Under the pieces are notes generated by a model, which did not search any database, was not told the origin of the DNA, and saw only the letters and a list, made by a program, of their open reading frames with translations. A stretch of 64,000 nucleotides of DNA, from positions 1 to 64,000 of the forward strand of contig NZ_VSMB01000019.1 of NCBI RefSeq assembly GCF_009805705.1, in the 5' to 3' direction. Position 1 is the stretch's first letter, and each line of letters starts with the position of its first letter. The DNA comes from Ruania rhizosphaerae. GTDB taxonomy: Bacteria > Actinomycetota > Actinomycetes > Actinomycetales > Beutenbergiaceae. Made by a program: the position numbers and the translations under genes. Shown piece by piece: positions 1-64,000 of the stretch.

Positions 1-939
1 GATGCGAGTGAGGACGTGCGCCGCTCGATCGCTCTGGGTGACCTTGCTCGCGGGCAGGTATCGCTGCCGGCTGGCGCCGTCGGCGCGGAGACGGATGGTG
101 GTGCGGCGGCCAGTGCGGAGACGGCCAGCATCGGCGATGTCAGCGCAGGCAGCACCAGCATCGGCACGTGCAGCCGCGGCAGTACCCCCAGTACCCCCGG
201 TGCGGCGGGCGGTTCCGGCCCGGTCGCAGACCCCGGGGTGAACGGGCGCACGGTGATGCTCTACCTTCACCTGTCTGCCGACAGCGGGTTCGATCCTCGA
301 GTGGGTCGGTGCGAGAACACGCGCTCGCCGGTCACGACCGAGCAGGTGCGGTCCTGGTGCGGGGCCGCGGGGACAGTGATCGTGCGCCCGGTGATCGATC
401 TGGCCGAGGACTACTCGGCTACTACCTATGAGGCCAGCCCGAAGCTTCGTGAGCAGGCGATCTTGCGCGATCGCACCTGTGCGTTCCCGTTCTGCAATCG
501 GTCGGCCCGGTCAGCGGACCGGGATCACATCACCCCGCACGAGCGGGGCGGGCCGACGAGTTCGGCCAATCTCGGAAGTCTGTGTCGCCGCCACCACCGA
601 TGCAAAACCCATGACGGGTGGTCCTATGTGATGCTCAACCCGGGTACCTACTACTGGTGTGACCCGCACGGGACCCAGTACCTGGTCACCCCGGCCAGCA
701 CCTTCCTGCTTCCCGGCACGCGGGGCGGGCCGGTGATCCGGGCCCGGCAGCGTGCCCTGGCCTCGATGCGGGCGGCCGCCCAGGGCATGCCCACCCGCCG
801 CCATCAGGTGCGACCACCCACTGGCGAGCACGCCCCCGCGAGTACGACCCACCAGACCGCCGCGCACACCAGCAGCGGCAGCACGAGCAGGACGGGCAGG
901 ATTGCTGGGACTGGCGGCACCGACCCGCCACCGTTCTGA
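1..939 (+). CDS. HNH endonuclease-type protein, 13E12/DUF222 family (5' partial)
   Basis: The frame is open from the first base of the window, so the N-terminal part (usually the DUF222 region) lies outside. The C-terminal third holds an HNH nuclease fold: a CAFPFCNRSA zinc-type motif, then DRDHITPHERGG and a second LCRRHHRCKTHDGW motif with the expected Cys and His residues. The tail after about codon 235 is low-complexity, rich in Thr, Ser and Pro. Such proteins are very common and multicopy in Actinobacteria and are usually annotated as HNH endonucleases; their cellular role is not established. It points toward the propeller genes and shares no operon with them. Family call is firm, function is not. 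Confidence 0.85.
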   Translation, partial: DASEDVRRSIALGDLARGQVSLPAGAVGAETDGGAAASAETASIGDVSAGSTSIGTCSRGSTPSTPGAAGGSGPVADPGVNGRTVMLYLHLSADSGFDPRVGRCENTRSPVTTEQVRSWCGAAGTVIVRPVIDLAEDYSATTYEASPKLREQAILRDRTCAFPFCNRSARSADRDHITPHERGGPTSSANLGSLCRRHHRCKTHDGWSYVMLNPGTYYWCDPHGTQYLVTPASTFLLPGTRGGPVIRARQRALASMRAAAQGMPTRRHQVRPPTGEHAPASTTHQTAAHTSSGSTSRTGRIAGTGGTDPPPF

Positions 940-1141
940 CCGCTCCGCCCCGGACCCCGCCGACACCACCCGTCGACGGGGACTTCGGCGCGAAATCGAC
1001 AACATCACGTCAGCGCGCGGCGTTGGATCTGCGCGGTCTGGTAGGCCCACAGGTGAGAGCGCTGAGTTGCTGCGGCATCCTGAGGCAACTGCGGCACCGA
1101 TGCCTGTTCGTCAGCCGGTTCGCTGACCATGGTGCGAGACC
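940..1141. other. Intergenic region between convergent genes
   Basis: This 200-bp gap separates the HNH gene and the oppositely oriented propeller genes. I see no gene and no convincing terminator hairpin with a T tract. Confidence 0.4.
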
Positions 1142-2446
1142 TCAACGGTCCGCGTATGCGGTCACGGCACCGTCGATGAGGACGTAGAAGTGACGATCAT
1201 CTGACGCGATCGCCTCCGGGGCCCTCGACAACGGGATCGACCACTCCGCGTCGCCGGTATCGAGGTCGAAACCGTGGATCGACTCGACACCGAACTGAGC
1301 TTCCGCCTCGCTCCAGTTGCTGGTGATCAACGCCGCCGTCGTGTCGTTGATGGTGCACGGGCAGCCGACGAGCGATTCGGTCGGTGTGCTCCAGATGGAC
1401 TCCCCGGTGGTGACGTCCACGCGACGGAAGGTGCCCGGGAGGTTGTCGGGTGGTGACGACGGTTCCCACGGTCCCTCGGGTGGGATGAATACCCACTCGA
1501 GAAGGTCTGTACGGAGTGCGGCGACCACGGTGCTGCCGCCGTTCGAATACACCGCGTCGCCTTCCGGGGCGGTGAGGACCCCCTCGGTCGTGAGCACGGC
1601 GTCAGGATGTTCCGGGAGGTCGAGTCCCGGACCCGCAGCCGGGAGAAGTTGGTCAAGGTTCCGCTCCACGTCGGCATTCATTCCGACCAGGTACCCCCGC
1701 GGTGTCGGGATGACCACCGGCCTGAGTTCACCCGTGGAGGCATCCACCGCCATCATCGGAACGAACGTCTCCGGATCGGTCATCGGGGTGTAGAACGTGG
1801 CGACGCCTTGGCTGAGGATCGCTCGTGCCCAGCGGCCCTCACCGAGGGGATAATCGAGTCGTGCCCGCCACGTGCGCTCGGTCTCACCCGGGTCGTAGCG
1901 GTCCACCCAGGGGTGTACCGACGACGTCCCTCCGGCTACGAGTAGAGCGTCACCGACCGCTACGGCCACGTTCGCGAACGGTGACACGTGCTCGGTGGTC
2001 TGGCCGTGGGCGGTCACGATGGCGATGGTGGCGTCCTGGTCTTCGCCGTGGACGCAAGTGAGTTCGCCATCGGCCTCGGTGCAGGAAGGGTCCGCCAGCG
2101 GCACCGACCACACCTCATCGCCGGTGGCGGCATCGAAGGCGGTGACGCCGGCCGCGGTGGTGACCAGAGCCTGATCCTCGATCGCCCACACCTGGGGTGC
2201 GCGGCCCTCGGTGATCTGAACGGTCCACGCGGTTGCCGGTGGTCTCGGCGCCGGACGTTCTCCGCCGGGCGAGACGGCGACTCCAGCCGCGATCAATGCC
2301 ACGGCTGCCGTGACCCACAGCCACGGGGACCCTCCTGGCCCACGGACCCCGCGCCGTCGAGAGGCATCGCGGGTCGCACTCTCGACGGACTCGCCGCCCT
2401 CAAGTGCGAACTCGTCCTCGTCTCCTCGCCCCATCGCGCCCATCAT
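1142..2446 (-). CDS. Membrane-anchored PQQ-like beta-propeller protein (paralogue 2)
   Basis: 434 residues. A charged cytoplasmic N-terminus rich in Glu and Asp is followed by one membrane segment (about residues 43-60) and an extracellular domain with repeated outer-membrane BamB/PQQ-type blades, for example VTAFDAATGDEVWSVPL and the C-terminal DLDTGDAEWSIPL. No enzymatic motif or PQQ ligand set is evident, so a scaffold or binding role is inferred. It follows a paralogue 17 bp upstream on the same strand, clearly a tandem duplication: the N-terminal halves are very similar, the middle parts differ. Start choice is uncertain among ATGs at 2446, 2443 and 2434. Confidence 0.75.
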   Translation of the reverse strand: MMGAMGRGDEDEFALEGGESVESATRDASRRRGVRGPGGSPWLWVTAAVALIAAGVAVSPGGERPAPRPPATAWTVQITEGRAPQVWAIEDQALVTTAAGVTAFDAATGDEVWSVPLADPSCTEADGELTCVHGEDQDATIAIVTAHGQTTEHVSPFANVAVAVGDALLVAGGTSSVHPWVDRYDPGETERTWRARLDYPLGEGRWARAILSQGVATFYTPMTDPETFVPMMAVDASTGELRPVVIPTPRGYLVGMNADVERNLDQLLPAAGPGLDLPEHPDAVLTTEGVLTAPEGDAVYSNGGSTVVAALRTDLLEWVFIPPEGPWEPSSPPDNLPGTFRRVDVTTGESIWSTPTESLVGCPCTINDTTAALITSNWSEAEAQFGVESIHGFDLDTGDAEWSIPLSRAPEAIASDDRHFYVLIDGAVTAYADR

Positions 2447-2463
2447 GTCCCAGCTCCGGGCGC

Positions 2464-3753
2464 TCAGCGATCGGTGTAGGCGGTCAGATCACCGTCGATG
2501 AGTACAACGGTCTGATTGCCCTGCGTGGCGAGCGCCTCCGGTATCGATGAGATCGGGAGGGCCCAGCGGTGCTCGCCGGTCTCGGGATCGACGTTGAGTA
2601 GCGTGTCCACGACAGGCACGGGACCGTACGCCTCGACCTGCTCGCCGCGAGAAGCCTGCGTGAGGACGAGCGAGTCCTCGCTGAGTGCGCACGGGCAGGA
2701 CGCCATCGCGCTACGCGGCAGCCTCCACCGGCTCTCTCCGGTCGGTACGTCGACCCGCTCGATGGTGGTGGCGAACCGCCCGGGTCGCCAACGACTCTGG
2801 TCGACGACGGACGCGATGACATCATCACCGAGTGCCACCACCGGGAGTCCGGCAAGTTCGAGGAGCTCTTCTCCGCCGGCCCCGGTGTACACGCCGCTGC
2901 GTCCCACAACCGCATCGGGATGGCCGGGCACCCGCACATCACCACTGTCGAGCGGCATCACGAATTCCGTCTGTCCACCGGGTCCGATGCCGGAGACCGA
3001 GTAGCCACCGACGCGTCGTTGCACAGCTGGCTGGGCGGCGCCGGTGTCGAGGTCGGCGGCCATCGCATCACCGTCGAAGTTCTCGTCGACCACACGGTCG
3101 GAGATCGTGACGACACCCTGGCTGAGCATGATCGTCTGCCATCGATCGTTGTCGCCCAGATCCCCTGAGTCCAGCAGCCAGCGTCCGGGCCATCCCTCGT
3201 TGTTGCCGTACCGGCCCAGCCAGCGGCCGTCCTGCTCCGGATCTTGCCCGCCGACCAGGAGATCGTCGCCCAGTTGGTGCGCGACATCTGCCCCAGGGAA
3301 GAGGCGATCGGCCACGATGTCACCGCCGGTGGTCATCGTGGCGATAGCGGCGTCCTCGCCCGCGCCGTGGACGCATGTGAGCTGGTTGTCGATCTCGGTG
3401 CAGGCGGGGTCCTCGAGCGGTACGGACCACATCCTGTCTCCAGTGGTGACGTCGAGGGCAGTGACGCCGGTCGCGGTGGTGACCAGAGCCTGGCTCTCGA
3501 CAACCCAGACCTGGGGTGCTCGGCCCTCGGAGATACGAACTGTCCACGCCATGGCCGGCGGGTCCGGGTCGGGGCGCTGCCCAGGGGAGACCATCACGGC
3601 GGCCGCGATCAGCGCCGTCGCCATGGCAACCCATGGCCAGGGTGAGCCGCCGATGCGCGGCACCTGCCGCCGTCGGGACGCCTTGGGGACCTCAGCAGCA
3701 GGTTCAGCTGAGCCCTCCAGGACGAACTCGTCTGCCCCCTTGATGGCAACCAC
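2464..3753 (-). CDS. Membrane-anchored PQQ-like beta-propeller protein (paralogue 1)
   Basis: 429 residues, GTG start. Same architecture as the next gene downstream: acidic N-terminus, Arg-rich stretch, one membrane segment (about residues 42-58), then a propeller with WSVPLEDPACTE and ETGEHRWALPISS blades. A pair of cysteines (ACTE, LTCVHG) is conserved between the two copies and could form a disulfide, as could the SCPCAL motif near residue 350. First gene of a probable two-gene operon. Substrate or partner is unknown; these proteins are often called outer membrane protein assembly factor BamB family, which does not fit a Gram-positive host. Confidence 0.75.
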   Translation of the reverse strand: MVAIKGADEFVLEGSAEPAAEVPKASRRRQVPRIGGSPWPWVAMATALIAAAVMVSPGQRPDPDPPAMAWTVRISEGRAPQVWVVESQALVTTATGVTALDVTTGDRMWSVPLEDPACTEIDNQLTCVHGAGEDAAIATMTTGGDIVADRLFPGADVAHQLGDDLLVGGQDPEQDGRWLGRYGNNEGWPGRWLLDSGDLGDNDRWQTIMLSQGVVTISDRVVDENFDGDAMAADLDTGAAQPAVQRRVGGYSVSGIGPGGQTEFVMPLDSGDVRVPGHPDAVVGRSGVYTGAGGEELLELAGLPVVALGDDVIASVVDQSRWRPGRFATTIERVDVPTGESRWRLPRSAMASCPCALSEDSLVLTQASRGEQVEAYGPVPVVDTLLNVDPETGEHRWALPISSIPEALATQGNQTVVLIDGDLTAYTDR

Positions 3754-3798
3754 CTCTCGTCCGTCCCACGATATCCCTCGCCGGACGGAGGGGCGGCG

Positions 3799-4164
3799 TC
3801 AGTGGATCAGCTGGTCGCCCGGGACCGAGAGGTGCACGGCGTCATCCTCCACCGCGGCGATCTCGTCGCTGGTGGTGTAGCGGTCCCGGTGGAACAGTCC
3901 GCTCGAGTCGATCCGGACGAAGCCGAGGCGAGCGAGCCGCTCCCTGACAGTGTCGTCGAGGCTCCCGGGGCGGAACGCCTCAGCAAGGTAGGTCACCACA
4001 TTGCCGTTCTCACCACCGCCGCCCTGGCCCTGTGCCGTGACGGCCTGCGGATCGCCCATCTGGACGTCCCTCACTGTGCCGACCTTCTCTCCGCTGGAGT
4101 CGAAGACCGTCATCCCTTCGCGAACCTCAGCGATGGGCTCGGTGCTACCAGTTGCGTCCGTCAT
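3799..4164 (-). CDS. PRC-barrel-like (DUF2171-type) small protein
   Basis: 121 residues. The start is taken as the ATG at 4164 because GAGGAGG stands 5-6 nt upstream; a longer in-frame start at 4203 is less likely. The N-terminal region (IAEVREGMTVFDSSGEKVGTV) is a typical PRC-barrel-like strand pattern, and the C-terminus repeats a beta-rich stretch ending in HLSVPGDQL. The middle contains a glycine-rich insert. Proteins of this type are soluble, often induced by stress, and of unknown biochemical role. It stands alone, 45 bp upstream of the propeller pair on the same strand, and might be cotranscribed with them. Confidence 0.6.
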   Translation of the reverse strand: MTDATGSTEPIAEVREGMTVFDSSGEKVGTVRDVQMGDPQAVTAQGQGGGGENGNVVTYLAEAFRPGSLDDTVRERLARLGFVRIDSSGLFHRDRYTTSDEIAAVEDDAVHLSVPGDQLIH

Positions 4165-4267
4165 CGTCGCCTCCTCGTCGGTGTGCGAACTGTGCTGGAC
4201 CACATTCCCCTAGTAACTCCCCTGAGTCTCATCCTAAGCAGGATCGCGCCACTCGCCACTCGGCGCC

Positions 4268-5158
4268 TCAGAGGTAGGGGTGAACGAGCCGGCTGTACCG
4301 CTCGGCCATGGTGGCGACGGTCTGCGCGCCGGGCGCATCCCAGATCTCCTGGTTGAAGATCTCCACCTCCACGTCACCGGTGTACCCGGCTTCGCTCACC
4401 CACCGGGTGATGGTGGGGAAGTCGATGTACCCGTCGCCCATGAAGCCGCGTGAGAGCAGCGGGTCGGCCGCCAGCGGCAGGATCCAGTCGCACACCTGGT
4501 AGGAGGCGATCCGGTTCTCCCGGCCCGCTCGCGCGATCTGGTCGCGCAGGGCCGGGTCCCACCACACGTGATAGGTGTCGACCACCACGCCCACCTGCTC
4601 GGGTGGGAACTCCGTCGCCAGGTCGAGGCACTGCCCCAGCGTGGACAGCACGGCCCGGTCGGCGGCGAAGATCGGGTGCAACGGTTCGAGCACCAGCCGC
4701 ACGCCGTGCTCGGCCGCGAACGGCGCGAGCTCGGCGATGCGGTTCGCCACCCGGGTGCGGGCCGCGACGATGTCCTTGTTGCCGTCGGGCAGCCCTCCGA
4801 CCACCATGATCAGCTCGGACGTGCCGAGTGTGGCGGCCTCGACGATCGCAGCTCGGTTGTCCCCGAGCGCCTCGGACTGACCGGACTCGTCGGCGGCGGT
4901 CAGGAACCCGCCGCGGCACAGCGAGGAGACCCGCAGACCTGCGTCTGCCACGATCTTGGCTGCATTTTCCAGGCCCGCCTCGGCTACCCGGTCCCGCCAC
5001 AACCCCACGGCGCCCAGCCCGGCTTCGGCGGCGACCTCGACCGCCTCGGTGAGGGTCAGGGCCTTCGTGGTGGCGGTGTTGAGGGACAGGCGAGATAGAT
5101 CGGCCGGGGGAGCCGCGCCGTCGGGAATCGTGGTTGCGGTACTCGCAGGGGTGGTCAT
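4268..5158 (-). CDS. Sugar phosphate isomerase/epimerase family protein (TIM barrel)
   Basis: 296 residues from the ATG at 5158; a GTG at 5167 would overlap the upstream stop in a GTGA arrangement and is equally possible. The sequence follows the xylose-isomerase-like TIM-barrel fold (AP endonuclease 2 superfamily): LSLNTATTKALTLTEAV at the start, then VRLVLEPLHP, VGVVVDTYHVWWDP and VEVEIFNQEIW, which carry the Glu, Asp, His and Glu metal ligands expected for this family. It is translationally coupled to the Gfo/Idh/MocA oxidoreductase before it, a pairing typical of inositol or rare-sugar catabolism (oxidation followed by isomerisation). The actual sugar is unknown. Confidence 0.85.
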   Translation of the reverse strand: MTTPASTATTIPDGAAPPADLSRLSLNTATTKALTLTEAVEVAAEAGLGAVGLWRDRVAEAGLENAAKIVADAGLRVSSLCRGGFLTAADESGQSEALGDNRAAIVEAATLGTSELIMVVGGLPDGNKDIVAARTRVANRIAELAPFAAEHGVRLVLEPLHPIFAADRAVLSTLGQCLDLATEFPPEQVGVVVDTYHVWWDPALRDQIARAGRENRIASYQVCDWILPLAADPLLSRGFMGDGYIDFPTITRWVSEAGYTGDVEVEIFNQEIWDAPGAQTVATMAERYSRLVHPYL

Positions 5159-5163
5159 GCCGC

Positions 5164-6327
5164 TCACAGCGAGATCGGGGACAGCTCGACGCGCTTGCCC
5201 TCGGCGGAGGAGGCCAGGCCCGCCTCGGCCAGCTGCACGCCGCGCGCGGCCGAGAGGAGGTCGTAACGGTGCTCGCGCCCGGCGAGCACGTCGCGCAGGA
5301 ACTCCTCCCACTGGGCCTTGAAGCCGTTGTCGAGGTCGCCGTTGGCGGGCACCTCCATCCACTGGTCGCGGAAGGACTCGGTGACCGGCAGGTCGGGGTT
5401 CCAGACGGGCTTCGGGGTGTGGGCGCGCTGTTGAGCGACACACTTGTTCAGGCCCGCGACGGCCGACCCGTGGGTGCCGTCGACCTGGAACTCGACCAGC
5501 TCGTCGCGGTAAACCCGCACGGCCCAGGAGGAGTTGATCTGGGCGACGATGTCCTCCCCGCCCGGGCCGGCGATCTCGAAGATGCCGTACGCGGCGTCGT
5601 CGGCGGTGGCGTTGTACTCGGCGCCCTTCTCGTCCCAGCGGGTGGGGATGTGGGTGATGGTCTTCGCGGTGACGGACTTCACAGAGCCGAGGATGCCCTC
5701 GAGCACGTAGTTCCAGTGGCAGAACATGTCGGTGGTCATGCCGCCGCCGTCCTCGGAGCGATAGTTCCAGCTCGGGCGCTGGGCGGCCTGGTGCTCGCCC
5801 TCGAACACCCAGTAGCCGAACTCCCCACGCAGGGAGAGAATGCGGCCGAAGAAGCCCTCGTCCACCAGACGGCGGAGCTTGACCAGGCCAGGCAGGTACA
5901 GCTTGTCGTGGACGACTCCGGCGGTGACTCCGGTCTCGGCGCGCAGGCGGGCCAGCTCGATGGCCTCGTCCAGGGTCTCGGCGGTGGGCTTCTCGGTGAA
6001 GATGTGCTTGCCGGCCTTCATCGCCTTGGTCAGGGTGGCCGGGCGTAGGCTGGTCATCGAGGCGTCGAAGACGATGTCGGTGCGCTCGTCGGTGACGATG
6101 GCGTCCAGGTCGGTGGTGTACTCGGCGATGTTGTGCTCGGCGGCGATCTCGGCGAGGGCGTTCTCGCGGCGGCCCACGAGGATCGGCTCCACCTGCACCT
6201 TGGTGCCGTCGGCGAGCGTGATCCCGCCCTGGTCGCGGATCGGCAGGATCGACCGGAGCAGGTGCTGGCGATACCCCATCCGGCCGGTGATGCCGTTCAT
6301 CGCGATGCGCAGGGTGCGGGTGCTCAT
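5164..6327 (-). CDS. Gfo/Idh/MocA family NAD(P)-dependent oxidoreductase
   Basis: 387 residues. The start at 6327 is supported by CAGGAG about 6 nt upstream. The N-terminal Rossmann segment (RIAMNGITGRMGYRQHL) has an unusual nucleotide loop, followed by the family signature FTEKPTAE with the conserved EKP lysine near residue 110. The C-terminal half is the usual alpha/beta oxidoreductase domain. The enzyme is expected to oxidise a hydroxyl of a sugar or cyclitol; the downstream isomerase gene acts on the product or a related one. First gene of a two-gene operon driven by the promoter at 6404-6433, with a dyad operator over the predicted start point. Confidence 0.88.
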   Translation of the reverse strand: MSTRTLRIAMNGITGRMGYRQHLLRSILPIRDQGGITLADGTKVQVEPILVGRRENALAEIAAEHNIAEYTTDLDAIVTDERTDIVFDASMTSLRPATLTKAMKAGKHIFTEKPTAETLDEAIELARLRAETGVTAGVVHDKLYLPGLVKLRRLVDEGFFGRILSLRGEFGYWVFEGEHQAAQRPSWNYRSEDGGGMTTDMFCHWNYVLEGILGSVKSVTAKTITHIPTRWDEKGAEYNATADDAAYGIFEIAGPGGEDIVAQINSSWAVRVYRDELVEFQVDGTHGSAVAGLNKCVAQQRAHTPKPVWNPDLPVTESFRDQWMEVPANGDLDNGFKAQWEEFLRDVLAGREHRYDLLSAARGVQLAEAGLASSAEGKRVELSPISL

Positions 6328-6385
6328 AGGTGCTCCTGAAGGATCGGGGGTGCGGGGCTGCGGTCTCACTAGGGCCAGGCCACGA

Positions 6386-6403
6386 GCGGAATGCGCTTTC
6401 CGC
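6386..6403 (-). promoter_or_regulatory. LacI-type dyad operator
   Basis: GCGGAATGCGCTTTCCGC: perfect 6-bp arms around a GCGC centre, 16 of 18 positions symmetric. It sits directly downstream of the -10 box, over the expected transcription start, so binding would block initiation of the oxidoreductase operon. The regulator is not identified; LacI family proteins favour such CpG-centred dyads. Confidence 0.65.
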
Positions 6404-6433
6404 AGCATACGGTGCGGTTCGTTGGCGGGTCAA
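6404..6433 (-). promoter_or_regulatory. Promoter of the oxidoreductase/isomerase operon
   Basis: On the minus strand TTGACC (6433-6428), an 18-bp spacer and TATGCT (6409-6404) match the sigma-A consensus well. The start point would lie near 6397, giving a leader of about 70 nt with a strong ribosome-binding site. Confidence 0.65.
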
Positions 6434-6584
6434 GACTGGCGGGTCAAGACTGGCCGAGCAAGGCTCTGAGTGGAGATCGGATGGGCGCAGCAGGCGGTGA
6501 GGTTGCAACTGGGTGGGGAGTATGGGTGGAGGGTGCGTGATGCGGGTGATGCGCGAGGCTGATGTCTGTGATGCGAGCCCCGGG

Positions 6585-6590
6585 TAGCAT
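6585..6590 (+). promoter_or_regulatory. -10 box, leaderless vapB start
   Basis: TAGCAT lies 6 nt before the vapB ATG and no Shine-Dalgarno sequence is present, which suggests a leaderless transcript. Confidence 0.5.
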
Positions 6591-6596
6591 GGCTTC

Positions 6597-6854
6597 ATGC
6601 GAACTACGGTGAATATCGACGACGCGGTGCTCAGGCAGGCACGGCGGCGTGCCGGTGAACGTGGAGAGACGCTCGGATCACTCGTCGAGGAGGCGCTGCG
6701 CCGGGTCCTGGCCGAGACGGAGGAACGGCGCCCGCCGGTGTCCTTGCCGGTGTTCTCGGGCGACACCGGCCCGCTCGCAGGAGTTGACCTGACTTCTAAG
6801 GAATCGATCGAGGAGGCCATCGACGGTGGCATCCCGCCCGCGAAGCTGCGGTGA
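6597..6854 (+). CDS. vapB: VapB-type ribbon-helix-helix antitoxin
   Basis: 85 residues. The N-terminus MRTTVNIDDAVLRQARRRAG is a classic ribbon-helix-helix DNA-binding strand followed by helices (residues 1-40); the C-terminal half, ending in the acidic IEEAIDGGIPPAKLR, is the expected toxin-wrapping tail. It is separated by 3 bp from a PIN-domain gene and so forms a type II toxin-antitoxin operon. By analogy with other VapBC systems, the antitoxin neutralises the toxin by direct binding and represses the shared promoter as a complex. Confidence 0.85.
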   Translation: MRTTVNIDDAVLRQARRRAGERGETLGSLVEEALRRVLAETEERRPPVSLPVFSGDTGPLAGVDLTSKESIEEAIDGGIPPAKLR

Positions 6855-6857
6855 CGC

Positions 6858-7289
6858 ATGCTGATCCCCGATGTCAACGTTCTCGTGGCCGCGCACCGTC
6901 CGAGCCACCCGCACCATGAACCGGCTGCGGCGTTCCTGAACGCGGCGATCAACGGAACTGAGGCCGTGGCGCTACCGGACCTGGTGGCCACGGGCTTCGT
7001 GCGCATCGTGACGAACAGGCGGGTCTTCACGGTACCGTCCAGCATTGACGAGGCGTTCGGCTTCCTCCGAGCGATGGAGTCTGCGCCGGCATGGTCGGCG
7101 ATGCCCGGGCCGGCGCTGGATCTGGAACGCTTCGCGTCGGCGTGCACGCAGTCTGGTGCTACCGGCGCCCTCGTGACCGATGCCTACCTGGCGGCGATCG
7201 CGACCGGTCTCGGAATCCGGATTGTCACGTTCGACCGTGACTTCCGGAAGTTCGACGGGCTCGCCGTGGTCGAGCTGGCCGGCGAGTAG
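6858..7289 (+). CDS. vapC: VapC-type PIN-domain ribonuclease toxin
   Basis: 143 residues, normal for VapC. The fold begins MLIPDVNVLVAAHR with catalytic Asp5; Asp108 (VTDAYLAAIA) and Asp126/Asp128 (TFDRDF) complete the acidic Mg-binding site. The LPDLVATGFVRIVTN segment is typical of the TA system subfamily found in Actinobacteria. VapC toxins cleave specific RNAs, often tRNAs or the sarcin-ricin loop; the target cannot be read from the sequence. The start overlaps no other gene and relies on translation coupled to vapB, since no strong ribosome-binding site is visible in the 3-bp gap. Confidence 0.88.
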   Translation: MLIPDVNVLVAAHRPSHPHHEPAAAFLNAAINGTEAVALPDLVATGFVRIVTNRRVFTVPSSIDEAFGFLRAMESAPAWSAMPGPALDLERFASACTQSGATGALVTDAYLAAIATGLGIRIVTFDRDFRKFDGLAVVELAGE

Positions 7290-7411
7290 TCCCATACTCG
7301 CCTGCGCCACAGTCGAGCGCAGAGAACTTTCGGCTGCGAAACAGCGCGCGCGGACGACCGCCGTGTCGTACTGTTCCCCCACCGCTTTGCCCATACGAGA
7401 GGAATCACGCA

Positions 7412-8242
7412 ATGACGCGCATCCGCACACTCGCCGCCGGCGCGATCGGCCTGGCACTCATCGCCGCTACCGCGGTACCGGCCAGTGCCATCCGCTACGG
7501 CGAGGACGACGCCGGTGAGCACCCCAACGTCGGTCTGATGATCGCCTACGTGGAGGACGAGTCCGGGGCTCTGCAGCCCTCCTGGCGCTGTTCCGGCACG
7601 ATGATGGATGCTGACACCTATCTCACCGCCGGCCACTGCACCTTCGGCGCCGATGCCGTGGCGATCTGGTTCGCAGACGACCTCCAGGGCGATGAACGAC
7701 CGGACATCTTCGATCTCGACGCGGCCGACGCCACTGGCACCCCCTACTCCCACCCGGAGTACGACGACGCCGCGTTCTACCTGCACGACGTTGGCGTGGT
7801 CGAACTCGACGAACCGGTCGCCTTCGAATCCTACGGCCAGCTGCCCGAGCAGGGGTACTGGGACGACCAGCTCGCCACCAAGAAGAAGGACCGTGACTCC
7901 CTCGACGTGGTCGGATACGGCCTTCAGCGCAGCCTCCCGGACAACGGAACTGCCCAGCTCACCGAGGCCGAATGGATCAAGCTTCAGGCCACCGTGGACC
8001 TCATCCGGGATGACCGGATGTTCGGCGAGCAGGGCGCGGGCAACTCCGTGACGCTCACCAACAACGCCAACACCGGCGGCACCTGCTCCGGTGACTCCGG
8101 CGGGCCCACCTTCATCGAGGACTCCAACGTCGTCGTCGGAGTCACCTCCTATGGGGTCAACTCCACCTGCACCGGTATCGGCGGCTCCTACCGGATCGAC
8201 CAGCCGGACGATCTGGCCTGGCTGAGCCAGTTCATCGGCTGA
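7412..8242 (+). CDS. Secreted trypsin-like serine protease (S1 family)
   Basis: 276 residues. A Sec signal peptide (residues 1 to about 26, with AxA before cleavage) is followed by a chymotrypsin-fold domain. The catalytic triad is intact: His75 in LTAGHC, Asp126 in LHDVGVVEL and Ser229 in TCSGDSGGP. There are four cysteines of the domain, at C60/C76 and C225 plus a late one, matching S1 disulfides. No propeptide is obvious. It stands as a single gene, preceded by GAGAGGAATCACGC as a ribosome-binding region and followed by a long hairpin. Role is probably extracellular protein degradation. Confidence 0.88.
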   Translation: MTRIRTLAAGAIGLALIAATAVPASAIRYGEDDAGEHPNVGLMIAYVEDESGALQPSWRCSGTMMDADTYLTAGHCTFGADAVAIWFADDLQGDERPDIFDLDAADATGTPYSHPEYDDAAFYLHDVGVVELDEPVAFESYGQLPEQGYWDDQLATKKKDRDSLDVVGYGLQRSLPDNGTAQLTEAEWIKLQATVDLIRDDRMFGEQGAGNSVTLTNNANTGGTCSGDSGGPTFIEDSNVVVGVTSYGVNSTCTGIGGSYRIDQPDDLAWLSQFIG

Positions 8243-8291
8243 CCGTCACTGATCGGCTGTTCCCCTGATCAGCCTGCTCGCGACCTGCTTG

Positions 8292-8332
8292 TGGTGTGCG
8301 TGTGATGTACCCGGTACGTCACACGCACACCA
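8292..8332. terminator. Long hairpin between convergent genes
   Basis: A 41-nt near-perfect palindrome: 8292-8311 pairs with 8313-8332, 20 base pairs with a single G-T pair, and a one-base centre. It lies between the ends of the protease gene and the LacI gene and is probably a bidirectional terminator, although there is no T tract on either side. Confidence 0.6.
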
Positions 8333-8368
8333 TAAGCGCAACCGATGACAGCGGTGCCAGAGCGCCGG

Positions 8369-9409
8369 TCAGGGCCCCGGGGTCGAATCCCTCAGCACGA
8401 CTGCGCCATCGAGCTGCTCCACGACAGCGTCACCGTCGGAGTCCAGCGCCATCCGGGTGGCGCGCACGCCCGCGTCCACGAGCGGGACCGCCACCGTACT
8501 CAGCCCGGGCGTGACGTCCCGGAGGGTGACGATGTCGTCGAAACCGGCGATCCCGACGTCCTCACCCACCCGCATGCCGGCATCCCGGGTGGCGGCCATC
8601 GCGCCCATCGCCATCACGTCGTTGACGGCGAAGACGGCAAGCGAGCCGAGACCGTCGCGACGCCGATGATCGGCCTGCCGAGAGATCAGCTCGGTCATGG
8701 CCTCATAGCCGCCGTCCCGGGTGAACTCGGAGGCGACCACGCGATCGGCGGGTACCTCCACGCCGAGGCCGGCCAACGCCGTCGTGAATCCTTCGGTGCG
8801 CTCGCGGGCAGTCAGGTGCGGTGCGGGCCCGGTGAGTACCGCGAACTCCCGGTAGCCGCGCCCGTGCAGCGCGCGCGCCAGCTCCGCTGCCCCGCCGACG
8901 TTGTCGATCGCGACGGTGTGCACATCCAGGATCGGCTGACCGATGACGGCGACCGTGCCGCCGCGAGAGCGGTAGGTGGCGAGGGCGGCTCGTAGGCGCT
9001 CGTTGGCCTCCTCGGCGTCCTGGCGGCCACCCGCGATGACGATGGCGCGGGCTCGCTGGCTCTGCAGCACGTCGATGAACGCCAGCTCCTTCTCCGGACG
9101 ATGCCCGGTGCTGGCGAGCGTGACCATCAGCCCGGCGGCCTCCGCCGCCGTCGTGACACCTGCGGCGATGGAGGAGAAGTACGGGTCGGCGATGTCGTGG
9201 ACGATCAGGCCCAAGGTGGACGTGCGACCGCGCGCCATCGCCTGGGCGTTGGCATCGGGGGAGTACCCGAGCCGGGCTGCGGCGGCGAGCACACGTTGCT
9301 GCAGGTCGGGGCGCACGGTCCGGTTGGCGCTGCCATTGATGGCGCGTGACGCCGTCGCCAAGGAGACGCCCGCCTCGCGGGCCACATCGCTGAGGGTCAC
9401 GGAGGCCAT
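8369..9409 (-). CDS. LacI family transcriptional regulator
   Basis: 346 residues from the ATG at 9409; an in-frame GTG two codons earlier is possible. The N-terminal helix-turn-helix (VTLSDVAREAGVSLATASRAING) and hinge helix are intact, followed by a periplasmic-binding-protein-like effector domain with the usual FAVNDVMAMGAM and VGIAGFDDI motifs. It lies downstream of the polysaccharide lyase gene on the same strand and may regulate sugar genes nearby. A dyad directly upstream of the start suggests autoregulation. Ligand unknown. Confidence 0.88.
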   Translation of the reverse strand: MASVTLSDVAREAGVSLATASRAINGSANRTVRPDLQQRVLAAAARLGYSPDANAQAMARGRTSTLGLIVHDIADPYFSSIAAGVTTAAEAAGLMVTLASTGHRPEKELAFIDVLQSQRARAIVIAGGRQDAEEANERLRAALATYRSRGGTVAVIGQPILDVHTVAIDNVGGAAELARALHGRGYREFAVLTGPAPHLTARERTEGFTTALAGLGVEVPADRVVASEFTRDGGYEAMTELISRQADHRRRDGLGSLAVFAVNDVMAMGAMAATRDAGMRVGEDVGIAGFDDIVTLRDVTPGLSTVAVPLVDAGVRATRMALDSDGDAVVEQLDGAVVLRDSTPGP

Positions 9410-9417
9410 GGGCACAT

Positions 9418-9431
9418 GGTAAGCGCTCTCA
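9418..9431 (-). promoter_or_regulatory. Putative LacI operator, autoregulatory
   Basis: TGAGAGCGCTTACC on the minus strand is a GCGC-centred imperfect dyad of the common LacI type, 9 nt before the regulator's ATG. No other binding site is nearby, so autoregulation is the simplest reading. Confidence 0.45.
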
Positions 9432-9444
9432 GGGCGTCAGGGCT

Positions 9445-9482
9445 GTACACAACCGACGGCCCACAGCGCCTCTGTGCCAGAT
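9445..9482. repeat. Dispersed intergenic repeat, copy A
   Basis: These 38 bp match 48783-48820 at 33 positions. Both copies lie between genes near hairpins. In this copy GTGCCA and TGGCAC (9474-9489) form a small stem. Confidence 0.5.
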
Positions 9483-9540
9483 GTGGCACGGTCTTGCTCC
9501 CAGCCGTCGTCTCGGTTCACGACCCGCTCGCGTCGGCGAG

Positions 9541-9569
9541 GCGCCCGCCCCGATGGACGGGACGGGCGC
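9541..9569 (-). terminator. Terminator hairpin of the lyase gene
   Basis: GCGCCCG (9541-9547) pairs with CGGGCGC (9563-9569), extended by three pairs after one mismatch, loop of 7. It starts about 30 nt after the lyase stop codon. No U tract. Confidence 0.5.
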
Positions 9570-9597
9570 TTCGTGCCGGGGACCGGCGCGTGGCGGA

Positions 9598-12500
9598 CTA
9601 CCCTTCGACCGGCTCCCACGGCCCGTGCGGATCGCCGGGTTGGTCGTTCCTGCTCCACCACTGCGCCTGATAGCGCTGGTCGTCGTGGGCAGCGACGTCG
9701 CCTTCGGTGAAGATCCGCGAGGGCGTCCAGGCCGTGCCGCCGGCGGTGGTGGCCATCTCCTGCCACGGGCCGTACGGGTCACCCGGCTCCTGGCCCTGCG
9801 TCCACCAGGACGCTGACCAGACGGCGTCCTCGTAGGTCACGCGGTCGCCCTCGGTGTACGTGGAATCCTCCTCCCAGGGAGCGAGCTCGGCGCCGTTGTC
9901 CGACCCGGGAGGTTCGCACCCGCCCGAGACGTTCACGTTCTCGAACGAGGCCTCCGAATTTGCATACAGCCCGACGCCGCCGCTGCGGACCAGGGTGTCG
10001 CGTGCCTCGAGGATGGTCTCACCGTTCAGGGTCACGGTGATGTGGTCGCCGTGGATCGTGGCACCCAGCTCGACCGGCCCGTCGAGGCTGTGGGACACCG
10101 ACGCCCCACCGATCTTCTCCGGTCCGGACCGATGCGCCTCCCGGATGATGCTCGCGTACTGGGTATTACGGCTGGTCTTGCCGATGTGGATGCGGTACCC
10201 GTAGGAGTTCCCGTTGTCTCGCAACGAGATCCCTGCGGACCCGGTGTCACCGAGCGTCATCGTGGTGGTCACGGCGTAGTCGCACGTGTCGGAGAACCGT
10301 GACGGCAAGGCCGAGGTCAGCAAGGCGTGGGCACGGTCGCCGGTGGGCGTCATCTGCAGTTGACCCGCGTCGACCGAGATGTCACCGCGGACGGACTGCC
10401 AGTGATCCTCGTCGAGCGCCTCAGCGATCGTGATGTTGTCGAACAGCGTCGCTTGCCGATGCGTGAAGGCACCGACCCCACCTGTCGGCAATCGGCCGTC
10501 ATCGACCGAGACCGACGTATCGCCCACGGTCGCGACCAGGTTCCGTCCTACCGCTGAGACGGACAGGGTGTGCGCGGCGTCCGGGTCGATGGCGAGGTCG
10601 GCCTCGTCGAGAACTGTCAGTTCGCCGTTGTAGATCTTCAGCAGCTGCAGCGACACACCCTCGCGCGTCTTGACCACGTTCGCCCGGTAATAGTTGCGGG
10701 AGTCGTTGTAGCGGAACGCGAGACCGGTCCGTGCCGTGGCGTAGCTGCGATCCCCGGGCACGATCTCTGCGGAGATGTGGACGTCCGCAGGTACGTCCTG
10801 CTGGATCGCGAACGACTGGCGGTTCGCGGTGGACGTCTGCGCCAGTTGCGTTCCGTCGGGGCCGCCGAGCTCCCAGCTGTCACCCGGCCGCGGCCGCCAG
10901 CCCTGGAGCGAACCGTCCGCGAAGTCGTAGGCGGTGCTCTCCAGGCTGCTCTCGTCGAAGTCGTCCTCGAACAGCAGCGCCGGCGTGAACGACTCTGCGA
11001 GGGAGATCGTGATCACCTCGCCGGCGCGAGTGAACTCCGTCAGCTCACCGTTGACCAGCACCTCGTCGGCGGAGGCAGCACTGAGCTGCAGCGTCCCGGT
11101 GAAGGGGTCCGAGAGCGAGACCTCGGCGGTGTCGCCCTCGAGTCGGACGCTGAGGTCGGAGACGGTTCCGGAGGCGGTGGCGATCGTGGCGCCGTCGTCG
11201 GTCAGTGATGATCCTGAGGTCAGCGCGTACCGGGTGAGGGTGCCAGCGTCGTCACGCTCGAGGTAGGCCGTCTCGCCGTCGGTGGTGGCACTGCCGAACG
11301 ACCGCGACGACGGTACCTCCTCACGGGAGAGGTAGAACTGGCCGGTGGCTCCTTCGAGGTCGATCTCCAGGGCGCTCGCCACGGAGTGGTCCACCCCGGG
11401 CATCTCGATGCGGTCCGCCGTCACCGAGGGGGCCGGTCCGGCCTCCCCGGGAACGACGACGGTGTCCAGCCCGGTCGCTCCCTCGGTCGTCCAGTCGTAG
11501 GACAGGAAGTCGATGTCCGTGCGGACCTCGTCTCCGACGCGCGCTGCACCGTCCTCGTGAACCGTCGGCGCGACATCAGTGCTGCCAGCACCGACGGGCA
11601 CGAGCTGTACACCGGAGACGGGGTCAGCTCCGGGAACCGTGTCGAAGCCGACCGTGGCGACGTCCGTCTCCGGGGCGACCGAGACCGGATCGCCGGGGAA
11701 GTGCCAGAGCTGGCGGTAGTCATGGGTCTCGGTGTCACCGGTGAGGGCGTCGGAGACGATCCAGAATCCGGGCTTGACGAAGTAGACGACGCGGTCATGG
11801 ATGACCGGCCGGTACCCATGGGCCTCGCCGCGGTAGACGTCGAGGCCCTCGTTCGAGCGCCACAGGTACGAGGCGCGCGTGATGCCGGCTTCCTGCGGCT
11901 GGCCGTCCACCTCGATCGTGTTGTGCGCCTCAGTCTCACGGCGCATCCAGCTGTTGTGTCCGGTCGAGGTGTAGTCACCGGACCCGGGATCGACGATCAG
12001 CGGGCGGCCGTAGGCGGCCATGATGAGGCTGAGGTCGTCCGGGTGCCGGTGGGAGTAGGTGTAGGAGGTGTTCTGGTTGTTGATGTGCATGTACCGGGCG
12101 TCGGCGTCCCAGCCCGAGCGCTGCACGGCGAAACTGATCGGGTAGATCGTCGAGCCCAGAGTGGGAGCGGTGCCCTCGGCGCGATCGGAGGCGACCCAGC
12201 TGAAGTCAGACCACGAGTTGCGCTCGCCGCTCGCGGCGATGGTGCGCTGCCCTGCATCGACATTACCCGCGTCCCCGAAGAGCGGTGCCTCGAGATTGGG
12301 CATGCGGGTGGCGAACAGGGAATCGGCGATCCAGTCAGTGGCCCGGATGATCGAGGCAGGAAGCGTGCGGTCATTGAGGTCGGCCACCTCGATGGTCGCA
12401 TTGACCAGGTCCGCGGCGTAGGCCTGGTAGTTGACCGTGGGTTCGCGGTACACGCTGTCACCCTTGAACTGCGCACCGTGCTGGGTCAGAAACGACTCGA

Positions 12501-13338
12501 AGGACCGGACGGCGAAGTGCTCCTGCTCGTAGGCGTCAGCCAGTTCCGGCAGGTACACCGAGGCGAGGTAGATCGAGCGCGCCATCGACAGGTACCAGTT
12601 GTTTCCCCGGTGTGCGGGTAGTGCGTCGACGAGGTGATCGGTGGTGGCGGCGGTACCCATCAGGTAGTCCACCAGCTCGCCCGCGTCGATCGTCGGCTCG
12701 GTGCGGAACACGGAGAAGGAGGTGATCAACTGCGACAGACGCTTCGCGCCCGCGAGGTTCTTGTTTCGCGGCCAGTCCGGGTTGTCGGCGAAGAAGTCGA
12801 GCGTGATCTCCATCCACGCCTGGGCGTACTCGGCGCGAACCTGTGGATTCTGCTCGCTCATGTAGGCCCGCGTCAGCGTCGGCATGAAGGCGAAATCGGA
12901 CATCCATACCTGACCTTTGCCCGGTTCCTCCTCCGTGCCATCCCAGGTGTCCTGCCAGTCGACGTCGATGCGCTGGGCTTCCTCGTCGTAGAAGTCGCGC
13001 GTGACGCCGTCGAAGCGGAAGATTCCCTCCGCCAGCTCGTCCGCACTCGCTTGGCCGACACCTGCTCGATTGGGTTCGGGAAGAACCACGTCCGTCCGGT
13101 CGGCGTAGAACTGTTGCAACTCCTCCGCAGCGCCCTCCGCGTCGCCATCGGCGAGCTCGGCGGCCACATCGGCCAGCTCTGGACGTGTGAGGTCGAGAAG
13201 CTCGGCAAGGTCCGAGGTCTCGTCCGCTGCAGCAGGCGCCGTCGCCAAGCCGGTGGCCACGACGGCCATCGCGGCTCCCGCGGCAACTCCTGCGCGTATG
13301 CGCGATCCGAGTCGTTTCTGGGGAATGCTCCGTTGCAT
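9598..13338 (-). CDS. Secreted heparinase II/III-type polysaccharide lyase with carbohydrate-binding modules
   Basis: 1246 residues; the ATG at 13338 has AAGGAGG 8 nt upstream. A signal peptide (about residues 1-38, ending APAAA) is followed by an alpha/alpha-toroid lyase domain with the GNNW motif near residue 235, and a heparinase II/III C-terminal beta domain with SHRHPDDLS (near 430), a DPGSGDY loop and TEAHNTIEVDG, which hold the likely catalytic His/Tyr region. After it come two concanavalin/laminin-G-like domains (about 795-970 and 975-1145) and two tandem type-5/12 chitin-binding modules at the end, each with Y-x-x-GD and a WW pair followed by PGDP-GPW. The substrate is an acidic or amino-sugar polysaccharide, not defined. 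No sorting signal is visible, so the protein is released and held by its modules. Confidence 0.85.
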   Translation of the reverse strand: MQRSIPQKRLGSRIRAGVAAGAAMAVVATGLATAPAAADETSDLAELLDLTRPELADVAAELADGDAEGAAEELQQFYADRTDVVLPEPNRAGVGQASADELAEGIFRFDGVTRDFYDEEAQRIDVDWQDTWDGTEEEPGKGQVWMSDFAFMPTLTRAYMSEQNPQVRAEYAQAWMEITLDFFADNPDWPRNKNLAGAKRLSQLITSFSVFRTEPTIDAGELVDYLMGTAATTDHLVDALPAHRGNNWYLSMARSIYLASVYLPELADAYEQEHFAVRSFESFLTQHGAQFKGDSVYREPTVNYQAYAADLVNATIEVADLNDRTLPASIIRATDWIADSLFATRMPNLEAPLFGDAGNVDAGQRTIAASGERNSWSDFSWVASDRAEGTAPTLGSTIYPISFAVQRSGWDADARYMHINNQNTSYTYSHRHPDDLSLIMAAYGRPLIVDPGSGDYTSTGHNSWMRRETEAHNTIEVDGQPQEAGITRASYLWRSNEGLDVYRGEAHGYRPVIHDRVVYFVKPGFWIVSDALTGDTETHDYRQLWHFPGDPVSVAPETDVATVGFDTVPGADPVSGVQLVPVGAGSTDVAPTVHEDGAARVGDEVRTDIDFLSYDWTTEGATGLDTVVVPGEAGPAPSVTADRIEMPGVDHSVASALEIDLEGATGQFYLSREEVPSSRSFGSATTDGETAYLERDDAGTLTRYALTSGSSLTDDGATIATASGTVSDLSVRLEGDTAEVSLSDPFTGTLQLSAASADEVLVNGELTEFTRAGEVITISLAESFTPALLFEDDFDESSLESTAYDFADGSLQGWRPRPGDSWELGGPDGTQLAQTSTANRQSFAIQQDVPADVHISAEIVPGDRSYATARTGLAFRYNDSRNYYRANVVKTREGVSLQLLKIYNGELTVLDEADLAIDPDAAHTLSVSAVGRNLVATVGDTSVSVDDGRLPTGGVGAFTHRQATLFDNITIAEALDEDHWQSVRGDISVDAGQLQMTPTGDRAHALLTSALPSRFSDTCDYAVTTTMTLGDTGSAGISLRDNGNSYGYRIHIGKTSRNTQYASIIREAHRSGPEKIGGASVSHSLDGPVELGATIHGDHITVTLNGETILEARDTLVRSGGVGLYANSEASFENVNVSGGCEPPGSDNGAELAPWEEDSTYTEGDRVTYEDAVWSASWWTQGQEPGDPYGPWQEMATTAGGTAWTPSRIFTEGDVAAHDDQRYQAQWWSRNDQPGDPHGPWEPVEG

Positions 13339-13494
13339 GTGGAGTGCCTCCTTGGGTTGTTCTGTCCCGGCTGGGACGGGATTCACGCACTGTGCAGGGC
13401 AACGTCCTGTCCCGATGTGTCGGCAGACGGTACGCAGCAGCCCCGGGTGGAGGTCGGCTGTGACGTGGACGACCGCGGGGAATCAGGAGGACAG

Positions 13495-13504
13495 GAAGCG
13501 CTTC
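13495..13504. promoter_or_regulatory. Palindrome in the lyase leader
   Basis: GAAGCGCTTC is a perfect 10-bp LacI-type palindrome inside the 200-nt leader of the lyase transcript. It differs from the 18-bp operators and could serve a second regulator. Confidence 0.45.
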
Positions 13505-13534
13505 GATGCCTGCCCTGCTGTCTTTCAAGCGAAG

Positions 13535-13552
13535 TGACGTGTCGTTGCGTCA
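13535..13552. promoter_or_regulatory. 18-bp LacI operator, lyase promoter
   Basis: TGACGTGTCGTTGCGTCA has TGACG/CGTCA arms around a central CG. The same 18 bases occur in reverse at 14696-14713. It covers the predicted lyase start point just downstream of the -10 box. Confidence 0.7.
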
Positions 13553-13580
13553 CACTAGAGACGATGGCCTCCCGGGTCAA
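13552..13580 (-). promoter_or_regulatory. Promoter of the polysaccharide lyase gene
   Basis: On the minus strand TTGACC (13580-13575), a 17-bp spacer and TAGTGT (13557-13552). Transcription would start near 13545, inside the operator, giving a leader of about 200 nt. Confidence 0.6.
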
Positions 13581-13614
13581 GAGCGAAATCGTGATTCCCC
13601 AGTGATCGGCCAGC

Positions 13615-13620
13615 TACGAT
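13615..13620 (+). promoter_or_regulatory. -10 box, leaderless LacI start
   Basis: TACGAT lies 7 nt before the ATG at 13628; no ribosome-binding site is present. Confidence 0.5.
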
Positions 13621-13627
13621 CGATCGA

Positions 13628-14626
13628 ATGGCGACCCAGAAAGAAATCGCGCGTCTTGCCGGTGTCTCGGTCTCGTCCGTCTCGGCTGTGCTCAACGGCA
13701 CGACCCACACGCGGATGAGCCATGCGACGCGGGAGCGCATTGAGGCAGCGATCGCCGAGGCGGGATATGTGCCCAACGATGCGGCGCGAGCGTTGCGGCG
13801 TCAGCAGGCCGGCACGATCGCGGTGGTGGTGGAGAAGCTCGAGAATCCGGCGTACAAGGAGTTGTTCCACGGCATCTACGAGGCCGCCGAGGAACGAGGG
13901 TGGGCGGTGGTGCTGGGTGACGTCGTCTGGATGCGCTCGGGGAGCCACTTTCTCGCTCGGCTGCTGGGGCGAGGATCGATCGATGCGATCGTGCTCCGGC
14001 AGGATCGGTTGATCGACGAGGAAGTGCTGGCGCACCTGCGGGCGCGGCCGACTCCGGTGGTGCTGGTGGAGCGCCAGGCCGATCCGCACGACTCGTGGAT
14101 CGCCGTGGACGACCTGGCGGCGGGACGGATGGCGGCCGAGCACCTCATCGAGCTCGGTCACCGCGATATCGCCTTCGTGGGCGGTGAGGGTCAGCCTTCG
14201 GCGGCGCGCTGCGAGGGCTATGCCACCGCGATGAGAAGCGCGGGTCTGGTGTCCTCCTCGCCCGTGGTCACCGGCTTCGGTCCCGAGTCGGGAGCGCGCG
14301 GGCTGGATGAGCTCCGGGCACGTGGAGTGCTCCCGACGGCGGTGGTGGTGGCCAATGTGATGTCAGCCGTCGGCCTGCTCGCCGCCGCAGCGGATGCCGG
14401 TATCGACGTTCCTGGCCGGTTCTCGGTCGTCGGGATTCATGATGCTGATATCGCCGACGTGGTCCGACCCTCGCTGACCACGGTCAAGCTGCCGATGCGT
14501 GCGCTCGGAGTGCGGGCGGTCGAGCAGGTGTCGGCCCTGCTCGCAGGAACTCCGACCGAGCTGGGGGTGTTCACCGACCCGCCGCCGGAGGTGATCGTTC
14601 GATCCAGCACCGCGCCGCCTGAGTGA
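13628..14626 (+). CDS. LacI family regulator of the lyase/ABC region
   Basis: 332 residues. Helix-turn-helix and hinge (MATQKEIARLAGVSVSSVSA through ARALRRQQAG) are intact, followed by a full effector domain with HLIELGHRDIAFVGG and VVGIHDADIADVVRPSLTTV. It is placed between the divergent lyase gene and the ABC transporter operon. The 18-bp operator core found on both sides (13535-13552, 14696-14713, and a diverged third at 14643-14660) makes it the obvious candidate for their repressor, with an oligosaccharide from the lyase as inducer. The inference rests on position and site sharing only. Confidence 0.88.
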   Translation: MATQKEIARLAGVSVSSVSAVLNGTTHTRMSHATRERIEAAIAEAGYVPNDAARALRRQQAGTIAVVVEKLENPAYKELFHGIYEAAEERGWAVVLGDVVWMRSGSHFLARLLGRGSIDAIVLRQDRLIDEEVLAHLRARPTPVVLVERQADPHDSWIAVDDLAAGRMAAEHLIELGHRDIAFVGGEGQPSAARCEGYATAMRSAGLVSSSPVVTGFGPESGARGLDELRARGVLPTAVVVANVMSAVGLLAAAADAGIDVPGRFSVVGIHDADIADVVRPSLTTVKLPMRALGVRAVEQVSALLAGTPTELGVFTDPPPEVIVRSSTAPPE

Positions 14627-14642
14627 GGTCGTGATCAACTTG

Positions 14643-14660
14643 TGACACAACGTCGCGTCT
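14643..14660 (+). promoter_or_regulatory. Upstream operator of the ABC operon (diverged)
   Basis: TGACACAACGTCGCGTCT matches the 14696-14713 site at 14 of 18 positions in the same orientation. It precedes the -35 box; its centre is 53 bp from that of the downstream site, about five helical turns, which would allow looping. Confidence 0.5.
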
Positions 14661-14667
14661 CCCCGTC

Positions 14668-14697
14668 TTGACCGTGTCGACGCTGGTCATCTACGTT
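14668..14697 (+). promoter_or_regulatory. Promoter of the ABC transporter operon
   Basis: TTGACC (14668-14673), 18-bp spacer, TACGTT (14692-14697). The -10 box runs into the downstream operator. Confidence 0.55.
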
Positions 14698-14713
14698 GAC
14701 GCAACGACACGTC
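14696..14713 (+). promoter_or_regulatory. 18-bp LacI operator, ABC operon
   Basis: TGACGCAACGACACGTCA is the exact reverse complement of the operator core in the lyase promoter and overlaps the -10 box and start point. Confidence 0.7.
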
Positions 14714-14731
14714 AACGAGGAGATGTCCGCC

Positions 14732-16693
14732 ATGACTCACAACCGCCCCCTCTTCCTGCCGGACCGGCGAACGTTCATTGCCGGCGTCGGCGCCACCGGC
14801 CTCGCCGCCGTCGTGGGCTGCAGTGCCGACGGCGAGAACGACGCCATGCCCCAGGCCGACAAGGGGCTCGAATCGCCTGACCTGGCAGAACTTGTCGAGT
14901 CGGGCGAGTTGCCACCGGTCGAGGAGCGCCTCCCGGCGACCCCGCTCGTCGTCGAGCCGGTCGAGAGCACCGGCGCCTACGGCGGCCGCCTGAACACCGT
15001 TGTCCTCGGCCAGACGGACCTCATCTACGTCAAGATGACGATGGGGTACGAGGGGTTGATGCGGTGGACCCCGGACTGGTCGGAGACGATCCCGAACGTC
15101 GCCGAGTCCGTCGAGACCTCCGACGACGGCACGACCTTCACCTTCCACCTGCGTGAGGGTATGCGGTGGTCGGACGGAGAACCGTTCACCGCCGAGGACG
15201 TCGCGTTCGCCGCCAACGATGTGGCGCTCAACGAGGAGTTCGTGGGTGCGGTGGAGTCGGCCTTCCTGTCCAACGCCGACGGGAGTGCGACCGTCGAAGC
15301 GGTGGACGAGCTGACTGTGCGCTTCGTCTTCCCCTCCCCGAATCCGATGTTCCTGCAAGAGATATCAACGCTGGCCAACGCCGAGGTTCTCACCGGGCAT
15401 CCGAAGCACTACATGTCGCAGTTCCACCTGGCGCACAACGACGACGCAGAGGCGGAAGCGGAGTCTGCCGGCTTCGAGCACTGGGTCGACTACTACGTCG
15501 ATCGCTCCGAGTGGTGGGACAACCCCGAGATCCCCACGGTGAACGGGTGGGTCGTCACCCGGACTCTCGACGAGGGCGGTGAGGTTCTGGCTGAGCGCAA
15601 CCCCTACTACTGGAAGGTCGACCCCGACGGCAGCCAGCTGCCGTACCTGAACACCATCCGGCACGAGCTGGTCAGCGACGAGGAAGTCATGCTCGTCAAG
15701 GCGACCGAGGGTGAGCTCGACATCGTCACGCGCCACATCAACAGTCTCGGCAACAAGCCGGTGCTCGCCGATGGGCGCGAGGGTGGCGGATACGAGTTCA
15801 TCGATCTGCAGACGAGCTTCATGAACGAGATGGTGATCTCGCTCAACCTCAACCACCAGGACCCGGTGAAGCGGGAGATCTTCCAGAACAAGGACTTCCG
15901 CATCGCCCTCTCCCATGCGATCAACCGCGATGAGCTGAACACGGCCGTGTTCCAGGACCAGGGCGAGGCCTGGCAGGCAGCACCCAACGCCGACTCCGTC
16001 TACTACGACGAGGAGATGGCGAAGCAGTACACCGAATTCGACACCGATCTGGCCAACCAGGTGCTCGACGACGCCGGGTACGCCGAGCGCGACTCCGACG
16101 GCTACCGCCTGGGCCCCGACGGTGAGCGCATCCGCATCACCGTCCTGATCGCGACGCCCGGGCCCACGCCCTACATGGTCGACGCCATGGAGCTCGTCGC
16201 CGGGTACTGGAATGAGGTCGGCATCGACACGCGCGCCGAACCGGTGGACCGGTCACTGTTCCAGGAGCGGACCGTCGCGAGCGAGCACGACGCGGGGGTG
16301 TGGAACGGCACCGGCGGATTCCGCGACGAGGTGCTCGCGCCGCTGTATTACTTGCCCTCGCGCACGACGATCGTCGCGTGGGCCGTCGAATGGGCTGGAT
16401 ACTTCGTCAGCCGCGGTGAGGAGGGCGACACCCCGCCGGAGGCTCCGCTGCGTCAGATGGAGCTGTACTGGGAGATGGAGTCCGAGCCGGACGATGCCCG
16501 GCGCGAGGAGCTCTTCCGGGAGATCCTGCAGATCGCCAAGGATGAGTTCTACACGATCGGCACGCTGCGGATCCCGCTCGGATACGGCACCGTGGCCAAT
16601 CGACTGAAGAACGTGCCGGAGATGTTCCCGACGGCCTTCCGGTATGGCGACCCCGCGCCGACGAACGTGTCCCAGTACTTCATCGGGGGCTGA
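14732..16693 (+). CDS. ABC transporter substrate-binding lipoprotein (SBP_bac_5 family)
   Basis: 653 residues from the ATG at 14732, chosen because GAGGAG lies about 9 nt upstream. The N-terminus has a twin-arginine DRRTFI motif and a lipobox with Cys30 (LAAVVGC), so it is a lipid-anchored, possibly Tat-exported protein. The body is family 5 of extracellular solute-binding proteins (peptides, nickel, oligosaccharides), with the typical FTFHLREGMRWSDGEPFTAEDV segment. It is larger than most dipeptide-binding members, as in homologues linked to plant or animal polysaccharide use. First gene of the operon; an intercistronic hairpin follows. Confidence 0.88.
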   Translation: MTHNRPLFLPDRRTFIAGVGATGLAAVVGCSADGENDAMPQADKGLESPDLAELVESGELPPVEERLPATPLVVEPVESTGAYGGRLNTVVLGQTDLIYVKMTMGYEGLMRWTPDWSETIPNVAESVETSDDGTTFTFHLREGMRWSDGEPFTAEDVAFAANDVALNEEFVGAVESAFLSNADGSATVEAVDELTVRFVFPSPNPMFLQEISTLANAEVLTGHPKHYMSQFHLAHNDDAEAEAESAGFEHWVDYYVDRSEWWDNPEIPTVNGWVVTRTLDEGGEVLAERNPYYWKVDPDGSQLPYLNTIRHELVSDEEVMLVKATEGELDIVTRHINSLGNKPVLADGREGGGYEFIDLQTSFMNEMVISLNLNHQDPVKREIFQNKDFRIALSHAINRDELNTAVFQDQGEAWQAAPNADSVYYDEEMAKQYTEFDTDLANQVLDDAGYAERDSDGYRLGPDGERIRITVLIATPGPTPYMVDAMELVAGYWNEVGIDTRAEPVDRSLFQERTVASEHDAGVWNGTGGFRDEVLAPLYYLPSRTTIVAWAVEWAGYFVSRGEEGDTPPEAPLRQMELYWEMESEPDDARREELFREILQIAKDEFYTIGTLRIPLGYGTVANRLKNVPEMFPTAFRYGDPAPTNVSQYFIGG

Positions 16694-16706
16694 CCCCATT
16701 TCGTGT

Positions 16707-16742
16707 CCGCGGGGGTGCCGGCAGAGTCCGGCACCTCCGCGG
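16707..16742 (+). terminator. Intercistronic hairpin after the binding-protein gene
   Basis: CCGCGGGGGTGCCGG (16707-16721) pairs with 16728-16742 over 15 positions with one G-T pair and a 6-nt loop. With no T tract it is more likely an mRNA-stabilising or partial-termination element that raises binding-protein output over permease output. Confidence 0.6.
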
Positions 16743-16776
16743 CGTGGACGACCTGAGAGAAGGGTGAGAGAACCCG

Positions 16777-17709
16777 ATGGTGCAGTTCCTGATCCGGCGG
16801 ATCCTCTACATGATCCCCACACTGTTCCTGATCTCGATCCTCGTGTTCGTGATCATCCAGCTGCCGCCGGGTGACTACCTGAGCACTGTGATCGTGCAGA
16901 TGGAGGAGAGTGGTCAGTCGGTCGACCAGGCGCAGATCGACTACTTGCGAGAGCGGTACGGGCTCGATCAACCGATCTGGGTGCAGTACTGGCAGTGGAT
17001 CAGCGGCATCATCTTCCACCTCGACTTCGGCCACTCGTTCGAGTGGGGCCGTGAGGTCTCCGCCCTGATCGCGGACCGGCTGCCGCTCACGATCGGCATC
17101 GCCCTCATCACCATCGTGTTCACCTGGGCGATGGCCCTTCCGATCGGTGTCTACTCGGCCGTCAAGCAGTACTCGGCCGGTGACTACGTCTTCACGACTA
17201 TCGGCTTCCTCGGCGTCGCGACTCCGAACTTCCTGTTGGCCCTGGTCATGATGTGGGCCGCGGCCGGCTTGGGGCTGAGCGTCGGTGGTGCCTCGCCCGC
17301 GATGATCGTGGTCGCCGTGGTGGTGCTCGGCACGGCCGGCACTGCCGGTCTCATCCGCGTGATGCGAGCCAACCTGCTGGACGAGCTGAAGAAGCCGTAC
17401 GTGGTGGCGGCCAGAGCCCGGGGCATTCCGCAGCGCAAGCGCCTCATCAAGTATCCCGTGCGCGTGGCACTCAACCCGTTCGTCTCCTCGATCGGGTGGC
17501 TGCTTCCCACGTTGATCTCCGGCGAGGTCATCGTCTCCACCGTGATGAACCTCCACACCACCGGACCACTGCTGCTGCAGTCGCTGCGCGGTCAGGACAT
17601 GTACCTGGCGGGATCGATCATCCTGATCTCCGCCGTGCTCACGGTCGTCGGAACGCTGCTGTCGGACCTCGCGTTGGCGTGGCTCGATCCGCGAATCCGG
17701 ATCAACTGA
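16777..17709 (+). CDS. ABC transporter permease, DppB/OppB type
   Basis: 310 residues, starting with the typical MVQFLIRRILYMIPTLFLIS first membrane helix. Six helices in the BPD_transp_1 fold follow. The cytoplasmic coupling loop is conserved: a VVAARARGIPQRKRLIKYPVR stretch with the EAA-like A-x-x-x-G. An extra loop with WISGIIFHLDFGHSF is normal for this subfamily. Acts with the next permease and the fused ATPase to import the solute delivered by the lipoprotein. The gap to the next gene is 13 bp. Confidence 0.88.
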   Translation: MVQFLIRRILYMIPTLFLISILVFVIIQLPPGDYLSTVIVQMEESGQSVDQAQIDYLRERYGLDQPIWVQYWQWISGIIFHLDFGHSFEWGREVSALIADRLPLTIGIALITIVFTWAMALPIGVYSAVKQYSAGDYVFTTIGFLGVATPNFLLALVMMWAAAGLGLSVGGASPAMIVVAVVVLGTAGTAGLIRVMRANLLDELKKPYVVAARARGIPQRKRLIKYPVRVALNPFVSSIGWLLPTLISGEVIVSTVMNLHTTGPLLLQSLRGQDMYLAGSIILISAVLTVVGTLLSDLALAWLDPRIRIN

Positions 17710-17722
17710 GGGAGCGAGACAG

Positions 17723-18874
17723 ATGTCATCACAGAGCACCTCGATCAAACCGCTCCCGAGCGAGCCGGACGATCAGAGCGCAGACTCCTACGCCGCAGCC
17801 TCGCGCTGGCGCCTGGTGTGGCGGCGATTCCGCAGACACAAGCTCGCCATGGTGGGCCTGGTCGTCACGATCTTGGTCTACGTCATCGCGGTCTTCGGGG
17901 AGGTGATCGCTCCGTACAGCAACAGCCACCTCAACGCCGACTATGCCTACGCGCCGCCGCAGCAACTCCAGATCGTCGACACCTCGGGCGATTCCTGGGA
18001 CTGGGGCCTGCATGTGCACGGCTACACGATGGAGCGCGACCCCGAGACCCTCGAGCAGGAGTTCACGACTGACCCGGACAACCAGGTGCCGGTGGGGTTC
18101 TTCGTGCAGGGTGAGCAGTACGAGCTGCTCGGCCTGATCCCCTGGGATCGCCACCTGATCGGCCCGGTCGCCAGCGACACTCCGATGTACCTGCTCGGAG
18201 CCGACCAACTCGGACGCGATCAGCTCTCCCGCATCATCCACGGCACCCGGATCTCGATGTCGGTCGGCCTCGTCGGCGTCGGGATGGGCTTCGTGCTCGG
18301 CATCCTGCTCGGCGGCATCTCGGGATACTTCGGCGGCCGGGTCGACACGATCATCCAACGTGCCGTCGAGCTGTTCATGTCACTGCCCACGCTGCCGCTC
18401 TGGCTCGGTCTGGCGGCCGCCGTCCCCCGGGAGTGGGGCAGTGTGGAGAGATACTTCGCGATCACGCTCGTGCTGTCGCTGGTCGCGTGGACCGGTCTGG
18501 CCAGAGACGTGCGCGGCAGGTTCCTCGCGTTGCGCGAGGAGGACTTCGTGACGTCGGCGCGCCTGGACGGGACAGGAGAGCCCCGGATCATCTTCGGCCA
18601 CATCCTGCCCTCCTTCACCAGCCACCTGATCGCGACGCTGACACTGGCGATTCCGTCGATGATCCTCGCCGAGACCGCACTGTCGTTCCTCGGCCTCGGG
18701 CTGCAACCACCGACCGTGTCGTGGGGTGTGCTCTTGCAGGAGGCCCAGAACATCCGCGTGATCTCGACGGCTCCGTGGCTCCTGCTGCCGGGTGCCGCCG
18801 TCGTGATCGCCGTCCTCGCCATGAACTTTCTCGGCGACGGTCTGCGCGATGCCGCCGACCCCTACAAGCACTGA
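17723..18874 (+). CDS. ABC transporter permease, DppC/OppC type
   Basis: 383 residues. A short cytoplasmic N-terminus with RWRLVWRRFRRHKLAMVGLV is the standard OppC_N start. A long extracytoplasmic insert (about residues 60-150, before the ADQLGRDQLSRI motif) is larger than in dipeptide permeases and is seen in homologues for oligosaccharides. The coupling loop reads DFVTSARLDGTGEPRIIFGH. Five or six membrane helices. Forms a heterodimer with the previous permease. Confidence 0.88.
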   Translation: MSSQSTSIKPLPSEPDDQSADSYAAASRWRLVWRRFRRHKLAMVGLVVTILVYVIAVFGEVIAPYSNSHLNADYAYAPPQQLQIVDTSGDSWDWGLHVHGYTMERDPETLEQEFTTDPDNQVPVGFFVQGEQYELLGLIPWDRHLIGPVASDTPMYLLGADQLGRDQLSRIIHGTRISMSVGLVGVGMGFVLGILLGGISGYFGGRVDTIIQRAVELFMSLPTLPLWLGLAAAVPREWGSVERYFAITLVLSLVAWTGLARDVRGRFLALREEDFVTSARLDGTGEPRIIFGHILPSFTSHLIATLTLAIPSMILAETALSFLGLGLQPPTVSWGVLLQEAQNIRVISTAPWLLLPGAAVVIAVLAMNFLGDGLRDAADPYKH

Positions 18875-18892
18875 CAAGGGAGCGCCCCGCAC

Positions 18893-21118
18893 ATGACCTC
18901 CACCACCCGAGCGGACCAGCCCGCCGTATCCGAGGGTGCCCGTGTCGCAGGAGAACCGGGCGGCGAGCGCCAGGCCGTCCTGACCATCCGCGACCTCAAG
19001 ACGCAGTATCGAACCGACGAGGGCACTGTGAAGGCGGTTGACGGCGTCGATCTCACCGCCTATCGCGGCCAGACCACCTGCGTGGTCGGGGAGTCCGGCT
19101 GCGGCAAGTCCGTGACGGCGCGGTCGATCCTGCAGTTGATCGACCACCCGGGAAAGATCACCGGCGGGCGCATCATGTGGCAGCCGGACCCCGCAACCGA
19201 GGCCGTCGACCTGACCCAATTGGACGAGGACGGTGAGCGGCTGCGCCGTGTGCGCGGCGGCGAGATCGGCATGGTCTTCCAGGAGCCGATGGCCTCCCTG
19301 TCGCCGATGTACACGGTCGGCTCGCATCTGATGGAGACCATTCAGCTGCACTCCGATCTCAATGAGGCCGATGCGAAAGACCGGGCCATCTATGAGCTCA
19401 AGCGGGTGGGGATCCCGCAGCCGGAGCGGCGCTTCGACAACTATCCGTTCCAGCTCTCCGGTGGCATGTGCCAGCGCGTGATGATTGCGCTTGCGCTCTC
19501 GTGCGACCCCTCGCTGCTGATCGCCGATGAACCGACCACGGCGCTCGACGTCACCACCCAGGCACGCATCCTCGACCTCCTCCACGAGCTCCAGGCCGAG
19601 ACCGGGATGTCGATGCTGTTCATCACCCACGATCTCGGGGTCGTGGCGGAGATCGCGGACGACGTCTCGGTGATGTATCTCGGCAAGGTCGTCGAGAGGG
19701 CAGGCGTGGTCGATCTGTTCGAGAACCCGCAGCATCCCTACACCCAAGCCCTGCTGGAGTCGATCCCGAGCCGGGACCACGACGGTCACAGGCTCGACCG
19801 GCTCCGTGCCATCAGCGGTACGGTGCCGCACCCTGCCCAACGTCCTCCCGGGTGCTCCTTCCACCCGCGCTGTCCGCACGCGATGGCGGGGACCTGCGAT
19901 GTCGACGAGCCCCCGGTGCTCGATCTCGGTGATGACCGGATCGCACCTTGTCACCTGCACAACCCGGAGACCAGCGGAGGCGGTCGGCCGCTGCCGATGC
20001 TGCCCGTCCCGCCTGTTCCGGAAGCCCGAGAAACCCCAGAAGTCCGGGAACAAACCCCCATGCCCGCGAGCAAGCAGCCGATGCTGAGTGTGCGGGACCT
20101 GACGGTGGAGTTCCCGATCCGCAAGGGCTTCTGGAAGCGCACGGTCGGGCACGTCGGTGCCGTCAGCAGCGTCGATCTCGATATCTATCCCGGTGAGACC
20201 CTCGGGCTCGTCGGTGAGTCCGGGTGTGGCAAGACCACACTCGGCCGCAGCATCGTCCGCGCGCTGGCGCCCACGCGAGGATCGATCGCCTACCGCGCAC
20301 CAGGATCGGACAGCGAGGTCGACCTCGCCGATCTCAGCGGACGCGAGCTGCGGCCCTACCGCAGCGATGTCCGCATGATCTTCCAGGACCCCTTCACCTC
20401 GCTCAACCCGCGCAAGACCCTGCTGCAACTGATCGGCGAACCGCTGCAGCGGGCCGGTTCCCGCAACCGTCCACCGGCTGGAAAGGACGTCGCCGACAGC
20501 ACCATCCAGGACCAGGTGGCCGACATGCTCGCCAAGGTCGGCCTGCGCCCCGAGTACATGCGCCGTTACCCACACGCCTTCTCGGGTGGCCAGCGCCAGC
20601 GCGTCAACATCGCGCGCGCACTCATCACCCGGCCCAGCCTGGTCGTCGCCGACGAAGCAGTCTCCGCCCTCGACGTCTCCGTGCGCGCACAGATCCTGAA
20701 CCTCCTCAAGGACCTGCAGGAGGAGTTCCAGCTGACGTATCTGTTCATCTCCCACGACCTGTCCGTCGTCGAGCATGTCTGCGATCGCGTCGCCGTCATG
20801 TATCTCGGCCAGGTGGTCGAGCAGGCAGACACCGGATCGCTCTTCGATCAGCCGCAGCACCCCTACACCGAGGCGTTGCTGTCAGCCGTGCCGCAGCCCG
20901 ATCCGCACCAACGAGGCGGCGGCAGACGCATCCGCCTACCGGACGACCTGCCCGACCCGACCAACCCGCCGCCCGGGTGCCGTTTCCATACCCGCTGCCG
21001 GTTCGCCGTCGAAGGGCTCTGCGACCGGGGCGACGCGCCGCCGGTGCTCCAGGAGGAGACGGGGCACGCCGTCGCATGCCTGCGCGCCGAGGAGATCGAA
21101 CTGCAGGGCCGCCACTGA
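18893..21118 (+). CDS. Fused ABC transporter ATPase (OppD-OppF type)
   Basis: 741 residues carrying two complete nucleotide-binding domains. NBD1 has GESGCGKS, the LSGGMCQRV signature and [15 protein letters not shown]2 has [17 protein letters not shown] and [11 protein letters not shown]. Each is followed by the oligopeptide/dipeptide transporter C-terminal region with a Cys-rich motif ([26 protein letters not shown]). The two are joined by a proline-rich linker near residue 365-395. In most genomes these are two genes (OppD, OppF); a fusion fixes 1:1 stoichiometry. Third component after both permeases. Confidence 0.9.
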
Positions 21119-21147
21119 TGCCCCCAACCCGAGAGGAAGAGACCGAG

Positions 21148-22416
21148 ATGACGATCCAGGACCCTGGACCGGGCCGTACCGTGCTGCTGCGCGCAGGATG
21201 GCAGGTCGACAATGTGGGCGATGTCGCTCACGTGCCCGGAACGATCCGCGCCCTGCAGGAGTACGGCGGGGCCGAGGTGATCGTCTGGGCCCTGGACTTC
21301 CGTGCTCGGGAGAAGGAGCTACTCGCCGCGATCTACCCGCAGGTGCAGATCGTCGAGGGGGCGGTGTCCGACAATGGAGTGCCCACGGATCCGGACGTGC
21401 TCGCCGCGTGGGAGCGTGCGGACGTGCTGGTCCACGGCCCTGGTGCATCGCCCATGCTGGCGGGTGAGATCGACGCCTGGGTCGCGCACACCGGCAAGCC
21501 CTACGGCTACTTCGGCGTCACAGCGGACCCGGTCTGCCCGCCGACGTGGGCGACCCTCGCCGAGATCGACCAGATGATCGATTCGCTCCTCGAGGACTAC
21601 ATGAGCGAGGACATGCGGACGCGCCTGGAAGGTGCCGAGTTCTTCTACACCCGCGACTCGCTCAGCCTGAAATACCTGCGGAGTCAGAGGCTGCACGGGG
21701 TGAGGCCGGAGTTCGGCCCGGATGCGACATTCGCGTTCACGTATCGCGATGACGCCAAGGCGGAGGCGTTCCTCGAACAGTTCGACCTCACCGAACGGCA
21801 GTTCGGGTGTTTCGTCCCGCGGCTGCGGTACGCGCCGTATCCGCAGATCAAGGGCCGCCACCCCACGTCGGAGCAGCAGCGCCGCGCGGCCCTCAACGAG
21901 CTGACCTGGCGCGAGGATCTGGATGCGTTCGCGGCCGTCGTGACCGAGTGGGTGCGTTCGACCGATACCCCCGCAGTGGTCGTACCCGAGATGAGCTACG
22001 TGCACGAGTTCGCGCTCGCGCACCTGCCCGAACGTCTCCCCGACGATGTCCGCGACCGCGTGCACATCCTGGATCGCTACTGGCCGTTGGAGGAGATGTC
22101 CGGCGTCTACGCCCGCGCCTCGGTCGTGGTGAGCATGGATTGCCACTCACCGATCATCGCGGCCGCGCAGGGAACGCCGACCTTCTACCTGCGCCTGCCG
22201 ACCGAGACCGCCAAGGGGCACATGTATGCCGACCTGGGCGATCCGGAGATGGTGGTCGAGATCAACGATGCCCCGCGTGCGGCACAGCTCGCGATCGCGG
22301 CACACCGCGACTGGGACGCGGCGTCTCGTCGCGCGACCGCACTCGTGGAGACCGCCAACGCGCACCTACGGCAGATGGGGGCCGCCGTCGCCGCGCGTAC
22401 CCCTGCCCTCACCTGA
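21148..22416 (+). CDS. Polysaccharide pyruvyl transferase family protein
   Basis: 422 residues from the ATG at 21148, preceded by an AGAGGAAGAG region; an ATG at 21118 overlapping the ATPase stop (TGATG) is the alternative. The N-terminus VLLRAGWQVDNVGDVAHVPG shows the GN-x-GD-like start of the family, followed by VLVHGPG, FFYTRDSLSLKYL and a C-terminal VVSMDCHSPIIAAAQGTPTFYL stretch that matches the acceptor-binding GT-B-like half. Members usually transfer pyruvate ketals to sugars of exopolysaccharides. Here the gene closes an uptake operon, which fits poorly with a biosynthetic role; a derivative acting on imported sugar is possible. Confidence 0.75.
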   Translation: MTIQDPGPGRTVLLRAGWQVDNVGDVAHVPGTIRALQEYGGAEVIVWALDFRAREKELLAAIYPQVQIVEGAVSDNGVPTDPDVLAAWERADVLVHGPGASPMLAGEIDAWVAHTGKPYGYFGVTADPVCPPTWATLAEIDQMIDSLLEDYMSEDMRTRLEGAEFFYTRDSLSLKYLRSQRLHGVRPEFGPDATFAFTYRDDAKAEAFLEQFDLTERQFGCFVPRLRYAPYPQIKGRHPTSEQQRRAALNELTWREDLDAFAAVVTEWVRSTDTPAVVVPEMSYVHEFALAHLPERLPDDVRDRVHILDRYWPLEEMSGVYARASVVVSMDCHSPIIAAAQGTPTFYLRLPTETAKGHMYADLGDPEMVVEINDAPRAAQLAIAAHRDWDAASRRATALVETANAHLRQMGAAVAARTPALT

Positions 22417-22434
22417 GGTACGTGCTGCGCTGCC

Positions 22435-23517
22435 TCAGCCCAGCGCGCCCCCGGCGAAGAAGCGTTCCAGGCGCTCGCGGTAGGGCGCGGGGTCGATTCC
22501 CTGGCCGGCGAGCCAGGTGTCGTCGTAGTAGGTGGAGCCGTACAGGTCACCGGAATCGCAGATGAGGCTGACGATGCTGCCCGGCTCGCCGGCGTCGCGC
22601 ATCTGCTCCACCAGGGTCCACACGCCCCACAGGCAAGTGCCGGTCGAGGCTCCCGCCCGGCGGCGGAACACCTCGTCCAGGTGGTGCATGGCAGCGACGC
22701 TGGCCGCGTCGGGTACCGGGATCATCGTGTCGATCACCGACGGGACGAAGCTGGCCTCCATGCGGGGCCGGCCGATGCCTTCGATCCGGGACGGCATCCC
22801 GGTGGTGTAGTCCGAGACTCCGTCGCACCATCCTGGGTAGTAGGCGGAGTTCTCGGGGTCCACGACCGCCAGCCGGGTGGGAAAGCGGCGGTAGCGCAGG
22901 TAGCGCCCGATCGTCGACGACGTCCCTCCAGTTCCCGCGGCTGCCACGACCCAGGTGGGCACCGGATGCCGTTCGGCGCTCATCTGTTCGAAGATCGACT
23001 CGGCGATGTTGTTGTTGCCGCGCCAGTCGGTGGCGCGCTCGGCGTAGGTGAACTGGTCCAGATAGCACCCGCCGCTCACCTCGGCGAGTCGTTCGGCCTC
23101 GGCGTAGATGTCGGGTGCGGCGTCGACGAAGTGGCACCGGCCGCCGTAGGCCTCGATCCGCTCGACCTTGGTGGAGGAGGTGGAGCGGGGCATCACCGCG
23201 ATGTAGTCGAGGCCGAGCATGCGGGCGAAGTAGGCCTCGGAGACGGCGGTGTTCCCGCTCGTCGCCTCGATCACCGTCGTGTGCTCGTTCAGCCAGCCGT
23301 TCGCGAGCGCGTAGAGGAACAGCGACCGTGCGAGCCGGTGCTTCAGGCTGCCGGTGGGGTGGACCGACTCGTCCTTGAGGTAGACGTCGATGCCCCAGTC
23401 CTGCGGGAGTTGGAGCTGGTGCAGGTGGGTATCGGCCGATCGCTGCGCGTCCGCTTGGACCCGCCGGATCGCTTCATCGCACCAGGTGCGCTCGGATCGT
23501 GAGTCGGTGCGTGCCAT
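22435..23517 (-). CDS. PLP-dependent cysteine desulfhydrase/cysteine synthase family (Cds1-like)
   Basis: 360 residues. The pyridoxal phosphate lysine lies in [14 protein letters not shown]; the substrate-binding loop reads [12 protein letters not shown] and the phosphate loop [12 protein letters not shown]. The length and the [13 protein letters not shown] and GVWTLVEQM segments resemble mycobacterial Cds1, which degrades L-cysteine to H2S, pyruvate and ammonia, rather than CysK. A CAGACT -10 box 6 nt before the ATG implies a leaderless transcript. The gene converges with the pyruvyl transferase gene and stands just downstream of the xylR-like regulator. Confidence 0.8.
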
Positions 23518-23523
23518 GGCGTC

Positions 23524-23529
23524 AGTCTG
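23524..23529 (-). promoter_or_regulatory. -10 box, leaderless cds1-like start
   Basis: CAGACT on the minus strand, 6 nt before the ATG, inside the end of the xylR-like gene's downstream region. Confidence 0.4.
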
Positions 23530-23532
23530 CCG

Positions 23533-24726
23533 TCAGTCGGCCCTCACCCGCGAGAGCCACGCACTCGGGTCGTCCACGACGGGCGCGAGGGCCGCCCGCG
23601 CGGCACCGGTGAGTGCCGGGTGTGCCAGCGGTGCCGCAGTCCGTAGCTGCGGTGGGGCCCATCGTGCCGCCAGAACGCGGGTCCCGAGTTCCGCCTCGAT
23701 CCCCGGCCGGAGGGCCTCGGTGAGCTGGGCGAGAGTGTTCCCGAGGACGATCGTGGGCACGTCCACGAGGTTCACGAACGCCGCCAGAGCTTGGCCCAGG
23801 GCTGTCGCGGCACGCTCGACGGCGGCCCTCGCCTGAGCCTCCCCGGTCACCAACCGTTCGGCGAGCTCCGCCATGCTCGCGCCAGGGAGCCCGGCTGCTT
23901 CGAGAAGCGCATCCGTACCGGCCACCGTCTCCAGGCATCCGGTGGCGCCGCAGCGGCACCGGTGCCCGCCCGGATCGACCATGAGGTGACCGAGCTCTGC
24001 CCCGAAGCCGTGCACACCGGTGACGATCTCACCATCGCGCACGATCGCCGCACCGATCCCCACCTCTCCCGAGACATACAGGAACGAGGCAGCGGGGTCG
24101 GTCGCGAGCTCGGCGAGCGCGGCGAGCCGCGCCTCGTTCCCCAGTGTGACCGGCCCCAGTTCCGGCGCGGCCCTGATGAGGACATCCGCCGGGTCGAGGT
24201 CGTGCCAGTCCAGGTTGGGCGCGGTCAGCAACCGGTTCTCACGTACCAGTCCGGGCAGGGCCAGCCCGGTGCCCGCGGTCGGTACGTCCGGTGCGGACTC
24301 GAGGGTCTGCCGGCCCAGGTGCGCAGCGAGGCCCAGGATCTCGTCCGGAGCGGAGTCGCGGAAGTGGCCGGGGGTCATCCGTTCGGCGACCACCCGTCCA
24401 GCGAGATCGACCAGCCGCGCACCTACGAAGTCGATGTTGATCTCCAGCCCGAGGCCGGCGACCGTTCCAGCAGCGGGTCGCAGGGGAGTGGCGGGTCGCC
24501 CCGCACCGGCGGCGACAGGATCGTCCTCACTGAGCAGACCACCGGCAACCAGTTCCGCCACGAGCCGGGAGACGGTGGCGCGGTTGAGCCCGGTGCGTGC
24601 GGCCACATCGGCACGCGAGGGCGGTTCCGGGGCGAGCAGGACGGTGCGCGCCACCAGCGCGAGATTGTGTTCTCGCAGGCTCTCCTGGCGCGCTGCGCGC
24701 CGCGGCCGGTCAGGATATCCGTCCAT
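23533..24726 (-). CDS. xylR: ROK family transcriptional repressor, XylR-like
   Basis: 397 residues from the ATG at 24726. A winged helix-turn-helix (about residues 20-75, with PSRADVAARTGLNRATVSRLV) precedes an ROK sugar-kinase-fold domain that contains the zinc motif GHRCRCGATGCLE (about residue 255-270). It is divergent from xylA with a dyad in the shared promoter, the usual arrangement in which XylR represses xylAB until xylose binds. Function assigned from position and family. Confidence 0.85.
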   Translation of the reverse strand: MDGYPDRPRRAARQESLREHNLALVARTVLLAPEPPSRADVAARTGLNRATVSRLVAELVAGGLLSEDDPVAAGAGRPATPLRPAAGTVAGLGLEINIDFVGARLVDLAGRVVAERMTPGHFRDSAPDEILGLAAHLGRQTLESAPDVPTAGTGLALPGLVRENRLLTAPNLDWHDLDPADVLIRAAPELGPVTLGNEARLAALAELATDPAASFLYVSGEVGIGAAIVRDGEIVTGVHGFGAELGHLMVDPGGHRCRCGATGCLETVAGTDALLEAAGLPGASMAELAERLVTGEAQARAAVERAATALGQALAAFVNLVDVPTIVLGNTLAQLTEALRPGIEAELGTRVLAARWAPPQLRTAAPLAHPALTGAARAALAPVVDDPSAWLSRVRAD

Positions 24727-24731
24727 GACTG

Positions 24732-24773
24732 TTGACCTTAGCCGAAACAAGCGGATAAGTTGTGCAGCGCAAC
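24732..24773 (+). promoter_or_regulatory. xylA promoter and XylR operator
   Basis: TTGACC (24732-24737), 18-bp spacer, TAAGTT (24756-24761). GTTGTGCAGCGCAAC (24759-24773) is a 15-bp imperfect dyad (12 of 15 symmetric), overlapping the -10 box and start point. It fits an XylR operator, compare the TTG/CAA arms known for this family. Confidence 0.55.
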
Positions 24774-24819
24774 AAACAATGACAGACCATCATCTTCCTG
24801 CTGCGACGAGGAGCCCGCC

Positions 24820-26001
24820 ATGGCGCGCACGCCAACCCCTGATGACAAGTTCTCCTTCGGACTGTGGACCGTGGGCTGGGCTGCCCAGGACCAGTTCGGT
24901 CAGGCCACCCGCCCGGCGCTGGACCCCACCGAATACCTGCCCCATCTCGCCGAGGCCGGTGCCTGGGGTGTCACCTTCCACGACGACGACGTCGTGCCTT
25001 TCGGTGCTGACGACGCCACTCGCGAGAAGGGCTTCGCCGACTTCAAGAAGGCCGCCGACGCCGCTGGGCTGACCATCGAGATGGTGACGACCAATCTCTT
25101 CTCTCACCCGGTGTTCAAGGACGGCGGCTTCACCGCGAACGACCGCTCCGTGCGCCGGTTCGGCCTGCGCAAGGTGATCCGCAATGTCGACCTCGCCGCC
25201 TCGCTCGGCGCCACCACGTTCGTGATGTGGGGCGGTCGCGAGGGAAGCGAGTACGACGGCGCGAAGGACGTCAACGCCGCCCTCGACCGTTACCGCGAGG
25301 GTGTGGACACCGTCGCCGCCTACATCAAGGACCAGGGTTACGACCTGAAGATCGCCCTGGAGCCCAAGCCGAACGAGCCCCGCGGGGACATCCTGCTGCC
25401 GACTGTCGGCCACGCACTGGGCTTCATCGCCGAGCTCGAGCACGGTGACATCGTCGGCCTCAACCCCGAGACCGGGCACGAGCAGATGGCCGGGCTGAAC
25501 TACACGCACGGTATCGCCCAGGCGCTGTGGGCCGGCAAGCTCTTCCACATCGACCTCAACGGCCAGCGCTCCATCAAGTATGACCAGGACCTCGTGTTCG
25601 GCCACGGCGATCTGCTCTCGGCCTTCTTCACGGTGGACCTCATCGAGAACGGCTTCCCCGGAGGTGGACCCACCTACGACGGTCCGCGCCACTTCGACTA
25701 CAAGCCCTCCCGCACTGAGGGCTTCGAGGGAGTCTGGGATTCGGCCCGGGCCAACATGGAGACGTACCTGCTGCTGGCGGAGAAGGCCAGGGCCTACCGC
25801 GCCGACCCCGAGGTGCAGGCGGCCCTGGAGTCCTCCGGCGTGTTCGAGCTCGCCCAGCCGACGCTGGCTGAGGGGGAGAGCCTGGCCGACCTACTGGCCG
25901 ACCGCGCCGCCTTCGAGGACTTCGACGCCGACGCTTCCGGTGAGCGCAACGCCGGCTTCGTCCGTCTCAACCAGTTGGCGATCCGGCACCTGATCGGATG
26001 A
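24820..26001 (+). CDS. xylA: Xylose isomerase
   Basis: 393 residues, the normal size of class I actinobacterial enzymes; GAGGAG 7 nt upstream fixes the ATG. Converts D-xylose to D-xylulose in the cytoplasm. Active-site residues occur at the same numbers as in Streptomyces enzymes: His54 and Asp57 (TFHDDDVVP), Phe94, Trp137, Glu181 and Lys183 ([11 protein letters not shown]), Glu217, His220, Asp245, Asp255, Asp257 and Asp287. All metal ligands are present. First gene of xylAB; xylulokinase begins 9-12 bp downstream. Confidence 0.97.
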
Positions 26002-26010
26002 ACTAGGAGC

Positions 26011-27507
26011 ATGATGACCTCGACGTCGCCCGAGCAGCCGTCCGACCAGACCACTGGCTCCCTTGCAGGTCGCCTCGTCGCAGGGATCGACTCCTCGACC
26101 CAGTCCTGCAAGGTGGTCATCCGGGACGCCGAGACCGGGGCGCTCAAGCGCTTCGGCTCGGCGCCGCACCCGGATGGCACCGAGGTGGACCCCGAGGCGT
26201 GGTGGGACGCCCTCCAGGTCGCACTCTCCGCCGCCGGCGGTCTCGACGACGTCGCTGCCGTGGCCGTAGGCGGGCAGCAGCACGGCATGGTCGCCCTGGA
26301 TGCCGATGGGGACGTGGTCCGCCCGGCGCTGTTGTGGAACGACACCCGCAGCGCCGGGGCCGCCACCGACCTCATCGACGAACTGGGCGAGGGTGATGCC
26401 GAGGCGGGAGCGCGCGCCTGGGCCGAGCAGGTGGGCGTCGTGCCGGTGGCCTCGTTCACGATCACCAAGCTGCGCTGGCTCGCCCAGCATGAACCCGAGA
26501 ACGCCGCCAAGGTCGCCGCCGTGGCGCTTCCCCACGACTGGCTCACGTGGCGGCTCGCCGGTGACGGGCCCGGGAGTCGTGCGGGCGAGAACAGCGTGGA
26601 GCGTCTCACCACGGACCGCTCCGACGCCTCCGGCACCGGCTATTTCGACGCGGCCAGCGGTGAGTACAGGTTCGACCTGCTCGAGCGTGCCTTCGGTCGC
26701 CGTATCGGTGTGCCCCAGGTGGTGGCTCCCGGGGCCGTCGCACGGACCACCGACACCTTCGTACTTGGGGCCGGGGCGGGGGACAACGCTGGTGCCGCAC
26801 TGGGGCTCGGCATGGGGGCCGGCGACGTCGCGATCTCGATCGGCACCTCGGGTGTGGTGAGCGCCGTCAGCGACGCGTCGGTGTCCGACCCGGAAGGCCT
26901 GGTGGCTGGCTTCGCCGACGCCACCGGCCGCTACCTGCCCTTGGCCTGCACCCTCAACGGCAGCCGCGTCTTCGACGCCGTCGGACGCCTCCTCGGCGTG
27001 GACCACCAGGAGTTTGCCGAGCTCGCTCTCTCCGCTCCCGCGGGTGCCGATGGGCTCACATTCGTGCCCTACCTCGAAGGTGAGCGCACCCCGAACAAGC
27101 CCGATGCGAGCGGCGCCCTGCACGGGGTGCGCCTCGGGAACACGACCCCCGCGCACCTGGCGAGGGCCGCCGTCGAGGGGGTGTTGTGCTCCCTGGCCGA
27201 CGGGCTGGGTGCGCTGCAGGCGCAGGGCGTGCCGGTCGAGCGGGTGCTGCTGATCGGTGGTGCCGCGCAGTCGGAGGCGGTGCGACAGATCGCCCCCGCG
27301 GTGCTCGGAGTGCCGGTGACCGTGCCCAAGCCGGGGGAGTATGTGGCCGACGGCGCCGCTCGCCAGGCCGCATGGGCGCTCTCCGGTGCTGATCAGCCGC
27401 CCGAGTGGGGCCTGGCCGGCGCGAAGGAGTTCGACGTGCCCGCCGAGCGGGACGCCTCCCTGGCCGACCGGTACGCGCAGGCGCGGGAGATGACCTTCGG
27501 GGCCTGA
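26011..27507 (+). CDS. xylB: Xylulokinase
   Basis: 498 residues, FGGY sugar kinase family. The N-terminal half has [16 protein letters not shown] and [13 protein letters not shown] with the catalytic Asp region; [12 protein letters not shown] is the ATP-side loop and [17 protein letters not shown] the C-terminal adenosine motif. Phosphorylates D-xylulose to xylulose 5-phosphate, feeding the pentose phosphate pathway. AGGAG lies so close to the first ATG that the second, at 26014, may be the real start. Cotranscribed with xylA. Confidence 0.95.
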
Positions 27508-27513
27508 GCTGTT

Positions 27514-27533
27514 GCCCGCTGGACGTCGCGGGC
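27514..27533. terminator. Hairpin between xylB and the carrier gene
   Basis: GCCCGC/GCGGGC, 6-bp stem with an 8-nt loop, in the 27-bp gap between convergent genes. Weak and without a T tract. Confidence 0.35.
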
Positions 27534-27534
27534 G

Positions 27535-28491
27535 TCAGTGCAGCAACGCCACCACACCCACCAGCAACGGGACCGACAGCGCCGTGGTGATCACCTGCGC
27601 GTCACGGGCGATCCGCAACCCGCGGTCGAACTGCAGCGCATAGACCAAGACGTTCTGCGCCGTCGGGAGGGCAGCCATCAGCACCACGCCCAGCATGTGT
27701 TCCTCGTCGACCCCCAGGGCGTTGGCCACGGCGAATGTCAGGGCGGGGTGGACCACGGCACGCAGCGTGGCCACGATCGACACATCCACCCAGTGACCGC
27801 GTGACCCAGCCTCGCGCGCCTCGGGCGGTGCGGCTGGATCGGTCCCGGGCGTCTGGCCGCGTCGTTTCGGCGCGAAGGACATCCCGAGCGTCAGCAGTGC
27901 CAGCGGCGCGGCGGTCGTGCCCACCAGACGCAACGGTTGCAGCACCGCATCGGGCGGGGTCCACGGCACCACGGCCAGTGTCAGGCCGATGAGCGCCCCG
28001 ATCGTCAGCGGACTGCGCAGCGGACGTAGCAGCAGCTCGCGGCGGCTGGCCCCGGCCGTGTCCAGCACCGCGTAGGCGACCGGGGCCAGCACGAGCAGCT
28101 GCATGAGCATCGTGGGCACCACGGCCAGGGCGTCGGCGAGCACATAGATCGCCACCGGGATGCCGATGTTGCCGGCGTTGACGTAGCTGGCGGCGAGGCT
28201 GGCCACCGTGGTCTGCCCCCGGCCGCGCCGTAGCAGCACGCCGAAGATCACGACGGCGGCCGTCGCCACGGTGAGTGTGCTCACCCAGGTGGTGGCGGCC
28301 GTGCGGGTGAGCAGCAGGGCCAGATCGGCCTCGCCGATGGTGGTGATCAGCAGAGACGGTGTGGCGAGGGCAAAAACCAGGCGCGCGAGCACCTGTTGGG
28401 CACCCTCACCGAGCACGCGGAAGGTGGCCAGCACCCAGCCGGCGAACGCGATGACCGCCATGGTGGCGAGTGCGGAGAGGACGGCACTCAC
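27535..28491 (-). CDS. AEC family transporter (auxin-efflux-carrier type)
   Basis: 318 residues from a GTG at 28491 that overlaps the regulator's stop as GTGA. About ten membrane helices in two halves with a hydrophilic loop (around residues 215-235). The helix NAGNIGIPVAIYVLADAL with Asn-Ala-Gly-Asn-Ile-Gly-Ile-Pro is the family hallmark. Bacterial AEC carriers move organic acids such as malate or malonate by proton or sodium coupling. Translationally coupled to a LacI regulator, so the substrate is probably controlled by a sugar or organic-acid signal. Confidence 0.8.
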   Translation of the reverse strand: MSAVLSALATMAVIAFAGWVLATFRVLGEGAQQVLARLVFALATPSLLITTIGEADLALLLTRTAATTWVSTLTVATAAVVIFGVLLRRGRGQTTVASLAASYVNAGNIGIPVAIYVLADALAVVPTMLMQLLVLAPVAYAVLDTAGASRRELLLRPLRSPLTIGALIGLTLAVVPWTPPDAVLQPLRLVGTTAAPLALLTLGMSFAPKRRGQTPGTDPAAPPEAREAGSRGHWVDVSIVATLRAVVHPALTFAVANALGVDEEHMLGVVLMAALPTAQNVLVYALQFDRGLRIARDAQVITTALSVPLLVGVVALLH

Positions 28492-29495
28492 GAGGGGCTT
28501 CCGGTGCTGGTGCGCACGATCAGGCGTGGCCGGAAGTACTGGGTGTGCGGTGCTGCTCGCTCCCCCTGGCCCGTCAGCAACTCGTGCAGGTGGCTCCACG
28601 CCTGCAGTCCCAGCTCCGCCTGGGGGACCGACATCGTCGTCAGCGAGGGGCGTGCGTAGCGGGCGAAGTCGATATCGTCGAAACCGGCGACCGACAACTC
28701 ACCCGGCACCATCACCCCGGCCTCATCCAGCTTGCCGAGCAGTCCGAAGGCGACGAGATCGTTGAAGGCGATCACCGCCGTCGCACCGGACCCGAGCACG
28801 GCGTCCACCGCGCGGTACCCGTCGTCGATCATCGATCCACACGGTAGGTGATCAACCACCACCTCCTGGTGCTCGGCCTGCCACTGGCGCAATCCGGCCA
28901 GGCGTGCGGCGTTGGAGGCGCTCTCGGCCGGCCCTGCGAGGTAGAGCAGCCGGCGGTGGCCCAGCTCGAGCAGGTGATCGGCGACGGCCCGGATGCCGTG
29001 CACGTAGTCGACGGTGAGCGTGGGGACGTTCGATCCGGTCAGCTCCCGGTTGACCAGGACCACCGGCCGGGTGGCCCCGAGCACCTGCACCAGCTCGGCT
29101 TCCGGCATCCGCGGTGAGCACAGGATGAGGGCGTCGCAGCGGCGCCGGGCCTCGATCGCGAGCTCGGCCTCCCGCTGTGGCTCCTCGATGCTGTCGGCGA
29201 CCAGGATCCGGTACCCGGACCGGCGCGCGGCCTGGTTCGCCCCGCGCAGCACCTGCTGGAACATGGGGTTCCCGAGATCGGGCACCAGCAGGCCCACTGT
29301 CTGGGTGCGGCCGAGAGAGAGACTGCGTGCCACGCGGCTGGGCGAGTAGTTCAGCCGGGCGGCCACCTCACGTACCCGGGCGGCGAGTTGCGGGTCGACA
29401 GTGGCGCGGTCGTTCATCACCCGGGAGACGGTCGCCCGGGAGACCCCGGCCTGACGCGCCACCTCCGCGATGGTCGGGGCGCCGTCGCTGCTCAC
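28488..29495 (-). CDS. LacI family transcriptional regulator (upstream of AEC carrier)
   Basis: 335 residues from the GTG at 29495, preceded by GGCAGGA. Longer in-frame starts at 29540 and 29564 would add a low-complexity stretch, and 29540 lies inside a -10-like box. The helix-turn-helix reads PTIAEVARQAGVSRATVSRV; the effector domain ends with VAGFDDIDFARYARPSLTTM. It is the first gene of the two-gene operon with the AEC carrier. A 16-bp dyad with AACCGGTT in its promoter is a good autoregulatory operator. Confidence 0.82.
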   Translation of the reverse strand: MSSDGAPTIAEVARQAGVSRATVSRVMNDRATVDPQLAARVREVAARLNYSPSRVARSLSLGRTQTVGLLVPDLGNPMFQQVLRGANQAARRSGYRILVADSIEEPQREAELAIEARRRCDALILCSPRMPEAELVQVLGATRPVVLVNRELTGSNVPTLTVDYVHGIRAVADHLLELGHRRLLYLAGPAESASNAARLAGLRQWQAEHQEVVVDHLPCGSMIDDGYRAVDAVLGSGATAVIAFNDLVAFGLLGKLDEAGVMVPGELSVAGFDDIDFARYARPSLTTMSVPQAELGLQAWSHLHELLTGQGERAAPHTQYFRPRLIVRTSTGSPS

Positions 29496-29546
29496 GTGTT
29501 GTCCTGCCCCCGAGTTGTCGGTGTGCTGTGTGCCACCCATCCTACG

Positions 29547-29562
29547 GAGAAACCGGTTGCTC
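29547..29562 (-). promoter_or_regulatory. Dyad operator and -10 box of the LacI-AEC operon
   Basis: GAGAAACCGGTTGCTC is symmetric at 14 of 16 positions. It lies just upstream of TAGGAT (29544-29539, minus strand), a probable -10 box, so repression by promoter occlusion is likely. Confidence 0.5.
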
Positions 29563-29728
29563 ATGCGACTACGTGCCAGATCTCGGGGTATCCGCGCCCC
29601 GTGCACACCTCCGACCGCGCTGCAGTGACCGGATCGACACGGGTGCGTGTGGGCCGGCAGCCTGTTGCCGCAGACTACGTATCCGTGCCTCTCCGGCCAG
29701 CGGACCTCCTCGGACAGCCGCATACGAC
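29563..29728. other. Intergenic region upstream of the LacI-AEC operon
   Basis: Between the operator and the glpK terminator. I see no gene in it. Confidence 0.35.
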
Positions 29729-29765
29729 GGCGCCCGGCCAGCCCCAGAAGGGCTGACCGGGCGCC
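29729..29765 (-). terminator. glpK terminator hairpin
   Basis: GGCGCCCGG pairs with CCGGGCGCC and, after one mismatch, CAGCCC with GGGCTG: a 16-position stem with a 5-nt loop, 24 nt after the glpK stop. Confidence 0.65.
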
Positions 29766-29789
29766 GGCTGGTGATCTCGGGGGTGCTGC

Positions 29790-31304
29790 TTACTCGCTGT
29801 CGACGTCCACCCAGTCGAAGGACTTGGTGACGGCCTTCTTCCAGAGCCGGTAGGTGCGCTCGCGGTCGTCGGCGTCCATCTGCGGCTCCCAGCGCTGCCC
29901 CTCGGCCCAGTTGTCGGTCACATCCTGCTGACCGGACCAGAACCCGACGGCGATCCCGGCTGCGTAGGCAGCTCCGAGGGCCGTGGTCTCGGCGATCTTC
30001 GGGCGCACCACCGGCACACCGAGGATGTCGGCCTGAAACTGCATGAGCGTCTCGTTGGCGATCATGCCGCCGTCGACCTTCAACTCGGTCAGATCGACCC
30101 CGGAGTCGGCGTTCATGGCGTCGAGCACCTCGCGCGTCTGGAAGGCCGTCGCCTCCAGGGCGGCGCGCGCGATGTGGCCCTTGTTCACGAAGCGGGTCAG
30201 ACCCACCAGCACGCCTCGGGCGTCACCGCGCCAGTACGGCGCGAACAGCCCGGAGAACGCCGGCACGAAGTAGGCGCCGCCGTTGTCCTCGACCGTCTTG
30301 GCGAGGTCCTCGACCTCGGGTGCGGAGGAGATCAGGCCCAGGTTGTCCCGCAACCACTGGATCAGCGAACCGGTGACGGCGATCGAGCCCTCGAGTGCAT
30401 AGATCGGCTTGGCGTCGCCGATCTTGTAGGCCACCGTGGTCAGTAGGCCGTTCTCCGAGGGAACGATCTCCTCGCCGGTGTTGATGAGCATGAAGTTGCC
30501 GGTGCCGTAGGTGTTCTTGGCCATCCCGACCTCGAAGCAGGCCTGACCGAACGTGGCGGCCTGCTGGTCGCCGAGGATGCCGGCGATCGGGATGCCCGGG
30601 ATCATGCCCTTCGGGCGTCCCTCTCCGTACACCTCGGAGGAGGACTTGATGGTCGGCAGCATCGACAACGGGATGCCCATGTCCGAGGCCACGCCCTCGT
30701 GCCAGTCGAGCGTGGTCAGGTCCATGAGCATGGTGCGGGAGGCGTTCGTGACGTCGGTGATGTGCCGACCACCGTCGGTGCCGCCGGTCATGTTCCACAG
30801 CAGCCAGGTGTCGGTGTTGCCGAACAGCAGGTCACCAGCTTCGGCCTTGGCGCGCGCACCCTCGACGTTGTCGAGGATCCACTTCACCTTCGGGCCGGAG
30901 AAGTAGGTGGCCAGCGGGAGGCCGCAGATCGCCTTGTACTTCTCGGCGCCTTCGTCGCCGGCGAGCTCGTCGGCGATCTTCTGGGTGCGGGTGTCCTGCC
31001 AGACGATCGCGTTGTAGACCGGCTCACCGGTGTTCTTGTCCCACACGACTGTGGTCTCGCGCTGGTTTGTGATGCCGACGGCGGCGAGATCGGTGGAGGT
31101 GATGTTTGCCCGGGTGAGGGCCAGGCCCACCACCTCGCGGGTGTTGCGCCAGATCTCCATCGGGTCGTGCTCGACCCATCCCGCCTTCGGGAAGATCTGC
31201 TCGTGTTCGAGTTGACCGGTCTCGACGATTTCGCCGGCGTGGTTGAAGACGATCGCCCGGGTGCTCGTGGTGCCCTGGTCGATTGCGAGGACGTAGTCCG
31301 CCAT
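29790..31304 (-). CDS. glpK: Glycerol kinase
   Basis: 504 residues, FGGY family; AAGGAGC stands 3-4 nt before the ATG. Starts [19 protein letters not shown], followed by [15 protein letters not shown] and [10 protein letters not shown], all typical of GlpK. Uses ATP to make sn-glycerol 3-phosphate in the cytoplasm. The region [12 protein letters not shown] and [11 protein letters not shown] are the expected C-terminal parts. It follows glpF by 83 bp that holds two hairpins, and the pair is controlled from the divergent region upstream of glpF. Confidence 0.97.
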
Positions 31305-31326
31305 GATGCTCCTTCGGTGGTGGGGT

Positions 31327-31377
31327 GTCCGCAGTGTGCGGACCGTTCATGAGCGGTGCGGCGCTCGCCGCCGCACC
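31327..31377 (-). promoter_or_regulatory. Two hairpins between glpF and glpK
   Basis: GTCCGCA/TGCGGAC (31327-31343, 3-nt loop) and GGTGCGGCG/CGCCGCACC (31355-31377, 5-nt loop). They may stabilise the glpF message or attenuate glpK. Confidence 0.45.
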
Positions 31378-31387
31378 GGTGGTGTGC

Positions 31388-32140
31388 TCAGACGAAGACC
31401 GCGGTAGCCACGAGGCCACCGAGCACGCCGCCGATGATCGGACCGACCACCGGGACCCAGGCGTAGCTCCAGTCGCTGCCGCCCTTGCCCTTGATCGGCA
31501 GGAGTGCGTGCGCGATGCGCGGACCCAGGTCACGTGCGGGGTTGATGGCGTAGCCGGTCGGGCCACCGAGGCTGGCGCCGATGCCGACCACCAGCAGGGC
31601 CACGGCCAGCGGGCCGAGCTGTCCAGCGGCGGTACTGGCGTTCTCGCCGGCCCAGCCGAAGGAGATCACGACGAACACCAGCACGAAGGTGCCGATCACC
31701 TCGGTCACGACGTTCCAGCCGTAGGAGCGCATTGCCGGGCCCGTGGAGAAGACCCCGAGCTTGGTGGGACCGTCGCTGTCGGCATCGAAGTGGGTCTTGT
31801 AGGCAAGCCAGCAGAACACCGCACCGAGGAATGCGCCCGCCATTTGAGCGAGGATGTAGATGAGCGTGTTGGAGGCGGTGACCGGGATGCCGTCGGCGAA
31901 GTTCTCGGCGCCGTTGGCGATGAGCCCGATCGTCACTGCGGGGTTGATGTGGGCTCCGCTGGAGATGGCGACGAAGACACCGGCGAAGACGCCGAGGCCC
32001 CAGCCGAAGTTGACCATCAGGAAGCCGCCACCATTGCCCTTGGTACTGGGTAGTGCGGCGTTGGCGACCACGCCGCAGCCGAGCAACGTCAGCATCATGG
32101 TCCCGAACAACTCCGGGACGAAGATCGCGGAAAAGTTCAC
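31388..32140 (-). CDS. glpF: Glycerol uptake facilitator (aquaglyceroporin)
   Basis: 250 residues from the GTG at 32140, giving the usual start NFSAIFVPELFGTMML; a GTG two codons earlier is possible. Six membrane helices and two half-helices with NPA motifs: HINPAVTIG and AINPARDLGPR. The Asp after the second NPAR marks a glycerol rather than water channel. Provides facilitated diffusion of glycerol, trapped by GlpK. First gene of glpFK, divergent from a SorC-type regulator. Confidence 0.95.
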   Translation of the reverse strand: MNFSAIFVPELFGTMMLTLLGCGVVANAALPSTKGNGGGFLMVNFGWGLGVFAGVFVAISSGAHINPAVTIGLIANGAENFADGIPVTASNTLIYILAQMAGAFLGAVFCWLAYKTHFDADSDGPTKLGVFSTGPAMRSYGWNVVTEVIGTFVLVFVVISFGWAGENASTAAGQLGPLAVALLVVGIGASLGGPTGYAINPARDLGPRIAHALLPIKGKGGSDWSYAWVPVVGPIIGGVLGGLVATAVFV

Positions 32141-32351
32141 GATCACACTCTCTTTCTCATCAGGAGTAGGACGCGGCGCGTTGGTTCGAAGCGCCGCTCG
32201 CACGTCTCTGGGCGTGGTTGGTGCCTGGTTGTGATCTCCGACGTCGGAGCCCGACCTTGCGTAGGCACGTCACCTCTCCCCTTCGAGCCGTGTGATCGAG
32301 GTGGCCGCACCGAGTGTGGCGGAGCCCCTCTGGCCGCCATGCTTGCTCGCA

Positions 32352-32365
32352 GCGCACGAGTGCGC
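32352..32365. promoter_or_regulatory. Putative SorC-type operator 1
   Basis: GCGCAC-GA-GTGCGC, perfect 6-bp arms with the same GA centre as the site 22 bp downstream. Confidence 0.5.
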
Positions 32366-32371
32366 AACCAT

Positions 32372-32389
32372 CGTGCACAGATGTGCACG
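32372..32389. promoter_or_regulatory. Putative SorC-type operator 2
   Basis: CGTGCACA-GA-TGTGCACG, perfect 8-bp arms, centred 20 nt before the regulator's start and 22 bp (two turns) from site 1. Both lie in the divergent glpF/regulator region. Confidence 0.6.
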
Positions 32390-32409
32390 CCAGGGATGGG
32401 AGAGTGAGA

Positions 32410-33372
32410 GTGCGTGAGGACGATGCCTACCGCGCAGCGACGATGTATTACCTGCAGGACCAGACGATGGAGGTCATTGCCAAGACGCTGGGCGTCTCCC
32501 GGTCCACGGTCTCCCGGCTGATCAAGTCGGCGCGCGAGGAGGGGGTCGTGCGGATCTCGGTGCGTCAGCCCAGCGGCAGCGGGACCAACATCGGCCATCG
32601 GCTCTCGGCGACCTTCGGTATCAAGACACACGTGGTTCCCGTGCGCGAGCACGCCACCGAACTGCACCGGCTCGAGCAGGTCGCCATGGTGGCGGCGCGG
32701 CTGCTGACCGAGTGGGCCACGCCTCAGATGGTGCTCGGCGTGGCCTGGGGGACGACTGTCACGGCAATCTCGCGGCATCTGGCGCCCACCCCCGTGCGCG
32801 GCAGTTCGGTGGTGCAGTTGAACGGAGCCGCGAGTACCGCGGCAGGTGGTGTGACGTACGCCGGTGACCTGATCGCCTCGTTCGCACGCGCCTTCGACTC
32901 GACTCCGTACCTCTTCCCGGTACCGGCCTTCTTCGACTTCGCCGAGACGAAGGCTGCGATGTGGCGCGAGCGCAGTGTCCGGCGCGTGCTCGATGTCCAG
33001 CGGCACGTCGATCTGGCGCTGTTCGGTGTTGGTGCGGTGGCTGCAGATGTCCCCTCCCATGTCTACAACGCCGGATACCTGGACGATGCGGAGATGGCCC
33101 AGCTCACCGCGGACCGGGTGGTCGGCGACGTGTGTACGGTCTTCCTGCGCGAGGACGGCAGCTACCGCGATATCGCGATCAACGCACGTGCCACTGGTCC
33201 TTCCCCCGGTGACCTGCGCCAGCTCGCCCGGCGCGTGTGCGTGGCGGTAGGGGAGGCGAAGGTGCCCGCACTGCTCGGTGCGCTGCGGGCGCGGGTGGCG
33301 ACAGATCTCATCATCGACGAGACGACCGCCCGGTCGTTGCTGGACCGGCTACGCGGTTCGGTCCGGCCGTAG
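32410..33372 (+). CDS. SorC/DeoR-type sugar-binding transcriptional regulator
   Basis: 320 residues from the GTG at 32410 (a GTG at 32404 is possible; GGGAG stands nearby). N-terminal helix-turn-helix reads TMEVIAKTLGVSRSTVSRLI; the rest is the sugar-binding domain of the SorC family with VLGVAWGTTVTAI and VGDVCTVFL. Such regulators bind phosphorylated sugars or glycerol 3-phosphate. Divergent from glpFK with two GA-centred dyads between them, so it probably controls glycerol uptake and itself. In related Micrococcales it commonly neighbours glp genes. Confidence 0.85.
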   Translation: MREDDAYRAATMYYLQDQTMEVIAKTLGVSRSTVSRLIKSAREEGVVRISVRQPSGSGTNIGHRLSATFGIKTHVVPVREHATELHRLEQVAMVAARLLTEWATPQMVLGVAWGTTVTAISRHLAPTPVRGSSVVQLNGAASTAAGGVTYAGDLIASFARAFDSTPYLFPVPAFFDFAETKAAMWRERSVRRVLDVQRHVDLALFGVGAVAADVPSHVYNAGYLDDAEMAQLTADRVVGDVCTVFLREDGSYRDIAINARATGPSPGDLRQLARRVCVAVGEAKVPALLGALRARVATDLIIDETTARSLLDRLRGSVRP

Positions 33373-33482
33373 CGCCCCACCCCGCCCGCACCCGCAACCC
33401 CACCCCCCACCCGCCCCCCGCGCCGTTCGGCTGGTTTGGGCCGGGGCGCGAGCAGGGGCACGGACGAGAGAAGATGGGATCC

Positions 33483-33992
33483 ATGACTGACGCTTCGATC
33501 GAGATCCGCCCTGCCCGGCCTGCTGACGTCGGTGCGATCCGTGGGCTGGTCGAACCGTATGCGGACGAGCGCATCCTGCTCGCCAAGGACATGGTCGGTT
33601 ACTACGAGTCCGTGCAGGAGTTCCTCGTCGCCACCTGGGAGGGATCCGTCGTCGGTTGTGGTGCGCTGCATGTGATGTGGGAGGACCTGGCCGAGGTACG
33701 CACACTGGCTGTGCGTAGCGACATGCTCGGCCAGGGCGTCGGGCACGCGTTGCTGGAGGCGTTGGTGGACCGCGCCCGTGATTTCGGCCTGGCGAGCTTG
33801 TTCTGTCTGACCTTCGAGGTGGACTTCTTCGCCCGGCACGGTTTCGCCGAGATCGAGGGGGATGTGGTGGATCCAGACGTCTATCAGGAGATGCTCCTCT
33901 CCCGCGATGACGGGATCGCCGAATTTCTCGACCTCGCCCGGGTCAAGCCGAACACACTGGGAAACACGCGGATGCTGCGCCGACTGGCCTGA
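33483..33992 (+). CDS. Amino-acid N-acetyltransferase (ArgA-like GNAT)
   Basis: 169 residues from the ATG at 33483; one at 33474 is possible. GNAT fold with the acetyl-CoA loop VRSDMLGQGVGHALLEAL, and the ending VDFFARHGFAEIEGDVV typical of the class that includes mycobacterial Rv2747 and Pseudomonas-type ArgA C-terminal domain. The expected reaction is acetyl transfer to L-glutamate for arginine synthesis; substrate is inferred from family. Stands alone between the SorC gene and a small protein gene. Confidence 0.8.
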   Translation: MTDASIEIRPARPADVGAIRGLVEPYADERILLAKDMVGYYESVQEFLVATWEGSVVGCGALHVMWEDLAEVRTLAVRSDMLGQGVGHALLEALVDRARDFGLASLFCLTFEVDFFARHGFAEIEGDVVDPDVYQEMLLSRDDGIAEFLDLARVKPNTLGNTRMLRRLA

Positions 33993-34103
33993 GAGCCCTC
34001 GGCGCTGACCGGACTGGTACGCACCGACCTGGTGCGTCCCGGTCGCAGATCGCGGGCACATGTCAGGGGACTTCTGCCCAGTGCACGGCGTCTGGGCGCC
34101 CGC

Positions 34104-34109
34104 TACCGT
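34104..34109 (+). promoter_or_regulatory. -10 box, leaderless small-protein start
   Basis: TACCGT lies 6 nt before the ATG at 34116, with no ribosome-binding site. Confidence 0.4.
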
Positions 34110-34115
34110 CACCGC

Positions 34116-34397
34116 ATGGGCAAACGCATGGGCAGTATCGGTCGCCGTTCGGGCGGCCGCTCATTCGGCCGCCGATCCGGCGGCCGGTCCTTTGGGTCCT
34201 CACGCCGTTCGCGAGGGTCGTCCTCATCTTTCGGTCGACGCTCGCGTCGTTCGACCCATCGCAGGTCTGGCCGCAGGACGTGGTCGTCCAACCGCTATCG
34301 CGGCACCAGGAGCAGGGGCACCGCGTCTGGCTCGTGGTGGTGGCTGCTGGTGGTCATCGCCGTCATCGTGGTCCTCTACCTGCTCTTCTCTGGCTGA
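34116..34397 (+). CDS. Small Arg/Ser/Gly-rich protein with C-terminal membrane anchor
   Basis: 93 residues. The first 70 residues are almost only Arg, Ser and Gly with repeats such as RRSGGRSFG, twice; the last 20 form one hydrophobic helix (WWWLLVVIAVIVVLYLLFSG). It is a tail-anchored type membrane protein with a very basic, disordered tail that would bind nucleic acid or acidic lipid. No family recognised. Could also be spurious, but a -10 box at the right distance and the clear anchor support it. Confidence 0.5.
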   Translation: MGKRMGSIGRRSGGRSFGRRSGGRSFGSSRRSRGSSSSFGRRSRRSTHRRSGRRTWSSNRYRGTRSRGTASGSWWWLLVVIAVIVVLYLLFSG

Positions 34398-34428
34398 GGG
34401 CAACATCCCACAGGGACTGCAGCGGTGG

Positions 34429-34434
34429 GATGCT
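34429..34434 (+). promoter_or_regulatory. -10 box, leaderless reductase start
   Basis: GATGCT lies 6 nt before the ATG at 34441. Confidence 0.35.
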
Positions 34435-34440
34435 GGGTAC

Positions 34441-35445
34441 ATGCGCTATGTGGTGATCGGAGCAGGTGCCGTGGGCGGCACCATCGGCGGGCAGTTGTAC
34501 GCAGACGGGCACGACGTCGTCCTGGTGGCTCGCGGTGAGCACGGGCGGGTCATGGCGTCGGACGGGTTGAGGTTGCTGACGCCGGACGGCTCAAGCACGT
34601 TGCACCCCCGGGTGGTGAACGGACCAGAGGAGTTGATCCGCGACGATGGGGGACTGAGCGAGGACGACGTACTCGTGCTAGCCGTCAAGGGGCAGGACAC
34701 GGCGGCGGCCTTGCGGGCCTGGGCAGACGTCCCGGTGGTCTCGGGCGGGACCGCGGCGCACCGGCTGCCGTTGCTGTGTGCCCAGAACGGCGTCGCGAAT
34801 GAACCGGCTGCGGCCCGGGTCTTCTCGCATGTGCATGGGGTGTGCGTGTGGCTTCCGGCCACTCATCTGCGGGCGGGCGTCGTGGTTGCAGAAGGCGTTC
34901 CGTACCGGGGGGTGCTGCATCTGGGGCGCTATCCCGAGGGAACCGACGACACTGACCTCGCGGTCGCCGCGGATCTGGAGGCCAGCGAGTTCCTGGCTCC
35001 AGTGCGCGAGGACGTCATGCGGTGGAAGTACGCCAAGCTGCTCAGCAACCTCGCGAACGCGGTCGAGGCACTCGTCGGCTCGCTTGCAGGTGATCAGGCT
35101 CAGGAAATCGCCCGGCAGGCGCGCGCCGAGGCAGAGGCGGCGCTCGCCGCCGCCGGTATCGGCTTCGCCTCACCGGAGGAGGAGCAGGCGCAGGAACGTG
35201 CCCGGTTGGGTGAGGTTCCCGGTCACCAGCGCGGCGGTGGGTCGAGCTGGCAGTCGCTCCAGCGCGGTACCGGATCGATCGAGGTGGACTACCTCAACGG
35301 CGAGATCGTCACGCTCGGCCGGGCGTATCAGGTGCAGACCCCGGTCAACGCCGCCCTGGTCGGCCTAGCGCACCGGGCGGCGCGCGAGGGCTTCGGCCCG
35401 GGGGCCTTCAGCGTCACGCAGATCCGTGCTGCCGCAGGCACCTGA
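34441..35445 (+). CDS. 2-dehydropantoate 2-reductase family protein (ApbA/PanE)
   Basis: 334 residues. The NADPH-binding start MRYVVIGAGAVGGTIGGQLY is typical, followed by VLAVKGQDT, LCAQNGVANE and WKYAKLLSNLANAVEAL (catalytic Lys and Asn). The C-terminal domain ends with VDYLNGEIVTLGRAYQV, also conserved (the NEID-like segment replaced by NGEI). Family members reduce ketopantoate to pantoate in CoA synthesis, but genomes often carry several ApbA-like proteins of other function, so the specific reaction is uncertain. Confidence 0.8.
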   Translation: MRYVVIGAGAVGGTIGGQLYADGHDVVLVARGEHGRVMASDGLRLLTPDGSSTLHPRVVNGPEELIRDDGGLSEDDVLVLAVKGQDTAAALRAWADVPVVSGGTAAHRLPLLCAQNGVANEPAAARVFSHVHGVCVWLPATHLRAGVVVAEGVPYRGVLHLGRYPEGTDDTDLAVAADLEASEFLAPVREDVMRWKYAKLLSNLANAVEALVGSLAGDQAQEIARQARAEAEAALAAAGIGFASPEEEQAQERARLGEVPGHQRGGGSSWQSLQRGTGSIEVDYLNGEIVTLGRAYQVQTPVNAALVGLAHRAAREGFGPGAFSVTQIRAAAGT

Positions 35446-35473
35446 AGCCACCGACGGGCCGTGGCCGGCGAGG

Positions 35474-35986
35474 TCAGGGCCGTCGTGGATGTAGCAGCAG
35501 GTGCGTGCGTACCAGTGTGATCACCACGGCGACCTGTGCCACCAGCACCCCGCCGACGACCGCACCGATCACGCCCTCGACTGCCATCACCGCCCAGGCG
35601 GTCACGCCCAGCACCGCGACGCCGAGCGTCACGCGCAGCAGCAGGGCCAGACGGCGGCCGGTCACCTCCACCTGCTCGCCCGGGATGCCATCGGCGACCG
35701 CCCGGGCGCTCTGCGTACTTCCCGGCGTTCCGACAGCGCGCACGATGTGCAGCCATCCGGCACCTGCGAATGCGGCCGCGGCGAGCGCCAGCACCTGTCC
35801 CGCCCCCAGCATCGTCAGGCCGGCCACCACCCGCAGGTCGCCGACGTTCCCGCCGGCCATGCTCAGGGCCCCCGCGCCGATGAGCATCAGCACCACCACC
35901 ATCGTGCACATCGCGACCAAGGTGCGTGTGTGAGCGCGCAGGGCGCGCGCGATCACCACATCGGGCGGGAGAGTTCCGGAGGGCAC
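35474..35986 (-). CDS. Small multi-pass membrane protein
   Basis: 170 residues from a GTG with TAGGCT 6 nt upstream. Four hydrophobic helices are visible: about residues 23-44, 53-76, 108-130 and 133-152. A short cytoplasmic N-terminus and a loop rich in Ala and Gly join them. No family recognised. It converges with the reductase gene and lies just downstream of mutY on the same strand. Confidence 0.6.
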   Translation of the reverse strand: MPSGTLPPDVVIARALRAHTRTLVAMCTMVVVLMLIGAGALSMAGGNVGDLRVVAGLTMLGAGQVLALAAAAFAGAGWLHIVRAVGTPGSTQSARAVADGIPGEQVEVTGRRLALLLRVTLGVAVLGVTAWAVMAVEGVIGAVVGGVLVAQVAVVITLVRTHLLLHPRRP

Positions 35987-35992
35987 AGGCCG

Positions 35993-35998
35993 AGCCTA
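35993..35998 (-). promoter_or_regulatory. -10 box TAGGCT, leaderless start
   Basis: TAGGCT on the minus strand, 6 nt before the GTG at 35986. The same hexamer at the same distance occurs before three other genes. Confidence 0.45.
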
Positions 35999-36017
35999 GT
36001 CTCCCGCGCCGGCCGCC

Positions 36018-36941
36018 TCACTCCTGTGGCAGCCGGTAGCCCGTCACCACCCCGTCCAGGTCGGTCTCGGCGGCGATCAACCGGTCGAGGCACAGCCCTG
36101 CCAGCACACGCTGCAGTTGACCGGCATCGGGCCAGAGATCGCCGACCTCATGGGTCCCCAGTTCCTCCTGCGTGCGCAGCGCCGCGAGCACCCGGCCCCG
36201 CGCCTGACGGTCGGTACCGTGCCAGGCCTGGGTGCGACGGGCGGTAGCGAACTCGTCCGCCGGATACTCAGCAGCCCTCCACCGGCAGTGGGTCGCCACC
36301 GGGCATTGACCGCACTGCGGCGAGCGGGCCGTGCACACGAGTGCACCGAGCTCCATCACCGCCACATTCCAGCGCGCGGATCGCTCCGGCTCCTCGGGCA
36401 GCATCGCGGCCGCCGTCTCGCTCTCCGCACGACGCTGCGAGGGCGGTGGCAGCGCCATCCCCGATACCAGGCGACCCAGCACGCGGCGCACGTTCGTATC
36501 CAGGACGACCGTGCGCCGTCCGTAGGCGAAAGCTGCGACTGCCGCTGCCGTGTAGGCACCGATCCCCGGAAGCGCACGCAGGGCCGCCTCGTCGGCGGGC
36601 ACCACGCCGCCGTGCTCGGCCACGATCGTGCGTGCCGCCTCCCGCAGTCGCAGCGCACGCCGCGGGTAGCCGAGCCGGTCCCACGCCCGCAACACCTCCG
36701 CCGGGCTCGCAGCCGCCAGATCCGCGGGTGTGGGCCAGCGGTGCATCCACGCCCGCCACGCTGGTTCCACCCGTACCACCGGTGTCTGCTGCAGCATGAT
36801 CTCGCTGACCAGTACCGCCCACCCGGTCGCCCCCGGTACGCGCCACGGCAGGTCGCGGGCATGATCGTCATACCAGGTCAGGATCGTCTCGTGCAGGGTC
36901 GAGGTGCAGTCGGCGCACGGGCAGTCGGGGGCAGTGGTCAT
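36018..36941 (-). CDS. mutY: A/G-specific adenine glycosylase
   Basis: 307 residues from the ATG at 36941 (GGAG 5 nt upstream). Helix-hairpin-helix and GPD region: catalytic Glu47 in SEIMLQQTPV, LPGIGAYTAAAVAAFAYG, Asp148 in VLDTNVRRVLGR. The iron-sulfur cluster ligands are present as CTARSPQCGQCPVATHC. It removes adenine mispaired with 8-oxoguanine. The C-terminal NUDIX-like domain is short or missing, as usual in Actinobacteria. The N-terminus carries an unusual CPCADC motif (Cys7, Cys9, Cys12). Confidence 0.93.
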   Translation of the reverse strand: MTTAPDCPCADCTSTLHETILTWYDDHARDLPWRVPGATGWAVLVSEIMLQQTPVVRVEPAWRAWMHRWPTPADLAAASPAEVLRAWDRLGYPRRALRLREAARTIVAEHGGVVPADEAALRALPGIGAYTAAAVAAFAYGRRTVVLDTNVRRVLGRLVSGMALPPPSQRRAESETAAAMLPEEPERSARWNVAVMELGALVCTARSPQCGQCPVATHCRWRAAEYPADEFATARRTQAWHGTDRQARGRVLAALRTQEELGTHEVGDLWPDAGQLQRVLAGLCLDRLIAAETDLDGVVTGYRLPQE

Positions 36942-36990
36942 CGCTGCTCCAGCGTAGGCGTGCGCGGAATCCACCTTCGCCGCGCCGCGA

Positions 36991-37737
36991 TCAGCGTCGT
37001 CCCCGGTTGCCCCGCTGGTTCGGGCCGCGTCGGGTGGATCGGCGTCCGGCTGAGGAACTGCGACCACCGGAGCCGCGCCCTCCTGGGGAACTGCGCGCGC
37101 CTTGCTGTGGCCGAACCGGCTTCGTCGACGGTGGAGTTGGCCGGCCCCGGGACGAGTTCACGGTCCGGCCCCGCACCACGCCGATCAGATCCTCCACCTC
37201 GTCGGTGGTGCGATCGGTCGGCCAGCACAGCGCCACCGGCGCTGTCGGCCCGCCGTCGAGGAACCGGTAGGTCAGGTCGCGCCTGTGGTGCAAGCGCGCC
37301 AAGGACTGGGGGACGATCAACAGTCCGGTACCGGCAGCGACAAGGGTGATCGCCTCGGCGGTGGTCGGCGGACGATACTCGACCAGCTGGCCCGGGGGGC
37401 TGCCAAGCACGTCATCGCCTGGGTGCAGCATGGCCTCGTCTGCCAGGTCCTCCGAGGTGACCGGCTCATCCCGTTCGAGGGCCGCGATCACGTGATCGAT
37501 CGGCGTCACCACGACGCAGGCCTCCTCGTAGAGGACGATCGCGCTCAACACCTCCCGGTCCACCGGGGGCCGCAGCAGCGCGGCCGCGACGTCACCCTCG
37601 CGCACCGCGCTTTCGGCGTCCCCGACGGCGAGAGGCACCAGTTCGAGCTCCGTGCGATGACGCTCCCGCCAGATCCCCGCCCACTTCGCGGGGGTCACCC
37701 CGGGGACGTAGCCGAGTCTGAACGATGGCGTGGTCAC
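36991..37737 (-). CDS. LysR-type substrate-binding domain protein without DNA-binding domain
   Basis: 248 residues. It corresponds to the effector domain of LysR regulators (LGYVPGVTPAKWAGIW at the start, VAAALLRPPVD, LVAAGTGLLIVPQSLARL), but there is no helix-turn-helix before it. The last 60 residues are a basic low-complexity tail. GTG start with TAGGCT 6 nt upstream. Divergent from a DUF5997 gene with both -10 boxes within 30 bp; the same pairing is common in Actinobacteria, so the two products may act together. Function unknown. Confidence 0.75.
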   Translation of the reverse strand: MTTPSFRLGYVPGVTPAKWAGIWRERHRTELELVPLAVGDAESAVREGDVAAALLRPPVDREVLSAIVLYEEACVVVTPIDHVIAALERDEPVTSEDLADEAMLHPGDDVLGSPPGQLVEYRPPTTAEAITLVAAGTGLLIVPQSLARLHHRRDLTYRFLDGGPTAPVALCWPTDRTTDEVEDLIGVVRGRTVNSSRGRPTPPSTKPVRPQQGARSSPGGRGSGGRSSSAGRRSTRRGPNQRGNRGRR

Positions 37738-37743
37738 GCGCCC

Positions 37744-37764
37744 AGCCTAGCGAGCGGGCATACT
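37744..37764. promoter_or_regulatory. Divergent leaderless promoter pair
   Basis: Minus strand TAGGCT (37749-37744) is 6 nt before the GTG at 37737; plus strand CATACT (37759-37764) is 6 nt before the ATG at 37771. Confidence 0.45.
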
Positions 37765-37770
37765 GCTCCC

Positions 37771-38184
37771 ATGGGAGCCGACCAGCAACGAATGAAGGCG
37801 ATCACAGCCGCGAAGAAGCTCGGCATCTACCTTCCGGCTGCGCCGCAGGAGTTCCAGGCGGCCCAGCTCAGCCGGCAGGAGGTGGAGGAGCTGGAACGAC
37901 ACCCACCGGACTGGCTGACCGATCTGCGTCGCAACGGCCCGCACCCGCGGCCGGTGGTGGCCGGCCGATTGGGTATCTCGATCTCCGGTCTGACCCGGGC
38001 CGGTATCGAGGGAGCGCTCACGACCGCCGAGATCAATGAACTGCGAGACGACCCGCCGGACTGGCTGATCGCCGAGCGGGTGGTCCAGGAGGACACGCGG
38101 CAGCAGGATCAGCGCCGGCGGGAAAATGAGGCCGAACGGCGGGCACGGGCTGCGTCCGGTCAACGCCCGCGCCCGCACTCCTGA
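37771..38184 (+). CDS. DUF5997 family protein
   Basis: 137 residues. Two similar halves with ELERHPPDWLTDLRRNGPHP and ELRDDPPDWLIAERV suggest an internal duplication of about 45 residues; the end is a basic helix. Matches the actinobacterial DUF5997 family as I recall it. Soluble, no catalytic motif. Conserved neighbour of LysR-effector-domain proteins. Confidence 0.75.
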   Translation: MGADQQRMKAITAAKKLGIYLPAAPQEFQAAQLSRQEVEELERHPPDWLTDLRRNGPHPRPVVAGRLGISISGLTRAGIEGALTTAEINELRDDPPDWLIAERVVQEDTRQQDQRRRENEAERRARAASGQRPRPHS

Positions 38185-38253
38185 CGCTCACCACGAGACG
38201 GCGTGTGTGGTGCCTCCTCGACGTGGCTCCACGTGTGCCCCGGGGGCGCGGGA

Positions 38254-38259
38254 TACCGT
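38254..38259 (+). promoter_or_regulatory. -10 box, leaderless start
   Basis: TACCGT lies 7 nt before the GTG at 38267. Confidence 0.4.
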
Positions 38260-38266
38260 CTGTACC

Positions 38267-39163
38267 GTGCCGAACCGAACCCCTCGTGATGCCGGGCACC
38301 GCACGCGTTCAGGCCGCGGCGGTGCCGACGGTGCCGTGACCCGGGGGACCGGAGCGCGACGTCGGACGGAGCCCACCTCCGGTCAGAAGGCGGGCTCCGC
38401 CGTCAAGGGATCGGCTGGTGCCAGCCGCACACGAAACTCGACGCGTGGGTCGGGCACGCCGAAAGGTGCGGCCCCCCGCACAGGGCGAACCTCGCAGGCT
38501 GCCTCACGTGGCCGTGCGAACGCGACCTCCCGCCCGAGCAAGGCCTCCTACCGCCGTCGGCGCCTCGTGGTCGGTCTTCTCGCGCTGGTGCTCGTGGCGG
38601 GTGCGGCCTTCGCCGGCAGCCTCGGCGTCCGGACCCTGCTGGAGCGATTCGGATCAGGCGAAGGACCCGCCGCGACCGAGCCTGCCACCGATGGGGCCAC
38701 CACGCCGGCTCCCGAGACTACGCCGGCTCCCGAGTCATCACCGGATGAGGAGGCCCTCGCCAATCCGGTGGGATGTCTGCCGCAGGCGATCGACGTCGTC
38801 ACGACGCTCGACTCGACCCAGGTGAGTGCAGGCTCTGAGGTGCCCGCAGCGGTCACGGTCACCAACCGCGGGCAGGTGCCATGCTTACTGGACGTCGGCC
38901 ATGCCGCCTTGCAGATGACCGTCACCTCCGGTGAGGATCAGGTGTGGACGAGCGTTGAGTGCCCGGCGGGATCGTCGGAGATTCCGATTCTGCTGGACAT
39001 CGGTGCCGAGGAGCAGCGCACCCTCACCTGGAGTGGGCGCCGGAGCGCCGAAGGGTGCCCAGGTGACACCACCGTGGCCGAGGCGGGCACGTATGTGATC
39101 GAGGTGGCCCTCATCGTCGGAGAGAGCCGCGTCGCGACGGAACAGGCCCTCACGCTGAGCTGA
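38267..39163 (+). CDS. Single-pass membrane protein with extracellular Ig-like domain
   Basis: 298 residues from the GTG at 38267. The first 100 residues are basic and disordered (Arg, Gly, Ser, Thr), then one membrane helix (about 105-125), a Pro/Thr linker with repeated TPAPET, and a beta-rich extracellular domain of about 130 residues with three or more cysteines (GCLPQA, VPCLLDV, VECPAG, EGCPGD) that could form two disulfides. Resembles DUF4232- or BsuPI-type domains, but I cannot assign it firmly. Converges with disA. Confidence 0.65.
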   Translation: MPNRTPRDAGHRTRSGRGGADGAVTRGTGARRRTEPTSGQKAGSAVKGSAGASRTRNSTRGSGTPKGAAPRTGRTSQAASRGRANATSRPSKASYRRRRLVVGLLALVLVAGAAFAGSLGVRTLLERFGSGEGPAATEPATDGATTPAPETTPAPESSPDEEALANPVGCLPQAIDVVTTLDSTQVSAGSEVPAAVTVTNRGQVPCLLDVGHAALQMTVTSGEDQVWTSVECPAGSSEIPILLDIGAEEQRTLTWSGRRSAEGCPGDTTVAEAGTYVIEVALIVGESRVATEQALTLS

Positions 39164-39205
39164 CCGGTGCGTCGCGCGGCCCCGCGGGACTCCGCGAGGG
39201 AAGCC

Positions 39206-40321
39206 TCAGGCGAAACGCTCCAGCAACGAGGATTCCGCCTGCCGGGAGAGCCCCTCGCGCACCGTCCGGGCACGCTGGCCACCGACGCTGTGGACCACCT
39301 CGAGATCGTCGGTGGTGGCGGCGAGCATCTTCTGCAGCGACCCGAAGTGCTCCACCAGATCGTTCACCACACTCATCGGCAGCCGCGGGATCCGCGTCAG
39401 CATGCGGTATCCACGCGGGGAGAGGGCCGAATCCAGCGAGTCGCCTTGCCGGCCCCCCACACCGAGAATGCGGGCCAGCTGGGTCAGGTCGATCAGCTGA
39501 GTCGAGTCGAGGCCACCCAGCGCGTCGAGCACATCGTCCAGGGACCGGACGCTGCGCGGGTCGAGATAGTCCCGCACCACGAGCTCCAGGTCCGGTCCCA
39601 CGCCGCCGATGAGCTCGTCGAACTGCAGTGACAGGAGCCGGCCGTTCGTCCCGAGCTCGACCACGTAGTCGGAGATCTCCGCCGAGATCCGTCGCACCAT
39701 CTCCAGCCGCTGCACCACCGCGGCCACATCCCGCACCGTGACGAGATCCTCGATCTCCAGGGCGGAGAGGGTGCCCGTGACCTCATCCAACCGGGACTTG
39801 TAGCGCTCCAGGGTCGCGAGGGCCTGATTCGCGCGCGAGAGGATCGTGTCGGAGTCTTCCAGCACGTACCGCTGGCCGCCGACGTACAGAGCCACGATGC
39901 GCATCGACTGGCTCACCGAGATCACCGGGAACCCGGTCTGCTTCGCCGTCCGCTCGGCGGTGCGGTGGCGCGTGCCGGACTCGGTCGTCTCGATCGAGGC
40001 GTCCGGAAGCATCTGCACGGCAGCCCGCAGGATCCGGCCGGCACGGTTGTCGACCACGATCGCCCCGTCCATCTTGGCCAGCTCACGCAACCGGGTGGAG
40101 GAGAACGGAACGTCGAGCTCGAAGCCGCCCGAGCAGATGTGAGCGACCGTCTCGTCGTAACCGAGCACGATCAGCGCGCCGGTGCGGCCACGCAGGATCC
40201 GTTCCAGCCCGTCCCGCAGCTCGGTACCGGGAGCAACGGCGCGCAAGGTCTCGCGCAGGAGTGGTGGGAGAGTGGAAGCAGGCACCCGGGAACCTTTCTG
40301 CAGGGCGGTGGTCGTGGTCAC
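39206..40321 (-). CDS. disA: DNA integrity scanning diadenylate cyclase
   Basis: 371 residues from a GTG that overlaps the radA stop (GTGA). The N-terminal DAC domain carries the MDGAIVVDN and GTRHRTAER motifs that bind ATP and catalyse c-di-AMP formation; a helical linker and a C-terminal helix-hairpin-helix ([19 protein letters not shown]) bind branched DNA. Makes c-di-AMP from two ATP and links DNA damage to second-messenger levels. Coupling with radA is conserved in many Gram-positives; radA regulates DisA activity in mycobacteria. Confidence 0.95.
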
Positions 40322-41802
40322 GATTCGACCGGTCTGATCGAGGTGAGCCGACCTCGCTCGCGCTCCATCGTAGTCGGCGACCCCGCGGACTCTCGGGCCC
40401 GAGGTTGCAACTGCGTCAGCGTGAAGAAGGCATTGTGGATTGTCGCGACCTCCAGCAGCTCCACATCGCCGGACTGCTGCCCGAGCGAGCTGCCGGTGCC
40501 GAGGGGGACCATCACCCGGCGGTACCCCAGGCGCCTGGCCTCCGCCAGCCGCTGCGTCATCATTCCCACCCGGCGGATGTCCCCGGACAGCGACACCTCG
40601 CCGATGGCGGCCACGTCGAGCGGCACCAGCAGGTCCTGGGAGGCAGAGGCGATCGCCAGGCACACCGCCAGATCCGTCGCCGGATCACTGGAGCGCATCC
40701 CGCCCACCGTCGCGGCGAAGACGTCCTTGTCATTCAGGCGCACGCCTCCCAGGCGTTCCGTGATCGCGACCAGCATCGAGACCCGGGAGGTATCGAGACC
40801 GCTCACCCCACGCCGCGGGTTCGGGGTGGTGCTGGGCGAGACGAGCGCCTGCATCTCGGCGATCATCGGCCGGCGGCCCTCGACCGTCACCGTCAGGCAC
40901 GTCCCGGGAACCGGTGAGGCACGCAGGCTGCGGAACAGACTGCTCGGATCCGGCACCTCCACGACCCCTGTGTCGGTCTGCTCGAAGCAGGCGACCTCGT
41001 CTGCCGGTCCGAAGCGGTTCTTGATGGTGCGCAGCATCCGCAGTGGCGTCTGCTTCTCGCCCTCCATCGCCAGCGTGGTGTCGGCGATGTGCTCCAGGGC
41101 TCGCGGGCCGGCGAGCGTGGACTCCTTCGTGACCTGACCGACCAGGAACATCGGCAGGTTCCGCGACTTCGCGAGCCGGGTCAGGGTGGAGGCGACCTCC
41201 ATCACCTGAGCCACACCACCGGCGCGGCCCTCGACCTCGGCCGAGGCGATCGCCTGCACCGAGTCGACGATCAGCAGAGCCGGTTCACCCTCGACGGCCT
41301 CGAGGTGCCCGAGTGCCTCCCCGAGCTCGTTACTGTCCGCGAGGAGCAGATGCTCACTGGTGGCCTCGATCCTGCGGGCGCGTGCGGCGAGCTGGTGGAC
41401 CGACTCCTCACCGGAGACGTACAGCACCGGCCGCCCGGTCGACTCGGCGACCGCATCGGCAGCCGAGAGCAGCAGCGTGGACTTCCCTGCCCCCGGCTCC
41501 CCGGCGAGCAGCACGACCTGCCCGGGCACCAGGCCCCCGCCGAGGACCCGGTCCAGCTCCCGCAATCCGGTCGAGGTGCGCGCCTGCCGCGAATCGACCT
41601 CGATCTCGCGCACGCGACGCGCAGGACGAGCCGGAGCTCGAGTGGTGCGCGTCGACTTCAGACCGGCATTTGCGGGCGCTGCCGCCTGCTCCTCGATCGT
41701 GGCGTAGGCCCCGCACTGCTGGCAACGTCCATACCACTTCGCATACTCGGCACCGCAGCCGGCGCATGCGAACGTCGTCCGTGCTCTCATCGATCCTGCC
41801 AT
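40318..41802 (-). CDS. radA: DNA repair protein RadA
   Basis: 494 residues (a start at 41790 is also possible). N-terminal zinc finger [18 protein letters not shown], RecA-like ATPase with GEPGAGKS, the RadA-specific KNRFGP motif, and a C-terminal Lon-protease-like domain of the inactive type. Promotes branch migration in recombination intermediates. Overlaps disA by 4 bp, so the two are translated together. It is the first gene of the operon. Confidence 0.95.
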
Positions 41803-42032
41803 CGTCGGCCCTGCCCCGTCGTCGCCATAGCGCCACGGTAGCCGCCTGCGCTGACATCCGGCCTCGGGGTGGGCCCGTCACCTGTGGACGGCGCCCGCAG
41901 GCGTGTTCGGAAACCAGACGTCAGCCGCGCGAGGGCCGGACGGCGCGTACAGTGCGGGGCAGTAGAGCACAGGACCGGGTTGGGCAGGCAGGTCCATCGA
42001 TGCGGGCCGACGGCGGGAGATGAGCAGGCGAG

Positions 42033-42686
42033 ATGAGGAGCCAGACGGGTGCAGGCGAGGGGGCTGACACCGGCGGACCCGGCGCCGACGGACTCGGCCC
42101 AGGTGAGGCGAAGGGCCGCCGCCCACGATGGCTGCTGCCCACCCTGATCGCCCTCGTCGTGGGCCTGCTCGTCGTGCTGGCGGTCCTGCTGGTTCCACTG
42201 CTGGATGGTGATGACGAGCCTGACGCGAGCCCGTCGCCCACGGCCTCCGAGCCCGCCACAACGGCAGCCCCGGACCCGATCGAGCGGGAGACCGCCACGC
42301 CCCTGCTCGCCGCTCTGCCGGACACCGTGGAAGCCACCGCCCCGTATGCCGTCACCGCCCAGGACGCCGACCCCGAGCCCCTCGACCCGAACGCCCTGGA
42401 GAGCTGGCACCTGACCTACACCGGCCCGGCCGACGCCGTCACCCTCCGCATCGCGCAATGGGAGGAAGCCGGCGAGGCGGAGGAGACACTCTCGACTCTG
42501 ACCGAGGGCGCAGACCCGGTCGAGACCGGTGAGGTGGAGGTCGATGGTGAGGTCGCAGGGCGCTACGTGGTGTGGGAGACCGACGACGACGCCCGGGTGG
42601 CATGGACCAACGCCACCGTCGTGCTGATCGCCGACGGGCCGGACGTCGAGACCGTCACGACCTTCTACCGCGCCTACCCCCTGTGA
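42033..42686 (+). CDS. Membrane-anchored hypothetical protein
   Basis: 217 residues. A disordered Gly-rich N-terminus, one membrane helix (about residues 33-55), an acidic Ser/Pro/Thr linker, and an extracellular alpha/beta domain of about 125 residues (residues 85-217), which ends with a conserved-looking VETVTTFYRAYPL. No family recognised. The next gene, proC, follows by 46 bp; cotranscription is plausible. Confidence 0.6.
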   Translation: MRSQTGAGEGADTGGPGADGLGPGEAKGRRPRWLLPTLIALVVGLLVVLAVLLVPLLDGDDEPDASPSPTASEPATTAAPDPIERETATPLLAALPDTVEATAPYAVTAQDADPEPLDPNALESWHLTYTGPADAVTLRIAQWEEAGEAEETLSTLTEGADPVETGEVEVDGEVAGRYVVWETDDDARVAWTNATVVLIADGPDVETVTTFYRAYPL

Positions 42687-42732
42687 CGTGAGCACCGACC
42701 GCATGACGAACCACAACCGACTGGAGTCCGCC

Positions 42733-43545
42733 ATGGCAGAACGCATTTCCCTCATCGGCATCGGAGTGATGGGGGAGGCCATCCTCACCTCGATGCTGCC
42801 GACCGTGGATGCTGGCGGCGTGCGCGTGGCGGACGGCCGGCCCGAACACGCGCGTACCCGCGCCGCCGCGCTCGGTGTGCAGGCGGCCGGCAGCAACACC
42901 GAGGCAGTCACCGGGGCTGACGTGGTGATCCTCGCCGTCAAGCCGAAGGATATCGGTGGCATCGCCACCGAGATCGCTCCGGCGCTCGCACCCGGCGCCA
43001 TCGTGGTGAGCGTGGCCGCCGGGATCTCGACGGCGTACCTCGCCTCCCGCCTGCCCGCAGGCACCCCCGTGGTGCGCGTCATGCCCAACACCCCCGCCAC
43101 GATCGGTGCCGGGGTGAGCGTGCTCAGCGCGGGGGAGCACGCCACCGGTGACCACCTCGACCAGGTGGCCACGTTGCTGGCCGGGACCGGCGCCGTCCAC
43201 CGGGTCGAGGAGAGTTATCAGGATGCCGTCACCGCTATCTCCGGATCGGGCCCCGCGTACGTCTTCTACCTCATCGACGCCCTCGCCGAGGCCGGGGTGC
43301 TCGGCGGCCTCAGCCGCGACCTCGCTCGCGACCTCGCCGTGCAGACCGTCGCCGGCGCCGGGGCGATGGCTCAGCAGACCGGTGAGCACCCGGTGGTACT
43401 GCGTGAACGCGTCAGCTCCCCGGCGGGTACGACCGTCGCCGCGATCCGGGAGTTGGACGAGCGGGGAGTCCGGGCCGCGGTGATCGCCGCGGCCGAGACG
43501 GTGCGGCTGCGTTCGATCGAGATGGGGCGCGAGCTCGCGGACTGA
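42733..43545 (+). CDS. proC: Pyrroline-5-carboxylate reductase
   Basis: 270 residues from the ATG at 42733, with GGAG 7 nt upstream. NAD(P)-binding start ISLIGIGVMGEAIL, VVILAVKPKDI, VRVMPNTPATIGAG and the C-terminal signature ISGSGPAYVFYLIDALAEAG. Reduces pyrroline-5-carboxylate to L-proline, the last step of proline synthesis. In mycobacteria proC is followed by a small HTH gene and bS22; both occur here 4-5 kb away, so insertions have separated them. Confidence 0.95.
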   Translation: MAERISLIGIGVMGEAILTSMLPTVDAGGVRVADGRPEHARTRAAALGVQAAGSNTEAVTGADVVILAVKPKDIGGIATEIAPALAPGAIVVSVAAGISTAYLASRLPAGTPVVRVMPNTPATIGAGVSVLSAGEHATGDHLDQVATLLAGTGAVHRVEESYQDAVTAISGSGPAYVFYLIDALAEAGVLGGLSRDLARDLAVQTVAGAGAMAQQTGEHPVVLRERVSSPAGTTVAAIRELDERGVRAAVIAAAETVRLRSIEMGRELAD

Positions 43546-43634
43546 TCTGAAGGAGTGTTGGGCGCCCGAACTCCACCGGCGGCTGGGTGACAGACCACCC
43601 AGTGGTCACCGGTTGACGGTCCCGTCGGTCCCGC

Positions 43635-43640
43635 TACAGT
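43635..43640 (+). promoter_or_regulatory. -10 box, leaderless start
   Basis: TACAGT lies 7 nt before the GTG at 43648. Confidence 0.4.
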
Positions 43641-43647
43641 GCTGCTC

Positions 43648-44364
43648 GTGTCGATCACCCAGCTGCAGAGCCAGTTCACCGACCCACACCGCTTCGGCAA
43701 GTCGCTACGGATCGAGCGCCCCACGATGGCGGCTGCGGGAATAGCCCTGATGTTCGCCGTCATCGGGCTGTTGTGGAACCTGCGTTCCACGTTGCGCACT
43801 CTCGACAACGACTTCTCCGCGATCGGCTCCTCCCGCTTCTGGCGGGTGTTCTGGTCCACGCTCGGCGAGGACCAGGCCACGTCGGTGTGGCTGAACTTCG
43901 TCGTCTACGGCCCGCCGATCCTGCTGGTGCTCGCAGCCGTGCTGTTCGCCTACGCGATGATCTCCCAGAATGCTCTCTATCGGCGCCTGCACCAGGCCTA
44001 TCTCGAACGCGGGTACCTGGCCCTCGCCCAGCCGACGGGCCTGCGCGTGAGCATCGACAGGAAGTCCGCCGGGCTGGATGTCGACCTGCTCACCCACCCA
44101 TCGATGTCGGAGCAGCAGAACGCGGAACTACTCGCCCACGTACGCCAGCAGGTCGCCGCTGCCGGGCCGCAGGTGGCGCAGTGGGAGACGGCCCTGACCA
44201 AGGGCAAGGTCGCAGGCCGGCCCCTGCCACTGGCGCAGATCCTGCCCGGACTGCCCGAAGGACCCCTGCTCAGCGCCTCCAAGCGTGACCGTCAGGCCGT
44301 CGTGGTCATCGCCCCCAAGCCAGGGGAGAAGGCGACCGCTGTGCGCTCCTACGACGTCAAGTAG
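43648..44364 (+). CDS. Two-helix membrane protein, hypothetical
   Basis: 238 residues from the GTG at 43648. Two membrane helices (about residues 26-49 and 87-108) with a short extracytoplasmic loop between them; a cytoplasmic C-terminal domain of 125 residues contains SMSEQQNAELLAHVRQQV and ends in PGEKATAVRSYDVK. No family recognised. Its stop lies 4 bp from that of the oppositely oriented trkA gene. Confidence 0.6.
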   Translation: MSITQLQSQFTDPHRFGKSLRIERPTMAAAGIALMFAVIGLLWNLRSTLRTLDNDFSAIGSSRFWRVFWSTLGEDQATSVWLNFVVYGPPILLVLAAVLFAYAMISQNALYRRLHQAYLERGYLALAQPTGLRVSIDRKSAGLDVDLLTHPSMSEQQNAELLAHVRQQVAAAGPQVAQWETALTKGKVAGRPLPLAQILPGLPEGPLLSASKRDRQAVVVIAPKPGEKATAVRSYDVK

Positions 44365-44367
44365 AGC

Positions 44368-45063
44368 TCACGGCCGGGCAGCGAACTTCTCCAGCAGCGC
44401 CGTGTCACCGGAGAGGATGAGCGTGTCGCCGGCGTCGATCCGGGTTTCGGCGGTGGCGTACTCGAACGGCTGACCCGGCTGCTTCACACCGATCACGGTC
44501 ACCCCGTACTTGCTCTTGATCTCCGTCTCGCCGACCGTGAACCCATGCGTCTCCTTCGGCGGGCGCATCTTCACGATCGTGAAACCGTCCTCGAGCTCGA
44601 TGAAGTCGAGCATGCGGCCCGAGACCAGGTGTGCCACCCGCGCCCCCGCGTCATGCTCGGGGTAGACGACGTGGTGGGCGCCGATGCGTTGGAGGATGCG
44701 CCCGTGCTCGGCAGAGATCGCCTTCGCCCAGATCAGCGGGGTGCCGAGGTCCACCAGGTTCCCGGTGATCAGCACGCTCGCCTCCAGTGAGGTTCCCACC
44801 CCGACGACGGCGATCGGGAAGTCCTTGACCCCGAGCTGCTCGAGGGCGACAGGGTTGGAGGCATCGGCCTCGACCAGCGGGATGCGGCCGGTCCAATCGC
44901 GGATCAGGTCAGGATCCCGCTCGACGGCGAGGACGTCGCGTCCCAACTCGTCCAGCGTCGCCGCCAGCGCTCCACCGAACCGGCCCAGCCCGATCACCAG
45001 AACGCTGGCGTCGGCACCTTGGTCGAGATCAGGGGTGCTTCCGCGCGGAAACTTCTTATCCAA
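44368..45063 (-). CDS. trkA: TrkA-type potassium uptake regulatory subunit (RCK)
   Basis: 231 residues, TTG start that overlaps the end of trkH by 8 bp, with GAGAGG upstream. N-terminal Rossmann fold VLVIGLGRFGGALAATLDE binds NAD(H) or ATP, and a C-terminal RCK_C domain (about 150-231) binds ligands such as c-di-AMP. Gates the TrkH channel. c-di-AMP control is plausible, since disA is encoded 4 kb away. Confidence 0.92.
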   Translation of the reverse strand: MDKKFPRGSTPDLDQGADASVLVIGLGRFGGALAATLDELGRDVLAVERDPDLIRDWTGRIPLVEADASNPVALEQLGVKDFPIAVVGVGTSLEASVLITGNLVDLGTPLIWAKAISAEHGRILQRIGAHHVVYPEHDAGARVAHLVSGRMLDFIELEDGFTIVKMRPPKETHGFTVGETEIKSKYGVTVIGVKQPGQPFEYATAETRIDAGDTLILSGDTALLEKFAARP

Positions 45064-46453
45064 TGGTCGGCCTCTCTTCGGGAAGTCGGATCACACGGCG
45101 GCGGTCTCGCAGGGCGAGGGCCGCGGCCATCGTCATCGTGCCGAGCCGCCCGGTGAACATCAGAGCACTCAGGACGTACTTGGCGGAGTCGGGCAGGTTG
45201 GCGGTGATACCTGTGCTCAGTCCGCAGGTGGCGAAGGCGGAGATCACCTCGAACAGGATCACGTCCAGGTGCAGGTCGGTCAGGACGAGCAGTGCGAGCG
45301 TTCCGGCACCCACGAGGGTGGCACCCACGAAAGCCACCGCCACGGCGAGCCGGAGCACGGTGGGCGCGATCCGCCGTCCGAACGCTTCGATGTCCGGATC
45401 GCCTCGTGCCTCGGCAAGGATGGCGAGCACCATGACGGCGAAGGTGGTCACCTTGATCCCGCCTCCGGTGGAGGCGCTGCCGCCACCGACGAACATCAAC
45501 GCGTCCTGGATGAACCAGGTGCTCTCGGTCATGGTCGCGATGTCCACGGTCGAGAACCCGGACGATCGCGGTGTCATCCCGGCGAGCATCGCGTTGAGGA
45601 TCCGGTCGGCAACCGGGAGGGTCCCGAATGAACGAGGGTTGGCCCATTCCAGCAAGCCGATGGCGAGGGTCCCGACGACCCAGAGGATCGTGCTCGTGGC
45701 CACGGTGAGCTTCGCGTGCAGCGACCACTGCCGGGGGCGGCGCCAGTTCCGGCTGATCGAGAGGATGGCGGGGAATCCGAGCGCACCGATGAACGCCCCG
45801 ATGATGATGGGCAGCACCATCCACCAGTCACCGGCGTACTGGCCCAGACCACCTTCTTCGATGATGAAGCCCGCGTTGTTGAAGATCGAGATTGCCTGGA
45901 ACAGGCTGTGCCAGAGTGCCTCTCCGAGGGGGTAGCCGATGAGGAGGTACTTCGGGAACAGGACGATCCACAGGGCCCCCTCGATCACGGCGATGGTCGC
46001 CAGGACGGCACGCAGCAGTGAGCCGACCTCGCCGAGCCGGGTGGTCTTCGTCTCGGCCGCAGCCAGCAGCTTCTGCGTCAGCCCGATCCGACGAGAGACA
46101 GCCAGACCCAGGATCGAGGCGAGGGTCATCACCCCGAGCCCTCCGATCTGGATCCCGACGAGGATCACCACCTGGCCGAACGGCGACCAGTAGGTTGCGG
46201 TGTCGACCGTGACCAGTCCCGTCACGCACACGGCTGAGGTAGCGGTGAACAGCGCGTCCACGAACGGAGCGGGCTGACCGGTGCTGGTGGAGATCGGCAG
46301 CGAAAGCAGCGCTGTGACCACCCCGATCACCGAGGCGAAGACGATCAGTGTCAGCCGGGCCGGGGAGTGGCGTGCGACGTCGTCGACGCGTTCACGCATG
46401 CGAGTGAGCACCCCGACATCGTCGCCGGGGCGAGGGGTCTGCTCGCGTGCCAC
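45056..46453 (-). CDS. trkH: TrkH-type potassium uptake channel
   Basis: 465 residues from the GTG at 46453, fixed by CAGGAGA 4-5 nt upstream. Four repeated M1-P-M2 units; selectivity filter strands include TSAVCVTGLVTVD, FNNAGF, GGGSASTGGGIKV and FATCGLSTG, each with the conserved Gly. It brings K+ into the cell with the TrkA subunit encoded immediately downstream. First gene of the two-gene operon. Confidence 0.92.
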   Translation of the reverse strand: MAREQTPRPGDDVGVLTRMRERVDDVARHSPARLTLIVFASVIGVVTALLSLPISTSTGQPAPFVDALFTATSAVCVTGLVTVDTATYWSPFGQVVILVGIQIGGLGVMTLASILGLAVSRRIGLTQKLLAAAETKTTRLGEVGSLLRAVLATIAVIEGALWIVLFPKYLLIGYPLGEALWHSLFQAISIFNNAGFIIEEGGLGQYAGDWWMVLPIIIGAFIGALGFPAILSISRNWRRPRQWSLHAKLTVATSTILWVVGTLAIGLLEWANPRSFGTLPVADRILNAMLAGMTPRSSGFSTVDIATMTESTWFIQDALMFVGGGSASTGGGIKVTTFAVMVLAILAEARGDPDIEAFGRRIAPTVLRLAVAVAFVGATLVGAGTLALLVLTDLHLDVILFEVISAFATCGLSTGITANLPDSAKYVLSALMFTGRLGTMTMAAALALRDRRRVIRLPEERPTIG

Positions 46454-46602
46454 GTCTCTCCTGACAGCCTGCGGTCGGGACGTGCCTACTGTGCCACGTC
46501 GATCCGTGCCGGAGCAGGCAGTCACCGGTGGGTCGGGCAGCTTGATGGCCGCCGCCGGCCGCAGTCTGCATCGAGGAGGGGGCGTTCGCGCTACCGTGAG
46601 GT

Positions 46603-47784
46603 ATGCCCTGCCCCCTCACGCTGCCCTGGAGCGAGGAGCTCCTGGCGTACGACTTCGGCGCTGGGCACCCGATGGCACCGATCCGGTTGCGCCTCACGGT
46701 CGAGTTGCTGTCCGCGCTCGGGCTGCTGTCCGCTCCTGAGGTGCGGGTGGTCGACGCCGAGCCGGCTTCCGACGACGAGCTCGCCCGCGCGCACGAGCGT
46801 GCCTACATCGCGGCCGTGCGCGCAGCCTCCGAGGGCGTTCCGGATCGCTCCCGCGGGCTCGGAACCACCGACGATCCCATCTTCGCCGGGATGCATGAAG
46901 CCTCGGCCCGGATCGTGGGAGCCACCCTTGCAGGGGCGCGCGCTGTATGGCAGGAGGGGCCGGCCCGTGCAGTGAGCATCGCCGGAGGCATGCATCATGC
47001 GATGCCCGGCCGCGCCGGCGGGTTCTGCATCTACAACGATGCGGCGGTGGCGATCTCCTGGCTGCTGGCCGCCGGCTGTGAGCGTGTGCTGTACCTGGAC
47101 ATCGACGCCCATCACGGCGATGGGGTGGAGCGGGCGTTCTGGGACGATCCGCGGGTGGTGACGATCTCGGTGCACCAGAGCGGGCAGACGCTGTTCCCGG
47201 GAACGGGCTTCGCCCAGGATGTAGGGGGCCCGGACGCGCGGGGATCGGCGATCAACCTCGCTCTTCCGGAAGGTACGGGCGACGTCGCCTGGTTGCGGGG
47301 GATCGAGGCCGTCGCCGGGCCGGTGGTCCGTGAGTTCGCACCACAGGTCATCGTCAGTCAGCACGGATGCGACACTCACCGGCGCGACCCGCAGGCGAGT
47401 CTGGACCTCACGATCGATGCCCAGCGCGCAGCAGCGCAGATGGTGGGCCGGTGGGCATCGGAGCACGCCGGTGGGAGATGGCTGTCCACCGGTGGTGGGG
47501 GGTACGACCTCATCTGGACCGTCCCACGCTCGTGGGCGCATCTGGTTGCCGTCAGTGCAGGTGTGCCGCTCGCGGTGCAGACCGACCTGCCTGCCGGGTG
47601 GCTGGAGCGGGTGCGTGACTTGGGTGACGGAGACGGTCCGACCACCATGTCCGACGGCGGTGACACGGACTTCCGGTCCTGGGTCGACGGATACGACCCT
47701 GCAGATCCGGTGGACCAGGCGATCGCCGCGACACGACGTGCCGCCTTTCCTTGGCGCGGTCTTGACCCGCTCACGGCGGACTGA
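46603..47784 (+). CDS. Histone-deacetylase-like (AcuC family) amidohydrolase
   Basis: 393 residues. Zinc-dependent class I deacetylase fold: GGMHHAMPGRAGGFCIYND with the catalytic His-His pair, VLYLDIDAHHGDGVE (Asp and His zinc ligands), and STGGGGYDL near the end. A late Asp in VIVSQHGCDTH completes the site. Homologues named AcuC deacetylate acetyl-CoA synthetase in Bacillus; a protein lysine deacetylase role is inferred, not shown. A TACCGT box with GAGGT precedes the start. Confidence 0.85.
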   Translation: MPCPLTLPWSEELLAYDFGAGHPMAPIRLRLTVELLSALGLLSAPEVRVVDAEPASDDELARAHERAYIAAVRAASEGVPDRSRGLGTTDDPIFAGMHEASARIVGATLAGARAVWQEGPARAVSIAGGMHHAMPGRAGGFCIYNDAAVAISWLLAAGCERVLYLDIDAHHGDGVERAFWDDPRVVTISVHQSGQTLFPGTGFAQDVGGPDARGSAINLALPEGTGDVAWLRGIEAVAGPVVREFAPQVIVSQHGCDTHRRDPQASLDLTIDAQRAAAQMVGRWASEHAGGRWLSTGGGGYDLIWTVPRSWAHLVAVSAGVPLAVQTDLPAGWLERVRDLGDGDGPTTMSDGGDTDFRSWVDGYDPADPVDQAIAATRRAAFPWRGLDPLTAD

Positions 47785-47913
47785 TCTGCCTCCTGCGGTT
47801 CCCGTCGCCGGTGTTTTACCCCTAGGATGCTCGTCTGGGGCTTTGTCCACGTCCGACGAGGCGCAAGTTCGCCGGGCTACCAGGCACGACGACCGACAGA
47901 GGGAGAGACGAGG

Positions 47914-48129
47914 ATGGCCGACGACGGTGCACCACGCTTCCTCACGGTTGCCGAGGTGGCCGAGATGGCCCGTGTCTCCCGGATGACGGTGTACCGGATG
48001 GTTCACTCCGGTGAACTGCCGGCGATCCGGGTGGGGAAGTCCTACCGGGTGCCGCAGGCCGCCGTGGAGGAGATGCTCTCGGGCGGCCTGGGTGACTGGG
48101 GCGATCCGCGAGCCGCTTCCGGTCGCTGA
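47914..48129 (+). CDS. Small MerR/excisionase-type HTH protein (BldC-like)
   Basis: 71 residues from the ATG at 47914, with GGGAGAG upstream. Winged helix-turn-helix FLTVAEVAEMARVSRMTVYRM followed by RVGKSYRVPQAAVEEML. It corresponds to the small protein between proC and bS22 in mycobacteria (Rv0500A type) and to the BldC-like family of developmental regulators. DNA-binding regulator; targets not known. Confidence 0.88.
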   Translation: MADDGAPRFLTVAEVAEMARVSRMTVYRMVHSGELPAIRVGKSYRVPQAAVEEMLSGGLGDWGDPRAASGR

Positions 48130-48160
48130 CCCGCCGCGGCGGGTGCTGCCCTCCCGGGCA

Positions 48161-48220
48161 GGTAAGATGGCCCGATGTTCTGTCCGACGCGAGCGCCGGG
48201 GATTCCCCGGAGCGTTCGCG
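48161..48220 (+). promoter_or_regulatory. -10 box and structured leader of the bS22 gene
   Basis: TAAGAT lies at about 48162-48167. The leader contains a strong hairpin at 48188-48220 (arms CGCGAGCGCC... and ...GGAGCGTTCGCG with one bulged A and one G-T pair) before a GAGG ribosome-binding site, so it could modulate translation of the tiny r-protein. Confidence 0.5.
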
Positions 48221-48247
48221 TGATCGCCTGAGTCGTAGTGAGGTCCC

Positions 48248-48346
48248 GTGGGTTCGGTCATCAAGAAGCGTCGTAAGCGGATGGCGAAGAAGAAGCACCG
48301 CAAGCTGCTCCGCAGGACGCGTCACCAGCGCCGCAACAAGAAGTAA
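48248..48346 (+). CDS. 30S ribosomal protein bS22
   Basis: 32 residues, GTG start, GAGG about 4-5 nt upstream; too short for most gene finders. The product begins GSVIKKRRKRMAKKKHRKL and is almost entirely Lys/Arg, ending in RRTRHQRRNKK. It closely matches the mycobacterial small-subunit protein bS22 (AURKAIP1/COX24 family), which binds 16S rRNA. It follows the BldC-like gene by about 120 bp, as in mycobacteria (Rv0500A-Rv0500B). Confidence 0.92.
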   Translation: MGSVIKKRRKRMAKKKHRKLLRRTRHQRRNKK

Positions 48347-48524
48347 GAGGTTCCGCCAGTAGGGCCGCGCAGTCGGCATCGCCCTCCTGGCGGCACCTCG
48401 ACGTGACGCTCACCTGCGCTGGGCCGGACCGCTGCTCCCCAGTGGAGCCGGTCCGGCCCTTTCGCGCGCCCTCCGGCGCTCGGTCCCGGCCAGAGCTGAC
48501 GCTCGGTACCTGGCTCGCTACCCG

Positions 48525-48530
48525 TACCCT
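48525..48530 (+). promoter_or_regulatory. -10 box, leaderless glutaredoxin start
   Basis: TACCCT lies 6 nt before the GTG at 48537. Confidence 0.4.
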
Positions 48531-48536
48531 GGGATT

Positions 48537-48773
48537 GTGGATGCGCGCGTGATTCTCTACTCCCGGGACGGCTGCCACCTGTGCGATGCCGCCAGGCGTG
48601 TGGTCCGGGTGATCAGCGAACGTCGAGGAGCGACGTGGGCCGAGGTGGACGTCGACGCCGACGCCGATCTGACCGCTCGGTTCGGGGAACTCGTCCCGGT
48701 GGTCGTCGTCGACGGTGAGCAGGTCGGGTACTACCGGATCGACCCGGCGCGGCTCGAGGCTGCGCTGGCCTGA
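48537..48773 (+). CDS. Glutaredoxin-like protein
   Basis: 78 residues. Thioredoxin-fold small protein with the active-site motif DGCHLCDAA (Cys13, Cys16) and cis-Pro in LVPVVVVDGEQ. Equivalent to the mycobacterial Rv0508 type. Thiol-disulfide oxidoreductase, partner unknown. A bidirectional hairpin follows 20 nt after its stop. Confidence 0.85.
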   Translation: MDARVILYSRDGCHLCDAARRVVRVISERRGATWAEVDVDADADLTARFGELVPVVVVDGEQVGYYRIDPARLEAALA

Positions 48774-48782
48774 CGGAGCCCG

Positions 48783-48820
48783 GTACACAAACGACGGCCC
48801 TCAGCGACTCCGTGCCACAT
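48783..48820. repeat. Dispersed intergenic repeat, copy B
   Basis: Matches 9445-9482 at 33 of 38 positions. In this copy the sequence forms one arm of the terminator hairpin. Confidence 0.5.
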
Positions 48821-48843
48821 AGGCGGTGTCGCTGAGGGCCGTC
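48793..48843. terminator. Bidirectional terminator
   Basis: GACGGCCCTCAGCGAC (48793-48808) and its perfect complement at 48828-48843 form a 16-bp stem with a 19-nt loop, followed by ATTTCTT on the plus strand and TTTGTGT on the minus strand. It lies between the convergent glutaredoxin and YceI genes. Confidence 0.8.
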
Positions 48844-48925
48844 ATTTCTTGCGGCGCGGAACCGGGCAGCGTTTCACCGGCTGAACCGGGGAGGGCCTCT
48901 GTCCTGGCTCCGCGTGCGGGGGAGG

Positions 48926-49477
48926 TCAGGCCTGGCTGGCGACGGCCTGCTTCGCGGCCTGGACCTCGATCGAGATGGTGACCTTGTCGCCGACGAGGAG
49001 GCCGCCACCCTCGAGGGCGACGTTCCAGGTCAGGCCGAACTCCTTGCGGGAGATGGTGGTCTGGGCGGAGAAGCCGACCTTCTCCTCGCCATCGCTGCTG
49101 GCGAGCGCACCTTCGAACTCGACCTCGAGTGCGACCTGCTGGGTGACACCGTTGATGGTCAGGTCCCCGTGCAGGGTGAACTCCTCGCCGCTTCCCTCGA
49201 CGGAGGTCGAGGTGAAGGTCCACTCGGGGTTGGAGGCGGCGTCCCAGAAGTCCGGGCTCGTCAGGTGGCCGTCACGCTGCTCGTTGCCGGTGTGCACCGA
49301 TGCGGACTGGATCGTCACCTGGGCGGAGGAGTCGGCGAAGTTGTCGGCGATGGTGAAGGAGCCGGCGAACTCGGTGAACCGGCCACGCACCTTGGAGATG
49401 CCGGAGTGACGGACGACGAAGCCGACCTCGCTGTGGACGGGGTCGATGGCGTAGATGCCGGCGGGGATGGTGCTCAC
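48926..49477 (-). CDS. YceI family protein
   Basis: 183 residues, ATG preceded by GAGGAG. Lipocalin-like beta-barrel typical of YceI: the start GIYAIDPVHSEVGFVVRHSG and VRGRFTEFAGSFTI, with GDLTINGVTQQVALEV. Binds isoprenoids or amphiphilic lipids. No signal peptide, so it is cytoplasmic here. It is divergent from a MarR regulator, which very likely controls it. Confidence 0.9.
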   Translation of the reverse strand: MSTIPAGIYAIDPVHSEVGFVVRHSGISKVRGRFTEFAGSFTIADNFADSSAQVTIQSASVHTGNEQRDGHLTSPDFWDAASNPEWTFTSTSVEGSGEEFTLHGDLTINGVTQQVALEVEFEGALASSDGEEKVGFSAQTTISRKEFGLTWNVALEGGGLLVGDKVTISIEVQAAKQAVASQA

Positions 49478-49502
49478 GATGGATCTCCTCGGATCGAAGA
49501 AT

Positions 49503-49524
49503 TAGTTGAATCTTGTAGCAATTA
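49503..49524. promoter_or_regulatory. Putative MarR operator
   Basis: TAGTTG-N10-CAATTA forms a 22-bp dyad in an AT-rich patch within the divergent yceI/marR region; TAGTTG also pairs with CAACTA at 49535-49540. Confidence 0.5.
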
Positions 49525-49589
49525 CTGTGCGGGACAACTACCCTTGCTGTCAAGAGGTCGGTCGGGATTGATCACGCGAGAGGGACGAC

Positions 49590-50054
49590 ATGGCAGAACC
49601 ACGATGGCTGGACGCCGATCAGCAGCGACACTGGCGTGCGTTGCTCGGAGGGTCGTGGGCGTTGTTCGAGGCTCTTGGACGCGACCTCGAGGAGGCGGCT
49701 GACTTGTCGATGAACGAGTACGAGGTGATGGTGCGGCTCAGTGAGTGCGAGGGCCACACCATGCGGATGTCGCGGCTCGCTCACGACGTCATCTCCTCCC
49801 GGTCGCGGCTGACCCACACCGTCAGGCGGATGGAGGCAGCGGGATTCCTCGAGCGCCGTAGTGCGGCCGACGACGGTCGGGGGGTCGACTGCGTGCTCAC
49901 CGACGCCGGGTTCGAGAAGCTGAAAGCCGCAGCACCCGCGCACGTGGAATCTGTACGGCGGCGCCTCGTGGATGTGCTCACACCCGAGCAGCTGGAGACA
50001 GTGGGACAGGCATTCACCGAGATCCTCCGCGAGATGGACCGCCACGAACCCTGA
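49590..50054 (+). CDS. MarR family transcriptional regulator
   Basis: 154 residues. Winged helix with MSRLAHDVISSRSRLTHTVRRME recognition helix and the RRSAADDGRGVDCVLTDAG wing, plus the dimer-forming end helices. Preceded by AGAGGGACG. Divergent from yceI with a 22-bp dyad in between, so it probably represses both. Ligand unknown. Confidence 0.9.
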   Translation: MAEPRWLDADQQRHWRALLGGSWALFEALGRDLEEAADLSMNEYEVMVRLSECEGHTMRMSRLAHDVISSRSRLTHTVRRMEAAGFLERRSAADDGRGVDCVLTDAGFEKLKAAAPAHVESVRRRLVDVLTPEQLETVGQAFTEILREMDRHEP

Positions 50055-50120
50055 ACGAGGAGGTGACCGGCTTCACGCCGGTTGCCGCACACGGGGGTCA
50101 GGGACGTCGTCGGGGTTTGC

Positions 50121-50126
50121 GACACT
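50121..50126 (+). promoter_or_regulatory. -10 box, leaderless start of the ccs region
   Basis: GACACT lies 6 nt before the ATG at 50133. It would drive the five-gene cytochrome operon. Confidence 0.35.
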
Positions 50127-50132
50127 GGTGCC

Positions 50133-50777
50133 ATGGTCTATACGACGGTCCATCTGATCCGGCACGGCGAGGTCTACAACCCCGACCGGGTGCTCTACGG
50201 CCGTCTCGCGGGGTATCCCTTGTCGGCCCGCGGCCGCGAGATGGCCGAGCGGGTCGCCTCCACGCTGCGGGAGCAAGGTGCAGACATCGTCGATGTGACT
50301 GCCTCGCCGCTGTTGCGTGCGCAGCAGACCGCCACCCCGATCGCCGAGGGGTTCGGGCTCGAGCTCGGCACGGATGAGCGGGTGATCGAGGCCGGTAACC
50401 ACTTCGAGGGGACTTCTGTGGCGAAGGACCCCACCCACCTGCTGCGACCGGCGCGGGTGGTCAAGCTGGTCAACCCCTGGAAGCCCTCCTGGGGTGAGCC
50501 CTACGTCGAGGTGATCGAGCGGATGACCGCCGCGATTCGCGAGGCGCGGGCCCGGGCAGCCGGCCACGAGGCCGTGCTGGTCTCCCACCAGTTGCCCATC
50601 TGGACCATGCGCCGCCATCTCGAGGGTCGCAGCATGGTGCACGATCCTCGTAAGCGCAACACCACGCTTGCGTCGATCACCTCGCTCACGTTCGATGACG
50701 GCACGCTCATCACTGTTGACTATGCCGAACCGTGCCGCGACCTGCTGCCAGATACCTCGACGGCGGTGCTTCCGTGA
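50133..50777 (+). CDS. Histidine phosphatase family protein
   Basis: 214 residues. Phosphoglycerate-mutase-like phosphatase with the catalytic HLIRHGEV motif (His11) near the start and VLVSHQLPIW for the second histidine. Leads the cytochrome c biogenesis operon as in mycobacteria (Rv0525 type), although its role there is unknown. The stop overlaps the next start as GTGA. Confidence 0.88.
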   Translation: MVYTTVHLIRHGEVYNPDRVLYGRLAGYPLSARGREMAERVASTLREQGADIVDVTASPLLRAQQTATPIAEGFGLELGTDERVIEAGNHFEGTSVAKDPTHLLRPARVVKLVNPWKPSWGEPYVEVIERMTAAIREARARAAGHEAVLVSHQLPIWTMRRHLEGRSMVHDPRKRNTTLASITSLTFDDGTLITVDYAEPCRDLLPDTSTAVLP

Positions 50778-51370
50778 CCGGTCCCTCGCGGCGCCGTGTG
50801 GTCGCCGGGGCGCTGGCCGCAGTCGCCGGGCTGACCGTGGCTGCGTGCAGTGCGGATGCCACTACCACCGCCGACGCCGAGGTCGACACCGGCTACGTCT
50901 CCGGAGATGGCAGCGTGCAGACCTGGCCGCGGGGCGAGCGTGGCGACGTCGTCGAGCTCGCGGGGGTCACGTTCGAGGAAGAGCCGGTCGATCTGGCTGA
51001 CTGGCGCGGGGATATCACCGTGCTGAACTTCTGGTACGCCGAGTGCCCGCCCTGCCGGGCGGAGGCTCCCGATCTGGCGCAGGTGCACGAGGAGTATTCC
51101 GACGAGGGCGTGCATCTGCTCGGTGTGAACCACACCAACGAACCAGCGACGGCACTCGCGTTCGAGCGGCGTTTCGAGGTGCCGTATCCGAGCCTGTACG
51201 ACTCCGACGCCGCCGGGGTCGCGGCATTGCAGGGCGTGGTGCCGTTGCAGGCGATGCCCAGCACAGTGGTGATCGATCAGGACGGCCGCGTGGCCGCCCG
51301 GGTGGTGGGCCGGGTGGAGGCCAGCACGCTGAGTGCACTGATCGACGACGTACGGGCCGAGGTGCCGTGA
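50774..51370 (+). CDS. TlpA/ResA-like thioredoxin-fold lipoprotein
   Basis: 198 residues from a GTG overlapping the previous stop. Signal peptide with a twin-arginine-like RRR and lipobox Cys25 (TVAAC), then a thioredoxin domain with CPPC at Cys91-Cys94. Reduces apocytochrome c disulfides outside the membrane with electrons delivered by CcdA. The cis-Pro is in LQAMPSTVVID. Overlaps ccdA by 4 bp. Confidence 0.9.
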   Translation: MTGPSRRRVVAGALAAVAGLTVAACSADATTTADAEVDTGYVSGDGSVQTWPRGERGDVVELAGVTFEEEPVDLADWRGDITVLNFWYAECPPCRAEAPDLAQVHEEYSDEGVHLLGVNHTNEPATALAFERRFEVPYPSLYDSDAAGVAALQGVVPLQAMPSTVVIDQDGRVAARVVGRVEASTLSALIDDVRAEVP

Positions 51371-52176
51371 CCTGGTGGGAGCAACTCGGCCGCACCTTCG
51401 CCGAGACCGTCTTCTCGGGGCCGCTGCTCGCGGCAGCCCCGGTGGCGCTGCTGGCTGGGTTCATCTCGTTCGCTTCGCCGTGCGTGCTGCCGCTGGTTCC
51501 GGGCTATCTCGGCTACGTCGGGGGAATGGTGGGCGCCGATGCCGGTGGGGCGGGCCGTACGCCGGCCGCTCGCGGCAGCACGCAGGCGACCCGCCGTGCC
51601 CGCATGCGGCTCGTCCTCGGCGTGCTCGGATTCATCGCCGGTTTCACGGCGGTGTTCACCGCCACCACGATGGCGCTGGCCGGGATCGGTGTGGCGCTGG
51701 TGCGCTGGCAGGACGAGCTGTTGCGCGGCCTCGGTGTGGTGGTGATCGTCATGGGGCTGGCCTTCATCGGTGCGTTGCCGTTCTTGCAGCGCGAGCGCCG
51801 ACTGCACTTCTCCCCGCGTGCCGGGGTGTGGGGTGCGCCGCTGCTCGGTGTGGTCTTCGGCATCGGTTGGGCGCCCTGTATCGGTCCGACGCTCGCCGCG
51901 GTGCAGAGTCTGGCGATCGGTGGTGCCGATCCGATCCGCGCGCTCGTGTTGGTGCTGCTGTACTGCCTGGGCCTGGGGCTGCCGTTCGTGCTCGTGGCGC
52001 TGGGGTTGCGCTCCTCGGAGCGGATGATGGTCTTCCTGCGCCGGCACCGGCTCGCGATGATGCGGATCGGCGGTGGTCTCCTGGTGCTGCTGGGGCTGGC
52101 GATGGTGACGGGACTGTGGAGCCAGCTGGCGTCGTGGCTGCAGGGGTACGTCGCAGACTTCGAGGTGTTGGTGTGA
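51367..52176 (+). CDS. ccdA: Cytochrome c biogenesis protein CcdA
   Basis: 269 residues from a GTG overlapping the previous stop. Six membrane helices in the DsbD/CcdA fold with redox cysteines in SFASPCVLPLVPGY and GIGWAPCIGPTL. Carries reducing equivalents from cytoplasmic thioredoxin to the TlpA-like lipoprotein. The C-terminus and stop codon lie inside the first copy of a 90-bp tandem repeat. Confidence 0.93.
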   Translation: MTWWEQLGRTFAETVFSGPLLAAAPVALLAGFISFASPCVLPLVPGYLGYVGGMVGADAGGAGRTPAARGSTQATRRARMRLVLGVLGFIAGFTAVFTATTMALAGIGVALVRWQDELLRGLGVVVIVMGLAFIGALPFLQRERRLHFSPRAGVWGAPLLGVVFGIGWAPCIGPTLAAVQSLAIGGADPIRALVLVLLYCLGLGLPFVLVALGLRSSERMMVFLRRHRLAMMRIGGGLLVLLGLAMVTGLWSQLASWLQGYVADFEVLV

Positions 52177-52369
52177 GCGCGAGGAGGCCTCGCGGAGGTA
52201 CGGCGAGGGACGAGGTGTGCCGGAGCAGGGCACCGCAGTGCTTGCACGAAGGGGAGCATGGTGTGAGCGCGAGGAGGCCTCGCGGAGGTACGGCGAGGGA
52301 CGAGGTGTGCCGGAGCAGGGCACCGCAGTGCTTGCACGAAGGGGAGCATGGTGTGAGCGCGAGGAGGCC
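52171..52369 (+). repeat. 90-bp tandem direct repeat (2.2 copies)
   Basis: 52171-52260 and 52261-52350 are identical over 90 bp, followed by 19 bp of a third copy. Each unit carries GCGAGGAGGCC, the same as the resB ribosome-binding site. The first unit includes the ccdA stop. Unit length is a multiple of three. Confidence 0.95.
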
Positions 52370-52372
52370 GCA

Positions 52373-54022
52373 ATGAGCACCTACCATCCCGAAGGATTGA
52401 AGACCGCTCCCGACCCGGGCGAGCAGCCGCCGTCGAGCACTCCGGCAGGCCCGCGGCTGGGCCTGCGAGGCTGGCTGCGGTGGATGTGGCGGCAGCTGAC
52501 CAGCATGCGGGTGGCCCTCATGTTGTTGTTACTGCTGGCCGCTGTCGCGCTCCCGGGGGCGTTCTTCCCGCAGCGCCCGGTGGACCCGAACGGGGTGATC
52601 CAGTACTACCGCGACCACCCTGAGACCGCGGAGGTGCTCGACTCCCTGCACCTGTTCGACGTCTACTCCTCGCCGTGGTTCTCCGCGGTCTACCTGCTGC
52701 TGTTCGCCTCGCTCATCGGCTGCATCGTGCCGCGCACCATCGCCCACGCCCGCAACCTGCGCGCCGAGCCCACGCGGGTTCCGAGGCGGTTCTCCCGCTT
52801 CGACGTCCGCTCCGAGTTGCGGACCGGGCTCAGCCCTGCCGAGACCGAGCGGACACTCATGGCTGCGCTCGGGCGGCGCTACGTTCGCCGTACCGGCGTG
52901 GAAGATCGCACGACGGCGTCCGGCAGCCAGGTGCAGGTGCGCACCATCTCCGCCGAACGGGGCAGGGGACGGGAGACGGGAAACGTCCTCTTCCACCTCG
53001 CCCTGGTGGGACTGCTGGTCGTGACGGCGTGGGGCCAGCTGGTGCACTACCGCGGTCAGATCGTGGTGGTTGAGGGGCGCACCTTCGTCAATGCTCCGCT
53101 GGACTACGACTCGTTCGACACCGGTGCCTGGTTCGCCGGGGAGTCGGTCGAGCCGTTCCGTCTTCGCCTGGACGCCTTCTCCTCGGTCTTCACCGACGAC
53201 GCCCAGCCGCGCGACTTCACCGCCTCGGTCACGCTGCTGACCCCCGACGGCGCCGAGCGTGAGCAGGACATCCGGCTGAACCACCCGCTGGAGACAGATT
53301 CGACCCGCGTGTACCTCTCCGGCAATGGGTATGCCCCGAAGGTGACGATCACCGACGCCGAGGGTGAGGTGGCGTTCGCCGATTCGACGATGTTCCTGCC
53401 CTCGGGTGACCTGTTCTACACCTCGAACGGTGTGATCATGGCCCCGGATGCGAACGGCGGTGAGTTGCAGTACGGCTTCAGCGGGGTGCTGCTGCCGACC
53501 GTGCTCGAATCCCCGGAGGGTGACCCGGTGGGCTCGGTCTACCCGGAAGCGCTCGACCCGGTCATGGTGCTCAACCTCTACACCGGTGACCTCGGGCTGG
53601 ACGATGGGCTGCCGCAGAATCTGTACACCTTGGACACCACGAATATGGAACCCGTGGCCGAGACCGGGCCCGACGGCAGCCAGACCCCGGTGCAGCTGGT
53701 GTTGCGCCCGGGGGAGACGGTCGAACTGCCGGACGGGCTGGGCACCATCACGTTCGACGGACTGCCCCGCTTCGCGGCTCTGGACGTGCGATACGACCCC
53801 TCGATCCCCTGGATGGGAGTGTTCGCGGGAATGGCATTCGTGAGCCTGATGGCCTCTCTCTTCCTGCCGCGGCGGCGCGTCTGGGCGCGCATCGCCCCCG
53901 GCCCGGGCGGGACTACAGTGGTGACGGCGGCTGCCCTGGCGCGCGGGGACGACCCGGGCTTGCGCCGTGAGCTGGACCGGGTTCTGAGTCCGCTCGGCCA
54001 GATGACGAAGGAGAACTCGTGA
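52373..54022 (+). CDS. resB: Cytochrome c biogenesis protein ResB (Ccs1)
   Basis: 549 residues from the ATG at 52373, with GAGGAGG upstream in the truncated third repeat. Three N-terminal membrane helices (about residues 45-65, 100-120, 200-220), a large extracytoplasmic domain, and a last helix near 480-500. Conserved features: LASIRVALMLLLLLA-like first helix and the FPQRPVDPNG loop. With CcsB it forms the System II heme-export and ligation complex. Confidence 0.92.
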   Translation: MSTYHPEGLKTAPDPGEQPPSSTPAGPRLGLRGWLRWMWRQLTSMRVALMLLLLLAAVALPGAFFPQRPVDPNGVIQYYRDHPETAEVLDSLHLFDVYSSPWFSAVYLLLFASLIGCIVPRTIAHARNLRAEPTRVPRRFSRFDVRSELRTGLSPAETERTLMAALGRRYVRRTGVEDRTTASGSQVQVRTISAERGRGRETGNVLFHLALVGLLVVTAWGQLVHYRGQIVVVEGRTFVNAPLDYDSFDTGAWFAGESVEPFRLRLDAFSSVFTDDAQPRDFTASVTLLTPDGAEREQDIRLNHPLETDSTRVYLSGNGYAPKVTITDAEGEVAFADSTMFLPSGDLFYTSNGVIMAPDANGGELQYGFSGVLLPTVLESPEGDPVGSVYPEALDPVMVLNLYTGDLGLDDGLPQNLYTLDTTNMEPVAETGPDGSQTPVQLVLRPGETVELPDGLGTITFDGLPRFAALDVRYDPSIPWMGVFAGMAFVSLMASLFLPRRRVWARIAPGPGGTTVVTAAALARGDDPGLRRELDRVLSPLGQMTKENS

Positions 54023-55062
54023 ACACCGATCTCGGCACTGTGAGCACGCTGCTCGTTTATGGCGCGATGGCGTGCTACATGATCGCGATGATCGCATTCG
54101 CGATCGACGTCTCGGCCCTGGGAACCGGTGCTGCGAAGGACCGGCGCCGCCGTGCTGCCGGGATCGGCATGTCCCTGACGTGGCTGGCGGTCGTGGTGCT
54201 CGCAGCGGGGACGCTGCTGCGGGGGCTGGCGGCCGGGCGGGTGCCGTGGGCGAACATGTATGAGTTCACGCTGATGTTCACGTTCTTCCTGACGGCGATC
54301 TTCCTGGGAATCCAACGGCGGCGGGACATCCGCTACATCGGCGTGGGTGTGACGCTGCTCTCGCTGCTCGCGCTCGGGCTGGCAACAGCGGTGCTCTACG
54401 TCGACGCAGATGGGGTGCAGCCGGCGCTCGACAGCTATTGGCTCGTGATCCACGTCTCGGTCGCCACCTTCGCCACCGGGCTGTTCGGGGTGAGCGCGCT
54501 GTTGTCGGTCCTGCAGCTGATCAAGGGGCGGGGGCGCGACGGCGGGTCGGGAGCCTCCGCGGGTGGGGTGGCGGCGACGACCGGGACACAGCGTGGCAGC
54601 GACCGTCCCGATGCCTTCACCGAGCGCCCAGGTGCGGTCTCTGTTTCTGCCGCTGCTGCCCCGAGTGCAGTGGTGGACAGTGCTCCGGCGGGTGCGGCTC
54701 CGGCGGGTTCCCGAACGGGAGTGCTCTCCCGGATCGTGGACGCTCTGCCGGCCGCAGCGGACCTGGAGCGGATCGCCTACCGGCTCAACGCCGTCGGGTT
54801 CGTGGCTTGGACCTTCACCCTCGTGGCCGGGGCCATCTGGGCCGAGCATGCCTGGGGCCGGCCGTGGGGCTGGGATCCGAAGGAGACCTGGACGTTCGTG
54901 ATCTGGGTGATCTACGCCGCCTATCTGCACGCCCGGGTCACCACCGGCTGGGCCGCCAACAAGTTCGCGTACTTCGCCCTGGTCGGATTCATGGCGCTGC
55001 TGGCGAACTTCTACATCGTCAACATCTTCTTCAACGGTCGCCACTCCTACTCAGGGCTGTGA
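54019..55062 (+). CDS. ccsB: Cytochrome c biogenesis protein CcsB (CcsA-like)
   Basis: 347 residues; GTG overlaps the resB stop by 4 bp. Eight membrane helices; the heme-handling Trp-rich motif WGRPWGWDPKETW lies near residue 282, with WANMYEF near 77 and external histidines (VIHVSVATF, WAEHAWG). A hydrophilic, low-complexity insert of 60 residues (about 170-230) is longer than usual. Last gene of the operon. Confidence 0.93.
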   Translation: MNTDLGTVSTLLVYGAMACYMIAMIAFAIDVSALGTGAAKDRRRRAAGIGMSLTWLAVVVLAAGTLLRGLAAGRVPWANMYEFTLMFTFFLTAIFLGIQRRRDIRYIGVGVTLLSLLALGLATAVLYVDADGVQPALDSYWLVIHVSVATFATGLFGVSALLSVLQLIKGRGRDGGSGASAGGVAATTGTQRGSDRPDAFTERPGAVSVSAAAAPSAVVDSAPAGAAPAGSRTGVLSRIVDALPAAADLERIAYRLNAVGFVAWTFTLVAGAIWAEHAWGRPWGWDPKETWTFVIWVIYAAYLHARVTTGWAANKFAYFALVGFMALLANFYIVNIFFNGRHSYSGL

Positions 55063-55095
55063 AGCACGGGTCCTGATATCAGGGTCCTGATACCG

Positions 55096-55146
55096 GCCTG
55101 CGCGGTTGTGGGTGGTCGTGTGGCTGCTGCGACCAACCGCGTAGGC
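55096..55146 (+). terminator. Hairpin after the cytochrome operon
   Basis: GCCTG-CGCGGTTG pairs with CAACCGCG-TAGGC, with an inner GGTCG/CGACC stem; imperfect, no T tract. An 11-bp direct repeat, GGGTCCTGATA, stands just before (55068 and 55082). Confidence 0.5.
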
Positions 55147-55166
55147 AGTGGAGCTCCGGTTCCTGA

Positions 55167-55529
55167 TCAGCTGGGGCGGCCGTCGCCTCGCTCCTCAGGG
55201 CCATGCCCATCGTTCTCGGGGTGGTCCTCGCCGGTGCGGTCCTCGCCATGGTGCTCGTCGTGGGTATGCCGGTCGAGGTCGGCGAGGAAGGCCGGGTCGT
55301 CGTCCGGAGCGACAGGTCGGGTGGGACGTCTCGGCGTCGTGGCGCCGCCGTTGCCGTAGGTGCGCGACATCAACAGCCAGATCAGCGGACCCAGCCCGGG
55401 CAGCACGATGATCAGCAGCACCCACAGCCAGGTCGGGACCCCGAGGCGCCGCCGTTCCTCACCGCCGACGCAGTCGATCACGCAGTACACCGCGAGCGCC
55501 AGCAGGCCCAGGCTGATCAGAATCCTCAT
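55167..55529 (-). CDS. PLDc_N domain small membrane protein
   Basis: 120 residues from the ATG at 55529. One helix (about 3-20) and a second (about 35-55) with LGVPTWLWVLLIIVLPGLGPLIWLL, the signature of the cardiolipin-synthase N-terminal-like domain, then an acidic His/Asp/Glu-rich cytoplasmic tail. Membrane protein of unknown role, common in Actinobacteria. TAGGCT 7 nt upstream suggests a leaderless message. Confidence 0.8.
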   Translation of the reverse strand: MRILISLGLLALAVYCVIDCVGGEERRRLGVPTWLWVLLIIVLPGLGPLIWLLMSRTYGNGGATTPRRPTRPVAPDDDPAFLADLDRHTHDEHHGEDRTGEDHPENDGHGPEERGDGRPS

Positions 55530-55536
55530 CACAGAC

Positions 55537-55546
55537 AGCCTACGCT
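55537..55546. promoter_or_regulatory. Overlapping divergent -10 boxes
   Basis: AGCCTACGCT: read on the minus strand it gives TAGGCT (55542-55537, 7 nt before the ATG at 55529); on the plus strand TACGCT (55541-55546, 6 nt before the GTG at 55553). The two share a TA step. Confidence 0.55.
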
Positions 55547-55552
55547 GTGTCT

Positions 55553-55930
55553 GTGCCCGTCATCGTCTACAGCGCCCTCCGCCTGCTCCTCATCGGCTTG
55601 GCCGGAGCGGGCCTCTACCTTGCCGGAATGCGAGGGGTGCTGCTCGTGGCAGCGGCGGTGCTGATCGGCGCCGCGCTCTCCTATGTGCTGCTGGACCGGT
55701 TCCGGCAGGCTTCGGCCCTGTGGTTGCAGCAACGGTCGGCCGGGCGGGAGGGAAGGTTCTCCCGATCGCTGCGCGAGGATGCCGACGCCGAGGACGAAGC
55801 ACTGGACCAGCACGGGAGCGGCTCGACAGGGGTGAGCGAGGCAGCGGTGGAGCAGTCCCCGGAACCCGGACCGGCATCCGAGGCGGACTCAGATCGTCAG
55901 CACCACGGCCAGACCGACGCCGAGCGCTAA
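55553..55930 (+). CDS. DUF4229 family membrane protein
   Basis: 125 residues from the GTG at 55553. Two membrane helices (about 2-22 and 26-46) and LDRFRQASALWLQQR typical of the DUF4229 family, then an acidic disordered tail. A member of the family often sits near menA, as here. Its last 42 bp overlap the end of menA on the opposite strand. Confidence 0.8.
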   Translation: MPVIVYSALRLLLIGLAGAGLYLAGMRGVLLVAAAVLIGAALSYVLLDRFRQASALWLQQRSAGREGRFSRSLREDADAEDEALDQHGSGSTGVSEAAVEQSPEPGPASEADSDRQHHGQTDAER

Positions 55931-56758
55931 CTCCAGCATTCCGGTGCGGCCCAGCACCGTGATCAGTTCCCTGCCGGTGGCACCGCCGACCACCTGCCTC
56001 GACAGGTGCAGTACCGGAAGGGCCAGCCCGCTCAACAGCAGCGCCCACGGCGCCCAGGCACCGATCGCGACGGCGCAGACCACACCGGCCACGAGCAGCC
56101 CGGCGTAGGCGAGACGTGCCTTGCGATCGCCCAGGCGCACCGCGAGGGTGCGTTTCCCGGCCACCGTATCGGTGGGGATGTCGCGGACGTTGTTGACCAT
56201 GAGCAGGGCGCAGGCCAGAGCGCCGATCGCGCAGGCTGCGAGGACCGCCGGAACACTGATCCGGCCCGCCTGCGTGTAGGTCGTCCCCAGCGTGGCCACG
56301 AGCCCGAAGAAGACGAACACCGCGACCTCGCCGAACCCCCGGTAGCCGTAGGGGTTCTTGCCACCGGTGTAGTACCAACCGGCGAGTACGCACAGCGCCC
56401 CGACGCCAATCAGCCACCAGGTCCCGGCCACCGCGCACAGCACGATTCCCAACACCCCGGCCACCCCGAAGGCGGCATACGCCGCTCGCTTGACCGTTGC
56501 CGCGGTAACAGTGCCGGAGGCAGTGAGCCGCACGGGACCCACGCGGACGTCGTCGGTGCCCCGGACGCCGTCGGAGTAATCATTGGCGAAGTTCACGGCG
56601 ACCTGGAGCGCCAGTGCCACCCCGGCTGCCAGCAGTGCCCGCACGAGCGAGGCCGAGTCGTCGTAGGCGGCGGCTCCGGTGCCGGCGAGCACCGGGGCGA
56701 GGGCGGCGGGCAGCGTACGTGGACGTGCGCCGTCCACCCAGTCACGCAGGGTGGGCAT
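55889..56758 (-). CDS. menA: 1,4-Dihydroxy-2-naphthoate polyprenyltransferase
   Basis: 289 residues, UbiA superfamily, about nine membrane helices. The two prenyl-diphosphate-binding Asp motifs are NFANDYSDGVRGTD (about residue 60) and NNVRDIPTD (about 190). Attaches the isoprenoid chain to DHNA, making demethylmenaquinone in the membrane. It lies downstream of menE, separated by an inverted repeat. Confidence 0.95.
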   Translation of the reverse strand: MPTLRDWVDGARPRTLPAALAPVLAGTGAAAYDDSASLVRALLAAGVALALQVAVNFANDYSDGVRGTDDVRVGPVRLTASGTVTAATVKRAAYAAFGVAGVLGIVLCAVAGTWWLIGVGALCVLAGWYYTGGKNPYGYRGFGEVAVFVFFGLVATLGTTYTQAGRISVPAVLAACAIGALACALLMVNNVRDIPTDTVAGKRTLAVRLGDRKARLAYAGLLVAGVVCAVAIGAWAPWALLLSGLALPVLHLSRQVVGGATGRELITVLGRTGMLELALGVGLAVVLTI

Positions 56759-56839
56759 GCAGGCTCCGATCGGCTAGGCGGCTCGATGCAGGATAGTCCG
56801 TGCGGGCTCGCTTGCCGGTGCCGGCAACCCTCCGGCTGA

Positions 56840-56907
56840 CCGCATCGACACGTATGCGCCGAGCCAGGCACGCGTTCGCCGCGCTCGACGCATACGTGTC
56901 GATGCGG
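56840..56907. repeat. 19-bp perfect inverted repeat between menE and menA
   Basis: CCGCATCGACACGTATGCG (56840-56858) and its exact complement (56889-56907), with a 30-nt loop. No T tract follows. Could be a terminator, an mRNA-processing hairpin or a dyad target; see findings. Confidence 0.8.
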
Positions 56908-56965
56908 CTACTCAGGCGCCGGTCGGGTCCAACTCCGCACCGGGTCCAGAGCGGGGGACGGGCGG

Positions 56966-58114
56966 TCAGCCCGGCCGGTGCAGCTCCGCCCGCCCCTCCG
57001 CCACGGCGAGCGCCGCCAGAGCGGCTGCCGCCCGCCGGTCCGGCTTCCCCGGTCCTCGGAGCGGCAGTTCCGGCAGGTGCACCAGCGCCTGGGGCGCCAG
57101 GGGTCCGCCGCCGACGGCGTCACGCATCTGTGCGAGGGTGGCCGGGCCGGCCACCACGGCCGTCACGCGCTGCCCCCACTGCTCGTCCGGAACCCCGACG
57201 ACGAGGCACTCCACGAATCCGGCGTCCGCGAGTCGTCGCTCCACGTGCGCCGGATGGACGTTCACCCCGCCGGTGATGATCACCTCGTCGAGCCGGCCCA
57301 GCACCTGCAGACGGCCGGCCTCGAACCGGCCCGAGTCGGTGGTGCGCAGCCAGCGGGTGCCGTCTCGCTCCACGAGCTCCGAACGCAGCGCACCCTGTGA
57401 TGCAGTCTCCTCGCCCGGGTCGAGGTATGCCGTCGCGAGCACCGGACCGGCGATCTCGATCCGCCCCTGCGAACCTGCCGTGCGCACCTGCACGCCGTCC
57501 AGCGGGACGCCGTCGTACACGCAGCCACCGCACGTCTCGGTCATGCCGTAGGTGGTGACCACGGCGATCCCGGCCTCCCGGGCGCGTTCCAGCAGCGCCG
57601 GCGGGGTGGCGGCTCCGCCCACCAGCACGGCGGCACAGGTGCGCAGCGCGGCCACGCACGCTGCGCCGTCGGGGGCCTCCAGGATGCGCAGGAGCTGGGT
57701 GGGCACGAGGGAGAGGTACCGCGGCACGTCGGTGCGCATCCGAGCCACGGCTGCGGCGAGGGCGGTAGGGCGGAACGGGCCTGGTTCCATCAGCACGGGT
57801 GAGGTGCCGGCGAGGATCGAGCGCACCAGCACCTGCACCCCGGCCACGTGATCGGCGGGCAGGGTCAGCAGCCACTGACCCGGACCGGCCAGACGGGCGT
57901 AGGTGGCGTCGGTGCTGGCGCGCAGTGCGGCGGCGCTCAGGGCGACGGCTCGTGCGTTCCCGGTCGACCCGGAGGTGCCGAGCACCAGTGCCGTGCCTGA
58001 CAGTGTGCCCGCCCGATCTGCTACCGACTGCGCCGCAGGTCCGAGCAGTACCGGCTCTGCGCCGTCCAGCGCGTCTGCCAGGCGGGGTAGCAGGGCGCTC
58101 GCGAGGGTGGACAC
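56966..58114 (-). CDS. menE: o-Succinylbenzoate-CoA ligase
   Basis: 382 residues, short actinobacterial type. Adenylate-forming enzyme motifs: GTSGSTGNARAVALS, YGMTETCGGCVYD, TTDSGRFEAGRLQVLGRLDEVIITGG and a catalytic Lys in GPGKPDRRAA. Activates o-succinylbenzoate with ATP and CoA in menaquinone synthesis. GTG start with TAGGCT 6 nt upstream, leaderless. Confidence 0.93.
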   Translation of the reverse strand: MSTLASALLPRLADALDGAEPVLLGPAAQSVADRAGTLSGTALVLGTSGSTGNARAVALSAAALRASTDATYARLAGPGQWLLTLPADHVAGVQVLVRSILAGTSPVLMEPGPFRPTALAAAVARMRTDVPRYLSLVPTQLLRILEAPDGAACVAALRTCAAVLVGGAATPPALLERAREAGIAVVTTYGMTETCGGCVYDGVPLDGVQVRTAGSQGRIEIAGPVLATAYLDPGEETASQGALRSELVERDGTRWLRTTDSGRFEAGRLQVLGRLDEVIITGGVNVHPAHVERRLADAGFVECLVVGVPDEQWGQRVTAVVAGPATLAQMRDAVGGGPLAPQALVHLPELPLRGPGKPDRRAAAALAALAVAEGRAELHRPG

Positions 58115-58120
58115 GAACCC

Positions 58121-58126
58121 AGCCTA
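58121..58126 (-). promoter_or_regulatory. -10 box TAGGCT, leaderless menE start
   Basis: TAGGCT on the minus strand, 6 nt before the GTG at 58114. Confidence 0.5.
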
Positions 58127-58187
58127 CGATCGCTGCGCACCACGAGCGGTGCTCCTCGGCCCGAAGGGGTCGTCGCGGGAGAGCGTC

Positions 58188-58193
58188 TAGAGT
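58188..58193 (+). promoter_or_regulatory. -10 box, leaderless lipoprotein start
   Basis: TAGAGT lies 7 nt before the GTG at 58201. Confidence 0.4.
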
Positions 58194-58200
58194 GGGGTTC

Positions 58201-59292
58201 GTGCTTCACGCGCCCGCCACCACCGGACCCTCATCCCCTCGACGGATCGGGCGTGCGGCGGCCGCGGCGTTGGTGCTGATGGTGGCAGCCTGTACGAGCC
58301 CCAGCGATCCTGCCCCCATGCCCACCCCCTCGGCAGAGCCCACCCGCACCCCCACGATCGCGGACAAGCAGCATCCGCCCGAACCCGAGGTGCTGGCGAC
58401 CTGGCCGCTGACCGGGGAGCCGCTCGGGGAGGATGCGGGTGACCACCCGGCGATGTCGATCAAGATCGAGAATTCCGATCAGGCGCGACCGCAGACGGGA
58501 CTGCAGGCGGCCGACGTGGTCTGGGAAGAGATGGTCGAAGGCGGGATCACCCGTTTCAACGCCGTCTACCACTCCGAGCTGCCTGGCCAGGTGGGTCCGG
58601 TGCGCTCGGTGCGACCGATGGACGCCGCGATGTCCGCGCCCTATCAGGGGCTGCTCATCGCCTCCGGTGGTCAGGCGCCGTTCATCAACGCCGCCCGGAG
58701 CGCCGGCTCGCAGATCCTCACCGACGACCTCGGGCACGGCGGCTTCACCCGCAGCAGCGCCCGCTTCGCCCCCCACAACCTGTACGGCACCCCGTCCCTC
58801 TTCCTGGAGCAGGCCGACGGCGACCATTCCGATCCGCCGCCCGAGCAGTTGTTCTTCGCTCGGCAGGGCACCGGCGCGACCGCAGTCACGGACGGCAGCC
58901 CTGCGGAAGGCGTGACGATCTCGTTTCCGCGAGCGACGCCGTCGTGGACCTGGGATGGTGAGGCCTGGCTGCGCAGCGAGGGCGGCGGGCCGGCCACGAC
59001 GGAGGACACAGGGCGTCTCAGTGCGGTGAATGTGGTGGTGCTGCGGGTGCAGGTGACCACGACCTCCTATGTGGACCCCTCCGGGGCGAACGTGCCGGAG
59101 ACCATCATGACCGGTGGTGGTGAGGCGATCGTGGCCACCGGAGGGCAGTCGATCGAGGCCACCTGGGCCAAGGACGGCGTAGCCGATCCGGTCGTGCTGA
59201 CCACTGCCGACGGGGACGAGGTGCTCCTCGCGCCCGGTAATACCTGGATCGAGCTGGTGCCCACGTCCGGGGCCAGCGTGGACGTGTCCTGA
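58201..59292 (+). CDS. DUF3048 (YerB-like) lipoprotein
   Basis: 363 residues from the GTG at 58201. Lipoprotein signal with Cys31 (LMVAAC), a Pro/Thr linker, then the DUF3048 N- and C-terminal domains: MSIKIENSDQARPQTGLQAAD, VDVVYHSELPGQVGPVRSVRPMD-like segment and AGSQILTDDLGHGGFTRSS. Exported, lipid-anchored; function unknown. Divergent from menE. Confidence 0.85.
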   Translation: MLHAPATTGPSSPRRIGRAAAAALVLMVAACTSPSDPAPMPTPSAEPTRTPTIADKQHPPEPEVLATWPLTGEPLGEDAGDHPAMSIKIENSDQARPQTGLQAADVVWEEMVEGGITRFNAVYHSELPGQVGPVRSVRPMDAAMSAPYQGLLIASGGQAPFINAARSAGSQILTDDLGHGGFTRSSARFAPHNLYGTPSLFLEQADGDHSDPPPEQLFFARQGTGATAVTDGSPAEGVTISFPRATPSWTWDGEAWLRSEGGGPATTEDTGRLSAVNVVVLRVQVTTTSYVDPSGANVPETIMTGGGEAIVATGGQSIEATWAKDGVADPVVLTTADGDEVLLAPGNTWIELVPTSGASVDVS

Positions 59293-59301
59293 GGAGGATG
59301 A

Positions 59302-60069
59302 ATGAGTGACGTACGGATCGGTGTCCAGCTCCAGCCCCAGCATGCGGGGGAGTACCGGCTCGTCCGGGACGCGGTGCTCCGCGCCGAGGACGCGGGCGTG
59401 GACATCGTCTTCAACTGGGACCACTTCTTCCCGCTCACGGGTGACCCGGAGGGGTACCACTACGAGTGCTGGACCATGCTCGGCGCCTGGGCCGAGCAGA
59501 CCGAGCGGGTGCAGATCGGGGCGCTCGTCACCGGCGGCGGGTATCGCAATCCCGACCTGCTCGCCGACATGGCCCGAACCGTCGATCACATCAGCGACGG
59601 CCGGCTGATCCTCGGGGTCGGCGCCGGCTGGAACGAGCGCGACTACGCCGAGTACGGCTACGAGTTCGGCACGCCGGGCACCCGGCTCGCACTCTTCAAG
59701 GAGTACCTGCCGCGGCTCGTGGGTCGCCTGCAGCGGCTGACCCCGGCCCCGGTGGGAGAGCTGCCGTTGCTCATCGGCGGCGGGGGAGAGCGCAAGACGC
59801 TGCGGTTGGTAGCCGAGTACGCCGATATGTGGCACGCGTTCGGCGACCTGGAGACGTTCACCCACAAGAGCGGTGTACTTGAGCGGCACTGCGCCGATGT
59901 GGGGCGCGACGCCTCTCAGATCCCCCGGTCGACCGCCTGGCCCGGCGCGGACCAGGCTGATGCCTTCGTCGATGCCGGGGTGGGTCTTTTCACCATCGGC
60001 ACCACCGGACCGGACTACGACCTGGACGAGGTGCGGGCCGCCGTCGCCTGGCGGGACACACGCGGCTGA
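59302..60069 (+). CDS. LLM-class F420-dependent oxidoreductase
   Basis: 255 residues; AGGAGG precedes the ATG. Luciferase-like TIM barrel with VFNWDHFFPLTGDPEG, GALVTGGGYRNPDLLADMARTVDHISDGRLILGVGAGW and PLLIGGGGERKTLRL, the pattern of F420-binding family members such as Mycobacterium homologues. F420 use is inferred from family; substrate unknown. The upstream lipoprotein gene ends 9 bp before it, so they share a transcript. Confidence 0.85.
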   Translation: MSDVRIGVQLQPQHAGEYRLVRDAVLRAEDAGVDIVFNWDHFFPLTGDPEGYHYECWTMLGAWAEQTERVQIGALVTGGGYRNPDLLADMARTVDHISDGRLILGVGAGWNERDYAEYGYEFGTPGTRLALFKEYLPRLVGRLQRLTPAPVGELPLLIGGGGERKTLRLVAEYADMWHAFGDLETFTHKSGVLERHCADVGRDASQIPRSTAWPGADQADAFVDAGVGLFTIGTTGPDYDLDEVRAAVAWRDTRG

Positions 60070-60248
60070 GCGATGCGCAGGTGTGCGCACCGGCGTTGAG
60101 CCCGTGTGCCGGGGTGCAGCACTGGACTGGAGCGCCTCACGCGAGTCGTGTCTGTCCACCCCAGGGATGACGGCCGCTGCGCCACAGGGCGGAGGCGGGT
60201 GCTCGAACGCGAGCCCCGGGGCCGATGCCCGGAGGCGGTGGTGGCGGC

Positions 60249-60254
60249 GACGAT
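60249..60254 (+). promoter_or_regulatory. -10 box, leaderless start of a small membrane protein
   Basis: GACGAT lies 6 nt before the ATG at 60261. Weak. Confidence 0.3.
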
Positions 60255-60260
60255 CGAACC

Positions 60261-60440
60261 ATGACCACGATCGACGCCCCCACGCCCACCGACCCCACCG
60301 ATCCGACTCAGCCGCGCCCCATCCGTGACTCGCTGCTGCCAGCGACACTCGCCCTGCTCGCCGTGCTCGCGCTGCTCACCGGCGCCGCGGTCGCGCTCGG
60401 CGCGATCGTGCGGGTCATCGCCTCCTACGTCCTGACGTGA
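60261..60440 (+). CDS. Small single-pass membrane protein
   Basis: 59 residues from the ATG at 60261. A Thr/Pro/Asp-rich first half (repeats of TDPTDPT) then one membrane helix (about residues 25-55). No family recognised. It overlaps the 3' end of the TPR gene on the opposite strand by 16 bp. Confidence 0.45.
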   Translation: MTTIDAPTPTDPTDPTQPRPIRDSLLPATLALLAVLALLTGAAVALGAIVRVIASYVLT

Positions 60441-61324
60441 CCTCGATCAGCGACAGATCTCCTCAAGTAGTTGCGCAGCAGGAGCGGCATCAGCCACACG
60501 TAGAGCACCAGCACGATGCTGAGCCCGATGAGCGCCAATGCGGGCACGAGCAGGTCTGCGCGCTGCAATGCGTAGATGCCGACGGCAAGGATAATCCACA
60601 GAGCGAATCCCACGGGGCGCTGAAAGGGTTGGACCGGTCTCATCAGCGGATGTCGATCCACCATCGCTGCCAATGCTCGTTCGCCCAGCCCCTGGTCGTA
60701 CGGCCGCGAGGCGGCTGCCGACTGGTATCCGGCGGACGACTCCCTGAACTTTCCCCGTAGGGCACTGGTACTACCCACGAGTTCCTGCGCCTGCGGACTC
60801 TCGGGGTAAGCCGCGAGATACTCCTGGGCGATACGACGCGCCTGCTGATCGTTTCCTCGTGCGAACTCTAGAACCACCCGCATCCGGTAGAGATCCGGAT
60901 CCTCAGTGTCGACGTGCGCTGCCTGCTCGAGAAGGCGACCGGCCTTGTCGAGTTGATTGGCCGAGATGCACAGGTTCGCGTAGTCGCACAGCGTTGGCAC
61001 ATGTTCGGGCTGCAGTTCCAACGAGCTCAGATAGGCACGTTCCGCCGCCGCCAGGTCTCCCCGCCGGGCCTCGGCCTGCCCGATCACTTGGTAGATGCGT
61101 GGTTCAGGGCCGCCGATCGCCACCGCCTGCATCGCCGAATGCAGAGCCTCGTCGGCGTGACCCAGTGAAATGAACGCTACCGAGCGGAGAAAGTGGGCAT
61201 GCGGATGATCAGCCGTCGCGGCGGGCAGGGTGCTGAGCTCGCGCAGAGCGTGCTCGGGCCTGTGCATGTCAAGATACGTGCCCGCTCGCTGGAGGATCGC
61301 GTCCGACTCGTCTGCTGGGGTCAT
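60425..61324 (-). CDS. TPR protein with C-terminal membrane anchor
   Basis: 299 residues from an ATG that overlaps the previous stop (TGATG). About five or six tetratricopeptide repeats (residues 10-205, for example GDLAAAERAYLSSLELQPEH and NQLDKAGRLLEQAAHVDTE), then a linker and two membrane helices (about 240-257 and 262-285). The TPR domain would face the cytoplasm and bind partner proteins. Cotranscribed with the small membrane protein upstream, divergent from a TPR-AAA ATPase. Confidence 0.75.
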   Translation of the reverse strand: MTPADESDAILQRAGTYLDMHRPEHALRELSTLPAATADHPHAHFLRSVAFISLGHADEALHSAMQAVAIGGPEPRIYQVIGQAEARRGDLAAAERAYLSSLELQPEHVPTLCDYANLCISANQLDKAGRLLEQAAHVDTEDPDLYRMRVVLEFARGNDQQARRIAQEYLAAYPESPQAQELVGSTSALRGKFRESSAGYQSAAASRPYDQGLGERALAAMVDRHPLMRPVQPFQRPVGFALWIILAVGIYALQRADLLVPALALIGLSIVLVLYVWLMPLLLRNYLRRSVADRGHVRT

Positions 61325-61764
61325 CAGCTCAGGGAGGCCGTCAGAGGAATGACGAGAAGTAGTTGGATCACCATGCCTATCGCGCAGATGGCGACAGCAG
61401 GACCGAGCAAGCGAGCCGGTGCGCCACCTCCGAGGATGAAGGTGCGGGCGGGGCCCTTCTGGATCGTTACCACGATCGCAGCCACGGCCAGTCCACCAGC
61501 CATGCCGAGGTAGCGCACCAGTCGAGTGTCGTCCAGCGTGTAGGCCGCGATCAGCCACCCGATCAAACCCGCCGAACTCGCCGCGACGATAAGAGCCAGG
61601 TGACCGCGCGACTGGTTGAGCCGCCGACCGTTGAGGAATCCGATGATCCCGATCGGCAATGGGCCACCCAGTGTGCCCACGAGATAGAAGTAGGGAGTAT
61701 TCCACGGTGGCTTGCCGTGCCGCGGTGTGCCCTGTAGCGAAGGAGTGAACAGGTCGTCGGTCAT
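61324..61764 (-). CDS. Four-helix membrane protein of the AAA/TPR module
   Basis: 146 residues from the ATG at 61764, with GGGGG upstream. Four hydrophobic helices (about residues 25-43, 53-72, 80-97, 113-140). No family recognised. It stands directly upstream of the TPR-anchored protein with a one-base overlap, and divergent from the AAA ATPase, so the three genes appear to form one unit. Confidence 0.65.
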   Translation of the reverse strand: MTDDLFTPSLQGTPRHGKPPWNTPYFYLVGTLGGPLPIGIIGFLNGRRLNQSRGHLALIVAASSAGLIGWLIAAYTLDDTRLVRYLGMAGGLAVAAIVVTIQKGPARTFILGGGAPARLLGPAVAICAIGMVIQLLLVIPLTASLS

Positions 61765-61805
61765 CGTTTTCCCCCAGTTCCTCGGTGCCAGCCTGGTGAC
61801 CACAC

Positions 61806-61811
61806 CATAAT
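61806..61811 (+). promoter_or_regulatory. -10 box, leaderless AAA gene start
   Basis: CATAAT, close to consensus, lies 7 nt before the ATG at 61819. Confidence 0.5.
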
Positions 61812-61818
61812 GGCGGGC

Positions 61819-63054
61819 ATGAACGATGAGGGGCTGATTGAGAGCTTGATTGTTGCCGTGCGAGCCCGGCCTGACGACGCAGTGTTGCGTCGCCACCTGG
61901 CTGACGTGCTGATCATGGCAGGTCGTGGCGCGGAAGCTGTGGGCCATCTGGCCGCAGTCCTCACCGATCATCCAGACGATGCCGAGACTCAGCGGTTGAT
62001 GACGAAGGCACTGAGCGGCGGTTCTACGAAGCCGGAGCAGTCTTCGTCGACTCCGTCCCCGCCGTCGGCGTCTATTGACTGGTCGCAGTACGAGAACGAG
62101 TTGGAGGCTGTCGTGCCACCGCGGTTCGTGCGCTCCAGTGGCGGTCCAGATGCGGTCGAAAGCGAAGCCGGGCGACCGACCGATGTCGAGCAGCCGACGA
62201 GCACTCTGAACGATGTGGGTGGGCTGAAGGAGGTGAAGAAGCGCCTGGAGATAGCATTCTTCGTGCCGATGCGCAACGACAAGCTTCGTGCATTGTTCAG
62301 CAAGTCGCTTCGTGGCGGACTGCTCCTCTACGGCCCGCCAGGGTGCGGAAAGACGTTCCTGGCCCGCGCCGTTGCCGGAGAGATGGGCGCTCGGTTCATG
62401 AGCCTGTCGATCACCGACGTGCTGAGTGTGTGGCTCGGGGAAGCCGAATGGAATCTGCATACCTTTTTCGAGCGTGCCCGCACGGCCGCGCCGTGTGTTG
62501 TGTTCATCGACGAGTTGGACGCTCTCGGGCATCGGCGCAGCCAACTGACGTCCTCGTCTCTGCGTACGCTGGGGAATCAGCTCCTCACTGAGCTCGACGG
62601 GGTGGATCAGAAGAACGACGGACTGTTCGTGCTCGCAGCCACGAATGCACCATGGGACGTCGACGCTGCGCTTCGACGTCCGGGTCGATTGGACCGGACC
62701 GTCCTGGTCCCGCCGCCGGATGCAGACGCGCGCGAAGCGATTCTCGCTGTGCATCTGCGCGGTCGCCCGATCGCGAACGTGGACCTACGGGCGTTGGCAG
62801 CCGCAACCAGCCAGTTCTCGGGCGCTGATCTTGCGCACGTATGCGAGACGGCGGCTGGGATTGCCATGCACGAATCGATCACCACAGGCACCGTGCGGAT
62901 GATCGAGCAGCGCGATTTGCATGCAGCGATCGCAGAGATCCAGCCATCAACGTTGTCCTGGATGCAGGCAGCCCGGAATGTGGTGATGTTCGGAAACGGC
63001 GACGGTACTTACAACGACCTGGCCGCATACCTCCGCAAGCGGAAGGGACGGTGA
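61819..63054 (+). CDS. TPR-AAA ATPase (Cdc48-like single AAA domain)
   Basis: 411 residues. Residues 1-65 resemble TPR helices (RHLADVLIMAGRGAEAVGHL); a Ser/Pro linker follows; residues 130-390 are an AAA domain with Walker A GPPGCGKT (172-179), Walker B VVFIDELD (227-234), sensor Asn276 and arginine fingers RRPGRLDR (287-293). Such a domain forms hexamers that remodel proteins. No protease or transmembrane segment is present. It is divergent from the TPR-anchored and four-helix membrane genes; a membrane-linked unfoldase is inferred. Not assigned to a named family. Confidence 0.8.
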   Translation: MNDEGLIESLIVAVRARPDDAVLRRHLADVLIMAGRGAEAVGHLAAVLTDHPDDAETQRLMTKALSGGSTKPEQSSSTPSPPSASIDWSQYENELEAVVPPRFVRSSGGPDAVESEAGRPTDVEQPTSTLNDVGGLKEVKKRLEIAFFVPMRNDKLRALFSKSLRGGLLLYGPPGCGKTFLARAVAGEMGARFMSLSITDVLSVWLGEAEWNLHTFFERARTAAPCVVFIDELDALGHRRSQLTSSSLRTLGNQLLTELDGVDQKNDGLFVLAATNAPWDVDAALRRPGRLDRTVLVPPPDADAREAILAVHLRGRPIANVDLRALAAATSQFSGADLAHVCETAAGIAMHESITTGTVRMIEQRDLHAAIAEIQPSTLSWMQAARNVVMFGNGDGTYNDLAAYLRKRKGR

Positions 63055-63344
63055 CGCATCCGATTTCGCGACGTGCAGCAGGTGACCGCCCCATCACACT
63101 ACGCCGGAGATCGGCCGGCGGTACAGCGCCTTCTGTCCTGGCTGCCGCCACAGCATCCCTCGACAGGTCGCTCACCTGGGGAATGAGAGATCAGTAGTGC
63201 CAGGCCGAAGCGCGGCACGTTCATCGGCTGTTGCTGGTCATCGTTGGCATGTGCGGCGGACCTGCGCAAACGTGGCGGTGGCCGTTGGCTGTCGTCAGTC
63301 GTGACCTGGTGTCCTGCCACATTAGCGTCACATCACGCGAGCGA
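63055..63344. other. Intergenic region
   Basis: 290 bp between the AAA gene and the AbiEii-type gene. I see no gene; a few short GC-rich inverted repeats only. Confidence 0.35.
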
Positions 63345-64000
63345 TCAGGATGCTGCGACGCGACGCACGAACTCGTTCACCCAGGCGACCGCGTCGTCCA
63401 CGGAAGCAAGCACGCCGACGCCTTCCGTCGCCGCTGCGTAGAGGCTGTCCCACTGCTCGCCGACGCCGATTACCGGTGGCCAGGCCTGTCGCTGCCGATA
63501 GGCGAAGAGGCGGCTACAGGATGCCTTCACCTGTGCGAGGTCGAGGTTCTCGCCCATGTCGAGGAGTTGCAGGTCGACGAGGTCGCGGGCGCGTTCACTT
63601 CCAGGCTCGGACACGGCGTGCAGCTTCTGCGCGACCTGATGATCCGCCCGCATCACTGGGATTGGTTGCGGCGCGGAGAGTCCGAGCTCGACGAACAGGT
63701 CCACGAGATCGGGTGCGATATGGAGCTCCGGATCAACGACATCGTCGATCTCGTTGTGCCCGAGCTCGAATTTCACCGTCCGCCACGACCGGCCGAGATA
63801 GTCGAGCTTCACGTCGAACGGCTGCATGACATAGGCGGGAGGAACGCCCGCGGGTCGCGGTGGCGTCCGATCGACCAGACGCCCAGTGAAGCCAGCCCAG
63901 CCCTGGATGAGCGAGGCTTCGAAGTCGTCGAGGAAGTCCATCAACGGCACGGCCCGCGCGGCATCGAGGTCCTGGGTGAATCGGCTCTCAGCGCGGCCGT
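63345..64000 (-). CDS. AbiEii/AbiGii-type nucleotidyltransferase toxin (5' partial)
   Basis: The frame is open to the window edge, so the start is missing. The visible part begins with RFTQDLDAARA, which matches the nucleotidyltransferase active-site Asp pair of AbiEii-type proteins, then VKLDYLGRSWRTVKFEL, VADHQVAQKLHAV and ERARDLVDLQLL, the standard body of the family. AbiEii proteins act with AbiEi antitoxins as type IV toxin-antitoxin and phage-exclusion systems, modifying tRNA or other targets. The AbiEi partner is not downstream and, if present, lies upstream beyond the window. Confidence 0.75.
   Translation of the reverse strand, partial: GRAESRFTQDLDAARAVPLMDFLDDFEASLIQGWAGFTGRLVDRTPPRPAGVPPAYVMQPFDVKLDYLGRSWRTVKFELGHNEIDDVVDPELHIAPDLVDLFVELGLSAPQPIPVMRADHQVAQKLHAVSEPGSERARDLVDLQLLDMGENLDLAQVKASCSRLFAYRQRQAWPPVIGVGEQWDSLYAAATEGVGVLASVDDAVAWVNEFVRRVAAS

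Follow-up and report, generated by a model that had tools for sequence, protein, structure and literature searches.

In the window, the whole 64,000-nucleotide stretch of Ruania rhizosphaerae DNA analyzed here, one 18-bp sequence stands 5′ of a polysaccharide-lyase gene and again 5′ of an ABC-transporter operon, with a LacI-family gene between the two copies. Is this 18-mer the operator of the LacI-family protein, and does it join enzyme and transporter in one regulon? Judged from comparisons of related genomes, the 18-mer is very probably the operator of the protein encoded at 13628-14626, which would switch lyase and transporter together. An earlier note on this DNA had proposed a lyase/ABC regulon of the adjoining LacI protein, and the comparative data support that proposal. 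The relevant features of the window are as follows.

8369-9415: second LacI gene (LacI2)
9598..13338, minus strand: predicted heparinase II/III-fold polysaccharide lyase, 1246 aa (Pfam Hepar_II_III_N/C, two CBM_5_12 stretches)
13535..13552, minus strand: candidate 18-bp operator at the lyase promoter, TGACGCAACGACACGTCA in the lyase direction (TGACGTGTCGTTGCGTCA on the plus strand)
13552..13557, minus strand: predicted lyase -10 box TAGTGT, whose final T is also the first T of the operator
13575..13580, minus strand: predicted lyase -35 box TTGACC, with a 17-bp spacer to the -10 box
13615..13620, plus strand: predicted -10 box TACGAT of lacI, 7 nt before the ATG
13628..14626, plus strand: LacI-family repressor, 332 aa (Pfam LacI and Peripla_BP_3; recognition helix GVSVSSVSAVLNGT)
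14643..14660, plus strand: putative auxiliary operator TGACACAACGTCGCGTCT, 14/18, same orientation as the second exact copy
14668..14673, plus strand: predicted ABC-operon -35 box TTGACC, with an 18-bp spacer to the -10 box
14692..14697, plus strand: predicted ABC-operon -10 box TACGTT, last T shared with the operator
14697..14714, plus strand: candidate 18-bp operator of the ABC operon, TGACGCAACGACACGTCA in the gene direction, exact in relative G005 and in Haloactinopolyspora alba
14732..16693, plus strand: family 5 solute-binding protein (Pfam SBP_bac_5; nearest solved chain SPH1118)
16777..17709, plus strand: OppB-type permease (Pfam)
17723..18874, plus strand: OppC-type permease (Pfam)
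18893..21118, plus strand: fused OppD/OppF-type double ATPase (two ABC_tran stretches)
21181..22416, plus strand: polysaccharide pyruvyl transferase-like protein (Pfam PS_pyruv_trans), last gene of the conserved block

Copies of the site in the window and the genome

Exact search bore out that the two principal copies agree at 18/18 positions and that a third, diverged copy lies at 14643-14660. The copy at 13535-13552 and the reversal of its partner were as the earlier note had described, but the partner occupies 14697-14714 rather than 14696-14713, a placement one base early. TGACG/CGTCA arms and a central CG are present in the site, again as described; by hand count 12/18 of its positions are palindromic, and the three inner bases of one side do not mirror those of the other. 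According to the available text of PMC4052901, LacI-family sites are as a rule even palindromes with CG at the center, and all three window sites, each 18 nt long with a central CG, have this form and fall within its length range (16-22 nt). In the sites from relatives, the central CG cannot be tested independently because the family search pattern itself contains CG.

Exact copies of TGACGTGTCGTTGCGTCA occur twice in the 4.43 Mb genome, both times in the window. With up to three mismatches allowed, the window holds two matches (mean of 0.15 in shuffled sequence, with at least two in 1/100 shuffles) and the genome holds four places, namely the two exact copies, one place with two mismatches, and one with three, the latter two both within open frames. 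The reversed pattern, used as a control at the same threshold, likewise gave two forward and two reverse matches in the genome; only exactness is therefore notable in the organism's own genome, and the mismatched matches are background. A relaxed core, TGACGNNNCGNNNCGTCA, searched with one mismatch, matched 30 places in the genome versus 11 in the control. We also scored sites with a weight matrix trained on 14 site strings from relatives, which included the exact 18-mer and the letters of the third copy. The exact copies scored 28.7 and the third copy 21.3, values that are not independent because the training strings share their letters; the two-mismatch place scored 18.7, and the 28 other relaxed-core places fell far below the window sites, the best of them at 17.1. 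Among 30 weak places (these 28 plus the two mismatched ones), the five that were inspected (L003, L004, L022, L023, and L026; three of the 28 and both mismatched places) all lie inside an open frame, L026 apparently at the start of its frame.

Promoters at the site

Both exact window sites overlay predicted promoters, in the same orientation relative to the gene served, and the predicted promoter boxes abut both of them, in keeping with the claim that the sites flank the LacI gene and overlie the lyase and ABC promoters. This geometry recurs in relatives. At 16/17 start-proximal sites, the site is preceded by TTGA(N)2-N17/18-TANNNT, whose -10 box ends on the operator's first T or 1-2 nt before it; at random positions in the same loci, the same rule was satisfied in 6/20,000 cases. 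The exception is the pyruvyl-transferase promoter of G021, which has no -10 box by this rule. Three pattern sites outside the 17 (in G017, in G020, and at G013:C1:199359) fail the promoter rule, as do all eight auxiliary or upstream sites tried against it. The site matched in G017 and G020 lies over a TTGACG -35 box, and by eye TACGGT or TACCGT follows 18 bp on and then a diverged site, an arrangement suggesting that the geometry has been kept and the start-proximal copy has decayed. Because the -10 box abuts or overlaps the operator, the predicted transcription start falls inside the operator, where a repressor would sit; in the window, transcription would begin near 13545 for the lyase and near 14704 for the ABC operon.

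The window has its auxiliary site at -54 relative to the main ABC operator; at -53, the same letters are present in G005 and a similar site in H. alba. Second sites at other loci lie at distances of 28, 29, 55, 63, and 65 bp. A second site is not universal, as none with two or fewer core mismatches was found within 150 bp at the lyase promoters scanned, those of R. rhizosphaerae, G005 (the first of its two copies), H. alba, G003, G017, G020, and G023 (L034). The ABC site is 18-35 bp and the lyase site about 197 bp from the start codons used; for the lyase we chose the start at 13338, and the list of open reading frames gives a GTG at 13386. More than 75% of LacI-family sites are placed at -140 to -30 in the available text of PMC4052901, a tendency rather than a requirement, and the lyase site falls outside this range.

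The lacI gene itself has TANNAT 6-7 nt 5′ of its ATG in 11/11 orthologs, a spacing so short that the lacI transcript looks leaderless (13615-13628). Autoregulation of lacI by occlusion is unsupported in the window, where the predicted -10 box is 62 bp from the site. A weak site with four mismatches in G013 shares its last T with the lacI -10 box.

The site, its probable regulator, and its targets in related genomes

The protein encoded at 13628-14626 matches PF00356 and PF13377 above cut-off and thus combines a LacI helix-turn-helix with a periplasmic-binding-like sensor domain. We searched for its orthologs and for the site in 24 genomes of the family and in a wider sample of 99 relatives, which included 75 genomes of the same order outside the family. 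Orthologs 62-91% identical are present in eight other family genomes, G023 having two, and H. alba carries one that is 82% identical. A recognition helix of the form [GE]VS[VAI]S[ASV]VSAV[LVI]NGT is common to 11 orthologs. Paralogs that are 45% identical and have a similar helix, GVSPSVVSAVLHG, lack such a site within 1.5 kb on either side, and the helix alone therefore does not predict the site.

The pattern TGACGYRWCGWYRCGTCA was found in 8/24 family genomes, all of them among the nine with a LacI ortholog, and in none of the 15 without one (Fisher P of 1.2e-5, uncorrected for kinship). The ninth ortholog-bearing genome, G010, has a diverged site, TGACGTAACGAGAGGTCA, that departs from the core and escapes the strict pattern. 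Among the 99 relatives, the site occurs in 8/9 genomes with the ortholog versus 2/90 without it, the two extra-family matches lying within an open frame in G028 and apparently between genes in G048. As the genomes are related, these counts are not independent. In addition, the lyase is accompanied by the LacI ortholog in 8/8 family genomes, and presence and absence consequently cannot separate a site that follows LacI from one that follows the lyase.

The 20 distinct family sites precede, in 19 cases, a heparinase-fold lyase, an ABC operon, or a pyruvyl-transferase operon; the sole misfit, at G013:C1:199359, stands before a gene that has no Pfam match. The earlier note had named numerous matches at unrelated genes as grounds for rejecting the regulon; given this tally and the two exact copies in the genome, such a spread was not found. 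The gene behind the G013 misfit (L039:1-1424) has, by eye, a twin-arginine-like start. Lyase copies in the family (E ≤ 1e-60) stand behind a site in 9/9 cases, eight of them directly; the ninth, in G013, is the last gene of an operon behind two sites, the operon being judged from gene order. Two of these copies stand apart from the LacI ortholog, one on contig 2 of G005 and one about 24 kb away in G021. The exact lyase-side 18-mer also lies 5′ of lyases in G005 (two), G003, G017, G020, and H. alba. G017 and G020 have a further site 5′ of DUF4962-type lyase-like genes that do not adjoin the LacI ortholog; over the part available, these genes share 93-94% identity with a Hepar_II_III_C gene in the second cluster of G023, and this gene matches DUF4962 weakly. 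In G003, G013, and G021, the site heads a block with a pyruvyl-transferase-like gene and a different ABC class (SBP_bac_1/8 by Pfam in G003 and G021, and by layout in G013). Among 30 family homologs of the binding protein, only that of R. rhizosphaerae and its G005 ortholog stand directly behind a family-pattern site. Sites at orthologous targets that co-occur with the regulator are what a local LacI-family regulator would leave.

Could the 18-mer belong to some other regulator encoded elsewhere, for instance another LacI-family protein, with the neighboring LacI incidental? The genome has 84-85 LacI-type candidates at a loose first look, and LacI2 is encoded nearby. We regard this explanation as improbable, given that the site is absent from 15/15 family genomes without an ortholog of the protein at 13628. 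LacI2, moreover, is present in 20/24 family genomes, the strict site being missing from 12 of these; a different palindrome, TGAGAGCGCTTACC, lies just 5′ of the LacI2 gene at 9417-9434, letter-for-letter the same in G005. As LacI2 is widespread and mostly without the lyase, the block of lyase, first LacI gene, and ABC operon looks inserted beside an old neighbor. LacI2 may act on the lyase as an additional level of control. Another palindrome, GAAGCGCTTC, lies in the lyase leader at 13493-13506, about 50 bp past the operator start, and two lyase promoters of the same genus have AGCGCT at this position (3/11 examined).

An alternative that keeps the proposed repression would make the 18-mer partly an element of initially transcribed RNA or promoter escape, which would fix its asymmetric middle and its orientation. 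All 11 exact sites indeed read TGACGCAACGACACGTCA in the gene direction, and a protein that reads a pure palindrome would not require a fixed orientation. Orthologous sites in G013, G021, and G023 nevertheless have different middles, some of them symmetric, and the fixed overlap with the -10 box accounts for part of the orientation less exotically, making such an element very unlikely. A chance repeat or a recent duplication of a promoter segment without regulatory role is scarcely credible. Other 18-mers do recur in the window, 101 in all, 31 of the 40 listed belonging to a repeat near 52170-52290, and recurrence is therefore no evidence by itself; the evidence is conservation across species. 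All 55 pairs of the 11 exact sites agree at every one of the 18 bases, across genera and in H. alba, but the flanks are mostly unrelated: the upstream 60 bp share 10-34 bases in ungapped comparison, and downstream flanks agree at up to 23/40 positions. The strongest flank conservation, 39/40 between R. rhizosphaerae and G005, is 3′ of the ABC operator, near the coding start. The recurring 18-mers also revealed a tandem repeat at 52169-52290 with a period of about 90 bp.

Enzyme, transporter, and a proposed mechanism

The lyase contains both the N- and C-terminal Hepar_II_III domains, as does the PL12 enzyme heparinase III (4MMH), and Asn240, Tyr294, and His424 of the latter, whose catalytic roles are described in the available text of PMC12088678, align with N246, Y304, and H430 of the lyase in a hand-read alignment (chain index and residue number differ by a constant 24). 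The overall similarity to 4MMH is weak (62.9 bits), and the window lyase adds CBM5/12 stretches and a 3keto-disac_hyd-type domain. Assignment as a heparin-sulfate lyase was rejected, as scores of 72 and 67 bits stand against NCBIfam HepC cut-offs of 700 and 600. Judged from the fold, the substrate is likely an acidic oligosaccharide.

The best solved match to the binding protein is SPH1118, a pectin-oligosaccharide binder of Sphingomonas sp. A1 (403 bits over about 600 residues). Seven ligand contacts of SPH1118 are given in the available text of PMC9314435 (Asn53, Arg57, Glu216, Arg438, Arg466, Arg496, and Trp594). In a hand-read comparison, Arg466 is kept and Glu216 and Trp594 are replaced by Asp and Phe, whereas Ile, Met, Thr, and Leu occupy the positions of Asn53, Arg57, Arg438, and Arg496. 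With 1/7 of these contacts identical and two conservative, we dropped pectin, which the SPH1118 match had suggested, as the substrate. Relatives of the PS_pyruv_trans protein are found near the site in G005, G003, G013, G021, and H. alba; a pyruvyl transferase-like gene thus accompanies the regulon in six genomes, with either transporter class, although the locus looks catabolic.

These features fit a simple scheme. A LacI dimer would bind the quasi-palindrome TGACGnnnCGnnnCGTCA. In both window promoters, the first operator base is also the final base of the -10 box; the operator would thus cover the transcription start, and binding would thereby block initiation. At the ABC promoter, the weaker site at -54, roughly five helical turns away, may assist by cooperative binding or by forming a small loop. 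By analogy with the family, oligosaccharides released by the lyase would enter the cell, a breakdown product would bind the LacI sensor domain, and inducer-bound LacI would release both promoters, raising enzyme and uptake system together.

In its 18-nt even palindrome with central CG, its local regulator beside the targets, and its use of more than one site 5′ of an operon, the system resembles the LacI-family sugar regulons of RegPrecise covered in the available text of PMC4052901, but it differs in its targets, a heparinase-fold lyase and an Opp-type transporter. The main recognition-code group has a TVSR motif in the available text of PMC2978694; the LacI proteins here instead have S/A/V-VSA, with TGACG/CGTCA arms. 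A literature search, with RegPrecise itself and supplementary tables outside its scope, found, among the papers listed, no named regulon with this motif and no paper on the motif or the locus.

The whole block recurs in H. alba (L019:5898-18815) with proteins 79-91% identical, the lyase at 65%, and exact operators, which suggests transfer between distant lineages. Tentatively, the LacI ortholog, lyase, transporter, and pyruvyl-transferase-like protein might form an as yet unnamed system that degrades a single acidic and perhaps pyruvylated polysaccharide, a cassette that could have spread among Ruaniaceae and to Haloactinopolyspora and whose portable promoter-operator module would recruit different lyase types and two transporter classes. 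The sequence comparisons give good support to a local regulon of the LacI family whose promoter-operator module is conserved, an ordinary kind of bacterial sugar regulon with a textbook mechanism. It gives a candidate operator, regulator, and gene set for a polysaccharide pathway in little-studied actinobacteria, and the promoter-operator module would make the regulon readable in related genomes by pattern search.
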